This document shows positions 1 to 64,000 of a DNA stretch of 64,000 nucleotides, one piece after another. Position 1 is the stretch's first letter. Each line of letters starts with the position of its first letter. A program made the position numbers and the translations under genes. A model generated the notes under the pieces. It saw only the letters and a list, made by a program, of their open reading frames with translations, made no database searches and had not been told where the DNA came from. Source of the DNA: an uncultured Verrucomicrobiota bacterium (GTDB taxonomy: Bacteria; Verrucomicrobiota; Kiritimatiellia; CAJWTS01). The stretch lies in NCBI GenBank assembly GCA_913047795.1, contig CAJWTS010000004.1, forward strand, positions 1-64,000, given 5' to 3'.

Positions 1-3000
1 GGGAAGCCGGTCCCACCCGGAATCAGGTGACCCATGATCACGTTCTCCTTGAAACCGCGCAGAATGTCCACGCGACCGAGCGTTGCAGCATCCGTCAATA
101 CGCGCGTGGTATCCTGGAACGACGCGGCCGAGATAAAGCTTTCCGTCTCGAGCGACGCCTTCGTGATACCCAGCAGCGCGGGTGCCGCCTCCGCGGCGCG
201 CTTACCTTCGGCCAGCGCCTGCTCGTTGACTTCGCGAAAACGCCGGCGTTCAATCTGTTCGCCCCACAGAAACTCGGTGTCGCCCGGGTCCGTGATGCGG
301 ACTTTACGCAGCATTTGCCGCACAATCGTCTCGATATGCTTGTCGTTGATCTCCACGCCCTGCAGGCGATAGACCTCCTGCACCTCGTTCACCAGGTACT
401 CCTGTAACTCCTGCGGGCCACAGACATCCAGGATCTCCTGAGGTACGACCGGGCCTTCGGTCAATTGCTGGCCCTTCGTCACATGATCGCCCTTGAGCAC
501 AACGATGTGTTTACCCATCGGGATCAAGTGCTCTTCGGTATCGCCCGTGACCGTATCGCGGATGATCAGGCAGCGCCGGCCGCGCTGGTTCTCGCCAAAC
601 TCCACAATCCCTTCAATTTTGGCAATCTCAGCCGCATCCTTGGGCACACGCGCCTCGAACAATTCCGCCACGCGCGGCAAACCACCGGTGATGTCTCGGG
701 TCTTGGACTCCTTGCGCGGCGTCTTCGCGACGATCGCGCCAGGCTGAACCTTATCGCCCTCTTTTACCATCACGTGTGCGCCCGCGGGGATACTGTAGAA
801 CGCCAGAACCTCCTCGGTGGCCTTATCGCGAACAACGACCTGGGGATGAAGGTCCTCCTTGTTCTCCAGGACCACCGTTCCGCGCACGCCGGTCTGCTCA
901 TCGATTTCCTTCTTCACCGATACGCCTTCAACGAAGTCCAGGAAACTGATCACGCCCGGCTGTTCGGCAAGAACCGGAACGCTGTACGGGTCCCAGTTCA
1001 TAAATACCTGGCCCTTCTTCACTCGTCCGCCGTCTTCAACGTCGATCACCGCGCCAATCACGGTTTTGTAGCGCTCGAGCTCACGACCTTCGTCGTCGCA
1101 GATGCTAACGGCCCCGTTCTTGTTCAAGACCACGAACCCGACGAGCTCGGCATCCGCCTCTTGGCGCTCGGCAACACGAATATCATGATACTGCAGGATG
1201 CCGCCCATCTTGGCCGTGACGTTCGGCTGCTTGAATACCGAACTGGCCGTGCCACCAATATGGAATGTACGCATCGTTAACTGCGTGCCCGGTTCACCGA
1301 TCGACTGCGCGGCGATGATGCCTGTCGCTGTGCCGATCTCGACCGCCCGCCCGGTCGCAAGGTCGCGTCCATAACAGGATCCGCACAGGCCCTGCCGCGA
1401 TTCACAGGTCAAGACACTGCGAATGCGAACATGCTCAATGCCCCTCTCGGTGATCTCCCTGCCGATCGTCTCGTCGATCTCCTGACCGGCGCGCACGATG
1501 GGCTCCTTGGTAATGGGATCCAGAATGTCATTCAACGCCGTCCGGCCCATGATCTTGGAGTACAGCGAAACGAGTTCTTCGTCGCCTTCCTTGATCGCCC
1601 GAACATCAATCCCGTTCAGGGTGTTGCAGTCCTGCTCGACCACAATGACGTCCTGCGCGACATCAACCAGTTTACGCGTCAGGTAACCCGCGTCGGCGGT
1701 CTTGAGCGCCGTATCCTCCAGCCCCTTGCGGGCACCGTGTGTGCTGATGAAGTACTCCAGCACGCTGAGTCCCTCGCGGAAGTTTGACGTAATCGGTCGT
1801 TCGATGATCTCGCCGGACGGCTTGGCCATCAGTCCGCGCATGCCCGCCAACTGGCGAATCTGCTGCCGGCTACCGCGCGCCTTGGAGTCCATCATGATGT
1901 AGACCGGGTTGGCTTCATCGCTACCCTTGTTCTCCTGCAACGCGCGCAGCATGGCGTTCGAGGTCTCTTCGGTCGCGTGGGTCCAGATATCGACAATACG
2001 GTTATAGCGTTCACCATCCGTGATCACACCGGTACGGTACTGACGATCCACTTCGCGGACCTGACTCCGCGCCTGCGCAATGATCTCGTCCTTTTCTTCG
2101 GGGATCTTCATGTCGACGATACCGATGGAAATACCCGCGAGAGTCGCCATTTCGAAGCCCAACGACTTGAGGCGATCGAGCATTACGACCGTGGCCTCGT
2201 GCCCGGACCGCTGATAGCACTCCATGATCATTCCCCCCAGAAAGCTGCCGTCGACCTTCTGGTTCACGAAGCCGAGCTCAACCGGCCAGATCTCGTTGAA
2301 GAAGACGCGTCCGACGGTCGTCTCCAGGACGCGCGCGTCCTTGTCACCAAAAGCGGTCTCGACGCCATGGTCCTCATTGCGGATGCGTAGGCGATCGCGA
2401 AGCTTCATTGCGCCATCGTCATACGCAAGTCGCACGTCGCGGGCATCGACGAAGAGCGGCAGGTGCTCCCGCTCACCGTCGACCTTACCGGTACGCTTTT
2501 GGAACTCCAGCATGCGATCGCGCTGCGCGTAGGACGTCATGTAGTAGATCCCCAGCGCGATATCCTGCGTCGGGGTCATGACCGACTGTCCGCTTGACGG
2601 TTTGAAGATATTGTTCGTGGACATCATCAACAGGCGGGATTCGAGCTGGGCTTCGACGGACAGGGGCACGTGCACTGCCATCTGGTCACCGTCAAAATCC
2701 GCGTTGTACGCGGTACAAACCAGCGGGTGAACCTGGATCGCTTCGCCCTCGATCAAGATCGGCTCAAAGGACTGCATGCTGAGGCGGTGCAGCGTCGGCG
2801 CGCGATTGAGCATAACCGTCTTGCCGCGCGTGACGTCCTCGAGAATGTCCCAGACCTCGTCCGATTGACGCTCGATCAGCTTCTTGGCGCTACGCACCGT
2901 GTGCGCGATGCCCAGTTCCTTGAGTCGACGGATGATGAACGGCTCAAAGAGCACGAGGGCCATTTTCTTGGGAAGGCCACATTGATCCAATTTTAGCTCC

Positions 3001-4073
3001 GGACCGATGACGATCACCGATCGTCCGGAATAGTCGACGCGCTTACCGAGCAGGTTCTGACGGAAACGCCCGCCCTTGCCCTTCAGCATGTCGCTCAAAG
3101 ACTTGAGTGGCCGGTTGCCGGCGCCGGTCACCGCGCGCCCGTGCCGTCCATTATCGAATACCGCGTCCACGGCCTCCTGCAACATACGCTTTTCGTTACG
3201 AATAATAACGTCCGGCGTCTTGAGCTGGAGCAGGTTCTTCAAACGGTTGTTGCGATTGATGACGCGCCGGTAGAGATCGTTCAGGTCCGAGGTGGCGAAG
3301 CGTCCGCCCTCCAGCGGGACCAGCGGCCTCAGATCCGGGGGAATCACGGGCAACACGTCCAGGATCATCCATTCCGGCCGCGTTCCACTGGTGCGGAATC
3401 CCTCAACAACCTTCATGCGTTTCGAAAGCTTCTTGCGCGTCTGCTTGCTGCGCGTGGCTTCCATCTGCTCTTCGAGATCGACCATCAGGGCATCGAGATC
3501 GACGCCAGCCATCACGTCGCGGATGCCCTCGGCTCCCATCTTGGCGACAAAGCCGTCCGGGTAGCTTTCCTGTGCCTCGCGATACTCCATCTCGCCGAGC
3601 AATTGCCGCTCCTGCAGAGGTGTATCGCCGGGATCGACGACAATGTAGTCCTCGTAGTAAAGCACGCGTTCCAGCGAACTGGCGGTCGCGTCCATGACCA
3701 GCCCGATACGGCTCGGCGTACACTTGAAGAACCAGATGTGCGACACGGGCACGGCCAGCTCAATGTGGCCCATGCGTTCACGACGCACGCGCGACACGGT
3801 CACTTCCACGCCACAACGATCGCAAATGACGCCCTTGTGCTTGATGCGCTTATACTTGCCGCAGCTACATTCCCAGTCCCGGCTCGGGCCAAAGATGCGC
3901 TCGCAAAACAAACCGCCACGCTCCGGCTTGAAGGTACGATAGTTGATCGTCTCCGGAGTCTTGACTTCGCCGCGACTCCACGCACGTACCGTCTCGGGCG
4001 ACGCCAGCGAAATACTGACAGAATCAAACGTCTTGGCCGGCGGGCCTTCCTGCGAGGTATGTCCTAGTAACAT
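1..4073 (-). CDS. rpoC: RNA polymerase beta' subunit, C-terminus cut by window edge
   Basis: This is the largest catalytic subunit of RNA polymerase. The reading frame is open from an ATG at 4073 to the left edge, about 1357 codons, so the 3' end lies outside the window. Visible landmarks are the N-terminal zinc ribbon ([20 protein letters not shown], near residue 65), the catalytic Mg-binding [12 protein letters not shown] near residue 455, and the second zinc cluster ([15 protein letters not shown], near residue 888). The C-terminal IIPGGTG-like sequence (LIPGGTGFP) is just reached, so little is missing. It starts 17 bases after the rpoB stop, preceded by a GGGAAAG purine stretch, and ends the rpl-rpo operon. 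Confidence 0.97.
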
Positions 4074-4090
4074 ATGTACCCAGTCTTTCC

Positions 4091-7846
<3,756 letters not shown>

Positions 7847-7902
7847 TGTCTAGGTCTCGATAGGTGTTGGAATAATTGCGGCGAGCAGTCGGCAGTTCGG
7901 TT

Positions 7903-8361
7903 CTATTTCACTTCCACGGAGGCACCCGCGCCTTCGAGCTTCTGCTTGATCTCGTCCGCCTCTTCCTTTGAGACACCTTCCTTGACCGAGGATGGCGCGC
8001 CCTCAACCAGATCCTTCGACTCTTTCAAGCCAAGGCCGGTAATCGTGCGAACCTCTTTGATCACCGCGATCTTCTGCTCGCCGAAGGCAGCGAGAACGAC
8101 GCTGAACTCGGTCTGCTCTTCAGCCGCACCGCCACCATCACCACCCGCGGGAGCAGCAGCAGCAGCCATCGGGGCAGCAGCCGTCACGCCAAGGCGATCT
8201 TCGAGGGCTTTGACAAGCTGGGACAGCTCAAGCACGCTGATCCCTTCAATCCAGTCCACAAACTCGGCCATTTTGCCTTCGAGCTGAGGACCCCCACTAC
8301 CACCTGCGGCAGTTTCTTCAGCGGCCGCTTCCGTCGTCTCTTGTACTTCTGCATCCGTCAT
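7903..8361 (-). CDS. rplL: 50S ribosomal protein bL12 (L7/L12), long N-terminus
   Basis: Stalk protein that recruits translation GTPases to the ribosome. The C-terminal domain is typical ([24 protein letters not shown] ending in SVEVK), with an Ala/Gly hinge in the middle. The full frame gives 152 residues, about 30 more than usual, with an acidic Ala/Glu/Gly leader. The 8361 ATG has a strong AGGAGAG site six bases upstream. An internal ATG at 8271 ([10 protein letters not shown]) has a GAAGG site and gives the family-normal 122 residues. I annotate the long form because of the stronger site, but the internal start is a serious alternative. rplJ lies 22 bases upstream. Confidence 0.93.
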
Positions 8362-8383
8362 TTTTGCTCTCCTATGACTTTCG

Positions 8384-8917
8384 TTAACTCTTCTTATCTT
8401 GAATCGCCTTTAGAACGTACAGCAGACTGGCCAGCTTCTGGTTCAGTACGCCAACCACACCGGTCATCGGCGCAGCAAGCGTTCCCACCAGCGAAGCCTG
8501 CAGCACCTGCTTGGTCGGCATCTTCGCAAGCGCCAGAACATCCGTCGCAGCCAGGTACCGGTCCCCCATCATGCCGCCCAGTGCGCCGTCGCGCTCGCGG
8601 TCACTCATAAACTTATCCACCGCCTTGGCGGCACCCGTGATGTCACCGTTCCCCAGGACGACGCCGGTCGGACCATCGATAACCGCCTGGATCTCCGACC
8701 AGCCGAACCCATCGGCCACGCGCGTGATACACCAATTCTGGACGACCCTGAACCGGGCGTTGCAGCCGCCGAGTTGATCGCGCAACTCTTTCAACTCGTC
8801 CACGCTGAGCCCGCTATAGTTTACAAGAAAGATAAAGGACGCCTCCGAAACCTCGTCGCGGACGGTCCCCTCGATCGCTTCCTTCTCGGGTCGAATTTTC
8901 TTCTTTTCGTCGTTCAC
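8384..8917 (-). CDS. rplJ: 50S ribosomal protein uL10
   Basis: 177-residue base of the ribosomal stalk that anchors L7/L12 dimers. Its [19 protein letters not shown] and GPTGVVLG regions are typical of the family. The start is a GTG only two bases after the rplA stop. There is therefore no room for the structured L10 leader that autoregulates rplJL in enterobacteria, and any such control would have to act elsewhere in this operon. Confidence 0.95.
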
Positions 8918-8919
8918 GT

Positions 8920-9615
8920 CTAATCTTCGCTTCGATCGACGACATTTATCGTCAATGACACACCCATCGTCGAACTGACCGAACAGCGCTTGACGTAGGT
9001 GCCCTTCACCGCTGTTGGCCGACCGGCCAGAACCGCGGCGACCACTACATTTCCGTTTTCACAAAGCTTGCCGGAATCGAACGAGACACGCCCGAAGGGC
9101 ACCTGCACGTTCCCGTGCTTATCCATGCGGTACTCCACGCGGCCGCCCTTGCTCTGCTGCACCGCGGTGGCCGTGTCATCCGTCACCGTCCCACTCTTGG
9201 GATTCGGCATCAATCCACGCGGCCCCAGCACCTTGCCCAGCTTGCGCACTTCCTGCATGGCCTCCGGCGTTGCGATTGCGACATCGAAATCCGTCCAGCC
9301 GCCCTTGACCTTCTCAATCAGGTCTTCGTTGCCCACGTGGTCGGCGCCCGCCGAGCGGGCCGCCTCGGCCGCATCCCCGCCGGCAAAAACAACCACGCGC
9401 ACATTCTTGCCGCTGCCGTGCGGCAGGCTAAGCATACCGCGCACGCCCTGGTCCGATTTGCGTGTGTCGACGCCGAGCCGAAAACTCAGTTCGACCGATT
9501 CGTCAAACTTGGCGGCGGAATTTTCCTTAAGAAACTCAACGGCTTCGGCGAGTTCATAAACCCGGTCCTCGACCTTGTCCTTGGCGGCGCGATACTTTTT
9601 CCCGTGAGCAGCCAT
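8920..9615 (-). CDS. rplA: 50S ribosomal protein uL1
   Basis: 231-residue L1 stalk protein, normal length. The signature around DVAIATPEAMQEVRKLGKVLGPRGLMPNPK is clear. It begins two bases after the rplK stop and is followed after two bases by rplJ, so the three genes are probably translationally coupled. In many bacteria L1 represses its own operon by binding its mRNA, but I see no obvious mimic here. Confidence 0.97.
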   Translation of the reverse strand: MAAHGKKYRAAKDKVEDRVYELAEAVEFLKENSAAKFDESVELSFRLGVDTRKSDQGVRGMLSLPHGSGKNVRVVVFAGGDAAEAARSAGADHVGNEDLIEKVKGGWTDFDVAIATPEAMQEVRKLGKVLGPRGLMPNPKSGTVTDDTATAVQQSKGGRVEYRMDKHGNVQVPFGRVSFDSGKLCENGNVVVAAVLAGRPTAVKGTYVKRCSVSSTMGVSLTINVVDRSED

Positions 9616-9617
9616 AA

Positions 9618-10043
9618 TCAGTCCACCACCTCGATGCCCATGCTGCGCGCCGTACCCGCGATAATCCGCGATGCCGCGTCCGTATCGCTCGCATTGAGGT
9701 CATCCAGTTTCATCTTCACAATTTCATCGATCTGCGCCCGGGTCACGGTGCCGACCTTGTCGCGATTCGGCTCAGCGGAACCCTTGGCCAGACCCGCAGC
9801 GCGCTTCAGCAGGGTCGCCGCCGGTGGGCTCTTGGTAATAAAGGTAAAGGACTTGTCCTGGTAGACGGTAATAACGACCGGAATCACAAGGCCCGCGCGA
9901 TCCTGAGTCTCCGCATTGTACGCCTTGCAAAACTCCATGATATTGACGCCCTGCTGACCGAGTGCCGGCCCGATCGGCGGCGCCGGGTTCGCCTGGCCCG
10001 CGGGAATCTGTAACTTAATCGTTCCTGTAATCTTTTTTGCCAT
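9618..10043 (-). CDS. rplK: 50S ribosomal protein uL11
   Basis: 141-residue L11 of the GTPase-associated centre, where it binds 23S rRNA. The N-terminal [24 protein letters not shown] segment with the conserved prolines and the C-terminal [13 protein letters not shown] are typical. The start ATG follows the nusG stop by 14 bases. Confidence 0.97.
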
Positions 10044-10057
10044 AGCCCGCTCGTTCC

Positions 10058-10609
10058 TTACGCCTGACGCTCAACCTGCCAGTACTCTAGTTCGACCGGC
10101 GTCGTACGCCCGAAGATCGCCACGGACACCTTGAGCTTCCCGCGATCGGGGTCCACCTCTTCGACCGCGCCGTTGAAGTTAAGGAATGGTCCATCCGTAA
10201 TCTTGACCGTGTCGCCGGGCTCGAAGGACACCTTCGGCTTCAATGTATCCTTGCGGTCCTCGATCTGGTTCATCAGCGCTTCGACCTCGTGCGACTGCAG
10301 GGGCGCGGGCCGATCGCCTCCGATGAAACCGATGATGCCCGGGGTGTCCCGAATGAAATACCAGGTCTTTTCGTTCATCTCGTTCTCGTCGTTATAAAGC
10401 GACATGTTCACCATCACATAGCCCGGGAAATACTTGCGGGTCGAAGTCGACCGTACGCCACCCCTCACCTCGGAGACCTTCTCGGTCGGCACAATGACCT
10501 CATCGACATAGGCCGTCATTTCCTCGGCCTCAAGGCGACGCTCGATGCTCTCCTTCGCCTTGTACTCCTGCCCGGTGAGCGTATGCACAACAAACCAATC
10601 CTTGCTCAT
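10058..10609 (-). CDS. nusG: Transcription termination/antitermination factor NusG
   Basis: 183-residue NusG. It binds RNA polymerase through an N-terminal NGN domain ([18 protein letters not shown]) and carries a C-terminal KOW domain ([24 protein letters not shown]) that contacts Rho or S10. The frame also has a TTG two codons upstream at 10615. The ATG at 10609 is preferred because GAGG lies eight bases before it. It follows secE closely, as in most bacteria. Confidence 0.96.
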
Positions 10610-10632
10610 GATCAAAGCCTCGATTCCTGTCC

Positions 10633-10851
10633 CTAGCTGAGCGCCATCGTCCGCACAAGCGCACGAATCACCTTCAACAAAACCCAGTCACTCAAACCAA
10701 CGTACGTGCTGAGGATCACTACGAAGACCACAACCGCGATCGTATGAGCGTACAGTTCGTTACGCGTAGGCCACGCCGATTTATACAGTTCGGTGCGGAC
10801 CTCGCCAACGAACGTGCGCGTGCCGTCGATTGCTTTTGTTACCTTATTCAC
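10633..10851 (-). CDS. secE: Preprotein translocase subunit SecE
   Basis: 72-residue single-span SecE, the essential clamp around SecY. The motif FVGEVRTELYKSAWPTRNEL precedes one hydrophobic helix (TIAVVVFVVILSTYVGLSDWVL). The start is a GTG with only a weak Shine-Dalgarno. It sits between tRNA-Trp and nusG. rpmG (L33), often found beside secE, is absent from this interval. Confidence 0.93.
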   Translation of the reverse strand: MNKVTKAIDGTRTFVGEVRTELYKSAWPTRNELYAHTIAVVVFVVILSTYVGLSDWVLLKVIRALVRTMALS

Positions 10852-10896
10852 GAAGCATCATTCCATTATGCAACTGTTGCATTCCACTCCTGCATC

Positions 10897-10972
10897 TGGC
10901 AGGCCAGGAGGGAATCGAACCCCCAACCCCCGGTTTTGGAGACCGGTGCTCTGCCAGTTGAGCTACTGGCCT
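10897..10972 (-). tRNA. trnW: tRNA-Trp (CCA anticodon)
   Basis: Full cloverleaf on the minus strand. Acceptor AGGCCAG pairs with CTGGCCT, the anticodon stem CCGGT/ACCGG holds loop CTCCAAA with anticodon CCA, and the T arm holds GGTTCGATTCC. The discriminator is G, and a 3' CCA is encoded at 10897-10899. The tuf to secE position matches the classical operon order. No separate promoter is evident, so it is probably processed from the tuf transcript. Confidence 0.96.
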
Positions 10973-11044
10973 ATGCAAATATGCCCCTGATCGCCCAAGC
11001 AACGGCCGGCGGGACCCCTTCTTCGGCCCCGCCAAAATCCGTCT

Positions 11045-12253
11045 CTACTCAAGAATTTTTACAACCGTACCGGCACCCACCGTGCGGCCGCCCTCACGAA
11101 TGGCGAAACGCATGGTCTCTTCCATCGCCACCGGCTGGATCAGCGCCACCGTCATACTGACGTTGTCGCCCGGCATCACCATGTCAACGGCATCCGGAAG
11201 CGTAATATCGCCCGTCACATCCGTCGTACGGAAATAGAATTGGGGACGATACCCCTTGAAAAACGGCGTATGACGGCCACCCTCGTCCTTACTAAGGATA
11301 TAGACCTCGGCCTCGAACGTCGTGTGCGGCGTAATCGATCCGGGCGCCGCCAGGCACTGTCCGCGCTCGACGTCGTCCTTCTTCGTACCACGCAGCAGGA
11401 CACCAACGTTGTCACCCGCGCGTCCCTCGTCCAGCAACTTGCGGAACATCTCCACACCCGTCGCCGTCGTCTTGGTCGTATCGCGCAGCCCGACAATCTC
11501 GACCTCGTCGCCAACCGTGACGATGCCACGTTCGACACGACCCGTCACCACCGTCCCGCGACCCTCGATCGAGAACACGTCTTCGATCGGCATCAGGAAC
11601 GCCTGATCCACGATACGGACGGGCTCCGGAATGTAGCTGTCCAGCGCGTCCAGCAATTCCTGAATGCAACCACAGGCCTCGTCGTCCGCCGTCTCGGCAT
11701 TCAACGCGCCAAGGGAGTTGCCACGTACCACCGGCACATCATCCCCGGGGAAATCATACTTGGAGAGCAATTCACGAATCTCGAGTTCAACCAGATCAAG
11801 CAATTCAGGATCGTCAACGAGGTCACACTTGTTCATGAAGGCGACTACCGCCGGCACACCAACCTGGCGCGCAAGCAGGATGTGTTCACGCGTCTGGGGC
11901 ATCGGCGCGTCGGGCGCACTGACCACGAGGATCGCGCCGTCCATCTGCGCGGCACCGGTGATCATGTTCTTGATGTAATCCGCGTGTCCCGGACAGTCGA
12001 CGTGCGCATAGTGACGCAACTCCGAACTGTACTCGACGTGCGCGGTCGAAATCGTAAGGATCTTCGTGGCGTCACGACGTCCCTGCGACTCGGAGGCCTT
12101 GGCCACTTCGTCATACGCGATATAGTCGGCCAGACCCTTCAAGGACTGCACCCGCGTGATCGCCGCAGTGAGCGTGGTCTTGCCGTGGTCCACGTGTCCG
12201 ATCGTTCCGACGTTAACGTGCGGCTTTGTTCGTTGGAATTTCTCTTTAGCCAT
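11045..12253 (-). CDS. tuf: Elongation factor Tu with remodelled switch I
   Basis: 402-residue GTPase that delivers aminoacyl-tRNA. P-loop GHVDHGKT is at residues 19-26, DCPGH at 86-90, and NKCD follows. The start at 12253 is chosen over the upstream 12292 codon because AAGGAGGAAG lies just before it and the protein then begins [20 protein letters not shown] as expected. Switch I is unusual: residues 58-68 read [11 protein letters not shown] where most EF-Tu have ARGITI, and the segment is about five residues longer than in E. coli. The likely Mg-ligand threonine is T67. I recall a similar RDATKTVTI form in planctomycetes. Confidence 0.97.
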
Positions 12254-12334
12254 GTCTTCCTCCTTGCTTCCGAGTTTCGCGCACACGCACAATCCCGGTC
12301 GTCTTACGTTCTACTTCTAACTTCTGCTGCGCAC

Positions 12335-12410
12335 TGGAGCCCACGAGCGGGATTGAACCGCTGACCTCATCCTTACCAAGGATGTGCTCTACCAACTGAG
12401 CTACATGGGC
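12335..12410 (-). tRNA. trnT: tRNA-Thr (GGT anticodon)
   Basis: Acceptor GCCCATG pairs with CGTGGGC (one U-G pair). The anticodon stem CATCC/GGATG holds loop TTGGTAA with anticodon GGT, and the T arm GGTTCAATCCC is normal. The discriminator is U and CCA is encoded at 12335-12337. It is the first RNA of the tuf-rpo operon, 82 bases before the EF-Tu start codon. Confidence 0.96.
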
Positions 12411-12459
12411 CAACGTCGAGTCCCAAACCTGTCACCAACGTCTCTATCAAACGCATACT

Positions 12460-12526
12460 CTAATAAATAAAAAACACCCAGGACGGTCCATCCCCTTGTT
12501 GCCGTTTGTATACGGCAAACCGTCCT
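12460..12526 (-). terminator. Stem-loop plus U-tract reading toward tRNA-Thr
   Basis: On the minus strand an outer 8-bp stem (AGGACGGT with ACCGTCCT, 12519-12526 and 12480-12487) encloses an inner GCCGT/ACGGC hairpin at 12501-12516. It is followed by TGTTTTTTATTTATT. This has the form of a Rho-independent terminator, or the 3' end of a small RNA, but no minus-strand gene lies upstream. It may be a leader attenuator of the tuf-rpo operon. Confidence 0.5.
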
Positions 12527-12586
12527 AGATCAGTCTTGCACTATTCAGTTGTCTGCCTGCTCCGACCGTGCCGAATCAGACCCGAT

Positions 12587-12622
12587 AAAATAACAAATCG
12601 GCCAGCGAAAATAACAAATCGG
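12587..12622. repeat. Two direct repeats 21 bp apart
   Basis: The 15-mer AAAATAACAAATCGG occurs at 12587-12601 and again at 12608-12622, a period of 21 bp or two helical turns. This phase suggests two protomers binding one DNA face. The repeats lie upstream of both the leftward stem-loop and the rightward rpoN promoter. Confidence 0.6.
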
Positions 12623-12818
12623 AGTGCGATGTCAAAGGGAAAAACGATAAAAACGGAAAAATATTCCGTGCGAGCCCGGTACCCCCGTTTCCGGCCGCAT
12701 CTCGGCTCGGTCAACGAACCTGCCGGGCGGATGCCAGGGCGCCAATCTTCTAGGAAACTCGACCTCTCGCCCCTGTGGCGGCGAATGTCAAAGGCCTACA
12801 GCATAATGTATTCCAGCC

Positions 12819-12848
12819 TTGAGGCCAACATCGCAACAGGGGTATAAT
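12819..12848 (+). promoter_or_regulatory. Sigma-70 promoter for rpoN
   Basis: TTGAGG at 12819-12824, an 18-bp spacer, then a perfect TATAAT at 12843-12848. The predicted start near 12855 gives a leader of about 50 bases before the rpoN ATG. Confidence 0.65.
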
Positions 12849-12906
12849 AAAACGTTTACGGAATTCACAGGGCCGTCGGCCGCCCAAATAACCAGGTGCC
12901 TAAAAA

Positions 12907-14340
12907 ATGGGAAATCAAACGCTAGGCCTCTCGCAACAGCAGCGCCTCCAGATGGTGTTGGCGCCGCAACTGCGCCAATCGCTGGAAATGCTTCAACTGC
13001 CGGTCATGGAACTGCGAACCATGATTCAGCAGGAGTTGGAACAGAACGCCACACTCGAGGAGATTCCCACGGAGACGGACGTCGTCGAGATCGAACCCGG
13101 CAACGGCGAACTCGAAGAACAAAAGGAACTCGACTTTGAAAAGGAGTTCGAAGCCCTTGCACAACTCGACGACGAATGGCGCGACTATTTTTTTCAGGAT
13201 GATGCGCAGCCCTACCGATCGCGATCCGAACTAAGCGAGAAACATCAGTTCGTCCTCGACTCGTTACCGCAACTCGCCTCACTGCAGGAACACTTGATCG
13301 GCCAGCTCCGCCTGGCCGGCCTCTCGGAGGACGATCAGGAAATCGGCGAACTCATCATCGGCAGCATCGATGACGACGGTTACCTGACAACCGACATCGA
13401 CGACCTGGCCACGGCTGCGGGACTCGACAGCGAACACGTCTCCGACATGCTGGCGCTGATCCAGGACTTTCAACCAACGGGGGTCGGCGCACGGTCACTC
13501 AAAGAATGCCTGCACATTCAACTTTCGCGATTGGGACAGGAGCCGTCCGTCACCTGGGACCTCGTTGAGAACCACCTTGGAGATCTCGGCGCCAAGAAAT
13601 ATCAATCCATCGCACGCGCAATGAACATCACGCTGGACGACGTTCGCGATGCGGCACACTTCATCGGCACGCTCGATCCGAAACCGGGGCGCGTCCACTC
13701 GACCGAGGTTGCGACATATGTCTATCCCGAGGTCGTTGTGCACCGGGTCGACGGCGAGTACGTCGTGGTCCTGAATGATGACCAGGTCCCGCACGTTCGT
13801 ATCAGCAATCACTACCGAACCTTGATGAAGGAGAAGGACACGACGTCCGAGGTGAAATCCTATATCAAGGAACGTGTTCGCGCCGGGGCGTTTCTGATCA
13901 AGAGCATTCACCAGCGCCAGAAAACGATTCACAAGATCGCGACCGAGATCATCACCGTACAGAAAGAATTCCTGGACCATGGCATCGCGCACCTCAAACC
14001 ACTCACAATGTCCGAAGTTGCCGACACCGTCGGCGTTCACGAGACAACCGTCAGCCGGGCCGTCTCCGGCAAGTACATGACGACGCCCAAGGGAATCTTC
14101 GAGATGAAGTACTTCTTCTCCACCGGCCTCATGACCGCTGACGGCCGCAGCGTCTCAAACCAGACCATCAAGGACATGCTGGCCAAGCTGGTTGCTAACG
14201 AAGACCCGACCAAACCGCTATCGGACCAGGAAATCCTTGAGAAACTCAAGGAGGACAGCATCACGATCGCCCGACGCACGATCGCAAAGTACCGCCTGGT
14301 CCTGCGTATCCCGCCTTCACATCTGCGCAAAGCGCTGTGA
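12907..14340 (+). CDS. rpoN: RNA polymerase sigma-54 factor
   Basis: 477-residue sigma-54, the factor that needs an AAA+ activator. The Gln/Leu-rich region I (GLSQQQRLQMVLAPQLRQSL) binds the activator. An acidic region II follows, then the core-binding domain and the DNA-binding HTH (MSEVADTVGVHETTVSRAV). The RpoN box ARRTIAKYR is at residues 455-463. Length and domain order are normal. The usual neighbours hpf and ptsN are absent. A convergent receiver gene lies 17 bases downstream and itself has a sigma-54-like promoter. No AAA+ activator gene is in the window. Confidence 0.97.
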   Translation: MGNQTLGLSQQQRLQMVLAPQLRQSLEMLQLPVMELRTMIQQELEQNATLEEIPTETDVVEIEPGNGELEEQKELDFEKEFEALAQLDDEWRDYFFQDDAQPYRSRSELSEKHQFVLDSLPQLASLQEHLIGQLRLAGLSEDDQEIGELIIGSIDDDGYLTTDIDDLATAAGLDSEHVSDMLALIQDFQPTGVGARSLKECLHIQLSRLGQEPSVTWDLVENHLGDLGAKKYQSIARAMNITLDDVRDAAHFIGTLDPKPGRVHSTEVATYVYPEVVVHRVDGEYVVVLNDDQVPHVRISNHYRTLMKEKDTTSEVKSYIKERVRAGAFLIKSIHQRQKTIHKIATEIITVQKEFLDHGIAHLKPLTMSEVADTVGVHETTVSRAVSGKYMTTPKGIFEMKYFFSTGLMTADGRSVSNQTIKDMLAKLVANEDPTKPLSDQEILEKLKEDSITIARRTIAKYRLVLRIPPSHLRKAL

Positions 14341-14357
14341 TCGGGTCGCGTTTCGCA

Positions 14358-14720
14358 TCAGGCCGTGGCACCATAGCGATTGAGCAGGCCGGTCAGATCG
14401 GCGTACGAGATCGGCTTCTGGAGGATCTCGTTGACGCCGAATTTCGAAAACGCATTAACGACGCCGGGTGAAGCACAGGCGCTCGTAAGCACGACCGTCG
14501 TGTCATCCGGAACATCGGCGTTTCGCATAAACCATAATCCATCGTGATCCGGCATACGCAGATCCAGCAGGATGAGATCGTAGGCGTCTGAATCCACCGC
14601 CGCCGCGCCGCAAACCGCGCTGTCTACGCAATGCGCCTCGCCACCCCAGTGCTTGATCACGCGCTTGAGTGCCTCAAGGACCGCGTGGTCGTCATCTATG
14701 ACTAGTACCTTTGCATCCAT
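14358..14720 (-). CDS. Receiver-only response regulator
   Basis: 120-residue CheY-like protein without an output domain. The acidic pocket (VLVIDDD, residues 5-11), phospho-acceptor D53 in LILLDLRMPD, switch Thr in VVLTSA and Lys in LQKPIS are all present. The start at 14720 is preferred over upstream ATGs at 14753 and 14738 because GGGAG lies nine bases before it and the domain begins directly. It converges on rpoN and has a candidate sigma-54 promoter at 14794-14809. Its kinase and target are unknown. Confidence 0.9.
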   Translation of the reverse strand: MDAKVLVIDDDHAVLEALKRVIKHWGGEAHCVDSAVCGAAAVDSDAYDLILLDLRMPDHDGLWFMRNADVPDDTTVVLTSACASPGVVNAFSKFGVNEILQKPISYADLTGLLNRYGATA

Positions 14721-15043
14721 GTCGTCCGTCTCCCACATGCCTCCGGTAATCATTAGCTGTCATTATCCTCCGATCCAATCGTGCCCTTGATTGAGCATCG
14801 ACCATGCCAAAGCGGCTAAAACAGGCAATAATAGGCCCAATATGACACTTTATTTACATTTGAAGCCGAAAGGACTGGAATTCGGAGTACGCGCAGCATA
14901 CGCCTTTTCGATTCAGGCTGCCCACGGCCACGATGGGGTATATTCGACCCCGAGGACCACGACAAGTTGACCGCCACGCACGGCAGATTGTCTCTACCCA
15001 CTAGTACAAATCGTGGCAGATTGAATTCTACGGCCGAGGGAAC
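14721..15043. other. Divergent gap between the receiver gene and mfd
   Basis: 323 bases without a gene. The leftward half carries the sigma-54-like promoter. For mfd I see only a TATATT at 14939-14944 without a fitting -35 and an isolated TTGACC near 14966, so its promoter is not assigned. Confidence 0.5.
14794..14809 (-). promoter_or_regulatory. Candidate sigma-54 (-24/-12) promoter
   Basis: The minus strand reads TGGCATGGTCGATGCT. Against the consensus TGGCACG-N4-TTGCW it matches at 10 of 12 defined positions, with the essential GG and GC at the correct distance. A start near 14783 would give a leader of about 60 bases for the receiver gene at 14720. Confidence 0.55.
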
Positions 15044-18000
15044 ATGAACAAGCATCCACAAATGATCGCGCGCAAGCTGAAGCCGCTTGTCGATCGTATT
15101 CACCAGGCGGACCGGCACACGCGGCTCGGACGCATGCCGCCCGCCGCGGAATCAGCACTGGCACACGCATTGTTCCGCCACGGGGAGGCCGCCGTGCTGC
15201 TTATCTGTGATAGTCCACACAGGCTGGATGCGCTGCACCAGGACCTGGTGACCCTCGCCGGCGACGATGCACAGCATCTGCTCTACTATCCTGCATGGGA
15301 ATCTTTGCCGGATGCGCAGACCCGTCCCAACCACGACATCACCGGCCTGCGGCTCCAGGTCCTGGAGGCGCTGCGCCGACATCCTGTTCGAATCGTGGTG
15401 ACCTGCGTACAAGCGCTGATGCAGCAGACACTCGATCCGGGCCAACTCGCGTCACTCTCACAACTGGTGAATACGGGGGACTCGTACGACCGCGATCGTT
15501 TTGTGGAATCATTGATCGACACCGGCTACACATTCGAATCGGAGGTCATCGTGAAAGGCACGGCGTCCGTTCGCGGCGGCATCATCGACGTCTGGCCAGT
15601 GACCGAATCGCATCCGCTACGCCTCGATTTCTTCGGGGCCGAAATCGACTCCATCCGCCGCTTCGAGCCACATACGCAACGATCGATCGAGTCCATCAAG
15701 TTCGTTCAACTTCCCCCCGTCACCGAATGGGATCATCTGGACAGTGGTCGCGATTCGACCCTGTTCCACCACCTCGACGGCGAAGCAACCTGCCTCTGGT
15801 CCGATAGCCACAACATCAACGAACACGCCCAGCTGTACGAGCAGACAATCGCGGAGTCCACGGCCGGGGCGGCTACGATCGGGTTCGCCGCCCTGCGCGC
15901 AATCGTCGCGGGGCGCCGTCTCCTGCGCGACGTCATGACCGGCGAAATTGACGAACGCCACGGTGACGTGCTCACCAGCGATTTCGTGGGCCTGCGCGAC
16001 GCGTTCTCCCTGCCCGGTGACATGCTGGACCCGGACGCCATGGAGACCGCCCGACGGGACTTCGTGGAGGAACTGGCGGCCCACACAAAAAAGGAGATAC
16101 ACGTCTTTTACGCGTCAACCGCGTCGCGAGACCGCTACGAGAGCACCCTGTTCGCGAATCGCAAAGTGAAACCACATGTCGCAGTCGGTCCGCTCTCGGC
16201 CGGATTCTACAGCGAAGCATTGAAGCTGATCATCATCGCCGAGGCGGACCTGATGGGCGGACACAAGGGCGGTCACGAGCGCTACGCACCCCAACCGGGC
16301 CGCCAATCCGACGTCATCGGATCACGCATCGACGAGGCCACGCAGCTCGAACCCGGCGACCACGTCGTACACGTCGAACACGGCATCGGGCGCTACCTCG
16401 GCATGCAGACGATCACGCTCCGCGACATTGAACAGGAGGTGCTGGCCATCGAATACGACGAAGGTGCCAAGCTCTACATTCCAACATCACACGTGCACCT
16501 GCTGAGCAAGTACCTCGGCGCCGGCAAGCGCATGGTACGCCTGCATCGACTCGGCGGCGGGCGCTGGAACCGCGAAAAAGCCGCAGCCGAAAAGGCCATC
16601 CAGGACATGGCGGCGCAACTCCTTGAGACCCAGGCGATCCGGCAGACGTTGTCCGGGTTTGCGTTTCCACCCGACCACGCCTGGCAGCATGCGTTCGAAG
16701 CGGCCTTCCCCTACCGTGCCACACGTGATCAGAACCGCAGCATTGGCGAAGTCAAACAGGACATGGAAGACCCGCGCCCGATGGACCGGCTGATCTTCGG
16801 TGATGCAGGCTACGGCAAGACGGAGGTCGCTATGCGCGCGGCATTCAAGTGCGTCATGGCCGGCAAGCAGGTTGCCGTCCTGGTCCCCACGACCGTCCTC
16901 GCACAGCAGCATCTTGCGACCTTCCGAGAACGCATGGCAGCCTACCCGGTACGCATCGAGGGCCTCAGTCGATTTCAAACAACGTCGGAACGCACCGAGA
17001 TTATCGCAGACCTGAAGGAAGGGCTCGTCGACATCGTGGTGGGCACCCACGCCCTTCTACAACCGGGGCTGCGCTTCAGCGACCTCGGCTTGCTGATCAT
17101 CGACGAAGAGCAGCGCTTCGGCGTCAGCCACAAGGAGACGCTCAAGCAATTGCGTCGCATGGTTGACGTCTTGACCATGACTGCCACACCCATCCCGCGC
17201 ACGATGTACATGGGGCTCACCGGCGCACGCGAAATGAGCAGTATTCAAACCCCGCCCAAGGATCGCCATGGTGTCGAAACGGTCGTGACGCCCGACACAG
17301 ACGCCCTGGTTCGCGATGCCGTCATGCGCGAAATCAATCGCGAGGGCCAGATCTTCTATCTCTATAATCGCGTCGTCACGATCGAACGCATCCAGCGCAG
17401 ACTGGCACGCATCGTGCCCGAGGCACGCGTTGCGATCGCGCATGGCCAAATGCCCTCATCGGAACTGGCCCTTGTGATGCGATGTTTTGTCGCGCGTGAG
17501 TTCGACGTTCTGCTCTGCACAACCATTATCGAAAGTGGCGTGGACATTCCCAATGCCAATACAATCATCATCGACCGTGCCGATCGCTTCGGCCTGGCGG
17601 ACCTCTACCAACTCCGGGGCCGGGTTGGACGTTCACAACGCAAAGGATACGCGTTTCTGATGCTGCCACCGCATGGACGGGTGGACCCGACCGCGCGAAA
17701 ACGCATCGGTGCGATCAAGAGTCATTCCCGGCCCGGGGCCGGATTCCGGCTCGCCCTGCGCGATCTCGAGATACGCGGCGCCGGAAGCCTGCTCGGCTCG
17801 GCCCAGAGCGGGCACATCGCCGCCGTCGGATTCAGTCTCTACAACCAGCTCCTTCGACGGACCATCATGCAGATGAAAGGCTTGCCGATGCCGCCCGTCA
17901 TCGATATCGAGTTCAAGCTCGATTTCCTCAGTTTTTCGCCCGACGCCGGGAATGAAGACGCCCGCGCCGCGATCCCCTTTGCGTATATCGAAGACGAACC

Positions 18001-18310
18001 CATTCGCCTTGAAGCTTACCGTAAGCTCGCCGAGATTGGGGATCTAGCAAGTGCGGATACGTTGCTTGCGGAATTCCAGGATCGATTCGGTGCACCGCCC
18101 CCAACCGTGATGCGCCTGCTGCAACTCGCGCGACTGCGTGTGCATGCGCACGAACAACGCCTGCGATCGGTCGAAACGCGCGACGGCAAACTCATGCTGC
18201 GGCGGGACGAGGGATACGTCATGCGCGGCGCGCGCCATCCACGCCTCCGTGCCGGCACGGCGGATACCGCGCTATCCGAAATCATCGGCATCATCGCGGA
18301 ATTGAGCTAG
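15044..18310 (+). CDS. mfd: Transcription-repair coupling factor
   Basis: 1088-residue DNA translocase that removes stalled RNA polymerase from lesions and recruits UvrA. An N-terminal UvrB-like module comes first. The RNA polymerase-interacting domain (LEPGDHVVHVEHGIGRYLGM) starts near residue 435. The helicase core has GDAGYGKTEVA (Walker A, near 585), DEEQRFGV (Walker B) and TATPIPRTMYMGLTGAREMS. The C-terminal TRCF domain closes the protein. Walker A has Ala where GDVGYGKT is usual, a mild change. The gene is monocistronic. Confidence 0.97.
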   Translation: MNKHPQMIARKLKPLVDRIHQADRHTRLGRMPPAAESALAHALFRHGEAAVLLICDSPHRLDALHQDLVTLAGDDAQHLLYYPAWESLPDAQTRPNHDITGLRLQVLEALRRHPVRIVVTCVQALMQQTLDPGQLASLSQLVNTGDSYDRDRFVESLIDTGYTFESEVIVKGTASVRGGIIDVWPVTESHPLRLDFFGAEIDSIRRFEPHTQRSIESIKFVQLPPVTEWDHLDSGRDSTLFHHLDGEATCLWSDSHNINEHAQLYEQTIAESTAGAATIGFAALRAIVAGRRLLRDVMTGEIDERHGDVLTSDFVGLRDAFSLPGDMLDPDAMETARRDFVEELAAHTKKEIHVFYASTASRDRYESTLFANRKVKPHVAVGPLSAGFYSEALKLIIIAEADLMGGHKGGHERYAPQPGRQSDVIGSRIDEATQLEPGDHVVHVEHGIGRYLGMQTITLRDIEQEVLAIEYDEGAKLYIPTSHVHLLSKYLGAGKRMVRLHRLGGGRWNREKAAAEKAIQDMAAQLLETQAIRQTLSGFAFPPDHAWQHAFEAAFPYRATRDQNRSIGEVKQDMEDPRPMDRLIFGDAGYGKTEVAMRAAFKCVMAGKQVAVLVPTTVLAQQHLATFRERMAAYPVRIEGLSRFQTTSERTEIIADLKEGLVDIVVGTHALLQPGLRFSDLGLLIIDEEQRFGVSHKETLKQLRRMVDVLTMTATPIPRTMYMGLTGAREMSSIQTPPKDRHGVETVVTPDTDALVRDAVMREINREGQIFYLYNRVVTIERIQRRLARIVPEARVAIAHGQMPSSELALVMRCFVAREFDVLLCTTIIESGVDIPNANTIIIDRADRFGLADLYQLRGRVGRSQRKGYAFLMLPPHGRVDPTARKRIGAIKSHSRPGAGFRLALRDLEIRGAGSLLGSAQSGHIAAVGFSLYNQLLRRTIMQMKGLPMPPVIDIEFKLDFLSFSPDAGNEDARAAIPFAYIEDEPIRLEAYRKLAEIGDLASADTLLAEFQDRFGAPPPTVMRLLQLARLRVHAHEQRLRSVETRDGKLMLRRDEGYVMRGARHPRLRAGTADTALSEIIGIIAELS

Positions 18311-18446
18311 TCCGAAAATCTCCTGTCAGGAGCCGTGTGCCATGGCTGCAAGGAGGGACCTGTCAGATCAAGGGGCCGATCAATCGCGAGGCGCACCTTT
18401 CACGTAGAACGGTTTCCGCAAACTGGAGAGACGCGCGGGATCCGCG

Positions 18447-19286
18447 TCAACCCGGCCCCCACTCCGCCAACGTTTTTTCGATGAAGTGAATAACCTGTCC
18501 GTGGGCTTCTTTCCCGTTTCCGGAGGCCACAATCGGTGTGCCGAAACGAAACCGGAGATCGCGGCCCGGCACAACCGGCCCCAGGTCCTTGACCAGCGCA
18601 CCGGGTTGCAAAAAGTCCGTCTTCAGCGCTACGGGCACGACATTGACACCGACGCGGCGCGCGAGTTTAACACCCATCGAATTGAACTCCTGCGCACGGA
18701 ATTCGATGCTCCGCGTCGACTGCGGAAAAATCAACACCGACTTGCCTTCCCGGATACGCTCCGCGCCGACTTTCAGGATTTTTTTCATGTCTTCGCGAGC
18801 GTTGGTGCGCGAAACCGAAATGTGACGCATCTCGCGCATCAGTTTTCCGAATATAGGCAAGCGGAACAGCTCATCCTTGGCTACGATTGCGACGCGTGAG
18901 CAGGCGCACATCAGAAAGGGGAGCATATACGTGTCGACGGCGGTCATATGATTGCTCACATAGACGGCGGGCCCGCTCAGGCCGGTGATGTTATTTGCGC
19001 CATCCACATGCAGCCGTGTCCGGGTCGCCTCGATCGCGGCTGCCACGGGAAAGAGCGCTGCTCCCCATTGTTCCTTGGTCAGCTCGCCGTCTTTCAGTCG
19101 ACGCAGGGTGCCGGTCACGGCCCGACCAACGGATAGATGCAGCCTGCATCGATAGATGCCAAGTATCCTACAGAGGGCCGACGGGGTCGGCATGCAAGGC
19201 GAGTGGTAGGCCCCATGGCGTCGCATCGATTCCCAGATGTCCTCCGGGGTCATCGCGACGCTGGCTTCGTTATCATCCGGCGTCAT
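18447..19286 (-). CDS. plsC: 1-acyl-sn-glycerol-3-phosphate acyltransferase family protein
   Basis: 279-residue PlsC-family enzyme that acylates lysophosphatidate at the membrane. It has the catalytic HX4D (SNHMTAVD) and a FPQSTRS block, where the classical form is FPEGTRS. The Glu to Gln change in this substrate-binding block is notable. The open frame extends to 19463, but the upstream part lacks family sequence. I choose the ATG at 19286 (MTPDDNEAS), with 19253 (MTPEDIWES) as alternative. The preceding 136 bases after mfd contain no convincing gene. Confidence 0.82.
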   Translation of the reverse strand: MTPDDNEASVAMTPEDIWESMRRHGAYHSPCMPTPSALCRILGIYRCRLHLSVGRAVTGTLRRLKDGELTKEQWGAALFPVAAAIEATRTRLHVDGANNITGLSGPAVYVSNHMTAVDTYMLPFLMCACSRVAIVAKDELFRLPIFGKLMREMRHISVSRTNAREDMKKILKVGAERIREGKSVLIFPQSTRSIEFRAQEFNSMGVKLARRVGVNVVPVALKTDFLQPGALVKDLGPVVPGRDLRFRFGTPIVASGNGKEAHGQVIHFIEKTLAEWGPG

Positions 19287-19663
19287 CAATGGCTTCAATC
19301 CAGTCGAGTCACGGCACCGGATATCGGAACACGTAAAATGCTTCGTGTCGGAATCATATTGATCGATCCATATTCTCCATCTGAGACGGTGCGATGAGCG
19401 ATACACATGGGATCCTCGCCGGCCAGAATACATACCCATCCGTTTTGACTGCGCCAATGTCAAACTTCAACGGAGTCGGAACTGCGTGGTCTCAGAGCCG
19501 CGGAATTCCCGTCGTTTCCGGCTGCAACAACATGACGCATGCCGGGATCCGGCTGGACCTGAAGCACCGCACAGGTGTGCGTCGGCGCCTGAACAGGGGT
19601 GATCTCGCTGGAGCAGTGGTCAGCGAAATTCGCGAATTTCGCTATTTTTTGCTCGGATAGATG
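19287..19663. other. Gap between plsC and the nusA promoter
   Basis: 377 bases without a gene I can support. The only strong signal is a 22-bp palindrome with a T-run near the right end. rimP, which usually precedes nusA, is not here. An 88-codon frame at 19394-19660 runs through the palindrome and looks spurious. Confidence 0.5.
19622..19650 (+). promoter_or_regulatory. Perfect 22-bp palindrome with following T-run
   Basis: AGCGAAATTCG at 19622-19632 is followed immediately by its exact complement at 19633-19643 and then ATTTTTT. It ends 20 bp before the -35 of the nusA promoter. It could be an operator, or a terminator that insulates nusA from rightward read-through. The loop-free palindrome favours DNA binding, the T-run favours termination. 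Confidence 0.55.
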
Positions 19664-19692
19664 TTGACGGAGCCCTATCTGCGAGTTATTTT
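19664..19692 (+). promoter_or_regulatory. Sigma-70 promoter of the nusA-infB operon
   Basis: TTGACG at 19664-19669, a 17-bp spacer, then TATTTT at 19687-19692. The predicted start near 19699 lies about 80 bases before the nusA ATG, leaving a short leader that contains a terminator-like hairpin. Confidence 0.65.
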
Positions 19693-19723
19693 CACTGTTT
19701 GCCCGAATTAAGGTTTTCAGGTG

Positions 19724-19750
19724 AAGAGTGGGCCGGTCCCACTCTTTTTT
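19724..19750 (+). terminator. Terminator-like hairpin in the nusA leader
   Basis: A 9-bp stem (AAGAGTGGG with CCCACTCTT) around a CCGGT loop is followed by a run of T (through 19750). It sits about 25 bases after the predicted transcription start and 29 bases before the nusA start codon. Position and form suggest attenuation of the operon, plausibly sensitive to NusA itself. Confidence 0.7.
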
Positions 19751-19779
19751 GTTCGGCACAAAGAGCGCTAGATCGAAAA

Positions 19780-21057
19780 ATGAATGCGGAATTAACGACG
19801 GTTGTTGAGTATTTGGAGAAGGAACGCGGCATCGAGCGCGAGACCTTGATGGAGGTGCTGGAGGACGCCCTGCTTTCGGCGTCCCGCAAGAGCATTGGAC
19901 CCGCACGCGAAGTACGTATCGAGATCGATCGTGAAACCTGTGATATCCGCGCCCTGGCAACGGTCAAAGTCGTGGAGAAGGTCAAGTCCAAGCATGACGA
20001 AATTTCGCTCCGTGCGGCGCAGGACATCAAAAAAGACGCAAAATTTGGCGACCTCGTGGAAATCGAGGTCACGCCCAAGAATTTCGGTCGAATCGCGGCA
20101 CAGACGGCGAAGCAAGCCATCATGCAGAATATTCGACGGGTCGAAAAAGACATCATTCAGAACGAGTACAAGGATCGGATTGGTGACGTCGTCAGCGGCT
20201 CCGTGCGCTCGTTCGATCGCAGCGATGTCGTGGTTGATCTTGGACGAGCTTCCGCGATCATGCCCACCAAGGAACGTGTACCGACGGAAGAATACCAGAT
20301 CGGCGATCGCATCCGCGCCTATATCCTGGCTCTTCAGAATTCCGCGGTCGGTCCCGACCTCATTCTATCCCGAAGCCATCCGAATTTCGTGCAGCGCCTA
20401 TTCGAACTGGAAGTTGCCGAGATCGCAGACGGCGTCGTGGAGATAAAGGGAATCGCGCGCGAAGCGGGGTACCGTACGAAGATCGCCGTGCTGTCGCACG
20501 ATAGCAAGGTGGATCCCGTGGGCGCCTGCGTCGGCATGCGTGGCATTCGCGTGAAGAATATCGTGCGCGAACTCTCGGGCGAGAAGATCGATATCGTGCG
20601 CTGGAGCGATGACGCCAAGACGTACGTCGTCAACGCGCTTTCGCCCGCGAAACTTGTGAAAGTTCTTCTCGAAGAAGAGGACGGTCAGCCGGTCATTCGC
20701 GCGATTGCTGATGCCGATCAACTCTCGCTCGCCATCGGAAAACGCGGACAGAATGTGCGCCTCACCGCCAAGCTGCTCGGCATGCGCGTGGACGTGCGCA
20801 AGGACGAGAGTGAAGTCAGTTTCGAAGATAAGGTCGCCCAAGCCGTTGCTTCCCTGGCCGCGGTTGGCGATATCGGCGAAGAGAGCGCCCAGAAACTCGT
20901 CGGCGCCGGATTCCTGACGGTTGAGGGTATTTTATCCGCTTCGCCGGAAGACATTGCAGAAGCCGCTGAAATAGAACCCTCGATCGCCAACACCATCTAT
21001 GAAGCAGCGATGGCCTCGCAAAAGGCGTCCGCGGAAGAAGAAACGGCGGTACCGTAG
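19780..21057 (+). CDS. nusA: Transcription termination/antitermination factor NusA
   Basis: 425-residue NusA, which binds elongating RNA polymerase and modulates pausing, termination and antitermination. In order: N-terminal polymerase-binding domain, S1 (IGDVVSGSVRSFDRSDVVVDLGR), two KH domains (VGACVGMRGIRVKNIVREL and LAIGKRGQNVRLTAKL), then a short helix-hairpin-helix tail. The start at 19780 is chosen because the upstream 27 codons of the frame encode no NusA sequence and overlap the leader hairpin. The Shine-Dalgarno is weak. infB follows after 12 bases. Confidence 0.96.
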   Translation: MNAELTTVVEYLEKERGIERETLMEVLEDALLSASRKSIGPAREVRIEIDRETCDIRALATVKVVEKVKSKHDEISLRAAQDIKKDAKFGDLVEIEVTPKNFGRIAAQTAKQAIMQNIRRVEKDIIQNEYKDRIGDVVSGSVRSFDRSDVVVDLGRASAIMPTKERVPTEEYQIGDRIRAYILALQNSAVGPDLILSRSHPNFVQRLFELEVAEIADGVVEIKGIAREAGYRTKIAVLSHDSKVDPVGACVGMRGIRVKNIVRELSGEKIDIVRWSDDAKTYVVNALSPAKLVKVLLEEEDGQPVIRAIADADQLSLAIGKRGQNVRLTAKLLGMRVDVRKDESEVSFEDKVAQAVASLAAVGDIGEESAQKLVGAGFLTVEGILSASPEDIAEAAEIEPSIANTIYEAAMASQKASAEEETAVP

Positions 21058-21069
21058 CGCGGCGACACA

Positions 21070-23193
21070 ATGAGAATCTACGAGCTTGCGAAAGAAATCG
21101 GGGTCGACAGCAAAGAATTGCTCGGCCAGATCCAAGACTTCGGCGTCGAAGCCAAGAGCCACATGAGCAGCGTCGACGACGTGACCGCTGACCATTTTCG
21201 CACGTCCGCGGCATCGGCCGGTGGTACGGCTGTCGCGACGGCCCCTGACAAAGAAGCCCCCGCAATGGCGCCTCAAGCCGTCGTCGTCGAGGCGAAAGAG
21301 GAGACACCGGCTCCCGCATCGGAGCAGGCCGCAGATACTGCGCTTGCGGAAGATAAGGACCCCACCGGCGAAACCCAGAAATCGGGTGATGAGGACGCGC
21401 CGACCGGTGACGATGGATCGACACTAAGGTTTCAGGGTCCGATCGTGGTCAAAGAGCTCGCCGCCCGCATGAATTTCAAGCCGAACCGCCTGATCGCGGA
21501 TCTAATGGCGATGAACGTGCTCGCGTCGATCAACGAGCGACTGGACGTCAAGGTCGCTCAAAACATTGCCCGGAAACATGGTTTTTCGCTCGAGTACGAG
21601 AAGCGCTCGGCGACCATGAAGCCGATTGTTCGCAAATCGCTCGTGGAGTCGGCTGAGGACGACGATCAACCCGAGGACCTGATCCACCGGCCGCCGATTG
21701 TCACATTCCTGGGCCACGTGGATCACGGCAAGACATCGCTACTGGATAAGATTCGCAATTCGTCCGTGGCCTCCGGTGAATCCGGCGGGATTACCCAACA
21801 CATCGGCGCATCGGTCGTCGAAACGAACGGACAACAGATCACTTTCCTCGATACGCCGGGTCACGAAGCCTTCACGGCTATGCGTGCACGCGGGGCGAAC
21901 CTGACGGATATCGCGGTGATCATCATCGCCGCGGACGACGGCGTGATGGCCCAGACCGAGGAAGCGATTCAGCACGCCCACGCCGCGGAAGTCACCATCA
22001 TGATTGCGATCAACAAGATTGACCTGCCGGCCGCCAACATTGACCGCGTCAAGCAGCAGCTCCAGGGCCTCGATCTCGCCCCGGAGGACTGGGGCGGCAG
22101 TACGATCTGCGCGGAAGTAAGCGCCATGACCGGCGATGGCGTCGGCCATCTGCTCGATATGATCCTGCTTCAGTCCGAAGTCATGGAATTGACTGCAAAC
22201 CCGACGCGGCGCGCGCAGGGCTACGTCATCGAAGCCGAACTTCAGCAGGGCACGGGTCCCACTTCTTCCTTGCTCGTCACCAGCGGAACCCTGAACGTGG
22301 GCGATGCCGTACTCTGTAAGCCTCACTGGGGTCGCGTACGGGCCCTGACGAACGACAAGGGCGTGAAACTCAAGTCGGCCGGGCCGTCCACCCCCGTCGT
22401 CTGCATCGGTCTCTGCGGTGTGCCCGAGGCCGGCTCCGAATTCCAGGTGTATCAGAACGAAAAAGCGGCCCGCGTTGAGGCCGATTCGCACCTGGCCCTG
22501 CTCAAACAGGAAAAGCTCGCAGCCCCGAAACGCAGCACTTCGATCGCGGATGTTTTTGAGTCGATGAAAGAAGACGAAAAGCACGTGCTGAAAGTCATCC
22601 TGAAAGCCGACACGCAGGGCTCCGTGGAGGCCATTCGCGAATCGCTGTTGAATATCGAGAGCGACAAGATTTCCCTGGACGTAATCCTGAGCGGCACGGG
22701 CAACATTACCAAGAACGATATCAATCTCGCCTCGGCCTCGGCCGCCATTGTGGTCGCCTTCCATGTGAGCCAGGAGAACGGTGTCGGCAAAGCCGTCAAG
22801 GCCCACGACGTCGAAATCTTCATGCACAGCATCATCTATGAGTTACTTGACCAGGTTCGCGACCTGATGACCGGCATGCTGGATCCGGAACTGCGCGAAC
22901 GCGTGCTGGGGCATGCCGAGGTGCGACAGGTCTTCCCCATCTCCAAGACCGGGAAAATCGCGGGTTGTTTCGTGACCGACGGTCGGATCTCATCGCGCAT
23001 GAAAATCCGCGTCAAGCGTGGAGACGATGTTGTATACGAAGGATCCATGGTCCAACTTAAACGTTTTCAGAACGACGCCAGCGAGGTGCGCGAGGGACAG
23101 GAGTGCGGTATTCGGCTCGACAACTTCGCGAACTTTGACGAAGGCGATATTCTCGAAGTCTACGAAGTCGACAAGGTGGCCCAGACGCTCTGA
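21070..23193 (+). CDS. infB: Translation initiation factor IF-2
   Basis: 707-residue GTPase that places initiator tRNA on the 30S subunit. It begins with an IF2_N module ([20 protein letters not shown]), then a short acidic Ala/Glu linker of about 100 residues, then a second IF2_N-like segment and the G domain ([15 protein letters not shown] near residue 217, [12 protein letters not shown]). Domains II to IV follow. It is compact compared with the 850-900 residues of enterobacterial IF-2. Confidence 0.97.
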
Positions 23194-23216
23194 GCCCCTT
23201 CGATCCGATCCGCATC

Positions 23217-23579
23217 ATGACGATCGACCGCCTGGCACGGGTGAATGAACTTCTCCGCCGAGAGATCAGCGAGCAACTCGCGCGCCTGATGTCCGGCGGC
23301 GACGTGAATCCAGCCCGGTTGACGATCACGCGCGTACGGGTCAGCCCGGATCTACGGACGGCGCGCGTGTACGTTTCCGTAATGGACGATGGAGGGGACT
23401 GCACAATCGCAATGAACGCCGTTAAGCGACATCGCAAAGAACTGCAGCGCCACGTTGCGCAGGATCTGCACATCAAGTACACCCCGCGACTGGTTTTCGA
23501 GCAGGACTCGTCCATTGCCGAAGGCGACGAGGTCTTGCGCATGCTCTCCGAACTGGACACCAACGAGGACCACTCATGA
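23217..23579 (+). CDS. rbfA: 30S ribosome-binding factor RbfA
   Basis: 120-residue KH-like factor needed for late 30S maturation and 16S rRNA 5' processing. The core ARVNELLRREISEQLARLM, then TITRVRVSPDLRTARVYVSV, is typical. Its stop overlaps the truB start by four bases (ATGA), so the two are coupled. Confidence 0.94.
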   Translation: MTIDRLARVNELLRREISEQLARLMSGGDVNPARLTITRVRVSPDLRTARVYVSVMDDGGDCTIAMNAVKRHRKELQRHVAQDLHIKYTPRLVFEQDSSIAEGDEVLRMLSELDTNEDHS

Positions 23580-24343
23580 CGCGACGACGAGGACCACGGC
23601 TGCCACAGGATCTCCGGCCGATGGACATCACGGACGGCATGCTGCTCGTGGACAAGCCGGCGGGGCCGACGTCACACGACGTCGTGGACGAGGTGCGCAA
23701 TCGCTTCAAGCTGACCAAAGCTGGTCATGGCGGGACCCTGGACCCGCAGGCGACCGGACTGCTTGTCTTACTGATCGGACGCGCCACCAAGCTTTCCAAC
23801 CTGCTTCTGGAGTCGGACAAGACCTACCACGGCCACCTGCGCCTCGGCGTGACGACCGATTCATACGACGCCCAGGGCGCGATCGTTGAGGAGCGCGACC
23901 CTTCGTCGATTACGCGCGACATGATCGAGGCCGAGACGCAGCGCTTTACCGGCGACCTGCAGCAAACGCCGCCCATGGTCTCCGCCGCCAAGAAGAATGG
24001 CGTGCCACTCTACAAACTTGCACGCAAGGGCAAGGTCGTTGAACGCAACCCCAAGATGATCCACGTGTACGAGTTCGATCTGCTTGACTTTGACCCGCCG
24101 CGGGCCCGCTTTGCCCTGCGGTGCACGAAGGGGACCTACGTGCGATCGTTGTGCCATGACATCGGTCAGAATCTCGGGTGCGGCGCCATTCTCGACGAAC
24201 TGCGCCGTACGCAGTCCGGCGACCTTCACATCGACGAAGCCATCACCTTCGAGGACCTGATGCAAATCGATGACGACGCACTGCTGGAGCACATTGTTCC
24301 GCTGCACAAAATCAACATTCGCGTGCAACGGCCACCCGAATGA
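23576..24343 (+). CDS. truB: tRNA pseudouridine-55 synthase
   Basis: 255-residue enzyme that makes pseudouridine 55 in the T loop of tRNAs. The catalytic Asp is in AGHGGTLDPQATGLL. DKPAGPTSHDVV at the N-terminus and GTYVRSLCHDIG are diagnostic. It overlaps rbfA upstream and ribF downstream by four bases each. An internal ATG at 23621 (MDITDGMLLVDKP) would give a more family-typical N-terminus, but the ATGA overlap favours the annotated start. Confidence 0.95.
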   Translation: MTRRRGPRLPQDLRPMDITDGMLLVDKPAGPTSHDVVDEVRNRFKLTKAGHGGTLDPQATGLLVLLIGRATKLSNLLLESDKTYHGHLRLGVTTDSYDAQGAIVEERDPSSITRDMIEAETQRFTGDLQQTPPMVSAAKKNGVPLYKLARKGKVVERNPKMIHVYEFDLLDFDPPRARFALRCTKGTYVRSLCHDIGQNLGCGAILDELRRTQSGDLHIDEAITFEDLMQIDDDALLEHIVPLHKINIRVQRPPE

Positions 24344-25293
24344 AAATTCATGACGACTGGCAGTCCTTCGGGCAGGTGACTGCTCCGTTGTACCTCGCCG
24401 TCGGCGTCTTTGACGGCGTGCACCTGGGACATCAACAGGTGATGCACGCCGCCATCGCGGATGCGCGTTCCCACGATGGCGCCGCATGGGTACTGACGTT
24501 CGATCGACATCCACTCACGTTGCTACGCCCGGACGTCGCGCCGCCAATCCTCATGTCTGTTGTGCATAAGATGCGCGTCATCGAGCGTACCGGACTCGAC
24601 GGCTGCCTGGTGACCCCTTTCACGCGCGACTTCGCCGCCCAGGAACCACACACATTTATTGAGAATCTCTGTGCCGCGGCCCCTTCCCTGCGCGCGGTCT
24701 ATGTGGGGGTCAACTGGCGCTTCGGTAAGGACCGGGCGGGAACGATCGATCGATTGCGCGAATTGGCGTCAAGCGGCGGATTCGAAGCGACAGTCGTGGA
24801 TCCGGTCTACTGGCACGGCGACTTGATATCGAGTACCCGCATCCGCGACGCGGTGCGACATGGCCATTTGGACGACGTACGGGCCATGCTGAATCGGCCG
24901 TTCACCATTTTGGGACGAGTCGTCGCCGGAAACTCAAAGGGCAGGGAACTTGGTTTTCCAACGGCAAACATCGAGCATGGCTGCGAGATCCTGCCGCCGT
25001 CGGGCGTTTACGCGGCGCGTGTGGCTCTGGGCGGGAGCGTGTATTCGGGAGTCTTGAACTTGGGCAGTCGCCCCACCCTGAAGGCCCAGCGAACATCGAC
25101 GCCAATGCTGGAGGTGCATCTTCTCGATTTCACGGGTGATCTCTATGATCGGGAGTTGGAAATCCTGTTCGTTCAGAAAATTCGGGAGGAAAGGCAGTTT
25201 TCGGACGCGCAAGAGCTACAACAGCAGATCGCGGCCGACGCCGGCGAAGCCGCCCAGATCCTGAATGCCCGGACGGATGCAAATTTCTTCTAA
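24340..25293 (+). CDS. ribF: Bifunctional riboflavin kinase / FAD synthetase
   Basis: 317-residue enzyme converting riboflavin to FMN and FMN to FAD. The N-terminal adenylyltransferase domain has GVFDGVHLGHQQV near residue 28 and SSTRIRDAV. The C-terminal flavokinase domain has GNSKGRELGFPTANI near residue 197. Length is normal. It is the last gene before the separate rpsO promoter. Confidence 0.96.
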   Translation: MKIHDDWQSFGQVTAPLYLAVGVFDGVHLGHQQVMHAAIADARSHDGAAWVLTFDRHPLTLLRPDVAPPILMSVVHKMRVIERTGLDGCLVTPFTRDFAAQEPHTFIENLCAAAPSLRAVYVGVNWRFGKDRAGTIDRLRELASSGGFEATVVDPVYWHGDLISSTRIRDAVRHGHLDDVRAMLNRPFTILGRVVAGNSKGRELGFPTANIEHGCEILPPSGVYAARVALGGSVYSGVLNLGSRPTLKAQRTSTPMLEVHLLDFTGDLYDRELEILFVQKIREERQFSDAQELQQQIAADAGEAAQILNARTDANFF

Positions 25294-25301
25294 AAAACCC
25301 T

Positions 25302-25330
25302 TTGCACTGGCGCGCCAGTATCCCTATAGT
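25302..25330 (+). promoter_or_regulatory. Sigma-70 promoter of rpsO-pnp with palindromic spacer
   Basis: TTGCAC at 25302-25307, a 17-bp spacer, TATAGT at 25325-25330. A perfect 14-bp palindrome, ACTGGCGCGCCAGT, occupies 25306-25319, overlapping the end of the -35 and most of the spacer. A repressor bound there would block polymerase. The predicted start near 25337 gives a leader of about 110 bases. Confidence 0.65.
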
Positions 25331-25393
25331 CCTGCCGCTGTTCGAATTGAACCCGGGACCAAGCGTCACGGACCGAAACGAACTGCGGTAAGA

Positions 25394-25429
25394 GTAAGTA
25401 AGTAAGTAAGTAAGTAAGTAAGCAAGCAA
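25394..25429 (+). repeat. (GTAA)7(GCAA)2 microsatellite in the rpsO leader
   Basis: Seven uninterrupted GTAA units (25394-25421) are followed by two GCAA units (25422-25429), ending 19 bases before the rpsO start codon. Such tetranucleotide tracts can change copy number by slipped-strand mispairing. Here a change would alter leader length, not a reading frame. Confidence 0.9.
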
Positions 25430-25448
25430 GGTAGGCAAGTAGGAAAGA

Positions 25449-25712
25449 ATGGACCGGGACGCCAAGGACGCTATTAAGCAGGAGTTTCAGCTACACGATA
25501 GCGATAGCGGCTCTTCAGATATCCAGATTGCGCTGTTGTCGAAGCGTATCGAGGATCTGACTGGACACTTGAAGTCCCATCGTAAGGACCACAGTTCGCG
25601 GCATGGTCTGATCAAGATGGTCAGCCAACGGCGCAAACTTCTCGACTATCTCAAGCGCAAAGATGAGGCGCGCTACAAAGGCTTGATCAAGCGCCTCAAG
25701 CTTCGCCACTAA
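25449..25712 (+). CDS. rpsO: 30S ribosomal protein uS15
   Basis: 87-residue S15, a primary 16S rRNA-binding protein of the central domain. The [23 protein letters not shown] segment and [19 protein letters not shown] are conserved. The start follows an AGGAAAG site. It has its own promoter and a microsatellite-bearing leader. S15 often autoregulates by binding its leader. The adjacent pnp is the normal partner. Confidence 0.96.
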
Positions 25713-25792
25713 ATCGCCGCAATCGGCGTAAACCCTGACGATACCCCTAAATGGGGACCGTTCCCTTCCTGCTCAAAGCAACAAGGAAAAAA
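25713..25792 (+). promoter_or_regulatory. rpsO-pnp intergenic hairpins
   Basis: An 80-base spacer with a CGCCG/CGGCG hairpin just after the rpsO stop (25715-25728) and a CCCC/GGGG hairpin at 25744-25756. In E. coli a structured rpsO-pnp spacer is cut by RNase III for PNPase autocontrol. These stems are much shorter, so a comparable role is only a possibility. Confidence 0.35.
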
Positions 25793-27970
25793 ATGAAGAA
25801 CACCACATCCGTAAGCGCCGAAGTCGGCGGCAAGACCATAACCATCGAATCCGGACTACTGGCCAAACAGGCATCCGGATCGGTAACCGTTCAAATTGGC
25901 GACACCGTGCTCTTCTCAGCAGCAACGGCTGCCAGCAGCGTCCGCGAAGGTATCGATTACTTTCCGTTGCAGGTTGAGTATCGCGAGAAATTCTACGCCG
26001 CGGGACGCTTTCCCGGCGGCTTCTTCAAACGTGAGGCGCGTCCGTCAGAAAAAGAGACCCTGGTCTCGCGTTACACCGACCGACCGATTCGCCCCCTGTT
26101 TCCGAAGACTTATCGTAACGAAGTCCAGATCATCAACATGCTGCTATCCGCGGACCGCGTGAACGACTCCGACACGATCAGCATCCTGGCCGCGAGTGCG
26201 GCGTTGACCCTGTCCGAACTTCCGTTCAATGGACCCATTGCCGGCGTGCGTGTCGGACGTGTGAACGGCGAATTCATCGTCAATCCCACCCACGAAGAAA
26301 AAGCCGAGAGCGACATGGAGCTAATCTATGCCTCCACGCGGGACCTGCCCCTGATGATCGAAGGCGGGGGCTCCCAAATCAGCGAGGAAGACCTGATCGC
26401 GGCCATGCGGGTTGCCCACACCGAGTGCGTCAAGCTGATCGATATTCAGCTCGAACTGCGCAGCAAACTTGGCCTTCCGGATAAGGTTGTCGAGGAAGAG
26501 GAAGAAGACAATAAACTGATCGACGCCGCCAAGGTGATCTGTGGCGAAACCCTTGCCGAGACACTTCTGATCGCAGGAAAACTCGAGCGCCAGGACAAGG
26601 TCACGGCGATCAAGGGTGACCTCAAAACGAAGATGACCGAGCAGTTCCCGGAGATGACCGACGAGGAATTCCGGGCCACGTTCGACGATCTCGAGATCGC
26701 ACTTGTACGTAGCAACGTACTGGATCACGGCAAGCGAATCGACGGTCGCGCTTTTGACGAGATTCGCCCCCTCTCGGGCGACACCTCGATCCTGCCACGT
26801 ACACACGGTTCTGCGATTTTCATGCGCGGAGAGACGCAGGCGATCGCCAGCGTCACCTTAGGCACGAGTAAGGATACGCAGAGCATGGACGCCATTACCG
26901 GCGGCCCGACCGAGAAATCCTTCCTCCTGCACTATAACTTCCCGCACTACAGCGTCGGTGAAACTGGACGATTAGGCGGCGTGTCCCGCCGTGAAGTCGG
27001 GCACGGTGCGCTGGCCGAGAAGTCGCTTGAGGAGATCATGCCGGATGAGTATCCCTACTGCGTGCGCGTTGTATCGGACGTAATGGGATCGAATGGATCG
27101 ACCTCGATGGCGAGCGTCTGTTCCGGCAGCATGGCCCTGATGGACGCCGGCGTACCAATCAAGGGTGCCGTCGCCGGAATCTCGGTTGGGCTGTATGCCG
27201 GTGAGAACGATCGCACCGAACTGGTGATCGATATCCTCGGTGCCGAAGACCATTGCGGCGACATGGACTTCAAAGTCGCAGGCACAAAAGAGGGCATCAC
27301 CGGATTTCAGGTCGATCTGAAAATCAAAGGTCTTTCATGGGACCTGGTCGAGCGCGCTTTCAAAATGGCGCACAAGGGCCGCCTTGAGATCCTCGAGTTT
27401 ATGTCCACGGTCGTGGCCAACACGCGCGAAGAACTCTCGCCGTACGCGCCGCGTATTCATGAGCTGAATATCGATCCTGAAAAGATCGGCGAACTCATCG
27501 GACCCGGCGGCAAGAACATCCGCCGTATCACCGAGATCACCGGTACGCAGATCGACATCGCAGATGACGGGATCGTCAAGATCTTCAGCGTCGATGCCGA
27601 ATCGCTCGATATGGCTATTCGCGAAGTCAGTGCCACGACGGCAGAAGCCGAAGTCGGCACGGTCTATGACGGGACGGTCATGGGCATCAAGGACTTCGGC
27701 GTCTTCGTCGAAACGATCCCGGGCAAAGATGGCCTGGTCCACATCAGCGAGTTGGCGGACTTCCGCGTGAACACACCCGAGGATGTTTGCCAGATCGGCG
27801 ATCAGATGTGGGTCAAGTGTATCGGCATCGACGAACGCGGGCGTATCCGTCTAAGCCGTCGCGAGGCGTTGAAGGAACGCGGCGAACAGGACACGATCAA
27901 GCCACCGGAGGGCGGTGGCAGGCGCGACGACGGACGTGGTCGTGATGATCGCGGCGACGATCGACGATAA
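25793..27970 (+). CDS. pnp: Polyribonucleotide nucleotidyltransferase (PNPase)
   Basis: 725-residue 3'-5' phosphorolytic exoribonuclease. It has two RNase PH-like halves, a KH domain ([20 protein letters not shown]) and an S1 domain ([20 protein letters not shown]), then a short Arg/Asp/Gly-rich tail of about 22 residues. The start at 25793 follows AAGGAAAA. The upstream ATG at 25751 adds 14 residues unlike the family and lies in the spacer hairpin. It closes the operon at a clear terminator. Confidence 0.97.
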
Positions 27971-27992
27971 CAGGCGAATCGAATCTGGCACG

Positions 27993-28040
27993 GCGGCTGT
28001 CGTTACGTGTGTTTACACCCGTGCGACAGCCGCTTTTTTT
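27993..28040 (+). terminator. Rho-independent terminator after pnp
   Basis: A perfect 10-bp stem (GCGGCTGTCG with CGACAGCCGC) closes a 21-base loop and is followed by TTTTTTT. No U-tract exists in the other direction, so it serves only the rightward nusA-pnp transcripts and not convergent hemL. Confidence 0.9.
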
Positions 28041-28048
28041 AGCTGGAT

Positions 28049-29347
28049 TCAGAGCACGGCAAATGCCGCGCTAGCCGCGGCCAGGATGGCATCAATGTCC
28101 TCGTCGGTGTGTGCCGTGCTCAGGAAGAACGCCTCGAAGGCTGACGGCGCAAGATAGATACCCGCTTGCAGCATCGCCGCATGAAAACGAGCGTACCGCC
28201 CGGCATCGGAGATCGCCACCTCGGCATAAGACCGCACGGGGCCCGCATTGAAGAACAGGCCTGCCATGGAGCCGACGTGGTGCACGGTGAGCGGGATAGC
28301 CGCGGCGGACGCCGACGCAGACAACCCCCCGCACAGACGGTCCATCATGGCGCCCAGGCGCGCGTAGGGCGCCTCCTCTTGCAGAATGCGTAGTGTTGCG
28401 GTACCGGCCGCTACGGCCAGCGGATTGCCGGATAATGTGCCGGCCTGGTACACGGGACCGTCCGGCGACATCTGGTCCATCAAGGCGGCCGAAGCACAAT
28501 AGGCTCCCACCGGCAAGCCGCCACCGATGACTTTTCCAAGCGTCGTGATATCGGGTGCCACCGCATACAGCGCCTGTGCACCACCGAGGGCAACCCGGAA
28601 ACCCGTAATGACCTCGTCAAAGATGAGCAGGGCCCCATGTTCTTGCGTCATCCTTCGTAAGGATTGTAGAAAGGCCTCCCCGGGAAGGACCACACCCATA
28701 TTTCCCGCCACGGGCTCCACGATGACGGCCGCAATCGTATCCCCGTTCGACTGGAAGATGGCCTCCACGGAGTCCACATCGTTATAGCTGGCGCTCAGCG
28801 TATCCGCTGCCACCGAAGCCGGCACGCCGGGCGAACTGGGCTGACCGAAGGTAGCCGCACCACTGCCAGCCTTGATCAGAAAACTATCGCTGTGACCATG
28901 ATAGCATCCTTCAAATTTCACGATCCTATCGCGGCCCGTCGCGCCGCGTGCAAGGCGGACGGCGCTCATCGTGGCCTCCGTCCCGGAATTGACCAATCGG
29001 ACCTTTTCCGCCGTCGGTACGATCGCCACGATTCGTTCCGCCAGTTCGCACTCCCCCGCCGTCGGTGCACCGTAGCTCGTGCCACCTTCAGCCGCGCGCT
29101 GCACGGCCGCGACGACGCGCGCTTCCGCATGCCCCAAAATCAGTGGGCCCCAGGAGCAGACACAATCGATGTATTCGCGACCATCCACCGACCGGATACG
29201 GCTTCCTTGCGCCGACTCGATGTAGATCGGATCGCCGCCTACGGAATGAAAAGCGCGAACCGGCGAGTTGACGCCGCCGGGAATGACGCGCTGTGCCCGC
29301 GCGTGAAGATCAGAACTCGAACCGGAATCGGACGCCGGGGAAATCAT
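28049..29347 (-). CDS. hemL: Glutamate-1-semialdehyde 2,1-aminomutase
   Basis: 432-residue PLP enzyme that makes 5-aminolevulinate from glutamate-1-semialdehyde, the C5 route. LIFDEVITGFRVALGGAQ and the PLP lysine in TTLGKVIGGGLPVGAY are diagnostic. Length is normal. Its ATG overlaps the hemB stop by four bases. The glutamyl-tRNA reductase (hemA) that must precede it in the pathway is not in this operon or window. Confidence 0.96.
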   Translation of the reverse strand: MISPASDSGSSSDLHARAQRVIPGGVNSPVRAFHSVGGDPIYIESAQGSRIRSVDGREYIDCVCSWGPLILGHAEARVVAAVQRAAEGGTSYGAPTAGECELAERIVAIVPTAEKVRLVNSGTEATMSAVRLARGATGRDRIVKFEGCYHGHSDSFLIKAGSGAATFGQPSSPGVPASVAADTLSASYNDVDSVEAIFQSNGDTIAAVIVEPVAGNMGVVLPGEAFLQSLRRMTQEHGALLIFDEVITGFRVALGGAQALYAVAPDITTLGKVIGGGLPVGAYCASAALMDQMSPDGPVYQAGTLSGNPLAVAAGTATLRILQEEAPYARLGAMMDRLCGGLSASASAAAIPLTVHHVGSMAGLFFNAGPVRSYAEVAISDAGRYARFHAAMLQAGIYLAPSAFEAFFLSTAHTDEDIDAILAAASAAFAVL

Positions 29348-30318
29348 GAGCGCTGCGCTTCAGCGAATCGCTTTGCGAAGTACGTAATAATGAGATCCGC
29401 GCCCGATCGCGCGATGGCCGTTAAGACCTCGTCCATCGCACGATCAAGGTCCAGCAAACCCTTCTCCGCGGCCGCCATAATCATGGCGTACTCGCCACTG
29501 ACGTTATAGGCCGCAACGGGCAGGTCGGTCGTTTCGCGTACGCGATGAATGACGTCGAGATACGCCAGCGCGGGCTTCACCATTACAATGTCAGCCCCTT
29601 CATCGATATCCAGGGCGACTTCGCGCAGAGCCTCGCGGACATTGCGCGGGTCCATCTGGTAGGCGCGACGATCTCCGAAGCTCGGCGTTGACTCGGCTGC
29701 CTCTCGAAACGGCCCATAGAATACCGACGCGTATTTTGCCGCGTAAGACATGATCGGCATCTGGGAGAACCCGCCGTCATCAAGTGCGGCACGAATGGCA
29801 GCAACGCGACCGTCCATCATATCCGAAGGAGCGACCATGTCCGCGCCGGCCGCGGCGTGCGAAACGGCGATCTCGGACAAGCGTACCAGCGTCTGGTCGT
29901 TGTCGACCTCCTCACCATTCAGAATTCCGCAATGCCCGTGCGAAGTATACTCGCACATGCAAACATCCGTGATAACGACAAGCCCTTCGGTCCGTGCTTT
30001 GATCGCGCTTACCGCATCCTGTATGACGCCATGCGCATCGTCCGCGCCGGATCCACTCTCGTCCTTGTCATCAGGGATTCCGAACAGGATCACACCCGGT
30101 ATACCGAGCGCCTCGATCGCGCCACATTCTTCGGCGGCTACGTCAGCCGACATGCGATCAATGCCGGGCATCGTCGATATCGCGGTGCGCTGCCCTTCCC
30201 CTTCGCAGACGAACAGGGGGTAAATCAACTGATCGACGCTCACGCGAGTCTCGCGCAGCATACGGCGCATCGTCTCCGTGCGACGCAAACGGCGCAAGCG
30301 TTGTTGGGGAAATGTCAT
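29344..30318 (-). CDS. hemB: Delta-aminolevulinic acid dehydratase (porphobilinogen synthase)
   Basis: 324-residue enzyme that condenses two 5-aminolevulinates to porphobilinogen. The Schiff-base lysine region (ADIVMVKPALAYLD) and YQMDPRNVREALREVALD are clear. The metal region reads TDVCMCEYTSHGHCG, a cysteine-rich form consistent with zinc dependence. It lies 25 bases after the cobA-hemD fusion and is coupled to hemL. Confidence 0.96.
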   Translation of the reverse strand: MTFPQQRLRRLRRTETMRRMLRETRVSVDQLIYPLFVCEGEGQRTAISTMPGIDRMSADVAAEECGAIEALGIPGVILFGIPDDKDESGSGADDAHGVIQDAVSAIKARTEGLVVITDVCMCEYTSHGHCGILNGEEVDNDQTLVRLSEIAVSHAAAGADMVAPSDMMDGRVAAIRAALDDGGFSQMPIMSYAAKYASVFYGPFREAAESTPSFGDRRAYQMDPRNVREALREVALDIDEGADIVMVKPALAYLDVIHRVRETTDLPVAAYNVSGEYAMIMAAAEKGLLDLDRAMDEVLTAIARSGADLIITYFAKRFAEAQRS

Positions 30319-30343
30319 CGTCTCTTTCGTCGCAGCGACGCTC

Positions 30344-31885
30344 TCAATCTTCGGCGTCCGCTATCGCCCAGGCCTCCATTGCATCTATCAGTCCGCCGGC
30401 CGTGTGTCGTTCCGATTCGACAATAGGCTCGATCCCGTGGCGGCGCAAGGTCTTGGACGTCACCGGCCCGATACTGGCAGCGCGAATCTCCTGTTTTCGC
30501 TTCGTGAAATCATCTTCACCCAGTATTCTTATGAAATTCTCCACGGTCGACGAACTGGTAAACGTAATGAAGTCCGGTGGCGTATCGAGCACGGTTCGGA
30601 TCTCCTCGTACGAGGTTTCGGCAGGTGTCGGTTCGTAGATCTTCAGTTCATCCACAACGGCGCCCAGTTCTTCGAGTCGCTCAACGACCACCGCGCGCGC
30701 TTTCCCCGATCGGGGCAGTAACACCCGTCGCCCCTGCATATCCTGTGCCGCGAGATCGGCAAGCAGCGATTCGGCAACGAAGTCGGCCGGGCACAGGTCG
30801 GGACGGATACCATAGGCGTCCAGGTGACGCGCCGTCGCGGCACCGATCGCGGCAAGGCGCAGACCGGCCAGGGCACGGGCGTCGCGCCCGACGCTCTTCA
30901 ACAGTTCGAAAAAAATATCTACGGCCGCGGCGGAGGTGAGGATCAAGTCGTCGTAGCGGTCGAGGTTGCGCAACCATTCAAGCTGTTCCCCTGCGACTGG
31001 AAGTTTTCGAATCTGGATCGTCGGTATCTCGACGACGTCGGCACCCAGTGCCCGGAGACGTGCGCTCATGCTCTCGGCACGCTCCGCCGCGCGTGTGACC
31101 GCGACGCGTTTCCCGAACAGCGGCAACTGTTCGTACCAGGCCAACTCCGGATAAAGCGTCACGACCTCTCCGATGATGAGCAGTCCGGGTGAACCGACAC
31201 CGGCCTCCGACGATCGCGCGGCGATATCCGCCAGGGTCCCCGTCACCGTACGCTGGCAGGAACTTCCGGCGTTCTCGACCACGGCGGCCGGTGTTGCCGG
31301 ATCCCGCCCTGCCTCAACAAGCCGTTGCGTAATCTCCGGCATGCTCCGAATACCCATATAGAAGACGACCGTGCCACCCAGGTCCGCCAGGGCTTTCCAA
31401 TCAACATCCGTACGGCTGCCGTCGGCCGCCGAATGACCGGACACGAAGGTCAAGGACGGGCTGAACCGTCGATCGGTCAAGGGAATGCCGGCATATAGCG
31501 ATGCTGCGGTGGCCGCGGTGATTCCAGGCACAATCGCGAAGCGCACACCGGCTTCCGCCAGTGCGCTCGCCTCCTCGGCGCCACGACCGAAAATGTACGG
31601 ATCGCCACCCTTGAGCCGAACAACGAGCGCGCCCTGGTTCGCGCGATCAATCAGCACAGCGTTGATTTCCCCCTGTTCCGCACTGGGGCCCCCCGCTTGT
31701 TTGCCCGCGTGTATCATCTCGGCTTCTTGCGGTGCCTCCCGCAGCAACGCGGATGAGACCAGGCTATCGTAGACAACGACGTCCGCGGCGCGCAGGTACT
31801 CAAGCGCGGCAACGGTCACCAGCGACGGATCGCCGGGACCGGTTCCCGCGAGCACAACCTTCCCGTCCTTATTTCGCTTCGTCAT
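30344..31885 (-). CDS. cobA-hemD: Fused uroporphyrinogen-III methyltransferase / uroporphyrinogen-III synthase
   Basis: 513-residue fusion. Residues 1 to about 245 form the S-adenosylmethionine methyltransferase (VVLAGTGPGDPSLVTVAALE, then LKGGDPYIFGRGAEEASAL), which makes precorrin-2. Residues from about 255 form HemD (FGKRVAVTRAAERAESMSARL), which cyclises hydroxymethylbilane to uroporphyrinogen III. The fusion occurs in several phyla. It directs flux to siroheme, B12 or the siroheme-dependent heme route. The start overlaps the hemC stop by 17 bases. Confidence 0.94.
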   Translation of the reverse strand: MTKRNKDGKVVLAGTGPGDPSLVTVAALEYLRAADVVVYDSLVSSALLREAPQEAEMIHAGKQAGGPSAEQGEINAVLIDRANQGALVVRLKGGDPYIFGRGAEEASALAEAGVRFAIVPGITAATAASLYAGIPLTDRRFSPSLTFVSGHSAADGSRTDVDWKALADLGGTVVFYMGIRSMPEITQRLVEAGRDPATPAAVVENAGSSCQRTVTGTLADIAARSSEAGVGSPGLLIIGEVVTLYPELAWYEQLPLFGKRVAVTRAAERAESMSARLRALGADVVEIPTIQIRKLPVAGEQLEWLRNLDRYDDLILTSAAAVDIFFELLKSVGRDARALAGLRLAAIGAATARHLDAYGIRPDLCPADFVAESLLADLAAQDMQGRRVLLPRSGKARAVVVERLEELGAVVDELKIYEPTPAETSYEEIRTVLDTPPDFITFTSSSTVENFIRILGEDDFTKRKQEIRAASIGPVTSKTLRRHGIEPIVESERHTAGGLIDAMEAWAIADAED

Positions 31886-32801
31886 CGTTCAGCCGCGCAA
31901 GGATCGCGGCCCCCCCGTTGGTCATTATCCTTTGCGCAAGTCGGCGGCCGATCGCGTCGCGATCCTGTACATGACCGCTGTCGTGTTCGTGTATTATCGC
32001 CTCGCCGTCGGGGGATGCAAGCAGCCCGGTAAGTCGCAGTTGCTCGCCCTCGATCAGGGCCCGGGCGCCGACCGGAATGACACAGCTTCCTCCGAGTTCC
32101 GCCAAAAAGATCCGTTCGCACTCGACCGTATGGTGTGACGCAACATCATCGATTTGCGCAACCTTGCCGCGTACGTCATCGCGCGCGGTCAGGCATTCGA
32201 TTGCCAGCGCCCCCTGAGCCGGCGCAGGAACGAAATGGTCCGGATCGAGCGCGACGACCTGACCCGAGCAATCCACCGCGAGGCGTCGCAGGGCGGCGGC
32301 GGCCAGCACCAGGGCATCCACTTCTCCCTCAGCGAGTTTACGCAGGCGAGTGTCGACATTCCCCCTTATGCTTTCGATCGCGAGATCCGGGCGCTGGGCG
32401 AGCAATAACGCCCGACGGCGCAGGCTACCGGTCCCCACGCGCGCGCCGGCGGCGAGATCCGGGACATTCATGCCCGTACTAGACACGAGCACGTCATGGA
32501 CGACCTCACGCTCAGGCACCGCGGCAATTGTGAAATCCGCCGCAAGCCGGGCCGGCAGGTCCTTGGCGCTATGAACGGCGATATCGATCCGATCGTCTAT
32601 CAATGCTCTTTCAAGCTCGTGAATAAAGACACCCTTGCCCCCGATCGCGTGTAGCGGTTCGCCGCTGCGGATATCCCCCGTGGTCGCGATGATATGCTGT
32701 TCGCACCGATTGCCGGTCACAGCTTCCAGCTGCGCAGCAACCATACCGGCTTGTGCGATAGCCAGCGGACTTCCACGCGTTCCCAGTCGAATCGTGTTCA
32801 T
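31869..32801 (-). CDS. hemC: Porphobilinogen deaminase (hydroxymethylbilane synthase)
   Basis: 310-residue enzyme that polymerises four porphobilinogens. TIRLGTRGSPLAIAQAGMV at the start, HSAKDLPARL, and the dipyrromethane-cofactor cysteine in ELGGSCVIPVGA are all present. I choose the ATG at 32801, where family sequence begins. The frame continues to a TTG at 32846. No Shine-Dalgarno precedes either, and a promoter predicts transcription starting two bases before the ATG. Confidence 0.95.
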   Translation of the reverse strand: MNTIRLGTRGSPLAIAQAGMVAAQLEAVTGNRCEQHIIATTGDIRSGEPLHAIGGKGVFIHELERALIDDRIDIAVHSAKDLPARLAADFTIAAVPEREVVHDVLVSSTGMNVPDLAAGARVGTGSLRRRALLLAQRPDLAIESIRGNVDTRLRKLAEGEVDALVLAAAALRRLAVDCSGQVVALDPDHFVPAPAQGALAIECLTARDDVRGKVAQIDDVASHHTVECERIFLAELGGSCVIPVGARALIEGEQLRLTGLLASPDGEAIIHEHDSGHVQDRDAIGRRLAQRIMTNGGAAILARLNDDEAK

Positions 32802-32809
32802 GACAATCA

Positions 32810-32839
32810 ATGATCCGGCTGAGGATGGCGGACTGTCAA
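32810..32839 (-). promoter_or_regulatory. Candidate promoter of the hem operon, nearly leaderless
   Basis: On the minus strand a perfect TTGACA (32839 to 32834), an 18-bp spacer, then GATCAT (32815 to 32810, four of six). The start would fall near 32803, two bases before the hemC ATG. The absence of a Shine-Dalgarno fits a leaderless message. Confidence 0.45.
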
Positions 32840-32942
32840 GGTGCAAAGATTATGCGGCACTGCGATGGAAGGCTTGATCATCTGAATGTATCTAATAGAG
32901 TTAAGCGGTCCCCCACGACTACAGCCCTTGAGCACATGACCC

Positions 32943-33884
32943 ATGAGGATACGAATCCAAATACAGCGCGTCGCGGCGATCGCCCGGCTATCTGCGGTCG
33001 ATATCGTCCGCCAGCCGGTGTTCCTGCTGTTTGTCGTGACCTGTACGTCGTTGACGACGCTGCTACCGCTCCTGTTGGTTCACCAATTCGGCGAAGAAGG
33101 CAAAATGGTTCGCGACAGCGCCCTCGCCTTCCATTTCATCTTCGGACTCGCCGTCACATCATTCGCGGCCGGCACCACGCTCGCACGCGAAGTCGCGCTG
33201 GGTACCGCCGCCACGGTCTTGAGCAAGCCGGTCTCGCGCGACGCGTTTTTCCTGGCCAAATTTCTTGGCATCGCCGCCGTCGCAATCGTCTTCTCGATCT
33301 GTCAATCCATGGCCACGCATATCAGTCACGTCGTCGCGCTTGCGAGCCGCCACCACCGTTACCTGTTGGCCGCCCCCTTGATCCCCGCGCTCGGGCTATG
33401 CGTTGCCGGCCTCATCAATTACACGACACGGCGACCCTTCGTATCGAGCGCATTCCTGTGCACGGCCGGCGCATTGGCAATCGCGTTCGGTGGCCTCGCG
33501 TTCGCGCATTCGGCAGCGATGGAATGGCGACTGATTCCGGCCAATGCGTTGATCGCTGCGGCACTGGTTGTTCTCTCCGGAATATTGATTTCGCTTTCGA
33601 CCCGTCTCCGGATCGTACCTGCTACGGCCATCGGCACCGCTTTACTCTTCGTGGGACTGGTGTCGGATTTCGCCGTCGGTCGGTTTGCCGACTCCTCGAT
33701 ATTCGCGTACCTGCTGTATGTCATGATTCCAAATTGGCAACACTTCTGGGTAACCGATGGCCTCTCCGGCGGCGGCGTGGTGCCCTGGTCCTATGTCGGG
33801 CAGGTCGTGGTCTACGCCGCGCTATACCTGGCCGGGACACTAAGCCTCGGAATAATCGCGTTTCGTTTCGCAGATGCAGCCTGA
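32943..33884 (+). CDS. ABC-2 type permease-like membrane protein
   Basis: 313 residues with about six hydrophobic helices (for example PVFLLFVVTCTSLTTLLPLLLV, FLGIAAVAIVFSICQSM, AIGTALLFVGLVSDFAVG). The sequence LAREVALGTAATVLSKPVSRDAFFLAKFLGI is the cytoplasmic coupling region usual in ABC-2 exporters of the NosY/GldF type. It opens a tight four-gene set with an ATPase, a second permease and a membrane-anchored protein. The substrate is unknown. No good Shine-Dalgarno is visible. Confidence 0.82.
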   Translation: MRIRIQIQRVAAIARLSAVDIVRQPVFLLFVVTCTSLTTLLPLLLVHQFGEEGKMVRDSALAFHFIFGLAVTSFAAGTTLAREVALGTAATVLSKPVSRDAFFLAKFLGIAAVAIVFSICQSMATHISHVVALASRHHRYLLAAPLIPALGLCVAGLINYTTRRPFVSSAFLCTAGALAIAFGGLAFAHSAAMEWRLIPANALIAAALVVLSGILISLSTRLRIVPATAIGTALLFVGLVSDFAVGRFADSSIFAYLLYVMIPNWQHFWVTDGLSGGGVVPWSYVGQVVVYAALYLAGTLSLGIIAFRFADAA

Positions 33885-34803
33885 GACCATGCAGAATAAA
33901 CCAGATGCCGTCATCCGTGCGGAAGGCCTGACCAAGGTCTTTAAGGATTTCTGGGGCCGGCCCAAGGTGCATGCGTTGGACGCCGTCGATTTCGAGGTCC
34001 GCCCGGGTGAAATCTTCGGCCTGCTGGGCCCCAACGGTGCGGGTAAGAGCACGGCGATCAAGCTGATGCTTGGCTTGCTCTACCCGACGCGGGGAAAACT
34101 GGATGTCCTGGGAAATTCACCGCGCGACGTGCGTACCAAGGAACGTATCGGCTATCTTCCGGAAGAATCGCATCTCTACGATTACCTTACCGCGCGCGAA
34201 ACGCTCACCTTCTACGCGCGCCTGTTCGACATGGACAATGAGACAGCCAGGACCCGAATTGACGATCTTCTGCAACGGGCCGAGCTCGAGGAAACGGGCC
34301 AGCGCGTCGTGGGCGAGTTCTCGAAGGGCATGCGCCGTCGAGTCGGACTCGCGCAGGCATTGGTCAACAATCCCGATCTACTCATCCTCGACGAACCGAC
34401 CTCGGGCCTCGACCCAATCGGTTGCCGGCAGGTGAAAGATCTACTGACCGAGCTCGCGCGCCAGGGAAAAACGATCCTGCTTTGCTCCCACCTGCTGGCG
34501 GACGTGGAGGATATCTGCGACCGAATCGCGATCCTGTATGGTGGCCGCATCTATGCCTACGGATCCATGCAAGGCCTGCTGCAGCAGGTGCACTATTCGC
34601 GGGTGACTTTTCCCGAACTGGCGCCTCCCGCCATGAGCAAGGTTCTGGCCCAGATTCGAGAGGCCTGTGGTCAGGAACCGGAAGTCGATCGACCGGCACA
34701 AAGCCTGGAACAGTACTTTGTCGACATCGTAAAACAGGCGCAATCCGCGACTGATCGCCTACCGCCGGCCGTCGGCGCAGACGATGATGCTGGAACTTCG
34801 TAA
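33874..34803 (+). CDS. ABC transporter ATP-binding protein
   Basis: 309-residue ATPase. Walker A GPNGAGKST is near residue 54, Q-loop YLPEES, ABC signature FSKGMRRRVGLAQAL, Walker B LLILDEPTSGLDP, and the switch His in LLCSHLL. A C-terminal extension of about 80 residues follows the core. It overlaps the first permease by 11 bases; an ATG at 33889 is an alternative start. It energises the two flanking permeases. The class (CcmA/NosF-like) exports or reorganises membrane components, but the substrate cannot be read from sequence. Confidence 0.93.
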   Translation: MQPETMQNKPDAVIRAEGLTKVFKDFWGRPKVHALDAVDFEVRPGEIFGLLGPNGAGKSTAIKLMLGLLYPTRGKLDVLGNSPRDVRTKERIGYLPEESHLYDYLTARETLTFYARLFDMDNETARTRIDDLLQRAELEETGQRVVGEFSKGMRRRVGLAQALVNNPDLLILDEPTSGLDPIGCRQVKDLLTELARQGKTILLCSHLLADVEDICDRIAILYGGRIYAYGSMQGLLQQVHYSRVTFPELAPPAMSKVLAQIREACGQEPEVDRPAQSLEQYFVDIVKQAQSATDRLPPAVGADDDAGTS

Positions 34804-36148
34804 CATACGCGTCATTGCCGGACTTGCGTGGCGCGACGCGTTACGGTCACGGCTGTTCGTAACCCTGATCCTGCTGACGCTGACGGGGTCGATTGGCCTG
34901 CCCCTGATCGTGGAGGGCGACGGCACGATTCCGGGCAAGGTCCATATCCTGCTCTACTATTCACTTTCCTACGCGGTCAGCATTCTTGCGATCGCGGCCA
35001 TCTGGTGCGGTTGCGCCGCTATCCCGAGGGAGATCGCCAGCCGGCACATCCACCTCTTGCTTTCTAAGCCGGTTCACCCGGCGACCATCTGGTGCGGACA
35101 CTGGCTGGGCATCAGTTCAATGTGCGTGGTACTGCTGGGGCTCAGCGGTGCGATTGTTTACGCGACACTGCTCTGGACGATCCGTCCCGGCGTAGCGTCG
35201 CCCGCGGACCTAGAGCTTCTTGAGCACGAGGTCCTCACCGGTCGACGCGTCATTGGACCACTGGACGAAGACCTGGAGCGCCGGACGCACGAGGAACTGG
35301 CCGCACGCCGCGCCACCGGCCAATTGAACGACGCCATTTCCGACGGTGAAGCACTTCGTACGCTGCGGAAACATCTACAACGCCGCCGCTCGACAGTCGG
35401 TCCGGGCCAGCAAACGCATTGGTCGTTTCTCGTGCCGGGGCACGCGGAACAACACGAGAACGTCTCACTCAGATTTCAGTTCTCCATCTCACGTCCACGC
35501 GGCCAGGCCGTGATCGGCACCTGGCGTCTCGGCTCAACGCCGATCGAACCCGCCCGGGAATATTACCCCAACCTGCCCCAGGAAATCCGCGTGCCAGCCG
35601 GCGTATTGACATCACCGGCGGAGATCAGTTTCGAACTCGAAGGGAATCCCGACGATCCATCGATTCTCTTCGATCCGGATACGGGCATCGAGTTACTGAT
35701 CCGCGAAAGCGGATTCGTGCCCAACTACTTGCGTTCATTACTGGTTGCGGCCTGCCTCCTCGTCGCCCTCACGGCGTTCGGGCTCGCGGCAGGCGGCCTG
35801 CTCTCCCTTCCGACCGCCACTTTCGCGACGTTTGCCGTACTCACCGCCTGCCTGCTGGCGCACTACATCGGAACGGACTACTGGGCCACCCCAGAATCCG
35901 GCAACAATGCGGGATCGCCACTCATACGCGTATTTGGCCACGTAACCGATTCTATTGTAACGCTCGTGAATCGTCTCACCCGACCAGCCATACAGCAGCC
36001 GGGTATGCGTCCCATGGCCGATGGCGAATTGATCAGCTGGGAACAGGTGGCGCACGCGGCATTGAACTACGTCGTTATTTATGGCGGTGCCTTCGCGCTT
36101 GCCGGGATATGGCTCTTTCGACGCCGCGAGATTGGCACGGCATCATGA
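34784..36148 (+). CDS. ABC-2 type permease with large extracytoplasmic domain
   Basis: 454 residues. The N-terminal helices are near residues 20-40, 55-80 and 105-130, with REIASRHIHLLLSKPVHPATIWCGHW as coupling region. A soluble insert of about 180 residues (150-325) follows, predicted outside the membrane, and then C-terminal helices (SLLVAACLLVALTAFGLAAGG and others). It overlaps the ATPase by 20 bases. The big insert, with a beta-rich stretch around VSLRFQFSISRPRGQAVIGTWR, is not present in the smaller partner and may bind the cargo. Confidence 0.8.
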   Translation: MMLELRNIRVIAGLAWRDALRSRLFVTLILLTLTGSIGLPLIVEGDGTIPGKVHILLYYSLSYAVSILAIAAIWCGCAAIPREIASRHIHLLLSKPVHPATIWCGHWLGISSMCVVLLGLSGAIVYATLLWTIRPGVASPADLELLEHEVLTGRRVIGPLDEDLERRTHEELAARRATGQLNDAISDGEALRTLRKHLQRRRSTVGPGQQTHWSFLVPGHAEQHENVSLRFQFSISRPRGQAVIGTWRLGSTPIEPAREYYPNLPQEIRVPAGVLTSPAEISFELEGNPDDPSILFDPDTGIELLIRESGFVPNYLRSLLVAACLLVALTAFGLAAGGLLSLPTATFATFAVLTACLLAHYIGTDYWATPESGNNAGSPLIRVFGHVTDSIVTLVNRLTRPAIQQPGMRPMADGELISWEQVAHAALNYVVIYGGAFALAGIWLFRRREIGTAS

Positions 36149-36161
36149 GCAAGGTGCTGAC

Positions 36162-37502
36162 ATGACGCGGCGCTCAACAGCGGTCCTGGTTCTGGTGGGT
36201 GTGCTGGCCCTCTGGACGTCGGGTGCCATGCACCCGACTCTGATCGAGGCACGTGAACGACACGCCCTGACGGCGAGTGGCGATTCGCTAGAGAACGCGC
36301 CGCCACTGCTGGTATTCAGTACCATCGCGCTGGGTGGGTTTCGCGGATTGATCGCGGACATCATGTGGCTGCGCGCATCGCACCTCCAGGAGAAGGGCGC
36401 CTATTTCGAACTCGTGCAGTTGGCGGACTTCATCACGAAACTTCAGCCGCGTTTCGCCGAGGTGTGGACCTATCACGCCTGGAACCTGACCTACAACGTC
36501 AGCTTCGTGTGCCCGCGCCCCGAAGACCGCTGGCGATGGATCCAGCACGGGATCCGGTTGCTACGTGACGAAGGTGCGATCTATAACCCGAACAACTCCT
36601 CGATGTTGCTGGAGATTGCGCGAATCTACCAACACAAGATCGGCCGTGCGTATGACAGTTCGCATCTCTTCTATAAGATACGTCTGGCGGATGAAATGCA
36701 GCGGATTCTCGGTCCGTCCATGGAAGAGCAGTTGCGTGCTCTGGAGCAGGCACCGATCCAGGCAAGGCTTCTTAGGGACCACAACCTCGATGCGGACAGA
36801 ATGCGGCGCCTCACCGTGCGCTACGGGCTCCTGGACTGGCGATCACCGGACACGGTCGCCCTTTATTGGGCCGATCGGGCCGGTGAAATCGCCACGGCGC
36901 ACGAGCAGAGCTACGCCGGGCGAACGATCCTGCACGCGCTGAACTATATTATGCGTCAGGGTCAGGTTCATTATGATCCGGACACCGAGATCTACGGCCG
37001 AGCACCAAACGTGAACGTCATTCCCGGCATTTTGCGCATGCTCGAAGAAAAGGCCCAAAGAGACCGGACTCCCTCCGACTACGCTCTGCTCAAGAGCGTG
37101 ATGGCAACCGCTATCCTGTCCCTGCACCAGGCCAACGACATATACCAGGCGCGCGAGGTCTACAAACGCCTCAGCGCACTCCTGGCGCCGACCGGGCAAC
37201 CGGTGACCACATACGAAACCGTACTGGTCCGACAATTCATGCGAACCTCGGACGAGATCCGGCCGGAGGCATTGGAACGGTCGGTCGCGCAGTGCCTCTT
37301 TACACGGTTGTTCTGGCATTGCGCGGGCGTGTCGCGCTACGCGGGCGGGTTCGAGAGTCTTGCCAGGGTCCTGCACGCGGAGTACCTCGGCATGCCGGGC
37401 CCGGCCGCTATGCCCCGGGCGTCGTTTGAAGAACTAGAGCAGCGCGCGCTGACACGCGCCCGCGCCGAGTTGCCCGCAGCACTCGCCGCGAAGCTCCCCT
37501 GA
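36162..37502 (+). CDS. Membrane-anchored helical protein linked to ABC-2 exporter
   Basis: 446 residues with one N-terminal hydrophobic segment (STAVLVLVGVLALWTSGAM), probably an uncleaved anchor, and a long helical, Trp- and Tyr-rich extracytoplasmic part (WLRASHLQEKGAYFELVQLADFITKLQP, then TYHAWNLTYNVSF) that looks TPR-like without clear repeats. The start at 36162 is chosen because the frame upstream (from 36081) overlaps the permease and lacks a signal. I do not recognise a named family. Position as fourth gene of the ABC set suggests a periplasmic partner. Confidence 0.7.
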   Translation: MTRRSTAVLVLVGVLALWTSGAMHPTLIEARERHALTASGDSLENAPPLLVFSTIALGGFRGLIADIMWLRASHLQEKGAYFELVQLADFITKLQPRFAEVWTYHAWNLTYNVSFVCPRPEDRWRWIQHGIRLLRDEGAIYNPNNSSMLLEIARIYQHKIGRAYDSSHLFYKIRLADEMQRILGPSMEEQLRALEQAPIQARLLRDHNLDADRMRRLTVRYGLLDWRSPDTVALYWADRAGEIATAHEQSYAGRTILHALNYIMRQGQVHYDPDTEIYGRAPNVNVIPGILRMLEEKAQRDRTPSDYALLKSVMATAILSLHQANDIYQAREVYKRLSALLAPTGQPVTTYETVLVRQFMRTSDEIRPEALERSVAQCLFTRLFWHCAGVSRYAGGFESLARVLHAEYLGMPGPAAMPRASFEELEQRALTRARAELPAALAAKLP

Positions 37503-37518
37503 CCGGTTTCGGAACCGG
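37503..37518. other. Small hairpin in a convergent gap
   Basis: CCGGTT and AACCGG around a TCGG tetraloop lie in the 17 bases between the rightward ABC-locus gene and leftward murG. It may help end both transcripts, but no U-tract follows on either strand. Confidence 0.35.
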
Positions 37519-37519
37519 C

Positions 37520-38611
37520 TCAGCGCGCTACCATTTTTTCGATGAGATCCGCCACGGCCTCGGCCGCACCGACGCACTCTCTGCCGGGCTCCGCATCGGC
37601 GGCCGTCCCATCCAGGATTCGCCCAAGGCAGTCCGGCAAGGAGTCATTCTCGAGCGCATCCTCCGGCAAGATCTCGACACGTCCGGACCGCGCCATCATG
37701 CGTGCGTTCGCGTGCTGATGATCCCGCGCCGCGCACGGGAGCGGGATCAGTATGGAGGGAAGACCGAAGGCCCTGATCTCCGCACAGGTTGACCCCCCGG
37801 ACCTTGCAACAACGAGATCGCTGGCAGCATAGGCGTTCCATATGTCTTCCATGAACGGTCGCACGTCATGCGGCACATTCGCGGCAGCGTAGGTCTGTCG
37901 CACCGCCTCGACATCCGTTTTCCCTGCCAGGTGTATGACTTGCACTGCCCGGCCGCTGCGCGTGAACGCGGCGATGCCGGACGAGACGCGATCGTTCAGC
38001 GACGATGCCCCCTGGCTACCCCCAAGCACCAGCACGGTGGTGACATCCGGAGACCAGGCTTCGTTAACGGGCTTCCGGCGCGTACCGGCGCGGCGTGCTG
38101 CTGCCGCGGCTTCGATATCGTGCCGGAGCGGAAACCCGGTCAGGACGACGCGCGGATGCCGCAGGTGCGCGCCCGCCTCCTCAAACGCGAGTGCGATGGT
38201 ATCGGCGAGTCGCGCGAGCGCCTGCACTGCGCGCCCCGGAATCGCATTGCCTTCGTGCAGCACAACGGGGCGCCTGAGCATACGGGCCGCCAGGACCGGA
38301 CCGACACTGGCGTACCCTCCCATCGCGAGCAAGGCATCGGGCACTGACCCGCGCATGGCCCTGCGACAGGCGAAAGCGGTTCGAACGTAACCCGGGAGGG
38401 CAAGCAGTCGACCCATTGCCGAACCGGTGGGCAATCCGCTCGATCGGATCCGGCAAACCTCGCCCGACCACTCCGCAACCAACCGGTCCTCGACCGGGCG
38501 ACCCGCCAGCCACAGTCGCACCCCGTATCCGCGGGACCGCAGCACCGTCGACACGGCCAGTCCCGGCAGCACATGTCCGCCCGTACCTCCGCATGCAACA
38601 TCGACTCTCAC
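37520..38611 (-). CDS. murG: UDP-GlcNAc:lipid I N-acetylglucosaminyltransferase MurG
   Basis: 363-residue GT-B enzyme that turns lipid I into lipid II on the inner membrane face. The N-terminal VACGGTGGHVLPGLAV, VVLHEGNAIPG, VLVLGGSQGASSLN and the donor-site ARSGGSTCAEIRAFGLPSILIPLP are diagnostic. The start is a GTG. It stands alone instead of in a division and cell-wall cluster. Confidence 0.94.
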   Translation of the reverse strand: MRVDVACGGTGGHVLPGLAVSTVLRSRGYGVRLWLAGRPVEDRLVAEWSGEVCRIRSSGLPTGSAMGRLLALPGYVRTAFACRRAMRGSVPDALLAMGGYASVGPVLAARMLRRPVVLHEGNAIPGRAVQALARLADTIALAFEEAGAHLRHPRVVLTGFPLRHDIEAAAAARRAGTRRKPVNEAWSPDVTTVLVLGGSQGASSLNDRVSSGIAAFTRSGRAVQVIHLAGKTDVEAVRQTYAAANVPHDVRPFMEDIWNAYAASDLVVARSGGSTCAEIRAFGLPSILIPLPCAARDHQHANARMMARSGRVEILPEDALENDSLPDCLGRILDGTAADAEPGRECVGAAEAVADLIEKMVAR

Positions 38612-38719
38612 GCGGCACCCACCACACAGGATTCAATACCAAACATGGGCCCACGGTAGTATTTTATTCGTGCGAGTGCCATGCCGATATGGTATTTGAA
38701 TGGGACCCACGAGCGATCC

Positions 38720-42309
<3,590 letters not shown>

Positions 42310-42319
42310 ACCAGCGCTC

Positions 42320-42922
42320 GTGAAGAATGAAGAACATGTGCTCGTCGTCGAGCGTCGCCTGTTGGATGAACTCGGCAGTTTCCAGGGACTGCAATTCGAC
42401 ACCGACGGATATATCGCGCAACTTCTCAAGCCGGAAAACTATTCCTTTGTCGCGCGATCGCTCGCCGAAGACGATCCGTCCCTGAAACAGCTGATTCCCT
42501 ATTTCATCATTCGCCACGATTCAAGCATCTGGTGTTACGTCCGCGGCAAGGCGTCCGGCGAGGAGCGATTGGTGTCAAAGATGTCCATCGGCATTGGCGG
42601 TCACATCAACAACGAAGATTTGGATCTCTTTGAGAATATCTACTCCCGCGGCGCCGATCGTGAACTTCACGAGGAGGTCAACGTTCCGGAGGGATCCAGG
42701 AACCGGATTGTGGCGCTGCTTAACGACGATTCGAATGACGTGGGTAAGGTGCACCTCGGCGTCGTGCACGTACTCGACTGCCCTTCGGCGGAGGTGTCAC
42801 GTCGCGAAAGCGCAATCGCCGATGCGGGGTTTCGCACCGTCGAAGAATTGCGCACGATGCGCGACCGCCTTGAGACCTGGTCGCAGATCTGCTTCGATCA
42901 ACTCGAGGCACTCACAGCGTAG
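42320..42922 (+). CDS. NUDIX-family hydrolase-like protein
   Basis: 200 residues resembling the predicted MutT-type phosphoesterases of COG4112. The NUDIX box appears as GGHINNEDLDLFENIYSRG and RELHEEV, keeping the REUxEE core with an extended loop before it. The substrate is not evident. The start is a GTG eleven bases after ligA, so it probably shares that transcript. Its 3' end overlaps the convergent purC by 25 bases. Confidence 0.78.
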   Translation: MKNEEHVLVVERRLLDELGSFQGLQFDTDGYIAQLLKPENYSFVARSLAEDDPSLKQLIPYFIIRHDSSIWCYVRGKASGEERLVSKMSIGIGGHINNEDLDLFENIYSRGADRELHEEVNVPEGSRNRIVALLNDDSNDVGKVHLGVVHVLDCPSAEVSRRESAIADAGFRTVEELRTMRDRLETWSQICFDQLEALTA

Positions 42923-43875
42923 CCCGCGCGCTCAAGACTTGCGGCGATTCGCGCCTCGCCAGGGCCATCGGCCGGGTCGAAGGCAACCCCTGTTACCTGT
43001 TCGTAGGCCTGGATATAGCGCCGGGCGGCCTCGACTCGAATCTCGTCACGCAACGGCGGGGGTTCCCCTTCGCCGCGATAACCCTGATCCGCGTACCACT
43101 CCCGGATATACTCCTTGTCGATCTTGCGCTGATTCTGGCCGGCATCGAATCGTTCGTCGTAGGTATCGGTGAACCAATAGCGCGATGAGTCCGGCGTGTG
43201 CACCTCGTCCGAAACGACAATACGACCGTCCCGACGGCCAAGTTCGTACTTGGTATCCACCAATATCAATCCCTGGCGGGCAGCATGTTCGACTCCCATA
43301 TCGTATAGCTTGAAGCAGATCGCGGCCGCCTCATCGAAGGTATCCGCGTCGATCAATCCCTCTTCGATCGCCTCCTCGCGGGAGATCGGTCGATCGTGTT
43401 TCTCCAGCTTAGTGGTCGGCGTCAGGATTGGCCGCTCGAGTTTCTGATCCTTCTTCAGGCCCTCGGGAAGATCATTGCCGCAAAAATAGCGCACGCCCTG
43501 CTCGTAGTTGTACCAAGCGGATGTCTTCGTGACGCCCGTGATATAGCCGCGCACGACGAACTCAACCGGTAGCTGTTCGCATTCCGCAACGACCATCACA
43601 TTCGGGTCGGGCACGTCCAGCACGTGGTTCGGCACAACCGATTGCGTGTGATCAAACCAAAAGGCTGCCATCTGGTTAAGAACCTGTCCCTTGTAAGGTA
43701 TGGTTCCAAGGACCACATCAAAGGCCGAGACGCGATCGGTTGTAACGATGACGCGACGGTCGCCGTCCTTGTAACTATCTCGCACCTTGCCCTGTTCCCG
43801 TTCACCCAGACCCTCCAGATGCGTTACATCAATTGTCCGGGACAACTCTTCGCGAATCCGTTCCTCTGATACCAT
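42898..43875 (-). CDS. purC: Phosphoribosylaminoimidazole-succinocarboxamide synthase
   Basis: 325-residue SAICAR synthetase, ATP-dependent ligation of aspartate to CAIR in purine synthesis. GKVRDSYKDGDRRVIVTTDRVSAFD at the N-terminus and LILVDTKYELGRRDG with SDEVHTPDSSRYW are diagnostic. It is the long form, about 80 residues more than the 240-residue type. I choose the ATG at 43875 after AAGGAGAGAAAG. The frame could start at 43926, but that part is made of a 9-base tandem repeat. Confidence 0.95.
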   Translation of the reverse strand: MVSEERIREELSRTIDVTHLEGLGEREQGKVRDSYKDGDRRVIVTTDRVSAFDVVLGTIPYKGQVLNQMAAFWFDHTQSVVPNHVLDVPDPNVMVVAECEQLPVEFVVRGYITGVTKTSAWYNYEQGVRYFCGNDLPEGLKKDQKLERPILTPTTKLEKHDRPISREEAIEEGLIDADTFDEAAAICFKLYDMGVEHAARQGLILVDTKYELGRRDGRIVVSDEVHTPDSSRYWFTDTYDERFDAGQNQRKIDKEYIREWYADQGYRGEGEPPPLRDEIRVEAARRYIQAYEQVTGVAFDPADGPGEARIAASLERAGYAVSASS

Positions 43876-43883
43876 CTTTCTCT

Positions 43884-43908
43884 CCTTGAGCCCCTTGAGC
43901 CCCTTGAG
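43884..43908 (-). repeat. Three tandem Shine-Dalgarno-like repeats before purC
   Basis: On the mRNA strand CTCAAGG occurs three times with an exact 9-base period (43908-43902, 43899-43893, 43890-43884). Each copy runs into GGG or GAG, so three AAGGGG/AAGGAG sites precede the purC ATG and only the last is correctly spaced. A CCCC/GGGG stem can form at the distal copy. Confidence 0.75.
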
Positions 43909-43929
43909 GGGACAATCGTTATCCAAACA

Positions 43930-44532
43930 TCAATCCAATCGAACAACATGCGGAACATGGTCCCAGGTATACGTTTCCCGGGCAAACCAATCACGGCAGT
44001 AATTCCGGACCTCATCCGCAAAGCGAAAGTCGCGACCGGAATGGCTCCCCACCACGGCTGCGGATGCATGGGCCAGGTTCTTGAGTCCGAGCACACCCCT
44101 ACCGCCTGAGTCTTGCAGTTCCTCCGCGACGGATACCAAAACATGGCGCAGACTGGCAAACAACGTCAACTCCAGCGCGTCATCCTGACCGATCTCCAAC
44201 CGGGCCAGGTCGACAATCCAGATTCCGTTACCGCCCGCGACGGCCCAGTCGGAACGCCGGGCCAGGCCCTTTGCGAGCACAAGAAGGCGCCGGGCGAGTT
44301 CGCGTTCACCCGTGGCGGACAGCGCGCGCGTGGTCAGCAGGGTCAAGTCCGGCCCCTTGGCTGCAGTTGTAACCTCAGCACAGACGTAGTCCGCAACCCC
44401 ACTTGCCACGGCCACCAGGTGGTCGCGACGGGAAGCGAGCTCATACGGAAAAAATTTCCTGATCGGCTGGAGCACGGCGTCTCTGACGTCGTCGTGCCGC
44501 CGGCTGGACGATGTAGAAAGCTTGAAGATCAT
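43930..44532 (-). CDS. Uncharacterised protein between nrdR and purC
   Basis: 200 residues, soluble, alpha/beta in character, with no signal peptide or membrane segment. I recognise no family. Distinct stretches are ELASRRDHLVAVASGVADYVC, RSDWAVAGGNGIWIVDLARLE and SGGRGVLGLKNLAHASAAVVG. Its ATG overlaps the nrdR stop by four bases and purC begins 54 bases after its stop, so it is embedded in an operon. Codon use looks like the neighbours. A role connected with nucleotide metabolism is only suggested by context. Confidence 0.75.
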   Translation of the reverse strand: MIFKLSTSSSRRHDDVRDAVLQPIRKFFPYELASRRDHLVAVASGVADYVCAEVTTAAKGPDLTLLTTRALSATGERELARRLLVLAKGLARRSDWAVAGGNGIWIVDLARLEIGQDDALELTLFASLRHVLVSVAEELQDSGGRGVLGLKNLAHASAAVVGSHSGRDFRFADEVRNYCRDWFARETYTWDHVPHVVRLD

Positions 44533-44984
44533 GCGCGGTCCAGCAGCCCCTCGATTGCGGTTAAGAATTGGTTCACGTCGCGAAAACGGCGATAGACCGA
44601 TGCGAACCTGACGTACGCGACCTCGTCCAACTTCTCAAGGCGCTCCATCACCTTCTTGCCTATGATCTCGCTGGATACCTCACGCTCGTACTCGCTCTCG
44701 AGTTCATCGATGATGCTATCCACCATCGTTTCGATCGTATCCGAACTGATCGGTCGTTTTTCACAGGCGCGGCCGAGTCCCGCTGTAAGTTTGGTCCGAT
44801 CGATCTCTTCGTGGCGGCCGTCGCGTTTGATGACGCGCAATTTGGCGCGAATGACTTCTTCGTAGGTTGTGAAGCGGTGCCCGCATTTCTGACACATGCG
44901 GCGCCGACGGATGACATCACCGCTCTTCGCCGAGCGACTATCGAGGACCTTGTCCTCAAGGTGGGCACATTTCGGACAGCGCAT
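44529..44984 (-). CDS. nrdR: Ribonucleotide reductase repressor NrdR
   Basis: 151-residue repressor of nrd operons. The zinc ribbon uses C3, C6, C31 and C34 (MRCPKCAH and RMCQKCGHRFTTYEE). An ATP-cone domain follows (VIKRDGRHEEIDRTKLTAGL), which senses ATP/dATP. Length is normal. No ribonucleotide reductase gene is in the window. It begins two bases after the double-receiver gene and overlaps the next gene. Confidence 0.95.
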   Translation of the reverse strand: MRCPKCAHLEDKVLDSRSAKSGDVIRRRRMCQKCGHRFTTYEEVIRAKLRVIKRDGRHEEIDRTKLTAGLGRACEKRPISSDTIETMVDSIIDELESEYEREVSSEIIGKKVMERLEKLDEVAYVRFASVYRRFRDVNQFLTAIEGLLDRA

Positions 44985-44986
44985 GA

Positions 44987-45769
44987 TCAGCCAATCACAC
45001 CGTTAACGGCTGATGCGATATCTTCGCCCTCAGCCGAGGTCAGAAACTTTCGGATCCCCGTGCCCTTATCCGTATAGTCCGGGTGACCGCCATCTCCCAC
45101 GGTGTCGTCGTAGAGTATGATTGGAATCGACTGGGTATTCGGCATCTTATGCAACAATTCGGATATCGCGTCACCGTTCATGTTCGCCAGGATCTGCTTC
45201 ACGACAACAATATCCGGCTTCTCGATGATGGCACGTTCAAGCACATCGGGACCGGCAGCCACCGACACCACATCGTAGCCCCGATTGCGCAACGCGCTGG
45301 AGATCAGGAGCGCGGCCTGCGCGTCGTCCTCCGCGAGCAGAACGCGGCCGCCGCCGTCGGAGGAGCTACTCCCCGACCCCACCGTCTCGCCACTGCGCAG
45401 AAAGATGATGCGCGCCACTTCGGCGAGCAGCACCTGCGGATCACAAGGCTTTGCGACAAAGCCGTCCACTTCGACTTCGGCAAAGAATTCGGCCATGTTG
45501 GCACGAGCGGTCAAGACCATCACGGGGTACCGTGGCTTGCCACTGGAGTCGGAGGCCTCTCGCAGAAAACCGACGCCGCCCATACCCGGCATGCTCATAT
45601 CGAGAATAATCAGGTCCGGCGTCAGGTCCTCGATAACCTTCAGCCCCTGCTCCCCGCTATTAGCGGTCATGACGTCGTACCCGTCATGTATCAGAAAATC
45701 GCTCAAGGTAATCAACAGGCTGGTATCGTCGTCGATCAGTAGGATCTGCTTCTTTACGCGGTCTTCCAT
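44987..45769 (-). CDS. Double-receiver protein with degenerate second receiver
   Basis: 260 residues forming two CheY-like domains and no output domain. The first (5-125) is complete: D13-D15, phospho-acceptor D57 in LIILDMSMPG, T87 and K107. A Ser/Gly linker (126-141) leads to the second (142-260), where the acceptor position is K191 (IVVVKQIL), so it cannot be phosphorylated there. It lies 21 bases after the hybrid kinase and presumably works with it. The pseudo-receiver may bind a partner constitutively. Confidence 0.87.
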   Translation of the reverse strand: MEDRVKKQILLIDDDTSLLITLSDFLIHDGYDVMTANSGEQGLKVIEDLTPDLIILDMSMPGMGGVGFLREASDSSGKPRYPVMVLTARANMAEFFAEVEVDGFVAKPCDPQVLLAEVARIIFLRSGETVGSGSSSSDGGGRVLLAEDDAQAALLISSALRNRGYDVVSVAAGPDVLERAIIEKPDIVVVKQILANMNGDAISELLHKMPNTQSIPIILYDDTVGDGGHPDYTDKGTGIRKFLTSAEGEDIASAVNGVIG

Positions 45770-45790
45770 GTCCCACTTGTCTCCTTCATC

Positions 45791-47374
45791 CTATTGAAAA
45801 AATGCCGCTCGCCCGATAAACGCGCCGTTCACACGTTGCAAGAATTCCGCAGCCACCCAGGGCTTGCTCAACGCCGGAATCTCGAAATTATTCAATATTT
45901 CAAATTTCGCTTGATCCACGTGCCCGGCCGACAGTACGACGATCGGTATCTTGCTTGTCGCCTGCTCGGTCTTCATTTTCAGGATAATAGAGCAGCCATC
46001 CAGCTTAGGCAATACCAGGTCCAATACAACAAGATCCGGTTTATTGAATATAACCTTTTCGAGGCCCTCCTCGCCATCGGAGGCCGTGATGACGCAATAG
46101 CCATGCTGTTCGAGTTGTGCCACGATCGTGGCCTGCGTGGTCGCGTCATCCTCCACAACAAGCACGGTCGGCGGAGACGAGATAGGCAGCCCGAAAGCGA
46201 CCAGGGTGCCACCCTCCGCGTTCGGCGGAGGACTCACGATTTCCAGATAACCGCCGTGCAGATCGATGATCTCTTTCGAGATCGGCAGCCCGAGCCCCGA
46301 ACCGCTTACGTGTTCGCCGACGCGGTAGTACATTTCCGTCACGTGATCGATCGACTCCGGAGGAATACCCAGGCCGTTGTCCTGCACCTCGACGCGGGCG
46401 AACCCTTCGCGCGTTGGGTCATCCTTGACCCGCACGTCGATCGAACCGCCATCCAACGTATACTTGACGGCGTTACCAATAATGTTCACCACCACGCGCT
46501 CCATCTTCGTGGGGTCGCAATCCGCAAACCATGCGTCGCGACCGGTCTCCACCGTAAGCGTCTGCGTCTTTGCATCGACCTGGACCTGCAACGATGCGGC
46601 ACCGTTCGATACGAGACCCGCTAGCGGAATATGCGTTTTGGACAGCACAAGCGAATTGTCCTCAATTCTGCGCAGATCCAGAATATCGTTTACGGATCCC
46701 CACAGGCGCCGGCAGTCACCGTCGAGTAATTCAAGATGGGTCCGAACGCGATCGGATATATCGCCGGCAACCCCCTTCAAGACGTTCGTGATCGCGTAAA
46801 GCATTGACGTCAACGGCGTGCGCAGTTCGTGAGAGACGTTGTATACGAACTGCGACTTCGCCTTGTCGTGCTCCTTGAGTTGCTCGTATGCGTCTTCCAA
46901 GGCAACGAGCGCCTGCCGACGAACCGTGATGTCGCGAATCGTGAAACAAAGTTGATCGTTTTCCGAGAGGTCAATTCGGCCGACGCCGATTTCTGCGGGA
47001 AAAACTGACCCGTCGCGGCGCACGCAATCAGCTTCGATGACCATGTTCTGACGCGTCGCAAGTTGATCGTTGACGCGCTCCATCAACAACCGGTCCGCCC
47101 CGGAAATAAACTCAAGGATGGGCCGCGTTACGAGATCACCGCGCGAAACCTGGAAGAGTTCCTCGACGCGCCGATTGCAACGGGAGATAACGCCTTCCCG
47201 GTTAGCGATGACAAGTCCGTCGAAAAGCCCCTCGAGAAGATTGGTGTACTGGGCATCGCCAGCAATCGTCGATTCCGGGCGCGAACCGTCATAAGCCGCA
47301 TCGGATGGCGGTGCAATAACGGTTGTTGCCGGTCGTACCTGGAGCCGTTTTGTTTTTGCGCTATCGGCCTTCAT
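45791..47374 (-). CDS. Hybrid sensor histidine kinase (PAS-HisKA-HATPase-receiver)
   Basis: 527 residues, no transmembrane segment seen, so probably cytoplasmic. In order: PAS (YTNLLEGLFDGLVIANREGVIS, 43-150), HisKA with H-box VSHELRTPLTSM, HATPase with N-box NIIGNAVKYT, G1 DNGLGIP and G2 GSGLGLPI, then a receiver with VVEDD and the acceptor Asp in LVVLDLVLPKLDG. The signal is unknown. The downstream double receiver is the likely partner. Confidence 0.92.
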   Translation of the reverse strand: MKADSAKTKRLQVRPATTVIAPPSDAAYDGSRPESTIAGDAQYTNLLEGLFDGLVIANREGVISRCNRRVEELFQVSRGDLVTRPILEFISGADRLLMERVNDQLATRQNMVIEADCVRRDGSVFPAEIGVGRIDLSENDQLCFTIRDITVRRQALVALEDAYEQLKEHDKAKSQFVYNVSHELRTPLTSMLYAITNVLKGVAGDISDRVRTHLELLDGDCRRLWGSVNDILDLRRIEDNSLVLSKTHIPLAGLVSNGAASLQVQVDAKTQTLTVETGRDAWFADCDPTKMERVVVNIIGNAVKYTLDGGSIDVRVKDDPTREGFARVEVQDNGLGIPPESIDHVTEMYYRVGEHVSGSGLGLPISKEIIDLHGGYLEIVSPPPNAEGGTLVAFGLPISSPPTVLVVEDDATTQATIVAQLEQHGYCVITASDGEEGLEKVIFNKPDLVVLDLVLPKLDGCSIILKMKTEQATSKIPIVVLSAGHVDQAKFEILNNFEIPALSKPWVAAEFLQRVNGAFIGRAAFFQ

Positions 47375-47409
47375 GAGGCATTTCGTTCGCGTTGCATGGG
47401 TCCCTATCT

Positions 47410-47436
47410 TCTATAGTTTTGTCAGAAGTTCGTCAA
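47410..47436 (-). promoter_or_regulatory. Possible promoter of the kinase-nrdR-purC operon
   Basis: On the minus strand TTGACG (47436 to 47431) and TATAGA (47415 to 47410) are separated by 15 bp, shorter than ideal. The predicted start lies about 30 bases before the kinase ATG. Confidence 0.3.
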
Positions 47437-47566
47437 TCGCAAGGGTCTTTCGAAACTGAACATATTCCGTGTGACGCAAACCTGAAACCTGTATAACGGC
47501 TGAGTGGGTATCTGGGAAAGCGAGATTGAACGGGTTCTGCAGGCGGCCCTCGGTACGCCGGAGACA

Positions 47567-48007
47567 ATGGTCGAGACGGTCGTGCTGACCGTCCTCATGT
47601 CTCTGACGGGTCTTGTCGTATTGCTGAATACCGGCAACAAAACCGGCCTCACCAATATGAGCATCCCCCGAGCCGTGATCTCTCTCGTTATCCTCGTCGG
47701 GCTGGCACTTGTCGTAGCGGTGGCACTGCGGCTATACGCTGTTGATAAGCTGCCCCGCGAACGACAGGGCTGGTCGATCATCGCCATTGTCGGAGCGACC
47801 TATCTGATCGCCATGATTCCGATTCTTTGTAGGCTGTATCGAGCAAATTACATCGCTGTGCTGATACCGGTCTCGGTCAGCGTGCTCGCGATGCTCGGTG
47901 CGCTGATGATCACACGTGCGGCGTTCGACGGGATCCGCGCGGGTGGGCTCGGATTCGGAAAGGTCAGGGATCGCGCCCATACACACGACGGGGTTCTCAA
48001 CCGGTAG
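47567..48007 (+). CDS. Small four-helix membrane protein
   Basis: 146 residues, almost entirely four hydrophobic helices: TVVLTVLMSLTGLVVLL, AVISLVILVGLALVVAVAL, WSIIAIVGATYLIAMIPILC and YIAVLIPVSVSVLAMLGALM. A short charged C-terminal tail follows. The ATG at 47567 is preferred because GGAG lies three bases before it. A GTG at 47504 without a Shine-Dalgarno would add 21 residues. No family recognised. It is divergent from the histidine kinase and precedes tRNA-Val. Confidence 0.7.
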   Translation: MVETVVLTVLMSLTGLVVLLNTGNKTGLTNMSIPRAVISLVILVGLALVVAVALRLYAVDKLPRERQGWSIIAIVGATYLIAMIPILCRLYRANYIAVLIPVSVSVLAMLGALMITRAAFDGIRAGGLGFGKVRDRAHTHDGVLNR

Positions 48008-48030
48008 CTTTCTGCACCTTGGTGGACCGG

Positions 48031-48058
48031 TTGACAATCGCGGCAGATCCGGTAGCCT
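48031..48058 (+). promoter_or_regulatory. Promoter of tRNA-Val
   Basis: A perfect TTGACA at 48031-48036, a 16-bp spacer, then TAGCCT at 48053-48058. The predicted start near 48065 is nine bases before the mature tRNA 5' end, leaving a short precursor. Confidence 0.55.
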
Positions 48059-48073
48059 TCTCTTCACGACTGC

Positions 48074-48145
48074 GGGCGGTTAGCTCAGTGGAAGAGCGCT
48101 TGCCTTACAAGCAAGATGTCGACAGTTCAAATCTGTCACCGCCCA
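48074..48145 (+). tRNA. trnV: tRNA-Val (TAC anticodon)
   Basis: 72-base cloverleaf. Acceptor GGGCGGT pairs with ACCGCCC, the anticodon stem CTTGC/GCAAG holds loop CTTACAA with anticodon TAC, and the T arm AGTTCAAATCT is normal. The discriminator is A. No CCA is encoded, in contrast to the tuf-linked tRNAs, so it must be added after transcription. Confidence 0.96.
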
Positions 48146-48225
48146 TTCGACTCCAGTGCTATACCCACACGCGTAGAGCCTGTGGCCAGGAGATTTCACT
48201 CCCGGATAGTTAAGAGGCGTAGATA

Positions 48226-48804
48226 ATGGAACAGCAGATTATTGGCATTCTGGGCTCCGGCAAGGGGTCGAACATGGCGTCGATCGCCGAGGCGATCGAC
48301 GGCGGTCGATTGAACGCGCGCATCGGGTGTGTCATATCTGATGTCGAAGGTGCCGGCATTCTCGATCGCGCCGAGCAATTGAATATTCCCGCGTTCTTCA
48401 TTAGCGGCGATCCGTATCGGACGAAACTCGACGGCGACGCAGAACAGCGATACCTCGCCGTTTTGCGAGAGCACGGGGTCCAACTTGTGGCGTTGGCTGG
48501 TTTTATGCGGATCCTCAAGAAGGGTCTTCTGGATGCCTACCCAGATCGAATCATCAATATCCACCCTTCCCTTCTTCCGGCCTTCCCGGGTCTCGCGGCC
48601 TGGGAACAGGCTCTGGATGACGGGGCAAAGGTCACCGGCTGCACGGTGCATTTCGTCGACACGGGCACGGACACGGGCCGGGTGATCCTCCAGAAGGTCG
48701 TGCATGTCGCGGACGACGATACCCCCGGGAGCCTACATGCCCGTATTCAGGAACAGGAACACCTGGCCTATCCAGAGGCGTTAGGCACGATCATTCAGAA
48801 ATAG
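48226..48804 (+). CDS. purN: Phosphoribosylglycinamide formyltransferase
   Basis: 192-residue GAR transformylase using 10-formyl-tetrahydrofolate. GILGSGKGSNMASI binds phosphoribosyl substrate. LAGFMRIL, the catalytic Asn and His in IINIHPSLLPAFPG, and the Asp in GCTVHFVDTGTDTG are all present. Length is normal. It lies 80 bases after tRNA-Val, possibly on the same transcript. Confidence 0.96.
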   Translation: MEQQIIGILGSGKGSNMASIAEAIDGGRLNARIGCVISDVEGAGILDRAEQLNIPAFFISGDPYRTKLDGDAEQRYLAVLREHGVQLVALAGFMRILKKGLLDAYPDRIINIHPSLLPAFPGLAAWEQALDDGAKVTGCTVHFVDTGTDTGRVILQKVVHVADDDTPGSLHARIQEQEHLAYPEALGTIIQK

Positions 48805-48834
48805 GCCCATTGCGGCAGGTTGGCGATCCGTCGC

Positions 48835-48876
48835 GAATATTGGGGTGGACTCTCTGGGCTGTATTCCCTAATATTC
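48835..48876 (+). other. Stem-loop between purN and hisG
   Basis: GAATATTGGGG (48835-48845) pairs with CCCTAATATTC (48866-48876), 11 bp with one G-U, around a 20-base loop. CTTTTG follows soon after, but the T-run is short. It may be a weak purN terminator or part of a hisG leader. No His-rich leader peptide is visible. Confidence 0.45.
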
Positions 48877-48917
48877 CCAGCTTTTGTTGATCGACCCCTT
48901 AGAAAATACATCCCGAC

Positions 48918-49793
48918 ATGAATAAGCTCATACTAGGACTTCCCAAGGGCAGCCTGCAGGAGACGACCTTCCATCTCATGGCCAAGGCCGGCTTCCCGGT
49001 GACGTCCAGTGCGCGGTCATATATGCCGCGCACCGACGATCCGGAACTTGAGATTCGGCTGATCCGCGCGCAGGAGATCAGCCGATACGTCGAACTGGGC
49101 ATGCTGGATGCCGGCATGACGGGCTACGACTGGATTGTAGAAAACGGTTCTGATGTCGAGTTCGTCTCCGAACTGGTCTACGCCAAACAGGGCATGCGGC
49201 CCGTACGCTGGGTGGTCGCCGTGCCAGAAGACTCCTCGATCCAGGGCGTTGCCGATCTTGCGGGCAAGCGAATCGCGACGGAGGCTGTTGGCCTCACGAA
49301 TACCTACCTGCAAAAGCACGGGGTTACGGCTGACGTGGAATTCTCCTGGGGCGCGACGGAGGTCAAGGCACCCGAGCTCGTCGACGCCATTGTGGAGTTG
49401 ACGGAAACGGGTTCGTCCCTACGAGCGAATAATCTTCGCATAGTGGACACCATCCTCGAATCAACAACGCGACTGATCGCCAACAAGGACGCATGGTCTG
49501 GGGATCAGTGGAAACGTGCGAAAATAGAACGTCTCGCACTCCTTCTGGAAGGCGCCCTGGCAGCGGAGAAGAAAGTTCTCGTGAAATTGAATGCGCCGGA
49601 AGGTCGGGCTGACGTGATCGCGGGCATTCTCCCCTCCCTGCAGGCCCCCACCGTAAATCAATTGAATACCGAAGGATGGGTGGCGATCGAATCCGTTGTC
49701 GACGAGAGTGTCATCCGTGAGATCGTGATGGAACTGAAAGAGGCCGGCGCGACCGGCATCATCGAATTACCGTTAAATAAGATCATTCCGTAA
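48918..49793 (+). CDS. hisG: ATP phosphoribosyltransferase, long form
   Basis: 291-residue first enzyme of histidine synthesis, joining ATP and PRPP. The catalytic part (LILGLPKGSLQETT, then GMLDAGMTGYDWI and the PRPP loop around ELTETGSSLRANNLRI) is followed by a C-terminal regulatory domain (KVLVKLNAPEGRADVIAG to the end) that binds histidine in the long form, so HisZ is not needed. No other his genes are in the window. Confidence 0.96.
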   Translation: MNKLILGLPKGSLQETTFHLMAKAGFPVTSSARSYMPRTDDPELEIRLIRAQEISRYVELGMLDAGMTGYDWIVENGSDVEFVSELVYAKQGMRPVRWVVAVPEDSSIQGVADLAGKRIATEAVGLTNTYLQKHGVTADVEFSWGATEVKAPELVDAIVELTETGSSLRANNLRIVDTILESTTRLIANKDAWSGDQWKRAKIERLALLLEGALAAEKKVLVKLNAPEGRADVIAGILPSLQAPTVNQLNTEGWVAIESVVDESVIREIVMELKEAGATGIIELPLNKIIP

Positions 49794-49810
49794 CAGGCGG
49801 ATTCCTGCTG

Positions 49811-49837
49811 GTGCCGCCGTTGGCGGTACCCTATAAT
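49811..49837 (+). promoter_or_regulatory. Hairpin and -10 element before the small basic gene
   Basis: GGTGCCGCC and GGCGGTACC (49811-49819 and 49823-49831, one G-U) form a hairpin 18 bases after the hisG stop. It is followed directly by TATAAT at 49832-49837. I find no good -35, so promoter activity would need help. Confidence 0.4.
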
Positions 49838-49857
49838 AACAGTCCTAAGGAGAGCAC

Positions 49858-49947
49858 GTGGGCTCCATTAAGAAAAAGCGACGCAAGAAAATGTCGAAGC
49901 ATAAGTGCCGAAAGCGCTCGCGAAGCAATCGGCACAAAAACAAGTAA
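49858..49947 (+). CDS. Very small basic protein of the bS22/AURKAIP1-COX24 type
   Basis: 29 residues beginning GTG: MGSIKKKRRKKMSKHK then CRKRSRSNRHKNK. Fifteen residues are Lys or Arg. A strong AAGGAGAG site precedes the GTG by six bases. The pattern GS(V)IKKRRKKMSKKKHRK is that of the AURKAIP1/COX24 domain, related to mitochondrial mS38 and the actinobacterial ribosomal protein bS22. A ribosomal role on the small subunit is therefore likely. Genes this short are often missed in annotation. Confidence 0.85.
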   Translation: MGSIKKKRRKKMSKHKCRKRSRSNRHKNK

Positions 49948-49962
49948 GGCGAGGTCGTCTAG

Positions 49963-51768
49963 ATGAGATTTGTGCGGCTCAGCATCTGCACGGTCATACT
50001 CATGGCCGGATGCCGCACCCATCTGGATCACGCCCGTTCCGGGCCGGACTCTGCCCTTACTCCGCTTGTTTCCGATTTCGCAGAAGCGCTCGCGTATTAC
50101 AGTCAGGGCGTCATAAGTGAGAAGGCGCACCCCCGTCTCCGCTCACGTGCGCTGGACGCCTACCAGCGAACCATCGATCGCGACCCGTCGACGTATGCGA
50201 ACTATTCGCGCGTGGCCGATCTCTACATGCAACTCGGAGATGCGAACCAGGCCATCGAGGTCATGCGGGAGGCCTGCCGGCGCGCCCCGGACTCGTATGC
50301 TGCGCGGATGAAACTCGGGTGGCATTTCCAGGTTGCGGAGCGCTTCGAGGATGCGGCGAAAGTTTATCGCGATACGCTCGGCATCTCGAATCAAGTCGGC
50401 ATGGCCTACGCTCGGTTGGCTTATGTGCACTTGCAACTGGACCAGCCGATCGAATCGAAACGAGTCCTCGACGACGGACTGAATCGCGCGGCGGATACGA
50501 AAGTCCTTATTGACACGTATACATTAGTCGCGTCCGAGCTGCAGTCGCGGGATCGCTTTCGTGAAGCGGCCGTCTGCTTTCAACGCGTGCACGACCTGCG
50601 GCCGGACGATCTTTCCATCAGCGAGAACCTGATCGGCTGTTACGTCGGTGCGGGCGACACCAACCAGGCCGTTTCGGTCGTCGACGAAATCGCAAAGATC
50701 GAAGACGGCCGTCCCACGAACTACAACTTCGAGCTGGGTCGGATCTACGAATCGCTGCATCGACTCGACAAGGCCAGTCGATTTTATCAATTGGCTATGG
50801 ACGAGAATCCTGAAGCCGTCACGCCTCTCTTTCGCCTTGCCTCCGTGCACATCGAGAACAACGAGAATGCCGCCGCCCTGGCGATTCTCAAGGACCTGAT
50901 CCTGCGACTGCCGGAGAACGCGATGCTGTGGACGCTCAAGGGCGAAATCCATGAGCGCATTGGCGCAATCGACGAAGCGAAGGCGCATTACCAACAGGCG
51001 ACCGATCTGCCGCTAAGCAGCAGCCTGCCATTTATACGGCTGGCCATTCTGCAATTGCAGCGCGATGGCGTCGAGATAGCGATCCAGACGCTGATTCGCG
51101 GCACGGCCGATTTCGGCGAAGACACGACCCTACAGACCATCCGAGGGTGGGTCTACTACGTCAGTTCACAATACGTGGAGGCGCTGGCCGCGTTCGAAGA
51201 GGTCGAAGCAATCGCCGCCAGGCAGCACATGGAGCCGGGCGCACTGCACGACATGTACCATTACTGGTATGCCGCCACATGCGAACGAAACGGACTCTAC
51301 GACCGCGCAGAGAAATTGTTTCGTGTCTGTATCAAGCGCGACCCGACCGATCACCCGCCGCTCAACTACCTGGCGTACATGTGGGCCGAGCAGGGCACAC
51401 ATCTCGACGAGGCGCTCGACTTCGTCACGCGCGCCACGGCCGCGGATCCGGAGAACGGCGCCTATATCGACACGCTCGCGTGGCTCTATTACAAACTGGG
51501 CAAGTACGAACAGGCGCTCAAACATATCAAACATGCGCGTACATTGATTCCCGATGATCCTGTTATTACGGACCATCTTGGAGACGTGCACTTCGCCCTC
51601 GACCACAAGGATGCCGCCGTGCGCTACTGGAAAGAGAGTTACAGGCTAGACTCCGGCGACAAGAAAGTCGCTGATAAGCTCACCCGGCAAGGCGTTGATC
51701 TCGAGCTTCTGAAGCGAGACATCGAAGCGCTCGGACACGAGAAGGCCGGTTCGGCCACCAAGGACTGA
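49963..51768 (+). CDS. TPR-repeat lipoprotein
   Basis: 601 residues. The N-terminus MRFVRLSICTVILMAGC is a lipoprotein signal with lipobox Cys17. About a dozen tetratricopeptide-like repeats follow (for example DAYQRTIDRDPSTYANYSRV, AIEVMREACRRAPDSYAARM, ALDFVTRATAADPENGAYID). Such proteins scaffold envelope complexes. Residue 18 is Arg, so the Asp+2 inner-membrane retention rule does not apply and outer-membrane sorting is possible. It lies 15 bases after the bS22-like gene and 9 before the glycosyltransferase. Confidence 0.87.
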   Translation: MRFVRLSICTVILMAGCRTHLDHARSGPDSALTPLVSDFAEALAYYSQGVISEKAHPRLRSRALDAYQRTIDRDPSTYANYSRVADLYMQLGDANQAIEVMREACRRAPDSYAARMKLGWHFQVAERFEDAAKVYRDTLGISNQVGMAYARLAYVHLQLDQPIESKRVLDDGLNRAADTKVLIDTYTLVASELQSRDRFREAAVCFQRVHDLRPDDLSISENLIGCYVGAGDTNQAVSVVDEIAKIEDGRPTNYNFELGRIYESLHRLDKASRFYQLAMDENPEAVTPLFRLASVHIENNENAAALAILKDLILRLPENAMLWTLKGEIHERIGAIDEAKAHYQQATDLPLSSSLPFIRLAILQLQRDGVEIAIQTLIRGTADFGEDTTLQTIRGWVYYVSSQYVEALAAFEEVEAIAARQHMEPGALHDMYHYWYAATCERNGLYDRAEKLFRVCIKRDPTDHPPLNYLAYMWAEQGTHLDEALDFVTRATAADPENGAYIDTLAWLYYKLGKYEQALKHIKHARTLIPDDPVITDHLGDVHFALDHKDAAVRYWKESYRLDSGDKKVADKLTRQGVDLELLKRDIEALGHEKAGSATKD

Positions 51769-51777
51769 GCAACCCGC

Positions 51778-52839
51778 TTGGCCAGCATTCACCAATTAAC
51801 CGCAGGGTTCGCGAAGGGCGACGCGATAAGCAACCAGGTGCTTGCGATGCGCCGCATCTTTCGCTCCTGGGGCTGCGCATCCGACATCTTCAGCGAACGC
51901 GGGCGAATCCTTCCGGAACTGCGCGGCGACGCCTATGACGCGTCCGAGGCAGGCGAGCGAATCGATGCCGCAGACATTGCAATCCTGCATCTGTCCATCG
52001 GGTCGCCGGTCAACGAGATCTTTTCGAACCTGCCGTGCAAAAAGGTGATCTACTACCACAATATTACACCGCCGCGGTTCTTTGAACACGTACAGAATCG
52101 AACCGCCGAGATGTTGCGTCGCGGCCGGGACCAGGCCCGCGCGCTGAGCGGAGTCGCCGACGTTAACGCCGCCGTCAGCGCGTTTAACGCACGCGAACTC
52201 GTCGAAATGGGTTACGACTCCCCGTCGGTGGTGCCGCTCGTTCTCGACCTGAACCTCGTGAAAGCCGTTAACCGGAACGTACGACGACCGGGAAGTCCGG
52301 TCACCGTGCTTTCGGTCGGGCGCTGCGCACCTAACAAACGCATCGAGCACAGCCTGCTTGCCTTTGCGTATCTACAGCGATATGTTCAGCCCAATTCTCG
52401 CTTCGTTCACGTCGGCTCGTACGCCGGAACGGAAGCCTACTACCATGTCTTGCGTTCGATGATCCGTTCCCTGGAGCTCGAGAACGTTCAGTTCACGGGG
52501 TCGGTAAGCCAGGACGAACTGAACGAGCAATACGGCGCGGCGACGATTTTCCTTTGCATGAGCGAGCATGAAGGGTTTTGCATTCCCGTGCTCGAGAGCA
52601 TGGTTCACGATGTACCGGTTATTGCCTACGCGGCGGGCGCCATACCGGACACAATGGATACGGCAGGCGTTCTCGTGATCGAAAAAGAATATGAAACCCT
52701 CGCCGAGTTGATCAATCGTGTCGCGGACGACGAGACGGTTCGGTCGGCAATCCTTGCGTCCCAACGCCAGCGCATCGCGCGCTATCAGGCGACCGATGTG
52801 GACGCCCTGTTGCGCGACCTTCTGAAGGAGCTGATGTGA
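51778..52839 (+). CDS. Family 4 glycosyltransferase
   Basis: 353-residue GT-B transferase. The donor-binding EX7E motif is present as EHEGFCIPVLE near residue 262, with VLSVGRCAPNKRIEHSLLAF before it and PVIAYAAGAIPDTM after it. The annotated start is a TTG; no ATG gives a complete N-terminus. The acceptor is unknown, probably an envelope glycan or glycolipid. Its stop overlaps the thiL GTG by four bases. Confidence 0.86.
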   Translation: MASIHQLTAGFAKGDAISNQVLAMRRIFRSWGCASDIFSERGRILPELRGDAYDASEAGERIDAADIAILHLSIGSPVNEIFSNLPCKKVIYYHNITPPRFFEHVQNRTAEMLRRGRDQARALSGVADVNAAVSAFNARELVEMGYDSPSVVPLVLDLNLVKAVNRNVRRPGSPVTVLSVGRCAPNKRIEHSLLAFAYLQRYVQPNSRFVHVGSYAGTEAYYHVLRSMIRSLELENVQFTGSVSQDELNEQYGAATIFLCMSEHEGFCIPVLESMVHDVPVIAYAAGAIPDTMDTAGVLVIEKEYETLAELINRVADDETVRSAILASQRQRIARYQATDVDALLRDLLKELM

Positions 52840-53792
52840 GAACGCTATCCGACATCGGCGAGAAGGAGGCGGTGCGACGATTCACAATGCAACTCAAACA
52901 ACGCGGCGACGTGATTGCCGGTCCCGGCGACGATTGCGCCATTGTCCGGTCGCCCAACGACTCGGTGAACGACTGGCTCTACACCTCCGATGCGGTGATT
53001 GAGGGTCGCCACTTCGGAGCGGATACCGCTATGAACGAAGTGGGGCACAAGGCACTCGGCCGGGTGCTGAGCGACATCGCGGCAATGGGCGGCGAGCCGG
53101 ACTGGTGCCTGATCGATCTGGTTGCGACCGGCGAAGAGACCGTCGAGGACATGGACGCGCTCTACCGCGCTATTGCGGACCGCGCCGACGAGGCTGGACT
53201 TAGCGTCGTGGGCGGGGATCTTGCGCGCGGGCCTTGTCTGGAACTTCACGTGTTCGCGGCAGGACATCTTCCGCAGGGCACCGCCATCATGCGATCCGGC
53301 GCACAACCGGGCGACATCCTATACGTCAGCGGCACACTTGGCGGAAGTATACGCGGCAAACATCTGACGTTCGAGCCCCGCTTGCGGGAAGGACAATGGT
53401 TGCGCGAACGCGCGTGGGCAACGGCCATGATCGACGTGACAGACGGCCTCTACAGTGATCTCTGCCAGCTCTCCGAGATGAGCGGGGTCGGGGCCGACAT
53501 CGCAGCAGGCGCGATCCCGATTTCGGCGGCCGCCACAGAGGCTCCCACCACACCCCTGCAGGCCGCGCTCTGCGATGGCGAAGACTACGAACTACTGTTC
53601 ACGGTGCCGCCGGGCAAGCAGTCCGAATTTGAGACGAGTTGGAAATCGACCTTTGAGCTCACAGCTACTCCAATTGGAAAGATTACAGATATTGGCAACG
53701 GCATTTGTGTGGTCGATCAGAATGGAGATTCCATCATCCTCGACAACCAGGGCTATGACCATTTCGCGGGAAATCGTAACGGACAGCCCTGA
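52836..53792 (+). CDS. thiL: Thiamine-monophosphate kinase
   Basis: 318-residue enzyme that phosphorylates thiamine monophosphate to the cofactor thiamine diphosphate. PGDDCAIV, TSDAVIEGRHF, ALGRVLSDIAAMGGEP, VVGGDLARG and MIDVTDGLYSDL are its ATP- and Mg-binding motifs. It starts with GTG in a GTGA overlap with the glycosyltransferase and overlaps tsaE by 38 bases. Confidence 0.95.
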   Translation: MRTLSDIGEKEAVRRFTMQLKQRGDVIAGPGDDCAIVRSPNDSVNDWLYTSDAVIEGRHFGADTAMNEVGHKALGRVLSDIAAMGGEPDWCLIDLVATGEETVEDMDALYRAIADRADEAGLSVVGGDLARGPCLELHVFAAGHLPQGTAIMRSGAQPGDILYVSGTLGGSIRGKHLTFEPRLREGQWLRERAWATAMIDVTDGLYSDLCQLSEMSGVGADIAAGAIPISAAATEAPTTPLQAALCDGEDYELLFTVPPGKQSEFETSWKSTFELTATPIGKITDIGNGICVVDQNGDSIILDNQGYDHFAGNRNGQP

Positions 53793-54210
53793 CGCGACCC
53801 GCGATCTGGCCGCCGGCCTCGCGGCGGGCCTGAGCGGCGGCGATGTCATCGCGTTGCAGGGCAACCTCGGAAGCGGCAAAACCTGCTTTGCGCAGGGTCT
53901 TGCCGCCGCCCTGGGCATTCGCGTGCCGATCACGAGTCCGACTTATACGATCATTAACGAATACAACGCTTGCCCGCGCTTTTTCCACATTGATCTGTAT
54001 CGTCTGCAAAACGAAGATGAGGCATGCCTCGCCGGCGTTGCCGAATGTCTGGCCGCGGGCGGCATCGCGGTCGTGGAATGGGCCGATCGCGCAAGTGGTC
54101 TCTTCCCGGACACAACGATTGCGTGCCATTTTCGAGTGGGAGAAGGCGATGAACGTCGAATCACGATCACCGTCCCTGCGTCGCACGGGTTTGATCCAGG
54201 TACGCTTTGA
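53755..54210 (+). CDS. tsaE: tRNA threonylcarbamoyladenosine biosynthesis ATPase TsaE
   Basis: 151-residue P-loop protein needed with TsaB, TsaC and TsaD to make t6A37 in ANN-decoding tRNAs. Walker A is GNLGSGKTCFAQGLA, then SPTYTIINEY, HIDLYRL and VVEWADR follow. The start at 53755 gives the usual length; the frame upstream is the thiL sequence in another frame. Of its partners, none is in the window. Confidence 0.94.
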   Translation: MTISREIVTDSPDATRDLAAGLAAGLSGGDVIALQGNLGSGKTCFAQGLAAALGIRVPITSPTYTIINEYNACPRFFHIDLYRLQNEDEACLAGVAECLAAGGIAVVEWADRASGLFPDTTIACHFRVGEGDERRITITVPASHGFDPGTL

Positions 54211-54235
54211 CTCGAGTACGGCGAGAGCATATAAT
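54207..54235 (+). promoter_or_regulatory. Strong sigma-70 promoter at the tsaE 3' end
   Basis: TTGACT at 54207-54212, a 17-bp spacer, then a perfect TATAAT at 54230-54235. The -35 overlaps the end of tsaE (stop at 54208-54210). Transcription should begin near 54242, about five bases before the ATG at 54247. Confidence 0.75.
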
Positions 54236-54246
54236 CGCCGTACTCG
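54213..54246 (+). promoter_or_regulatory. Perfect 12-bp inverted repeat over the promoter
   Basis: CGAGTACGGCGA (54213-54224) and its exact complement TCGCCGTACTCG (54235-54246) flank GAGCATATAA. The left arm begins right after the -35, the right arm starts on the last base of the -10 and ends on the base before the ATG. It could be an operator, or a hairpin that masks the start codon in read-through RNA from tsaE. Confidence 0.75.
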
Positions 54247-56358
54247 ATGGCTGATAAACCCAAGCTCAAAAAAGAACTGAACCTGATAAGTGTGTACGCG
54301 CTGGCGACCGGCGCGACGCTGAGTTCAGGGTTCTTCCTGCTCCCGGGCCTTGCTTATGAATCGGCAGGACCGGCGATGATCCTCAGCTATCTCATCGCCG
54401 CGATTCCGCTCATCCCCGCGACTTTCAGCATCGTCGAACTCGGTTCCGCGATGCCCCGCGCGGGGGGCGCGTATTACTTCCTCGACCGGACGATGGGGCC
54501 GCTCGTTGGCACGGTCGGAGGGCTCGGCACCTGGTTTACCCTAACCCTCAAGACTGCCTTCGCCCTGATCGGCATGGGCGCGTACCTGCAATACTACCTG
54601 CCGGAGGTTCCGGGCGTACCCGCTGATCGCCTTGTCGTCTTCATCGCAGCGGGACTGGCCATTGCATTCGCGCTTTTCAATCTACGCGGAACGAAGCGCG
54701 CAGGATCCCTCCAGGTCTGGCTTGTCGCGGGCCTCATTTTGATTGTACTGGTATTCATCGGCGGCGGCGTGCCCCGAATCGACCCCAACCACTTCCGTCC
54801 ATTCTTTTCGCACGGCGGCGGTTCCATGGTCGCCACGGCGGGACTGGTCTACATCAGTTATGTTGGTGTCACAAACGTCGCCAGCATCTCCGAGGAGATC
54901 AAGAACCCCGAGCGCAACCTCCCGCTGGGCGTCTTCCTGGCCGTCGGAACGGCAATCATTGTATACGGATTAGGTACCACGGTAATAGTCGGTGTTCTGC
55001 ACGGCGAGGAACTGGCGGGCAATCTCCGACCCATTGCGCGTGCAGCCGAACAGATCTTCGAGGGCTGGGGCGGTGGATTGCTCACCGTTGCGGCCTGCCT
55101 CGCGTTCTTCGCCGTCGCGAACGCAGGCATTCTCAGTGCCTCGCGATACCCACTCGCCATGAGCAGGGATCATCTCGTGCCACGCGTCTTCCGCTCGCTC
55201 AACAGTCACCACGTACCCGTCAATGGTGTTCTCGCGACACTCGGACTTATGCTGTTCATTATCTTTGTCTTCGACGTGGAGAAAATCGCAAAACTTGCCA
55301 GTGCGTTTCAACTGCTCCTGTTCGGCTTCCTCTGCCTCGCCGTGATCTTCATGCGGGAAAGCGGATTGCACTCGTACGACCCGGGGTATCGCTCGCCGTT
55401 TTATCCCTGGATGCAACTTGTCGGTATCGCAGCACCGATATGGTTGATCGCCAATATGGGCGCCGTCACCCAGGCTTTCGCCGCCGGACTGATCGTGATC
55501 GGTGTCGCGTGGTACCTCCTCTACGCCCGTCGGCGCGTGTCGAGAGTCGGCGCCATTTTCCATGTTTTTGAACGTCTCGGCCGACGACGCCAGGCGGACC
55601 TGGATCGTGAGCTTCGCGATATCATGAAAGAAAAGGGCGCGCGGCAACATGACCCGTTTGATGACGTGATCATTCACGCCGACATTCTGAACTTTGACGA
55701 CGACACAACGTTCGAGCAGATCACGACGGCGGCGGCGGCCATATTGGCAGACCGCGTCGATATTCCCGCCGACGATCTCTCCAACGGCTTTCTACAAGGC
55801 ACGCGCATCGGTGCAACACCGGTGGCGCACGGTGCGGCTCTGCCTCATCTCCGGCTGCACGATATCAAGCAGCCTTACATGGTCATCGTGCGATCGAAGC
55901 CGGGTGTCCGGATTGACGTGGAAAGCCCACTGATAGATGATCCCGGTCCGCAATCGCGCGTGCATGCGCTATTCTATCTTGTTAGCCCGGAACACGATGC
56001 ATCGCTCCACCTGCGTATTCTCGCTCAACTCGCGCGCCATCTGGACGACGAGACATTCATGGAGAGTTGGGTCGTTGCCACCAACGACCAGCAGCTGAAA
56101 GAATTACTTCTGCGGGACGAGCGACACATCGCGATCAACTTGGCGGCTGATTCGCCGGCAGCTTCTTTCATCGGGAACGCACTCAGGGACATTGACCTGC
56201 CCGCGGGGTGCCTGGTTGCCTTGATCAATCGCGAAGGCGACACGGTCGTGCCCAATGGCAATACGATACTGGAGACGGATGATCGGCTAACGATTATCGG
56301 TGACCAGGAAGGCGTCAAATCGTTGTACGAAACGTTTCAGCCTGGCAGCCAGCCGTGA
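54247..56358 (+). CDS. Amino-acid permease fused to EIIA-like and TrkA_C domains
   Basis: 703 residues. About 12 transmembrane helices of the APC superfamily occupy residues 1 to 430 (LISVYALATGATLSSGFFLLPGLAYESAGPA; SEEIKNPERNLPLGV). A cytoplasmic PTS EIIA type-2-like domain spans about 475-620, keeping the phospho-His in GAALPHLRL near 533. A TrkA_C/RCK_C-like domain lies at about 645-703 (VPNGNTILETDDRLTIIGD). No EI or HPr gene is in the window. No Shine-Dalgarno precedes the ATG, consistent with the nearly leaderless promoter. Confidence 0.9.
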   Translation: MADKPKLKKELNLISVYALATGATLSSGFFLLPGLAYESAGPAMILSYLIAAIPLIPATFSIVELGSAMPRAGGAYYFLDRTMGPLVGTVGGLGTWFTLTLKTAFALIGMGAYLQYYLPEVPGVPADRLVVFIAAGLAIAFALFNLRGTKRAGSLQVWLVAGLILIVLVFIGGGVPRIDPNHFRPFFSHGGGSMVATAGLVYISYVGVTNVASISEEIKNPERNLPLGVFLAVGTAIIVYGLGTTVIVGVLHGEELAGNLRPIARAAEQIFEGWGGGLLTVAACLAFFAVANAGILSASRYPLAMSRDHLVPRVFRSLNSHHVPVNGVLATLGLMLFIIFVFDVEKIAKLASAFQLLLFGFLCLAVIFMRESGLHSYDPGYRSPFYPWMQLVGIAAPIWLIANMGAVTQAFAAGLIVIGVAWYLLYARRRVSRVGAIFHVFERLGRRRQADLDRELRDIMKEKGARQHDPFDDVIIHADILNFDDDTTFEQITTAAAAILADRVDIPADDLSNGFLQGTRIGATPVAHGAALPHLRLHDIKQPYMVIVRSKPGVRIDVESPLIDDPGPQSRVHALFYLVSPEHDASLHLRILAQLARHLDDETFMESWVVATNDQQLKELLLRDERHIAINLAADSPAASFIGNALRDIDLPAGCLVALINREGDTVVPNGNTILETDDRLTIIGDQEGVKSLYETFQPGSQP

Positions 56359-56368
56359 CGCTTATCGG

Positions 56369-57679
56369 CTAGCCACATAAGGCGAGCAGAACACCCGCAG
56401 CAACGGCCGAGCCAATCACCCCTGCGACGTTCGGGCCCATTGCGTGCATCAGGAGGAAATTCTGAGGGTTCTCATCCATGCCAACGCGATTGACGACGCG
56501 CGATGCCATCGGAACCGCGGATACGCCTGCTGCGCCAATCAGGGGATTGATCTTCTCTTTGCCCAGCTTGTTCATCAGCTTGGCAAGCAGCACACCGGCG
56601 GCCGTACCTATCGCGAAGGCCACGAGCCCCAGGATAAGGATGCCGAGCGTCTCCGCTCGCAGGAACTTGTCGGCCGCGAGCTTCGAACCAACGGTCAGCC
56701 CGAGCAGAATCGTCACGATGTTGATCAGTTCATTGGAAGCGGCCGCCGAAAGGCGATCCACAACCCCTGACTCCTTCATCAAGTTGCCGAACATCAGCAT
56801 CCCGATTAACGGGGTTGCATCGGGCAGAAGTACGATGCACAGCCCGAAGGCCAGGAGCGGAAATACGATCTTTTCCACTTTCCGCACATGCCGTAGTTGC
56901 TTCATCTCGATTCGCCGTTCCTCGCGACTCGTGAGCAGCTTCATGATGGGCGGCTGAATGATCGGCACGAGCGCCATGTAGGAATACGCCGCCACGGCGA
57001 TTGCACCCAGCAATTCAGGAGCTAATCGGCTCGCCAGGAAAATCGCGGTGGGTCCGTCAGCGCCCCCAATGATTCCAATTGCAGCTGCATCCTGCACAGA
57101 GAAATTAATCGATTCGAGTGTACCCGAAAGATAGAGCGCACCGATAATTGTGGTGAAGATACCGAATTGGGCAGCGGCGCCGAGCAACGCGGTTTTGGGA
57201 TTCGCAATCAATGGCCCGAAGTCGGTCATCGCTCCGACACCCATAAAGATCAGGAGCGGAAACAGGCCGGTCTCGACTCCGAAGCCGTATATTATGCCCA
57301 GGAATCCGTCGGGACCTCCGATATCCGCGACCGGAATATTCGCCAATATGCCACCAAATCCGATCGGCAGCAGCAGTAAGGGCTCGAACTGTTTCTTGAT
57401 CGCCAACCAGATCAAAAGCAGGCCGACGAGTATCATCAGTAGTTGCCCAAGACCGGTCGGAAGCAGCGCTTCCGCATGGTCGTCATCCGCCGGGGCACGC
57501 CGGGTACTCAGGAACCCCTGCAATCCCGTCGATTTCCACAGACGTTGAGCCTTGGATAATTCGCCGGACGCCTGCACCGACGTCTCATCAGGGGCCGCTC
57601 CGCCCCCGGCCGCATGTGCGCACTCGACAGCACAGACGACAGCGATGATGCAGAGGAATATCCCACACAAGCGCTTCAT
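56369..57679 (-). CDS. oadB: Sodium-translocating decarboxylase beta subunit
   Basis: 436-residue membrane subunit that couples decarboxylation of carboxybiotin to Na+ export. The core has [20 protein letters not shown], the ion-binding [10 protein letters not shown], and [17 protein letters not shown]. An extra N-terminus of about 75 residues begins with a typical signal peptide ([10 protein letters not shown]... AHA) before the first core helix [18 protein letters not shown] choose 57679 because MKRL starts the signal peptide and it lies four bases after the oadA stop. Confidence 0.93.
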
Positions 57680-57683
57680 GAAC

Positions 57684-59483
57684 CTAATTGACATATGCAA
57701 GCACTTGCCCCGAAGTCACGCTATCGCCCTGGTTCACAGTAATCGCGGTGACGGTTCCCGCGCTGGGCGACTTCACCTCGACCTCCATCTTCATGGCTTC
57801 CATCGTGAGAATCGGGTCACCCTCCTGAACGGCGGCTCCAACGGCCGCATTGATCCTGACGATCGCACCCGGCATCTGGGCGGTCACCGCGGTCCCATCG
57901 GCAGAGGCCCCTGCCCCGTTATCGACGGGTGCGTTCTGCGACGCCTGGATGCCTTCCTTTATATCTACGTCGTAGGTCTTGCCGTTGACGGTGGCACGAC
58001 CGTCCTCGACCACAACCGAGAAGGCACGGCCGCCAATCGTAACCGTATAGCCGTCGGGTTCCCCGGCACTCTCCTTGTGTGCAACTTTGCGCACACCCGT
58101 CGTTGCCTCGCCTTTCAGATATGCGATCCCCTTCTCTTTGCACGATGCTGCGATAAAGATGTTCTCATCATTCGTCTCAAGGCTATGTGCCTCAAGCATC
58201 TTGCGGGCCGATTCGACTCCCTTATTCGGGTCTTCCTCGCAGATATCAAGCGGGTTGCGGGTGGTCGGCTCCAATCCCATCTTATCCGAACAGATTTTCA
58301 CGATTTCCGCGGAAGGGGGCACTGGAGTTTTACCGAAATAGCCCAACACCATCTTGCCGTACCCCTCGGCGATTTTCTCCCACTCCCCAAACATGACGTT
58401 GTTGAAGGCCTGCTGGAAATAGAATTGGCTGACGGGCGTGACCGACGTGCCGAATCCGCCCACGCGAACGACGTTGCCCATCGCCTTAATCACCTCCGGA
58501 AACCGATCCATAATGTTATTGTCGCGCATCATCTGAGAATTCGCCGTGAGCGCACCTCCCGGCATCGGCGACCATGGGATCAACGGCTCCACGGCGAGTG
58601 CTTCCGGTGGCATGAAATAGTCCTTCATGCAGTCCTTAAATACCTCTTCCGCTTTCATGATCTTTTCAATATCGAACGGCAGCTCATAGCCCGAGCCGCG
58701 AAGGGCGTGCCACATGGTCGCTATGTCCGGCTGGCAGGTCCCCCCTGAACACGGGGCCATCGACAGATCAATACCGTCCACGCCGGCTTCAAGCGCAGCA
58801 CGATACGCCACCACACCGATGCCCGCTGTTTCGTGCGTGTGAAAACGAATGTCCGTACCGTCAGGTAGCAGCTGCCGCGCGCGTTTGATCGTTTCATGGA
58901 TCTTGGACGGAACCGCTGTGCCCGAGGCATCCTTGAAGCAGACAGAATCGTAAGGAATCTCGGCGTCCAAAATTTCGCGCAGAATGCCCAGGTAGAAATC
59001 TGCGTCGTGTGCTCCGGCGCATCCGGGAGGCAGTTCCATGAGGGTCACCACGACCTCGTGCTTCAGACCGGCATTCACGATGCACTGTCCGCTGTAGATC
59101 AGATTATTAACGTCATTGAGCGCATCGAAGTTTCGAATGGTCGTCATGCCATGTTTCTTGAACATCCTGGCATGTAGATCGATGACGTCCTTCGGTTGCG
59201 AATCGAGCGCGACGACATTGATCCCCCTCGCGAGGGTCTGAAGGTTGGCGTCCGGACCCGCAGCCTCGCGGAAGGCATCCATCATGTCGAACGCACTCTC
59301 GTTGCAGTAGAAAAAGAGTGACTGGAATCGGGCTCCCCCACCCGCCTCGAAGTGGGTAACGCCTGCCTCGCGTGCGGCTTCAACGGCCGGGATAAAGTCC
59401 TTCGTAAACACGCGTGCGCCGTAGACGGACTGGAACCCGTCACGAAAGGCCGTATTCATTACTTTGATCGTCTTCTTTGCCAT
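57684..59483 (-). CDS. oadA: Carboxyltransferase/biotinyl alpha subunit of Na+-pumping decarboxylase
   Basis: 599 residues. The carboxyltransferase barrel has [11 protein letters not shown], the metal-site lysine in CFKDASGTA and His pair in [11 protein letters not shown], and [11 protein letters not shown]. The C-terminal biotinyl domain carries K565 in EAMKME, 34 residues from the end. The substrate is probably oxaloacetate, but the N-terminal barrel ([19 protein letters not shown]) differs from the usual EVWGGATFD form, so another 2-oxo or acyl-CoA acid is possible. A clear AGGAGGAAG site precedes it. Its translation probably leads into oadB. Confidence 0.92.
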
Positions 59484-59497
59484 AGCAAAGCTTCCTC

Positions 59498-59713
59498 CTA
59501 TTTCCCGCGGAAAGCCTGAACGGCCGCGATGGCCGCCGCAATCTCGCTCAGTTCATCGCCCGCAACCGGCGGCGTCGGTTCTGGTTCCGGAAAGTATCGT
59601 TCGAATTTACGGAAAAAAGCTCCCGCCGCCGTCATCGCAGCAACGAGTAGAATCAGAAACGCGAAGACGGTGGTCATGCCGACCGCCATAAGTTCCAGCC
59701 CTTCCTCGATCAT
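59498..59713 (-). CDS. oadG: Decarboxylase gamma subunit, OadG family
   Basis: 71 residues: one N-terminal transmembrane helix (GMTTVFAFLILLVAAMTAAGAFF), a Pro-rich linker (PEPEPTPP) and a short tail. OadG holds the alpha and beta subunits together. The ATG at 59713 follows GAGGTAA; a GTG at 59716 is adjacent. It is the first protein gene of the oad operon, 14 bases before oadA. Confidence 0.87.
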   Translation of the reverse strand: MIEEGLELMAVGMTTVFAFLILLVAAMTAAGAFFRKFERYFPEPEPTPPVAGDELSEIAAAIAAVQAFRGK

Positions 59714-59778
59714 CACTTACCTCATTCTTGCGCCATTAAGACTGATCTATTCCCATTCTTCGCACGCACGCACGGACA

Positions 59779-59851
59779 AGCCAACGCTCGGATTCGAACC
59801 GAGGACCTGCTCATTACGAGTGAGCTGCTCTACCAGCTGAGCTACGTTGGC
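59779..59851 (-). tRNA. trnT: tRNA-Thr (CGT anticodon)
   Basis: 73 bases. Acceptor GCCAACG pairs with CGTTGGC, the anticodon stem GCTCA/TGAGC holds loop CTCGTAA with anticodon CGT, and the T arm GGTTCGAATCC is normal. The discriminator is U and CCA is not encoded. It lies 65 bases before oadG and may share its transcript. With the GGT isoacceptor at 12335-12410 it helps read the GC-rich Thr codons. Confidence 0.95.
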
Positions 59852-59869
59852 CACGGCGTGAAGCGCGGT

Positions 59870-59899
59870 AATATTTCAGACATGCCCTTGGCTCGTCAA
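59870..59899 (-). promoter_or_regulatory. Promoter of tRNA-Thr and probably oadGAB
   Basis: On the minus strand TTGACG (59899 to 59894), an 18-bp spacer, AATATT (59875 to 59870). The predicted start near 59863 is about 12 bases before the tRNA 5' end. No terminator separates the tRNA from oadG. Confidence 0.5.
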
Positions 59900-59915
59900 G
59901 TCCGGGACGCCGCTA

Positions 59916-61034
59916 CTATGCCTGCCGCCGGCCACCCAAAAGGCGGATAAGCAGAAGCTCCAGGACAATCTCTTCCGAAATGCTTACCGTGACAAGGCGT
60001 TCGTGCGTCAATACAGCCAGGCGCCTGGCCCTCACCAGCTCGTTTAGCCCGTATTGTGCAGCCTGCTGAACCAGTTTCAATAAACGATAGGGATGCACCT
60101 TTGCCGGGGCCTGCCCCAGTTCGCCGGTCAGGAGTTCTGTTGCATCCGCAGAGAGTTCGGTCCACTTCGCAGACGGACGTCCCCCACCCCGCAATTGCAG
60201 CCAACCACGGTCCAGCGCTTCACGAAAGATGATCAGATCGCGATACCTGTTCTCCAGTGCGATCACGAGCCCGATCGCGGGTTCACGCTGAAAGAGCAAT
60301 AGCCGCAGAATTGACAACGCCCCCGGGAGGTCGCGCTCTCCGACGGCATCAGCAAGATCCCAGGCCAGTGCCGACGATGAACGCGACGTGATCAGGTCGA
60401 CATCATCGATGCTCACGCTTTCGCGACCGTGGACAAAGGTCGCCAGTTTCGACACTTCATTAACAATCTGGCGGGTCTCGTTTCCGACCTTTTTGTGAAA
60501 CGCTTCGCGAACGGGTTCCGCCATCTCCAGGTTGTGCTCGTTCAGGACGTCGACGAGGCGCTGCATGCCCTCACGATCCTGCTGATACGGTTTGCTGGCC
60601 AGTGCATGTTCCTCGACGGTTCCTGCTGCTACGCAGGCCTTGAAGAAGGCAAAGCGCTTGTCCACCTTCGCCGCAGAAACAAGCAATTGATGACCATCGG
60701 ACAGCCCGTCCTTGATGAGTCTTACGAATTGCTCCAATCGCTCCTTAATCGTTTCGCTCCGGCCCAACGAACTGTCGCCCAGAAACGTACAGTCGCGAAA
60801 CCAGACGAGCTTTACCCCCCCCAGCAGACTCAAGGTCTGTAGGGACTCCATGCAACGCATGATGGCTTGGGCCGCCTCGTCACTCGTTTGCGCATTTCCC
60901 TCGACGATCTCCAGTCCGAATTCTCGATCTTCTTCAGAAACGACCTGATCGACCACGGTTTTCGCTGCTTCGGTAACGCTATACTCGTCCTCACCATAAA
61001 TCAGGTGCACATAGTGATTGGATGGCTTCGTCAT
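59916..61034 (-). CDS. holA: DNA polymerase III delta subunit
   Basis: 372-residue clamp-loader subunit that opens the sliding clamp. The N-terminal YVHLIYGEDEYSVTEAAKTVV, the sequence VGNETRQIVNEVSKLATFV and the C-terminal VHPYRLLKLVQQAAQYGLNEL are typical. The degenerate nucleotide-binding site (GEDEY) lacks a P-loop, as in the family. I start at 61034 (MTKPSNHYV), because the 23 upstream codons to 61103 have no family resemblance. Confidence 0.92.
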   Translation of the reverse strand: MTKPSNHYVHLIYGEDEYSVTEAAKTVVDQVVSEEDREFGLEIVEGNAQTSDEAAQAIMRCMESLQTLSLLGGVKLVWFRDCTFLGDSSLGRSETIKERLEQFVRLIKDGLSDGHQLLVSAAKVDKRFAFFKACVAAGTVEEHALASKPYQQDREGMQRLVDVLNEHNLEMAEPVREAFHKKVGNETRQIVNEVSKLATFVHGRESVSIDDVDLITSRSSSALAWDLADAVGERDLPGALSILRLLLFQREPAIGLVIALENRYRDLIIFREALDRGWLQLRGGGRPSAKWTELSADATELLTGELGQAPAKVHPYRLLKLVQQAAQYGLNELVRARRLAVLTHERLVTVSISEEIVLELLLIRLLGGRRQA

Positions 61035-61041
61035 GGATTGC

Positions 61042-61070
61042 TTGTCAGCTACCTGCCCGAATGCTACTAT
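61042..61070 (+). promoter_or_regulatory. Sigma-70 promoter of pgpH-ybeY-recO
   Basis: TTGTCA at 61042-61047, a 17-bp spacer, TACTAT at 61065-61070, each five of six. The start near 61077 gives a leader of about 80 bases. On the other strand TTGCTA and GATAGT, 16 bp apart in the same interval, could serve holA. Confidence 0.6.
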
Positions 61071-61159
61071 CTCGCGATTCAAATCAGTAGCAAAATCCGG
61101 CACTAAACGCCGGTCCGCAACGGTGGCTGGCCGTGCTGCTGTGTCCTCCCGAATCGGCT

Positions 61160-62791
61160 ATGAAACCCCGAGTATCCAAAGCGCGCGCTAAGAAGGTCAA
61201 AAAACGTGCGAAAGCAGCCGAGAAGGCGGGCGCCGGAGCCACTGCTGAACCCCTGCTTAAGAAATCATCACTGGGCACCGCAATCGGTCTTGCCATGTGG
61301 CTCACGGCACTGCTTCTGCTTGACGTGGGTGAAAACCGCCAATTCCTGGTCGATGTCCCGTCTACAGGCAACCTTCTCGCCAACGCCCTGCTTCTATTGA
61401 TCGCGCTGGCCGGATGTGCCGTCGCGTTGCACATGATCCGACCGGGTATTCTACGTCAGAATTCACGTCTGCTGCTGATCTTCCTGGTCACGCTCCTGAC
61501 ATTAATACCCTCGCATTTCCTGCTCTACTTCGTGGGTCCCGGTACGATCTTGCATATCGCTGACCCGACAGTCGGTCATTTCCTGATTCCGATCGCCTTA
61601 ACGCCGCTACTGCTGACGATATTGACCGACCGGCGGGTCGGACTCGTTGCCGGCATCTGGGTCACGATAGCCGCATCCACCCTCGCTGGACACGATCCGG
61701 CCGTCTTGCTGACCGGATCAGCCGTAACCACGGTTACCTGCCTGCTCGCAAGCAACCTCCGGCAACGCGTGCGCGTTTTTCGCGTCGGTCTCGTCATCGG
61801 CGCAACAAGCGTGTTGTGCGCATTGACGCTCTGGATCCTCCGCCGCCCAGGCGAGATCTCAGACCTCTTCCTGCAACAAGCCCTGGCGGGGCTCGTCAAC
61901 GGTCTCGCATCGGCCCTGTTCGCGATCGTCTTGCTGCCCATTTTCGAAACCATGTTCAAGATCACAACTGACATCACGCTGCTTGAACTATCGGACCTCG
62001 GCCACCCCTTGCTGCAGAGGCTCGCCATTCAGGCGCCAGGCACTTACCACCACAGCCTCGTGGTAGCCAACCTATCCCAGGCAGCTGCGGACGAAATCGG
62101 CGCCAACGGCCTCCAAGCCCGTGTTTGCTCTTACTATCACGATATCGGTAAACTGACGAAGCCGGACTACTTCGTTGAGAACATGCAGTTTCGCGACAAT
62201 CCACACGATGAACTGACGCCCACCATGAGTACGGTTGTGATTACCTCGCACGTGAAGGACGGGGTGGAACTGGCGTATCACCACAAGCTTCCGAAACCGG
62301 TTGTCGACGTCATACGCGAACACCATGGTACCGGCCTGGTGACCTACTTCCACCACAAGGCGAAGACGCAGGTTGTCGTTGACGGCGAACCTGCAAACGG
62401 CAAGGGTACCGTTGTAGCAGAGGAGGACTTCAGATATCCTGGACCAAAGCCGCAGAGTCGCGAATCCGGCATCATCCACCTTGCCGACGGAATCGAAAGT
62501 GCCTCGCGCACGTTGCAGAAAACGACACCGGCCAGCATCGAAGGCCTCGTCAACGAGATCATCAACGACAGGATCGTTGACACCCAGTTGGATCAATGCG
62601 ACCTGAAGTTCGATGAACTCGGACGTGTCAAACGCGCATTCATCTTCACCCTAACGAACATGCTTCATAGCCGCATTGCCTACCCTAAAGATGACAATCG
62701 AGATCATCAATCGGCAGAACGTGAGTCCGGCGAGCCCAAAGAGACTGGTCGCGCTGACACAACATATCCTGTCGCAAGCCGTTCAAACTGA
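61160..62791 (+). CDS. pgpH: 7TM-HD phosphohydrolase, PgpH/YqfF type
   Basis: 543 residues. A basic N-terminus (SKARAKKVKKRAKAAEK) leads to about seven transmembrane helices and then an HD domain with THH (PGTYHHSLVVANLS near 297) and YYHDIGK near 326. The family degrades c-di-AMP. It is shorter than the 700-residue type: the large extracellular 7TMR-HDED part is nearly absent. The start at 61160 (MKPRVSK) is preferred to 61133. Its last 34 codons overlap ybeY by 101 bases. Confidence 0.9.
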   Translation: MKPRVSKARAKKVKKRAKAAEKAGAGATAEPLLKKSSLGTAIGLAMWLTALLLLDVGENRQFLVDVPSTGNLLANALLLLIALAGCAVALHMIRPGILRQNSRLLLIFLVTLLTLIPSHFLLYFVGPGTILHIADPTVGHFLIPIALTPLLLTILTDRRVGLVAGIWVTIAASTLAGHDPAVLLTGSAVTTVTCLLASNLRQRVRVFRVGLVIGATSVLCALTLWILRRPGEISDLFLQQALAGLVNGLASALFAIVLLPIFETMFKITTDITLLELSDLGHPLLQRLAIQAPGTYHHSLVVANLSQAAADEIGANGLQARVCSYYHDIGKLTKPDYFVENMQFRDNPHDELTPTMSTVVITSHVKDGVELAYHHKLPKPVVDVIREHHGTGLVTYFHHKAKTQVVVDGEPANGKGTVVAEEDFRYPGPKPQSRESGIIHLADGIESASRTLQKTTPASIEGLVNEIINDRIVDTQLDQCDLKFDELGRVKRAFIFTLTNMLHSRIAYPKDDNRDHQSAERESGEPKETGRADTTYPVASRSN

Positions 62792-63164
62792 AGAATCCCG
62801 GTTTACGCATATCGATATCGTGCTCCTGGACGACCTCGGTATCGCACATGTCAACCAGCGCTGCTTCCAGAAGGATGCGGTCACGGACGTCATCAGTCTC
62901 ACGTACGCCCCTGCACCAGGAATGGAAGACCTCAGGGCTGAGATCTTTGTCAACGTCCAACGTTGCGTGGACCTCGGTCCACGTCACGGTGGCGCAGATC
63001 GTGAACTTGCGTTATATATTGCACATGGTTGTAATCATATTATGGGCGGGCGCGACAACGAACCGGCGGCGCGTCGACGGATGCGTCGTCGCGAAAACCT
63101 TTGGCTGTCCAGCGCCGCGGAGGCAGGCTTGACCAACCACCTGCTCAGCCCAGAGGCGCATTGA
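62691..63164 (+). CDS. ybeY: Endoribonuclease YbeY
   Basis: 157-residue metal-dependent RNase of 16S rRNA maturation and ribosome quality control. It begins MTIEIINRQN and has DVISLTY, typical of the family. The zinc motif reads HGCNHIMGGRD: H112 and H116 are kept but the third ligand position (usually HGxLHLxGYDH) is D122. The start inside pgpH is required to include the conserved N-terminus. It overlaps the next gene by one base (TGATG). Confidence 0.9.
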   Translation: MTIEIINRQNVSPASPKRLVALTQHILSQAVQTEESRFTHIDIVLLDDLGIAHVNQRCFQKDAVTDVISLTYAPAPGMEDLRAEIFVNVQRCVDLGPRHGGADRELALYIAHGCNHIMGGRDNEPAARRRMRRRENLWLSSAAEAGLTNHLLSPEAH

Positions 63165-63913
63165 TGTTCCGCCGCGTCGGTCACTCCCTGCGCACCAATA
63201 CGCTGGTGGGCCTGCTTCTCATCACGCCGGTCGTAGCCACCGTACTGATTTTCCGCTTTCTGCTCGGACTGGCGACCAACTGGGGCATCGAGCACGGGTT
63301 CTTCGACGTCTGGAAAGAGGCCGGTCTCGAGTTACTTTTACGCATCCTCATCTTGTGTGCAATTATCGGGCTCCTGTATCTCGTAGGACTCTTTGCACGC
63401 AACATCCTGGGGCGGCGCCTGTTTCATCTCGGCGACAAGGTCATATCCGCCATTCCATTTATTCGTAATATATACGTGGCGGTGCGCCAGATTTCCGAAA
63501 GCCTTTTCACACAACGCAAGTCGTTGTTCAAGGAGGTTGTTCTAGTTGAATACCCCCGTAAGGGCCTCTACTCCATCGCCTTCGTCACGGCGGACGTCCC
63601 GCTTAACATTTCGACGCGCATGTCGACCGCAGAACCAAATGATCGATGCGTGAGCCTTTTCATTCCCACCACGCCAAACCCCACGTCGGGCCTGCTTATT
63701 CTTGTGCCTGCGAAAGATGTGCGCCGGCTCCCTCTGCCCGTTACCGATGCCTTGACCTTCGTGATGTCCGGCGGTGCCGTACGTTCCGGTGAGCCCGCGG
63801 TTTCTCAACCGCGCCTGCTCGACAGGATCGAAGCTTGGCTTAAGCACGAAGACGAACCCGACGAGCCTCCATCGGACGCCACGGAACCGAATGCTCACCG
63901 GGACGACGCCTGA
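63164..63913 (+). CDS. DUF502 membrane protein
   Basis: 249 residues of the DUF502 family. Two transmembrane helices (NTLVGLLLITPVVATVLIFRFLLG and LLLRILILCAIIGLLYLVGLF) precede a soluble domain with HLGDKVISAIPFIRNIYVAVRQI and FVTADVPLNIST. No activity is established for the family. The ATG at 63164 shares one base with the ybeY stop, which fixes the start; frame upstream to 63101 is ybeY in another frame. Confidence 0.87.
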   Translation: MFRRVGHSLRTNTLVGLLLITPVVATVLIFRFLLGLATNWGIEHGFFDVWKEAGLELLLRILILCAIIGLLYLVGLFARNILGRRLFHLGDKVISAIPFIRNIYVAVRQISESLFTQRKSLFKEVVLVEYPRKGLYSIAFVTADVPLNISTRMSTAEPNDRCVSLFIPTTPNPTSGLLILVPAKDVRRLPLPVTDALTFVMSGGAVRSGEPAVSQPRLLDRIEAWLKHEDEPDEPPSDATEPNAHRDDA

Positions 63914-63928
63914 ACACACGGCCCAGAG

Positions 63929-64000
63929 ATGCATCGACAATTTGTACGTACCGACGCGATCGTTCTGCGCATCATCCCGTATTCTGCCACATCTGAGATT
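63929..64000 (+). CDS. recO: DNA repair protein RecO, 5' end only
   Basis: The last 24 codons of the window, starting ATG 15 bases after the DUF502 stop: MHRQFVRTDAIVLRIIPYSA then TSEI. The TDAIVLRxxPYxxTSxI opening is that of the RecO N-terminal OB fold, which loads RecA onto gaps with RecR. The remainder lies beyond the right edge. ybeY-recO proximity is common. Confidence 0.8.
   Translation, partial: MHRQFVRTDAIVLRIIPYSATSEI

Follow-up and report, generated by a model that had tools for sequence, protein, structure and literature searches.

A perfect inverted repeat joining a near-leaderless promoter-like site and the start codon of a permease gene in an uncultured Verrucomicrobiota bacterium

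The DNA analysed here, i.e., the window, is a stretch of 64,000 nucleotides from an uncultured Verrucomicrobiota bacterium (contig CAJWTS010000004.1, positions 1 to 64,000, forward strand). The features at the junction of tsaE and the permease gene are listed in Table 1. The gene order was HisG, a TPR protein (labelled by reading its translation, with no family search), a glycosyltransferase, thiL, tsaE, and the permease, followed by a convergent sodium-pump decarboxylase pair. Same-length homologues of the three-part permease fusion were found in many phyla, i.e., SAR324, Planctomycetota, Desulfuromonadales, and Bacteroidota. In many members of the class, tsaE leads directly, and often with an overlap, into a tsaB-like frame, and here the permease stands in that place. 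The nearest regulatory genes were a response regulator and a hybrid kinase, approximately 7-9 kb upstream.

Table 1. Features of the tsaE-permease junction, with positions in the window
Feature	Position	Strand	Evidence or remark
tsaE (tRNA t6A synthesis ATPase), upstream, co-directional	53755-54210	+	Pfam TsaE 3e-34; TIGR00150 above cut-off
-35-like hexamer TTGACT	54207-54212	+	5/6 match to TTGACA
5' arm of repeat, 13 nt	54212-54224	+	Sequence and repeat search; predicted missing from promoter-started RNA
Spacer, 17 bp	54213-54229	+	Sequence
Loop GAGCATATAA, 10 nt	54225-54234	+	Holds 5/6 of the -10 bases
-10 hexamer TATAAT	54230-54235	+	6/6 match; 11 nt to ATG
In-frame TAA fixing the permease start at ATG 54247	54232-54234	+	Sequence
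3' arm of repeat	54235-54247	+	Sequence and repeat search; last base is the A of the start codon
Predicted transcription start	54242	+	From the -10 spacing rule, unmapped; leader ACTCG, 5 nt
Permease, 703 aa: APC amino-acid permease, EIIA-like domain, TrkA_C (RCK_C)	54247-56358	+	Pfam 7e-51, 3e-15, 4e-14

The region between the two genes was read directly as ..GTACGCTTTGACTCGAGTACGGCGAGAGCATATAATCGCCGTACTCGATGGCT.. and contains an intergenic gap of 36 bp. The permease start codon is secure, because an in-frame TAA precedes it, zero alternative start codons lie between this TAA and the ATG, and a conserved LKKEL N-terminus comes after the ATG. The tsaE TGA stop codon (54208-54210) overlaps the -35-like hexamer. 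The original prediction of a TTGACT-17-TATAAT promoter was correct by sequence, in its elements as well as in its coordinates. By the spacing rule, transcription was placed approximately 7 nt past the -10 hexamer, i.e., at A54242. Upstream of the permease ATG, the Shine-Dalgarno (SD) sequence was absent from both the read-through RNA and the short RNA. The absence on the short message had been predicted, and none was found within 20 nt of the start. In sequence, the gene has the form of a leaderless gene, i.e., TATAAT-11-ATG with no SD-like core in the 20 nt or less before the start.

The promoter-like site scored 11/12 against the sigma-70 consensus and was at the top of nine such sites in the surrounding 19.5 kb. 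These sites occur at chance level in that region (9 found vs 8.5 expected), so the promoter call rests on position and not on rarity. TTGAC-N17-19-TATAAT was found only twice in the 3.5-Mb genome, and the second site had no downstream ORF. In this genome, TATAAT was not commoner close to start codons, with 38 cases 4-11 nt before any ATG vs 43 at 26-33 nt. ORFs of at least 80 aa followed 15 of 30 close hexamers (4-11 nt) vs 9 of 30 distant ones (26-33 nt). Three other loci, i.e., L174, L176, and L177 (G000 C20:12933, C24:16772, and C24:32125), carry TATAAT 5-11 nt before starts pinned by a nearby in-frame stop and are candidate near-leaderless genes. A reading of L174 as ftsY was rejected.

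The promoter-like site overlaps an inverted repeat. The 12-nt core arms CGAGTACGGCGA (54213-54224) and TCGCCGTACTCG (54235-54246) pair perfectly. The first base of the ATG, A54247, adds one more pair with T54212, so that the repeat is 13 bp long with a span of 36 bp. It had been described as a perfect 24-base repeat which covers the spacer, touches the -10 hexamer, and ends on the base before ATG. The repeat is indeed perfect and lies over the spacer, but it includes the A of the ATG, and 24 bases is the length of the arms and not of the full span. It shares with the -10 hexamer only the last T, the sole -10 base outside the loop. On the other side, a single base separates the stem from the tsaE stop codon.

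When sequence was simulated with the composition of the window, repeats of at least 13 bp with a loop of 3-20 arose at a rate of 0.02-0.03 per 64 kb. A sample of 460 kb from this genome contained three such repeats vs 0.2 expected; the genome-wide statements here come from genome searches and from this 460-kb sample. The stem is thus unlikely by chance within the window, yet each genome has a few stems of this kind, and some of these are T-less and follow stop codons. Long perfect T-less hairpins were seen after stop codons at L097 (16386-16412) and L098 (11725-11752), which are possibly terminators without a U-tract. The Rfam covariance models gave no match to the element, and the one sub-threshold match was located elsewhere.

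Folding was computed for the two RNAs which could carry the permease frame. The hairpin, a perfect 13-bp stem, had a minimum free energy of -23.1 kcal/mol and a fold z-score of -3.4, and 0 of 200 shuffles were equally stable. In the read-through RNA, the opening of positions -12 to +12 cost 21.5 kcal/mol (median 9.0), which ranked first of 288 sampled genes, in an approximate ranking that takes each start as the first ATG. The opening of positions -5 to +12 cost 14-15 kcal/mol in the read-through RNA vs 2.6-3.6 kcal/mol in the RNA from 54242. The sharp contrast between a free start on the short transcript and a buried one on read-through from tsaE, which had been proposed, was therefore reproduced by computation. 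However, with the stem so near to the tsaE stop, a terminating ribosome would cover the 5' arm and lower this cost, a point overlooked in the original prediction. With most of the 5' arm blocked in this way, the computed -5 to +12 opening drops to 2.6-7.7 kcal/mol. In this model, the AUG of the read-through RNA would be buried only in the absence of tsaE translation or in the interval from one ribosome to the next, and would otherwise be partly locked.

The closest genome compared, G001, belongs to the same family and is not a close relative. Its permease orthologue is 60% identical and lies behind a different upstream gene. The promoter region of this orthologue (L003 3583-3640, reverse strand) was TTTTCA-16-TATAAT-8-ATG, with the hexamers assigned by eye, and is possibly a truly leaderless start in a different neighbourhood. 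No inverted repeat was found in it; G001 was the sole same-family genome. This result weakens the original prediction and touches on its refuting condition, i.e., a missing repeat in close relatives, although G001 is more distant than that. No comparable stem was present in G012 or in distant orthologues from other phyla, whose upstream regions were read in coding orientation; on the minus strand, only the loci L003 and L004 were included, and L010, L011, and L013 were left out. Many of the distant orthologues have ordinary SD leaders. In the G001 orthologue, TATAAT keeps a short distance of 8 nt to the ATG in spite of another upstream gene, and this favours a genuine short-leader promoter. 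From this comparison, the short-leader start may be old and conserved at the permease gene, whereas the palindrome is not conserved and may be recent.

The repeat could be explained in several other ways. The original prediction considered one element as a DNA operator and an RNA switch at once, and computation favours the RNA half. As an operator, the repeat would bind a dimeric or tetrameric regulator at two half-sites of 12-13 bp over the promoter, RNA polymerase would be blocked, and the RNA hairpin would be a by-product. The palindrome over the spacer and the -10 hexamer is in the classic repressor position, and the half-site centres are 22 bp apart, i.e., two helical turns, on the same helix face. 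However, the site recurs neither at other genes nor beside a regulator gene. No second palindrome was found in the genome with 3 or fewer mismatches in 24 or 18 positions, where 3-mismatch matches were fewer than with the reversed control, and no DNA-binding regulator gene was recognised beside the permease in the stretches scanned. The absence of a second copy weakens the shared-operator idea, and a regulon operator was rejected for this reason. The perfect 13-bp symmetry is also more than most operators need. A single-site operator is possible but unsupported, and the operator explanation as a whole is unlikely. Translational coupling is a serious and genuine rival, because tsaE ribosomes would reopen the hairpin. 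The hairpin would shut the permease AUG until these ribosomes open it, so that permease synthesis on a polycistronic RNA would follow that of tsaE. A ribosome ending on tsaE sits on the 5' arm, which brings the -5 to +12 cost from approximately 15 into the low range computed above, and the opening of stems by an upstream ribosome, i.e., RNA unfolding, is an accepted, standard model of coupling (PMC12548453). However, the 36-nt gap holds no SD for re-initiation, and a negative correlation is reported between coupling and structure immediately past the stop of the upstream gene (PMC12548453). A near-consensus promoter inside the gap would be superfluous, and tsaE and the permease have no functional link. 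Coupling is distinctly unlikely as the explanation of the repeat.

The stem could also belong to the 3' end of the tsaE transcript, as a T-less terminator or an RNA-stabilising stem, with an overlap into the following promoter imposed by the short gap. Its position 1-2 nt past the tsaE stop agrees with this, and other strong T-less stems of the genome also lie after stops (L098 11724; L097 16385, between convergent genes). However, the loop is 10 nt vs 3-6 nt in those two stems. The stem is followed by UGGCUGAU with no U-tract and was not listed by the terminator scan, so an intrinsic terminator was rejected. A conserved tsaE 3' hairpin was ruled out as well, as nothing comparable, i.e., a stem of at least 9 bp after the stop, was found in approximately 29 tsaE orthologues of the class. 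A 3'-end function is quite improbable. An equally improbable explanation is coincidence, i.e., an ordinary near-leaderless promoter which happens to carry a palindrome and was noticed among many windows read. From the 460-kb rates, roughly 0.05 repeats of 13 bp near a start are expected per genome of the same size, and so the scanning of many genomes will find some; the lack of conservation in relatives points the same way. The low chance per window speaks against it, and so do the exact fit of the stem end to the ATG and of the -10 hexamer to the loop.

The reading preferred here, at a probability of approximately 0.38, is a lineage-specific hairpin on the read-through RNA which insulates the permease gene around its near-leaderless promoter by a known principle. 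The promoter, which we infer to be active, would start an RNA near A54242 without the 5' arm. This short RNA would offer an almost 5'-terminal AUG, usable by ribosomes without an SD. Read-through RNA from the thiL-tsaE operon would carry both arms, fold into the 13-bp, -23 kcal/mol hairpin including the A of the AUG, and be poorly translated for the permease. Permease expression would then be tied to its own promoter and shielded from the operon upstream, apart from brief openings of the stem by ribosomes that terminate on tsaE, and the repeat would presumably be under selection. The promoter is placed exactly so that only the 5' arm would be lost from its RNA, which counts for insulation. An internal AUG without an SD may be weak even when unfolded, and this counts against a hairpin-based insulation. 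Retention of the structure in relatives would also argue for insulation, but it was kept neither in G001 nor in the other orthologues read in coding orientation.

A bolder form of the insulation reading, which is improbable, is a chromosomal read-through lock. The 36-bp element would combine a promoter, a start-codon mask on long RNAs, and a key given by the loss of one arm at the transcription start, possibly also as regulator-bound DNA. A cell would thus use the principle of phage T4 gene e, adapted to SD-independent initiation. If the insulation reading is true, a genome with short gaps and near-leaderless starts without an SD would separate transcription units without a terminator, through untranslatable read-through RNA. 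The locus would then offer a small system in which to ask whether internal starts in such bacteria are silenced by start-codon structure and not by SD loss.

The arrangement, seen in one genome, is real and non-random, and each of its parts is already known. In Tn10/IS10, IS50, and IS200, a hairpin of the read-through RNA covers the transposase start, and this hairpin is impossible in the element's own transcript. Unlike these, the permease locus is not a mobile element and has no transposase and no IS ends. Near-leaderless promoters are ordinary in bacteria, and leaderless genes in which the -10 hexamer adjoins the ORF have a wide distribution (PMC3160421, PMC12340547). The permease resembles them in its TATAAT approximately 10 bp before the start and in its lack of an SD, but it differs in a predicted leader of approximately 5 nt instead of 0, a -35 element, and an overlapping inverted repeat; in this genome, such genes showed no strong genome-wide enrichment. 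As in coupled gene pairs with start-masking hairpins, the stem at the permease start could be opened by the tsaE ribosome. Unlike in those pairs, the stem-loop contains a predicted promoter, the gap is 36 nt, and the SD is missing.

In the T4 genes e, soc, 49, and I-TevI, a long read-through RNA folds the SD and/or AUG into a helix, and an inner promoter gives a short, translated RNA from which the 5' strand is missing (PMC3014915). In T4, the leader contains an SD, the promoter is a phage late one, and the switch is temporal, whereas the permease is a chromosomal gene with the -10 hexamer in the loop and a nearly leaderless predicted short RNA, in a case known from sequence and computed folding. 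Even so, in the computed fold of the read-through RNA, the permease start codon is locked into a stable helix, as in gene e. The correctly placed 11/12 proximal promoter match would yield, from an unmapped start, an RNA without the 5' strand. By its logic, T4 gene e is the known system closest to the tsaE-permease junction.
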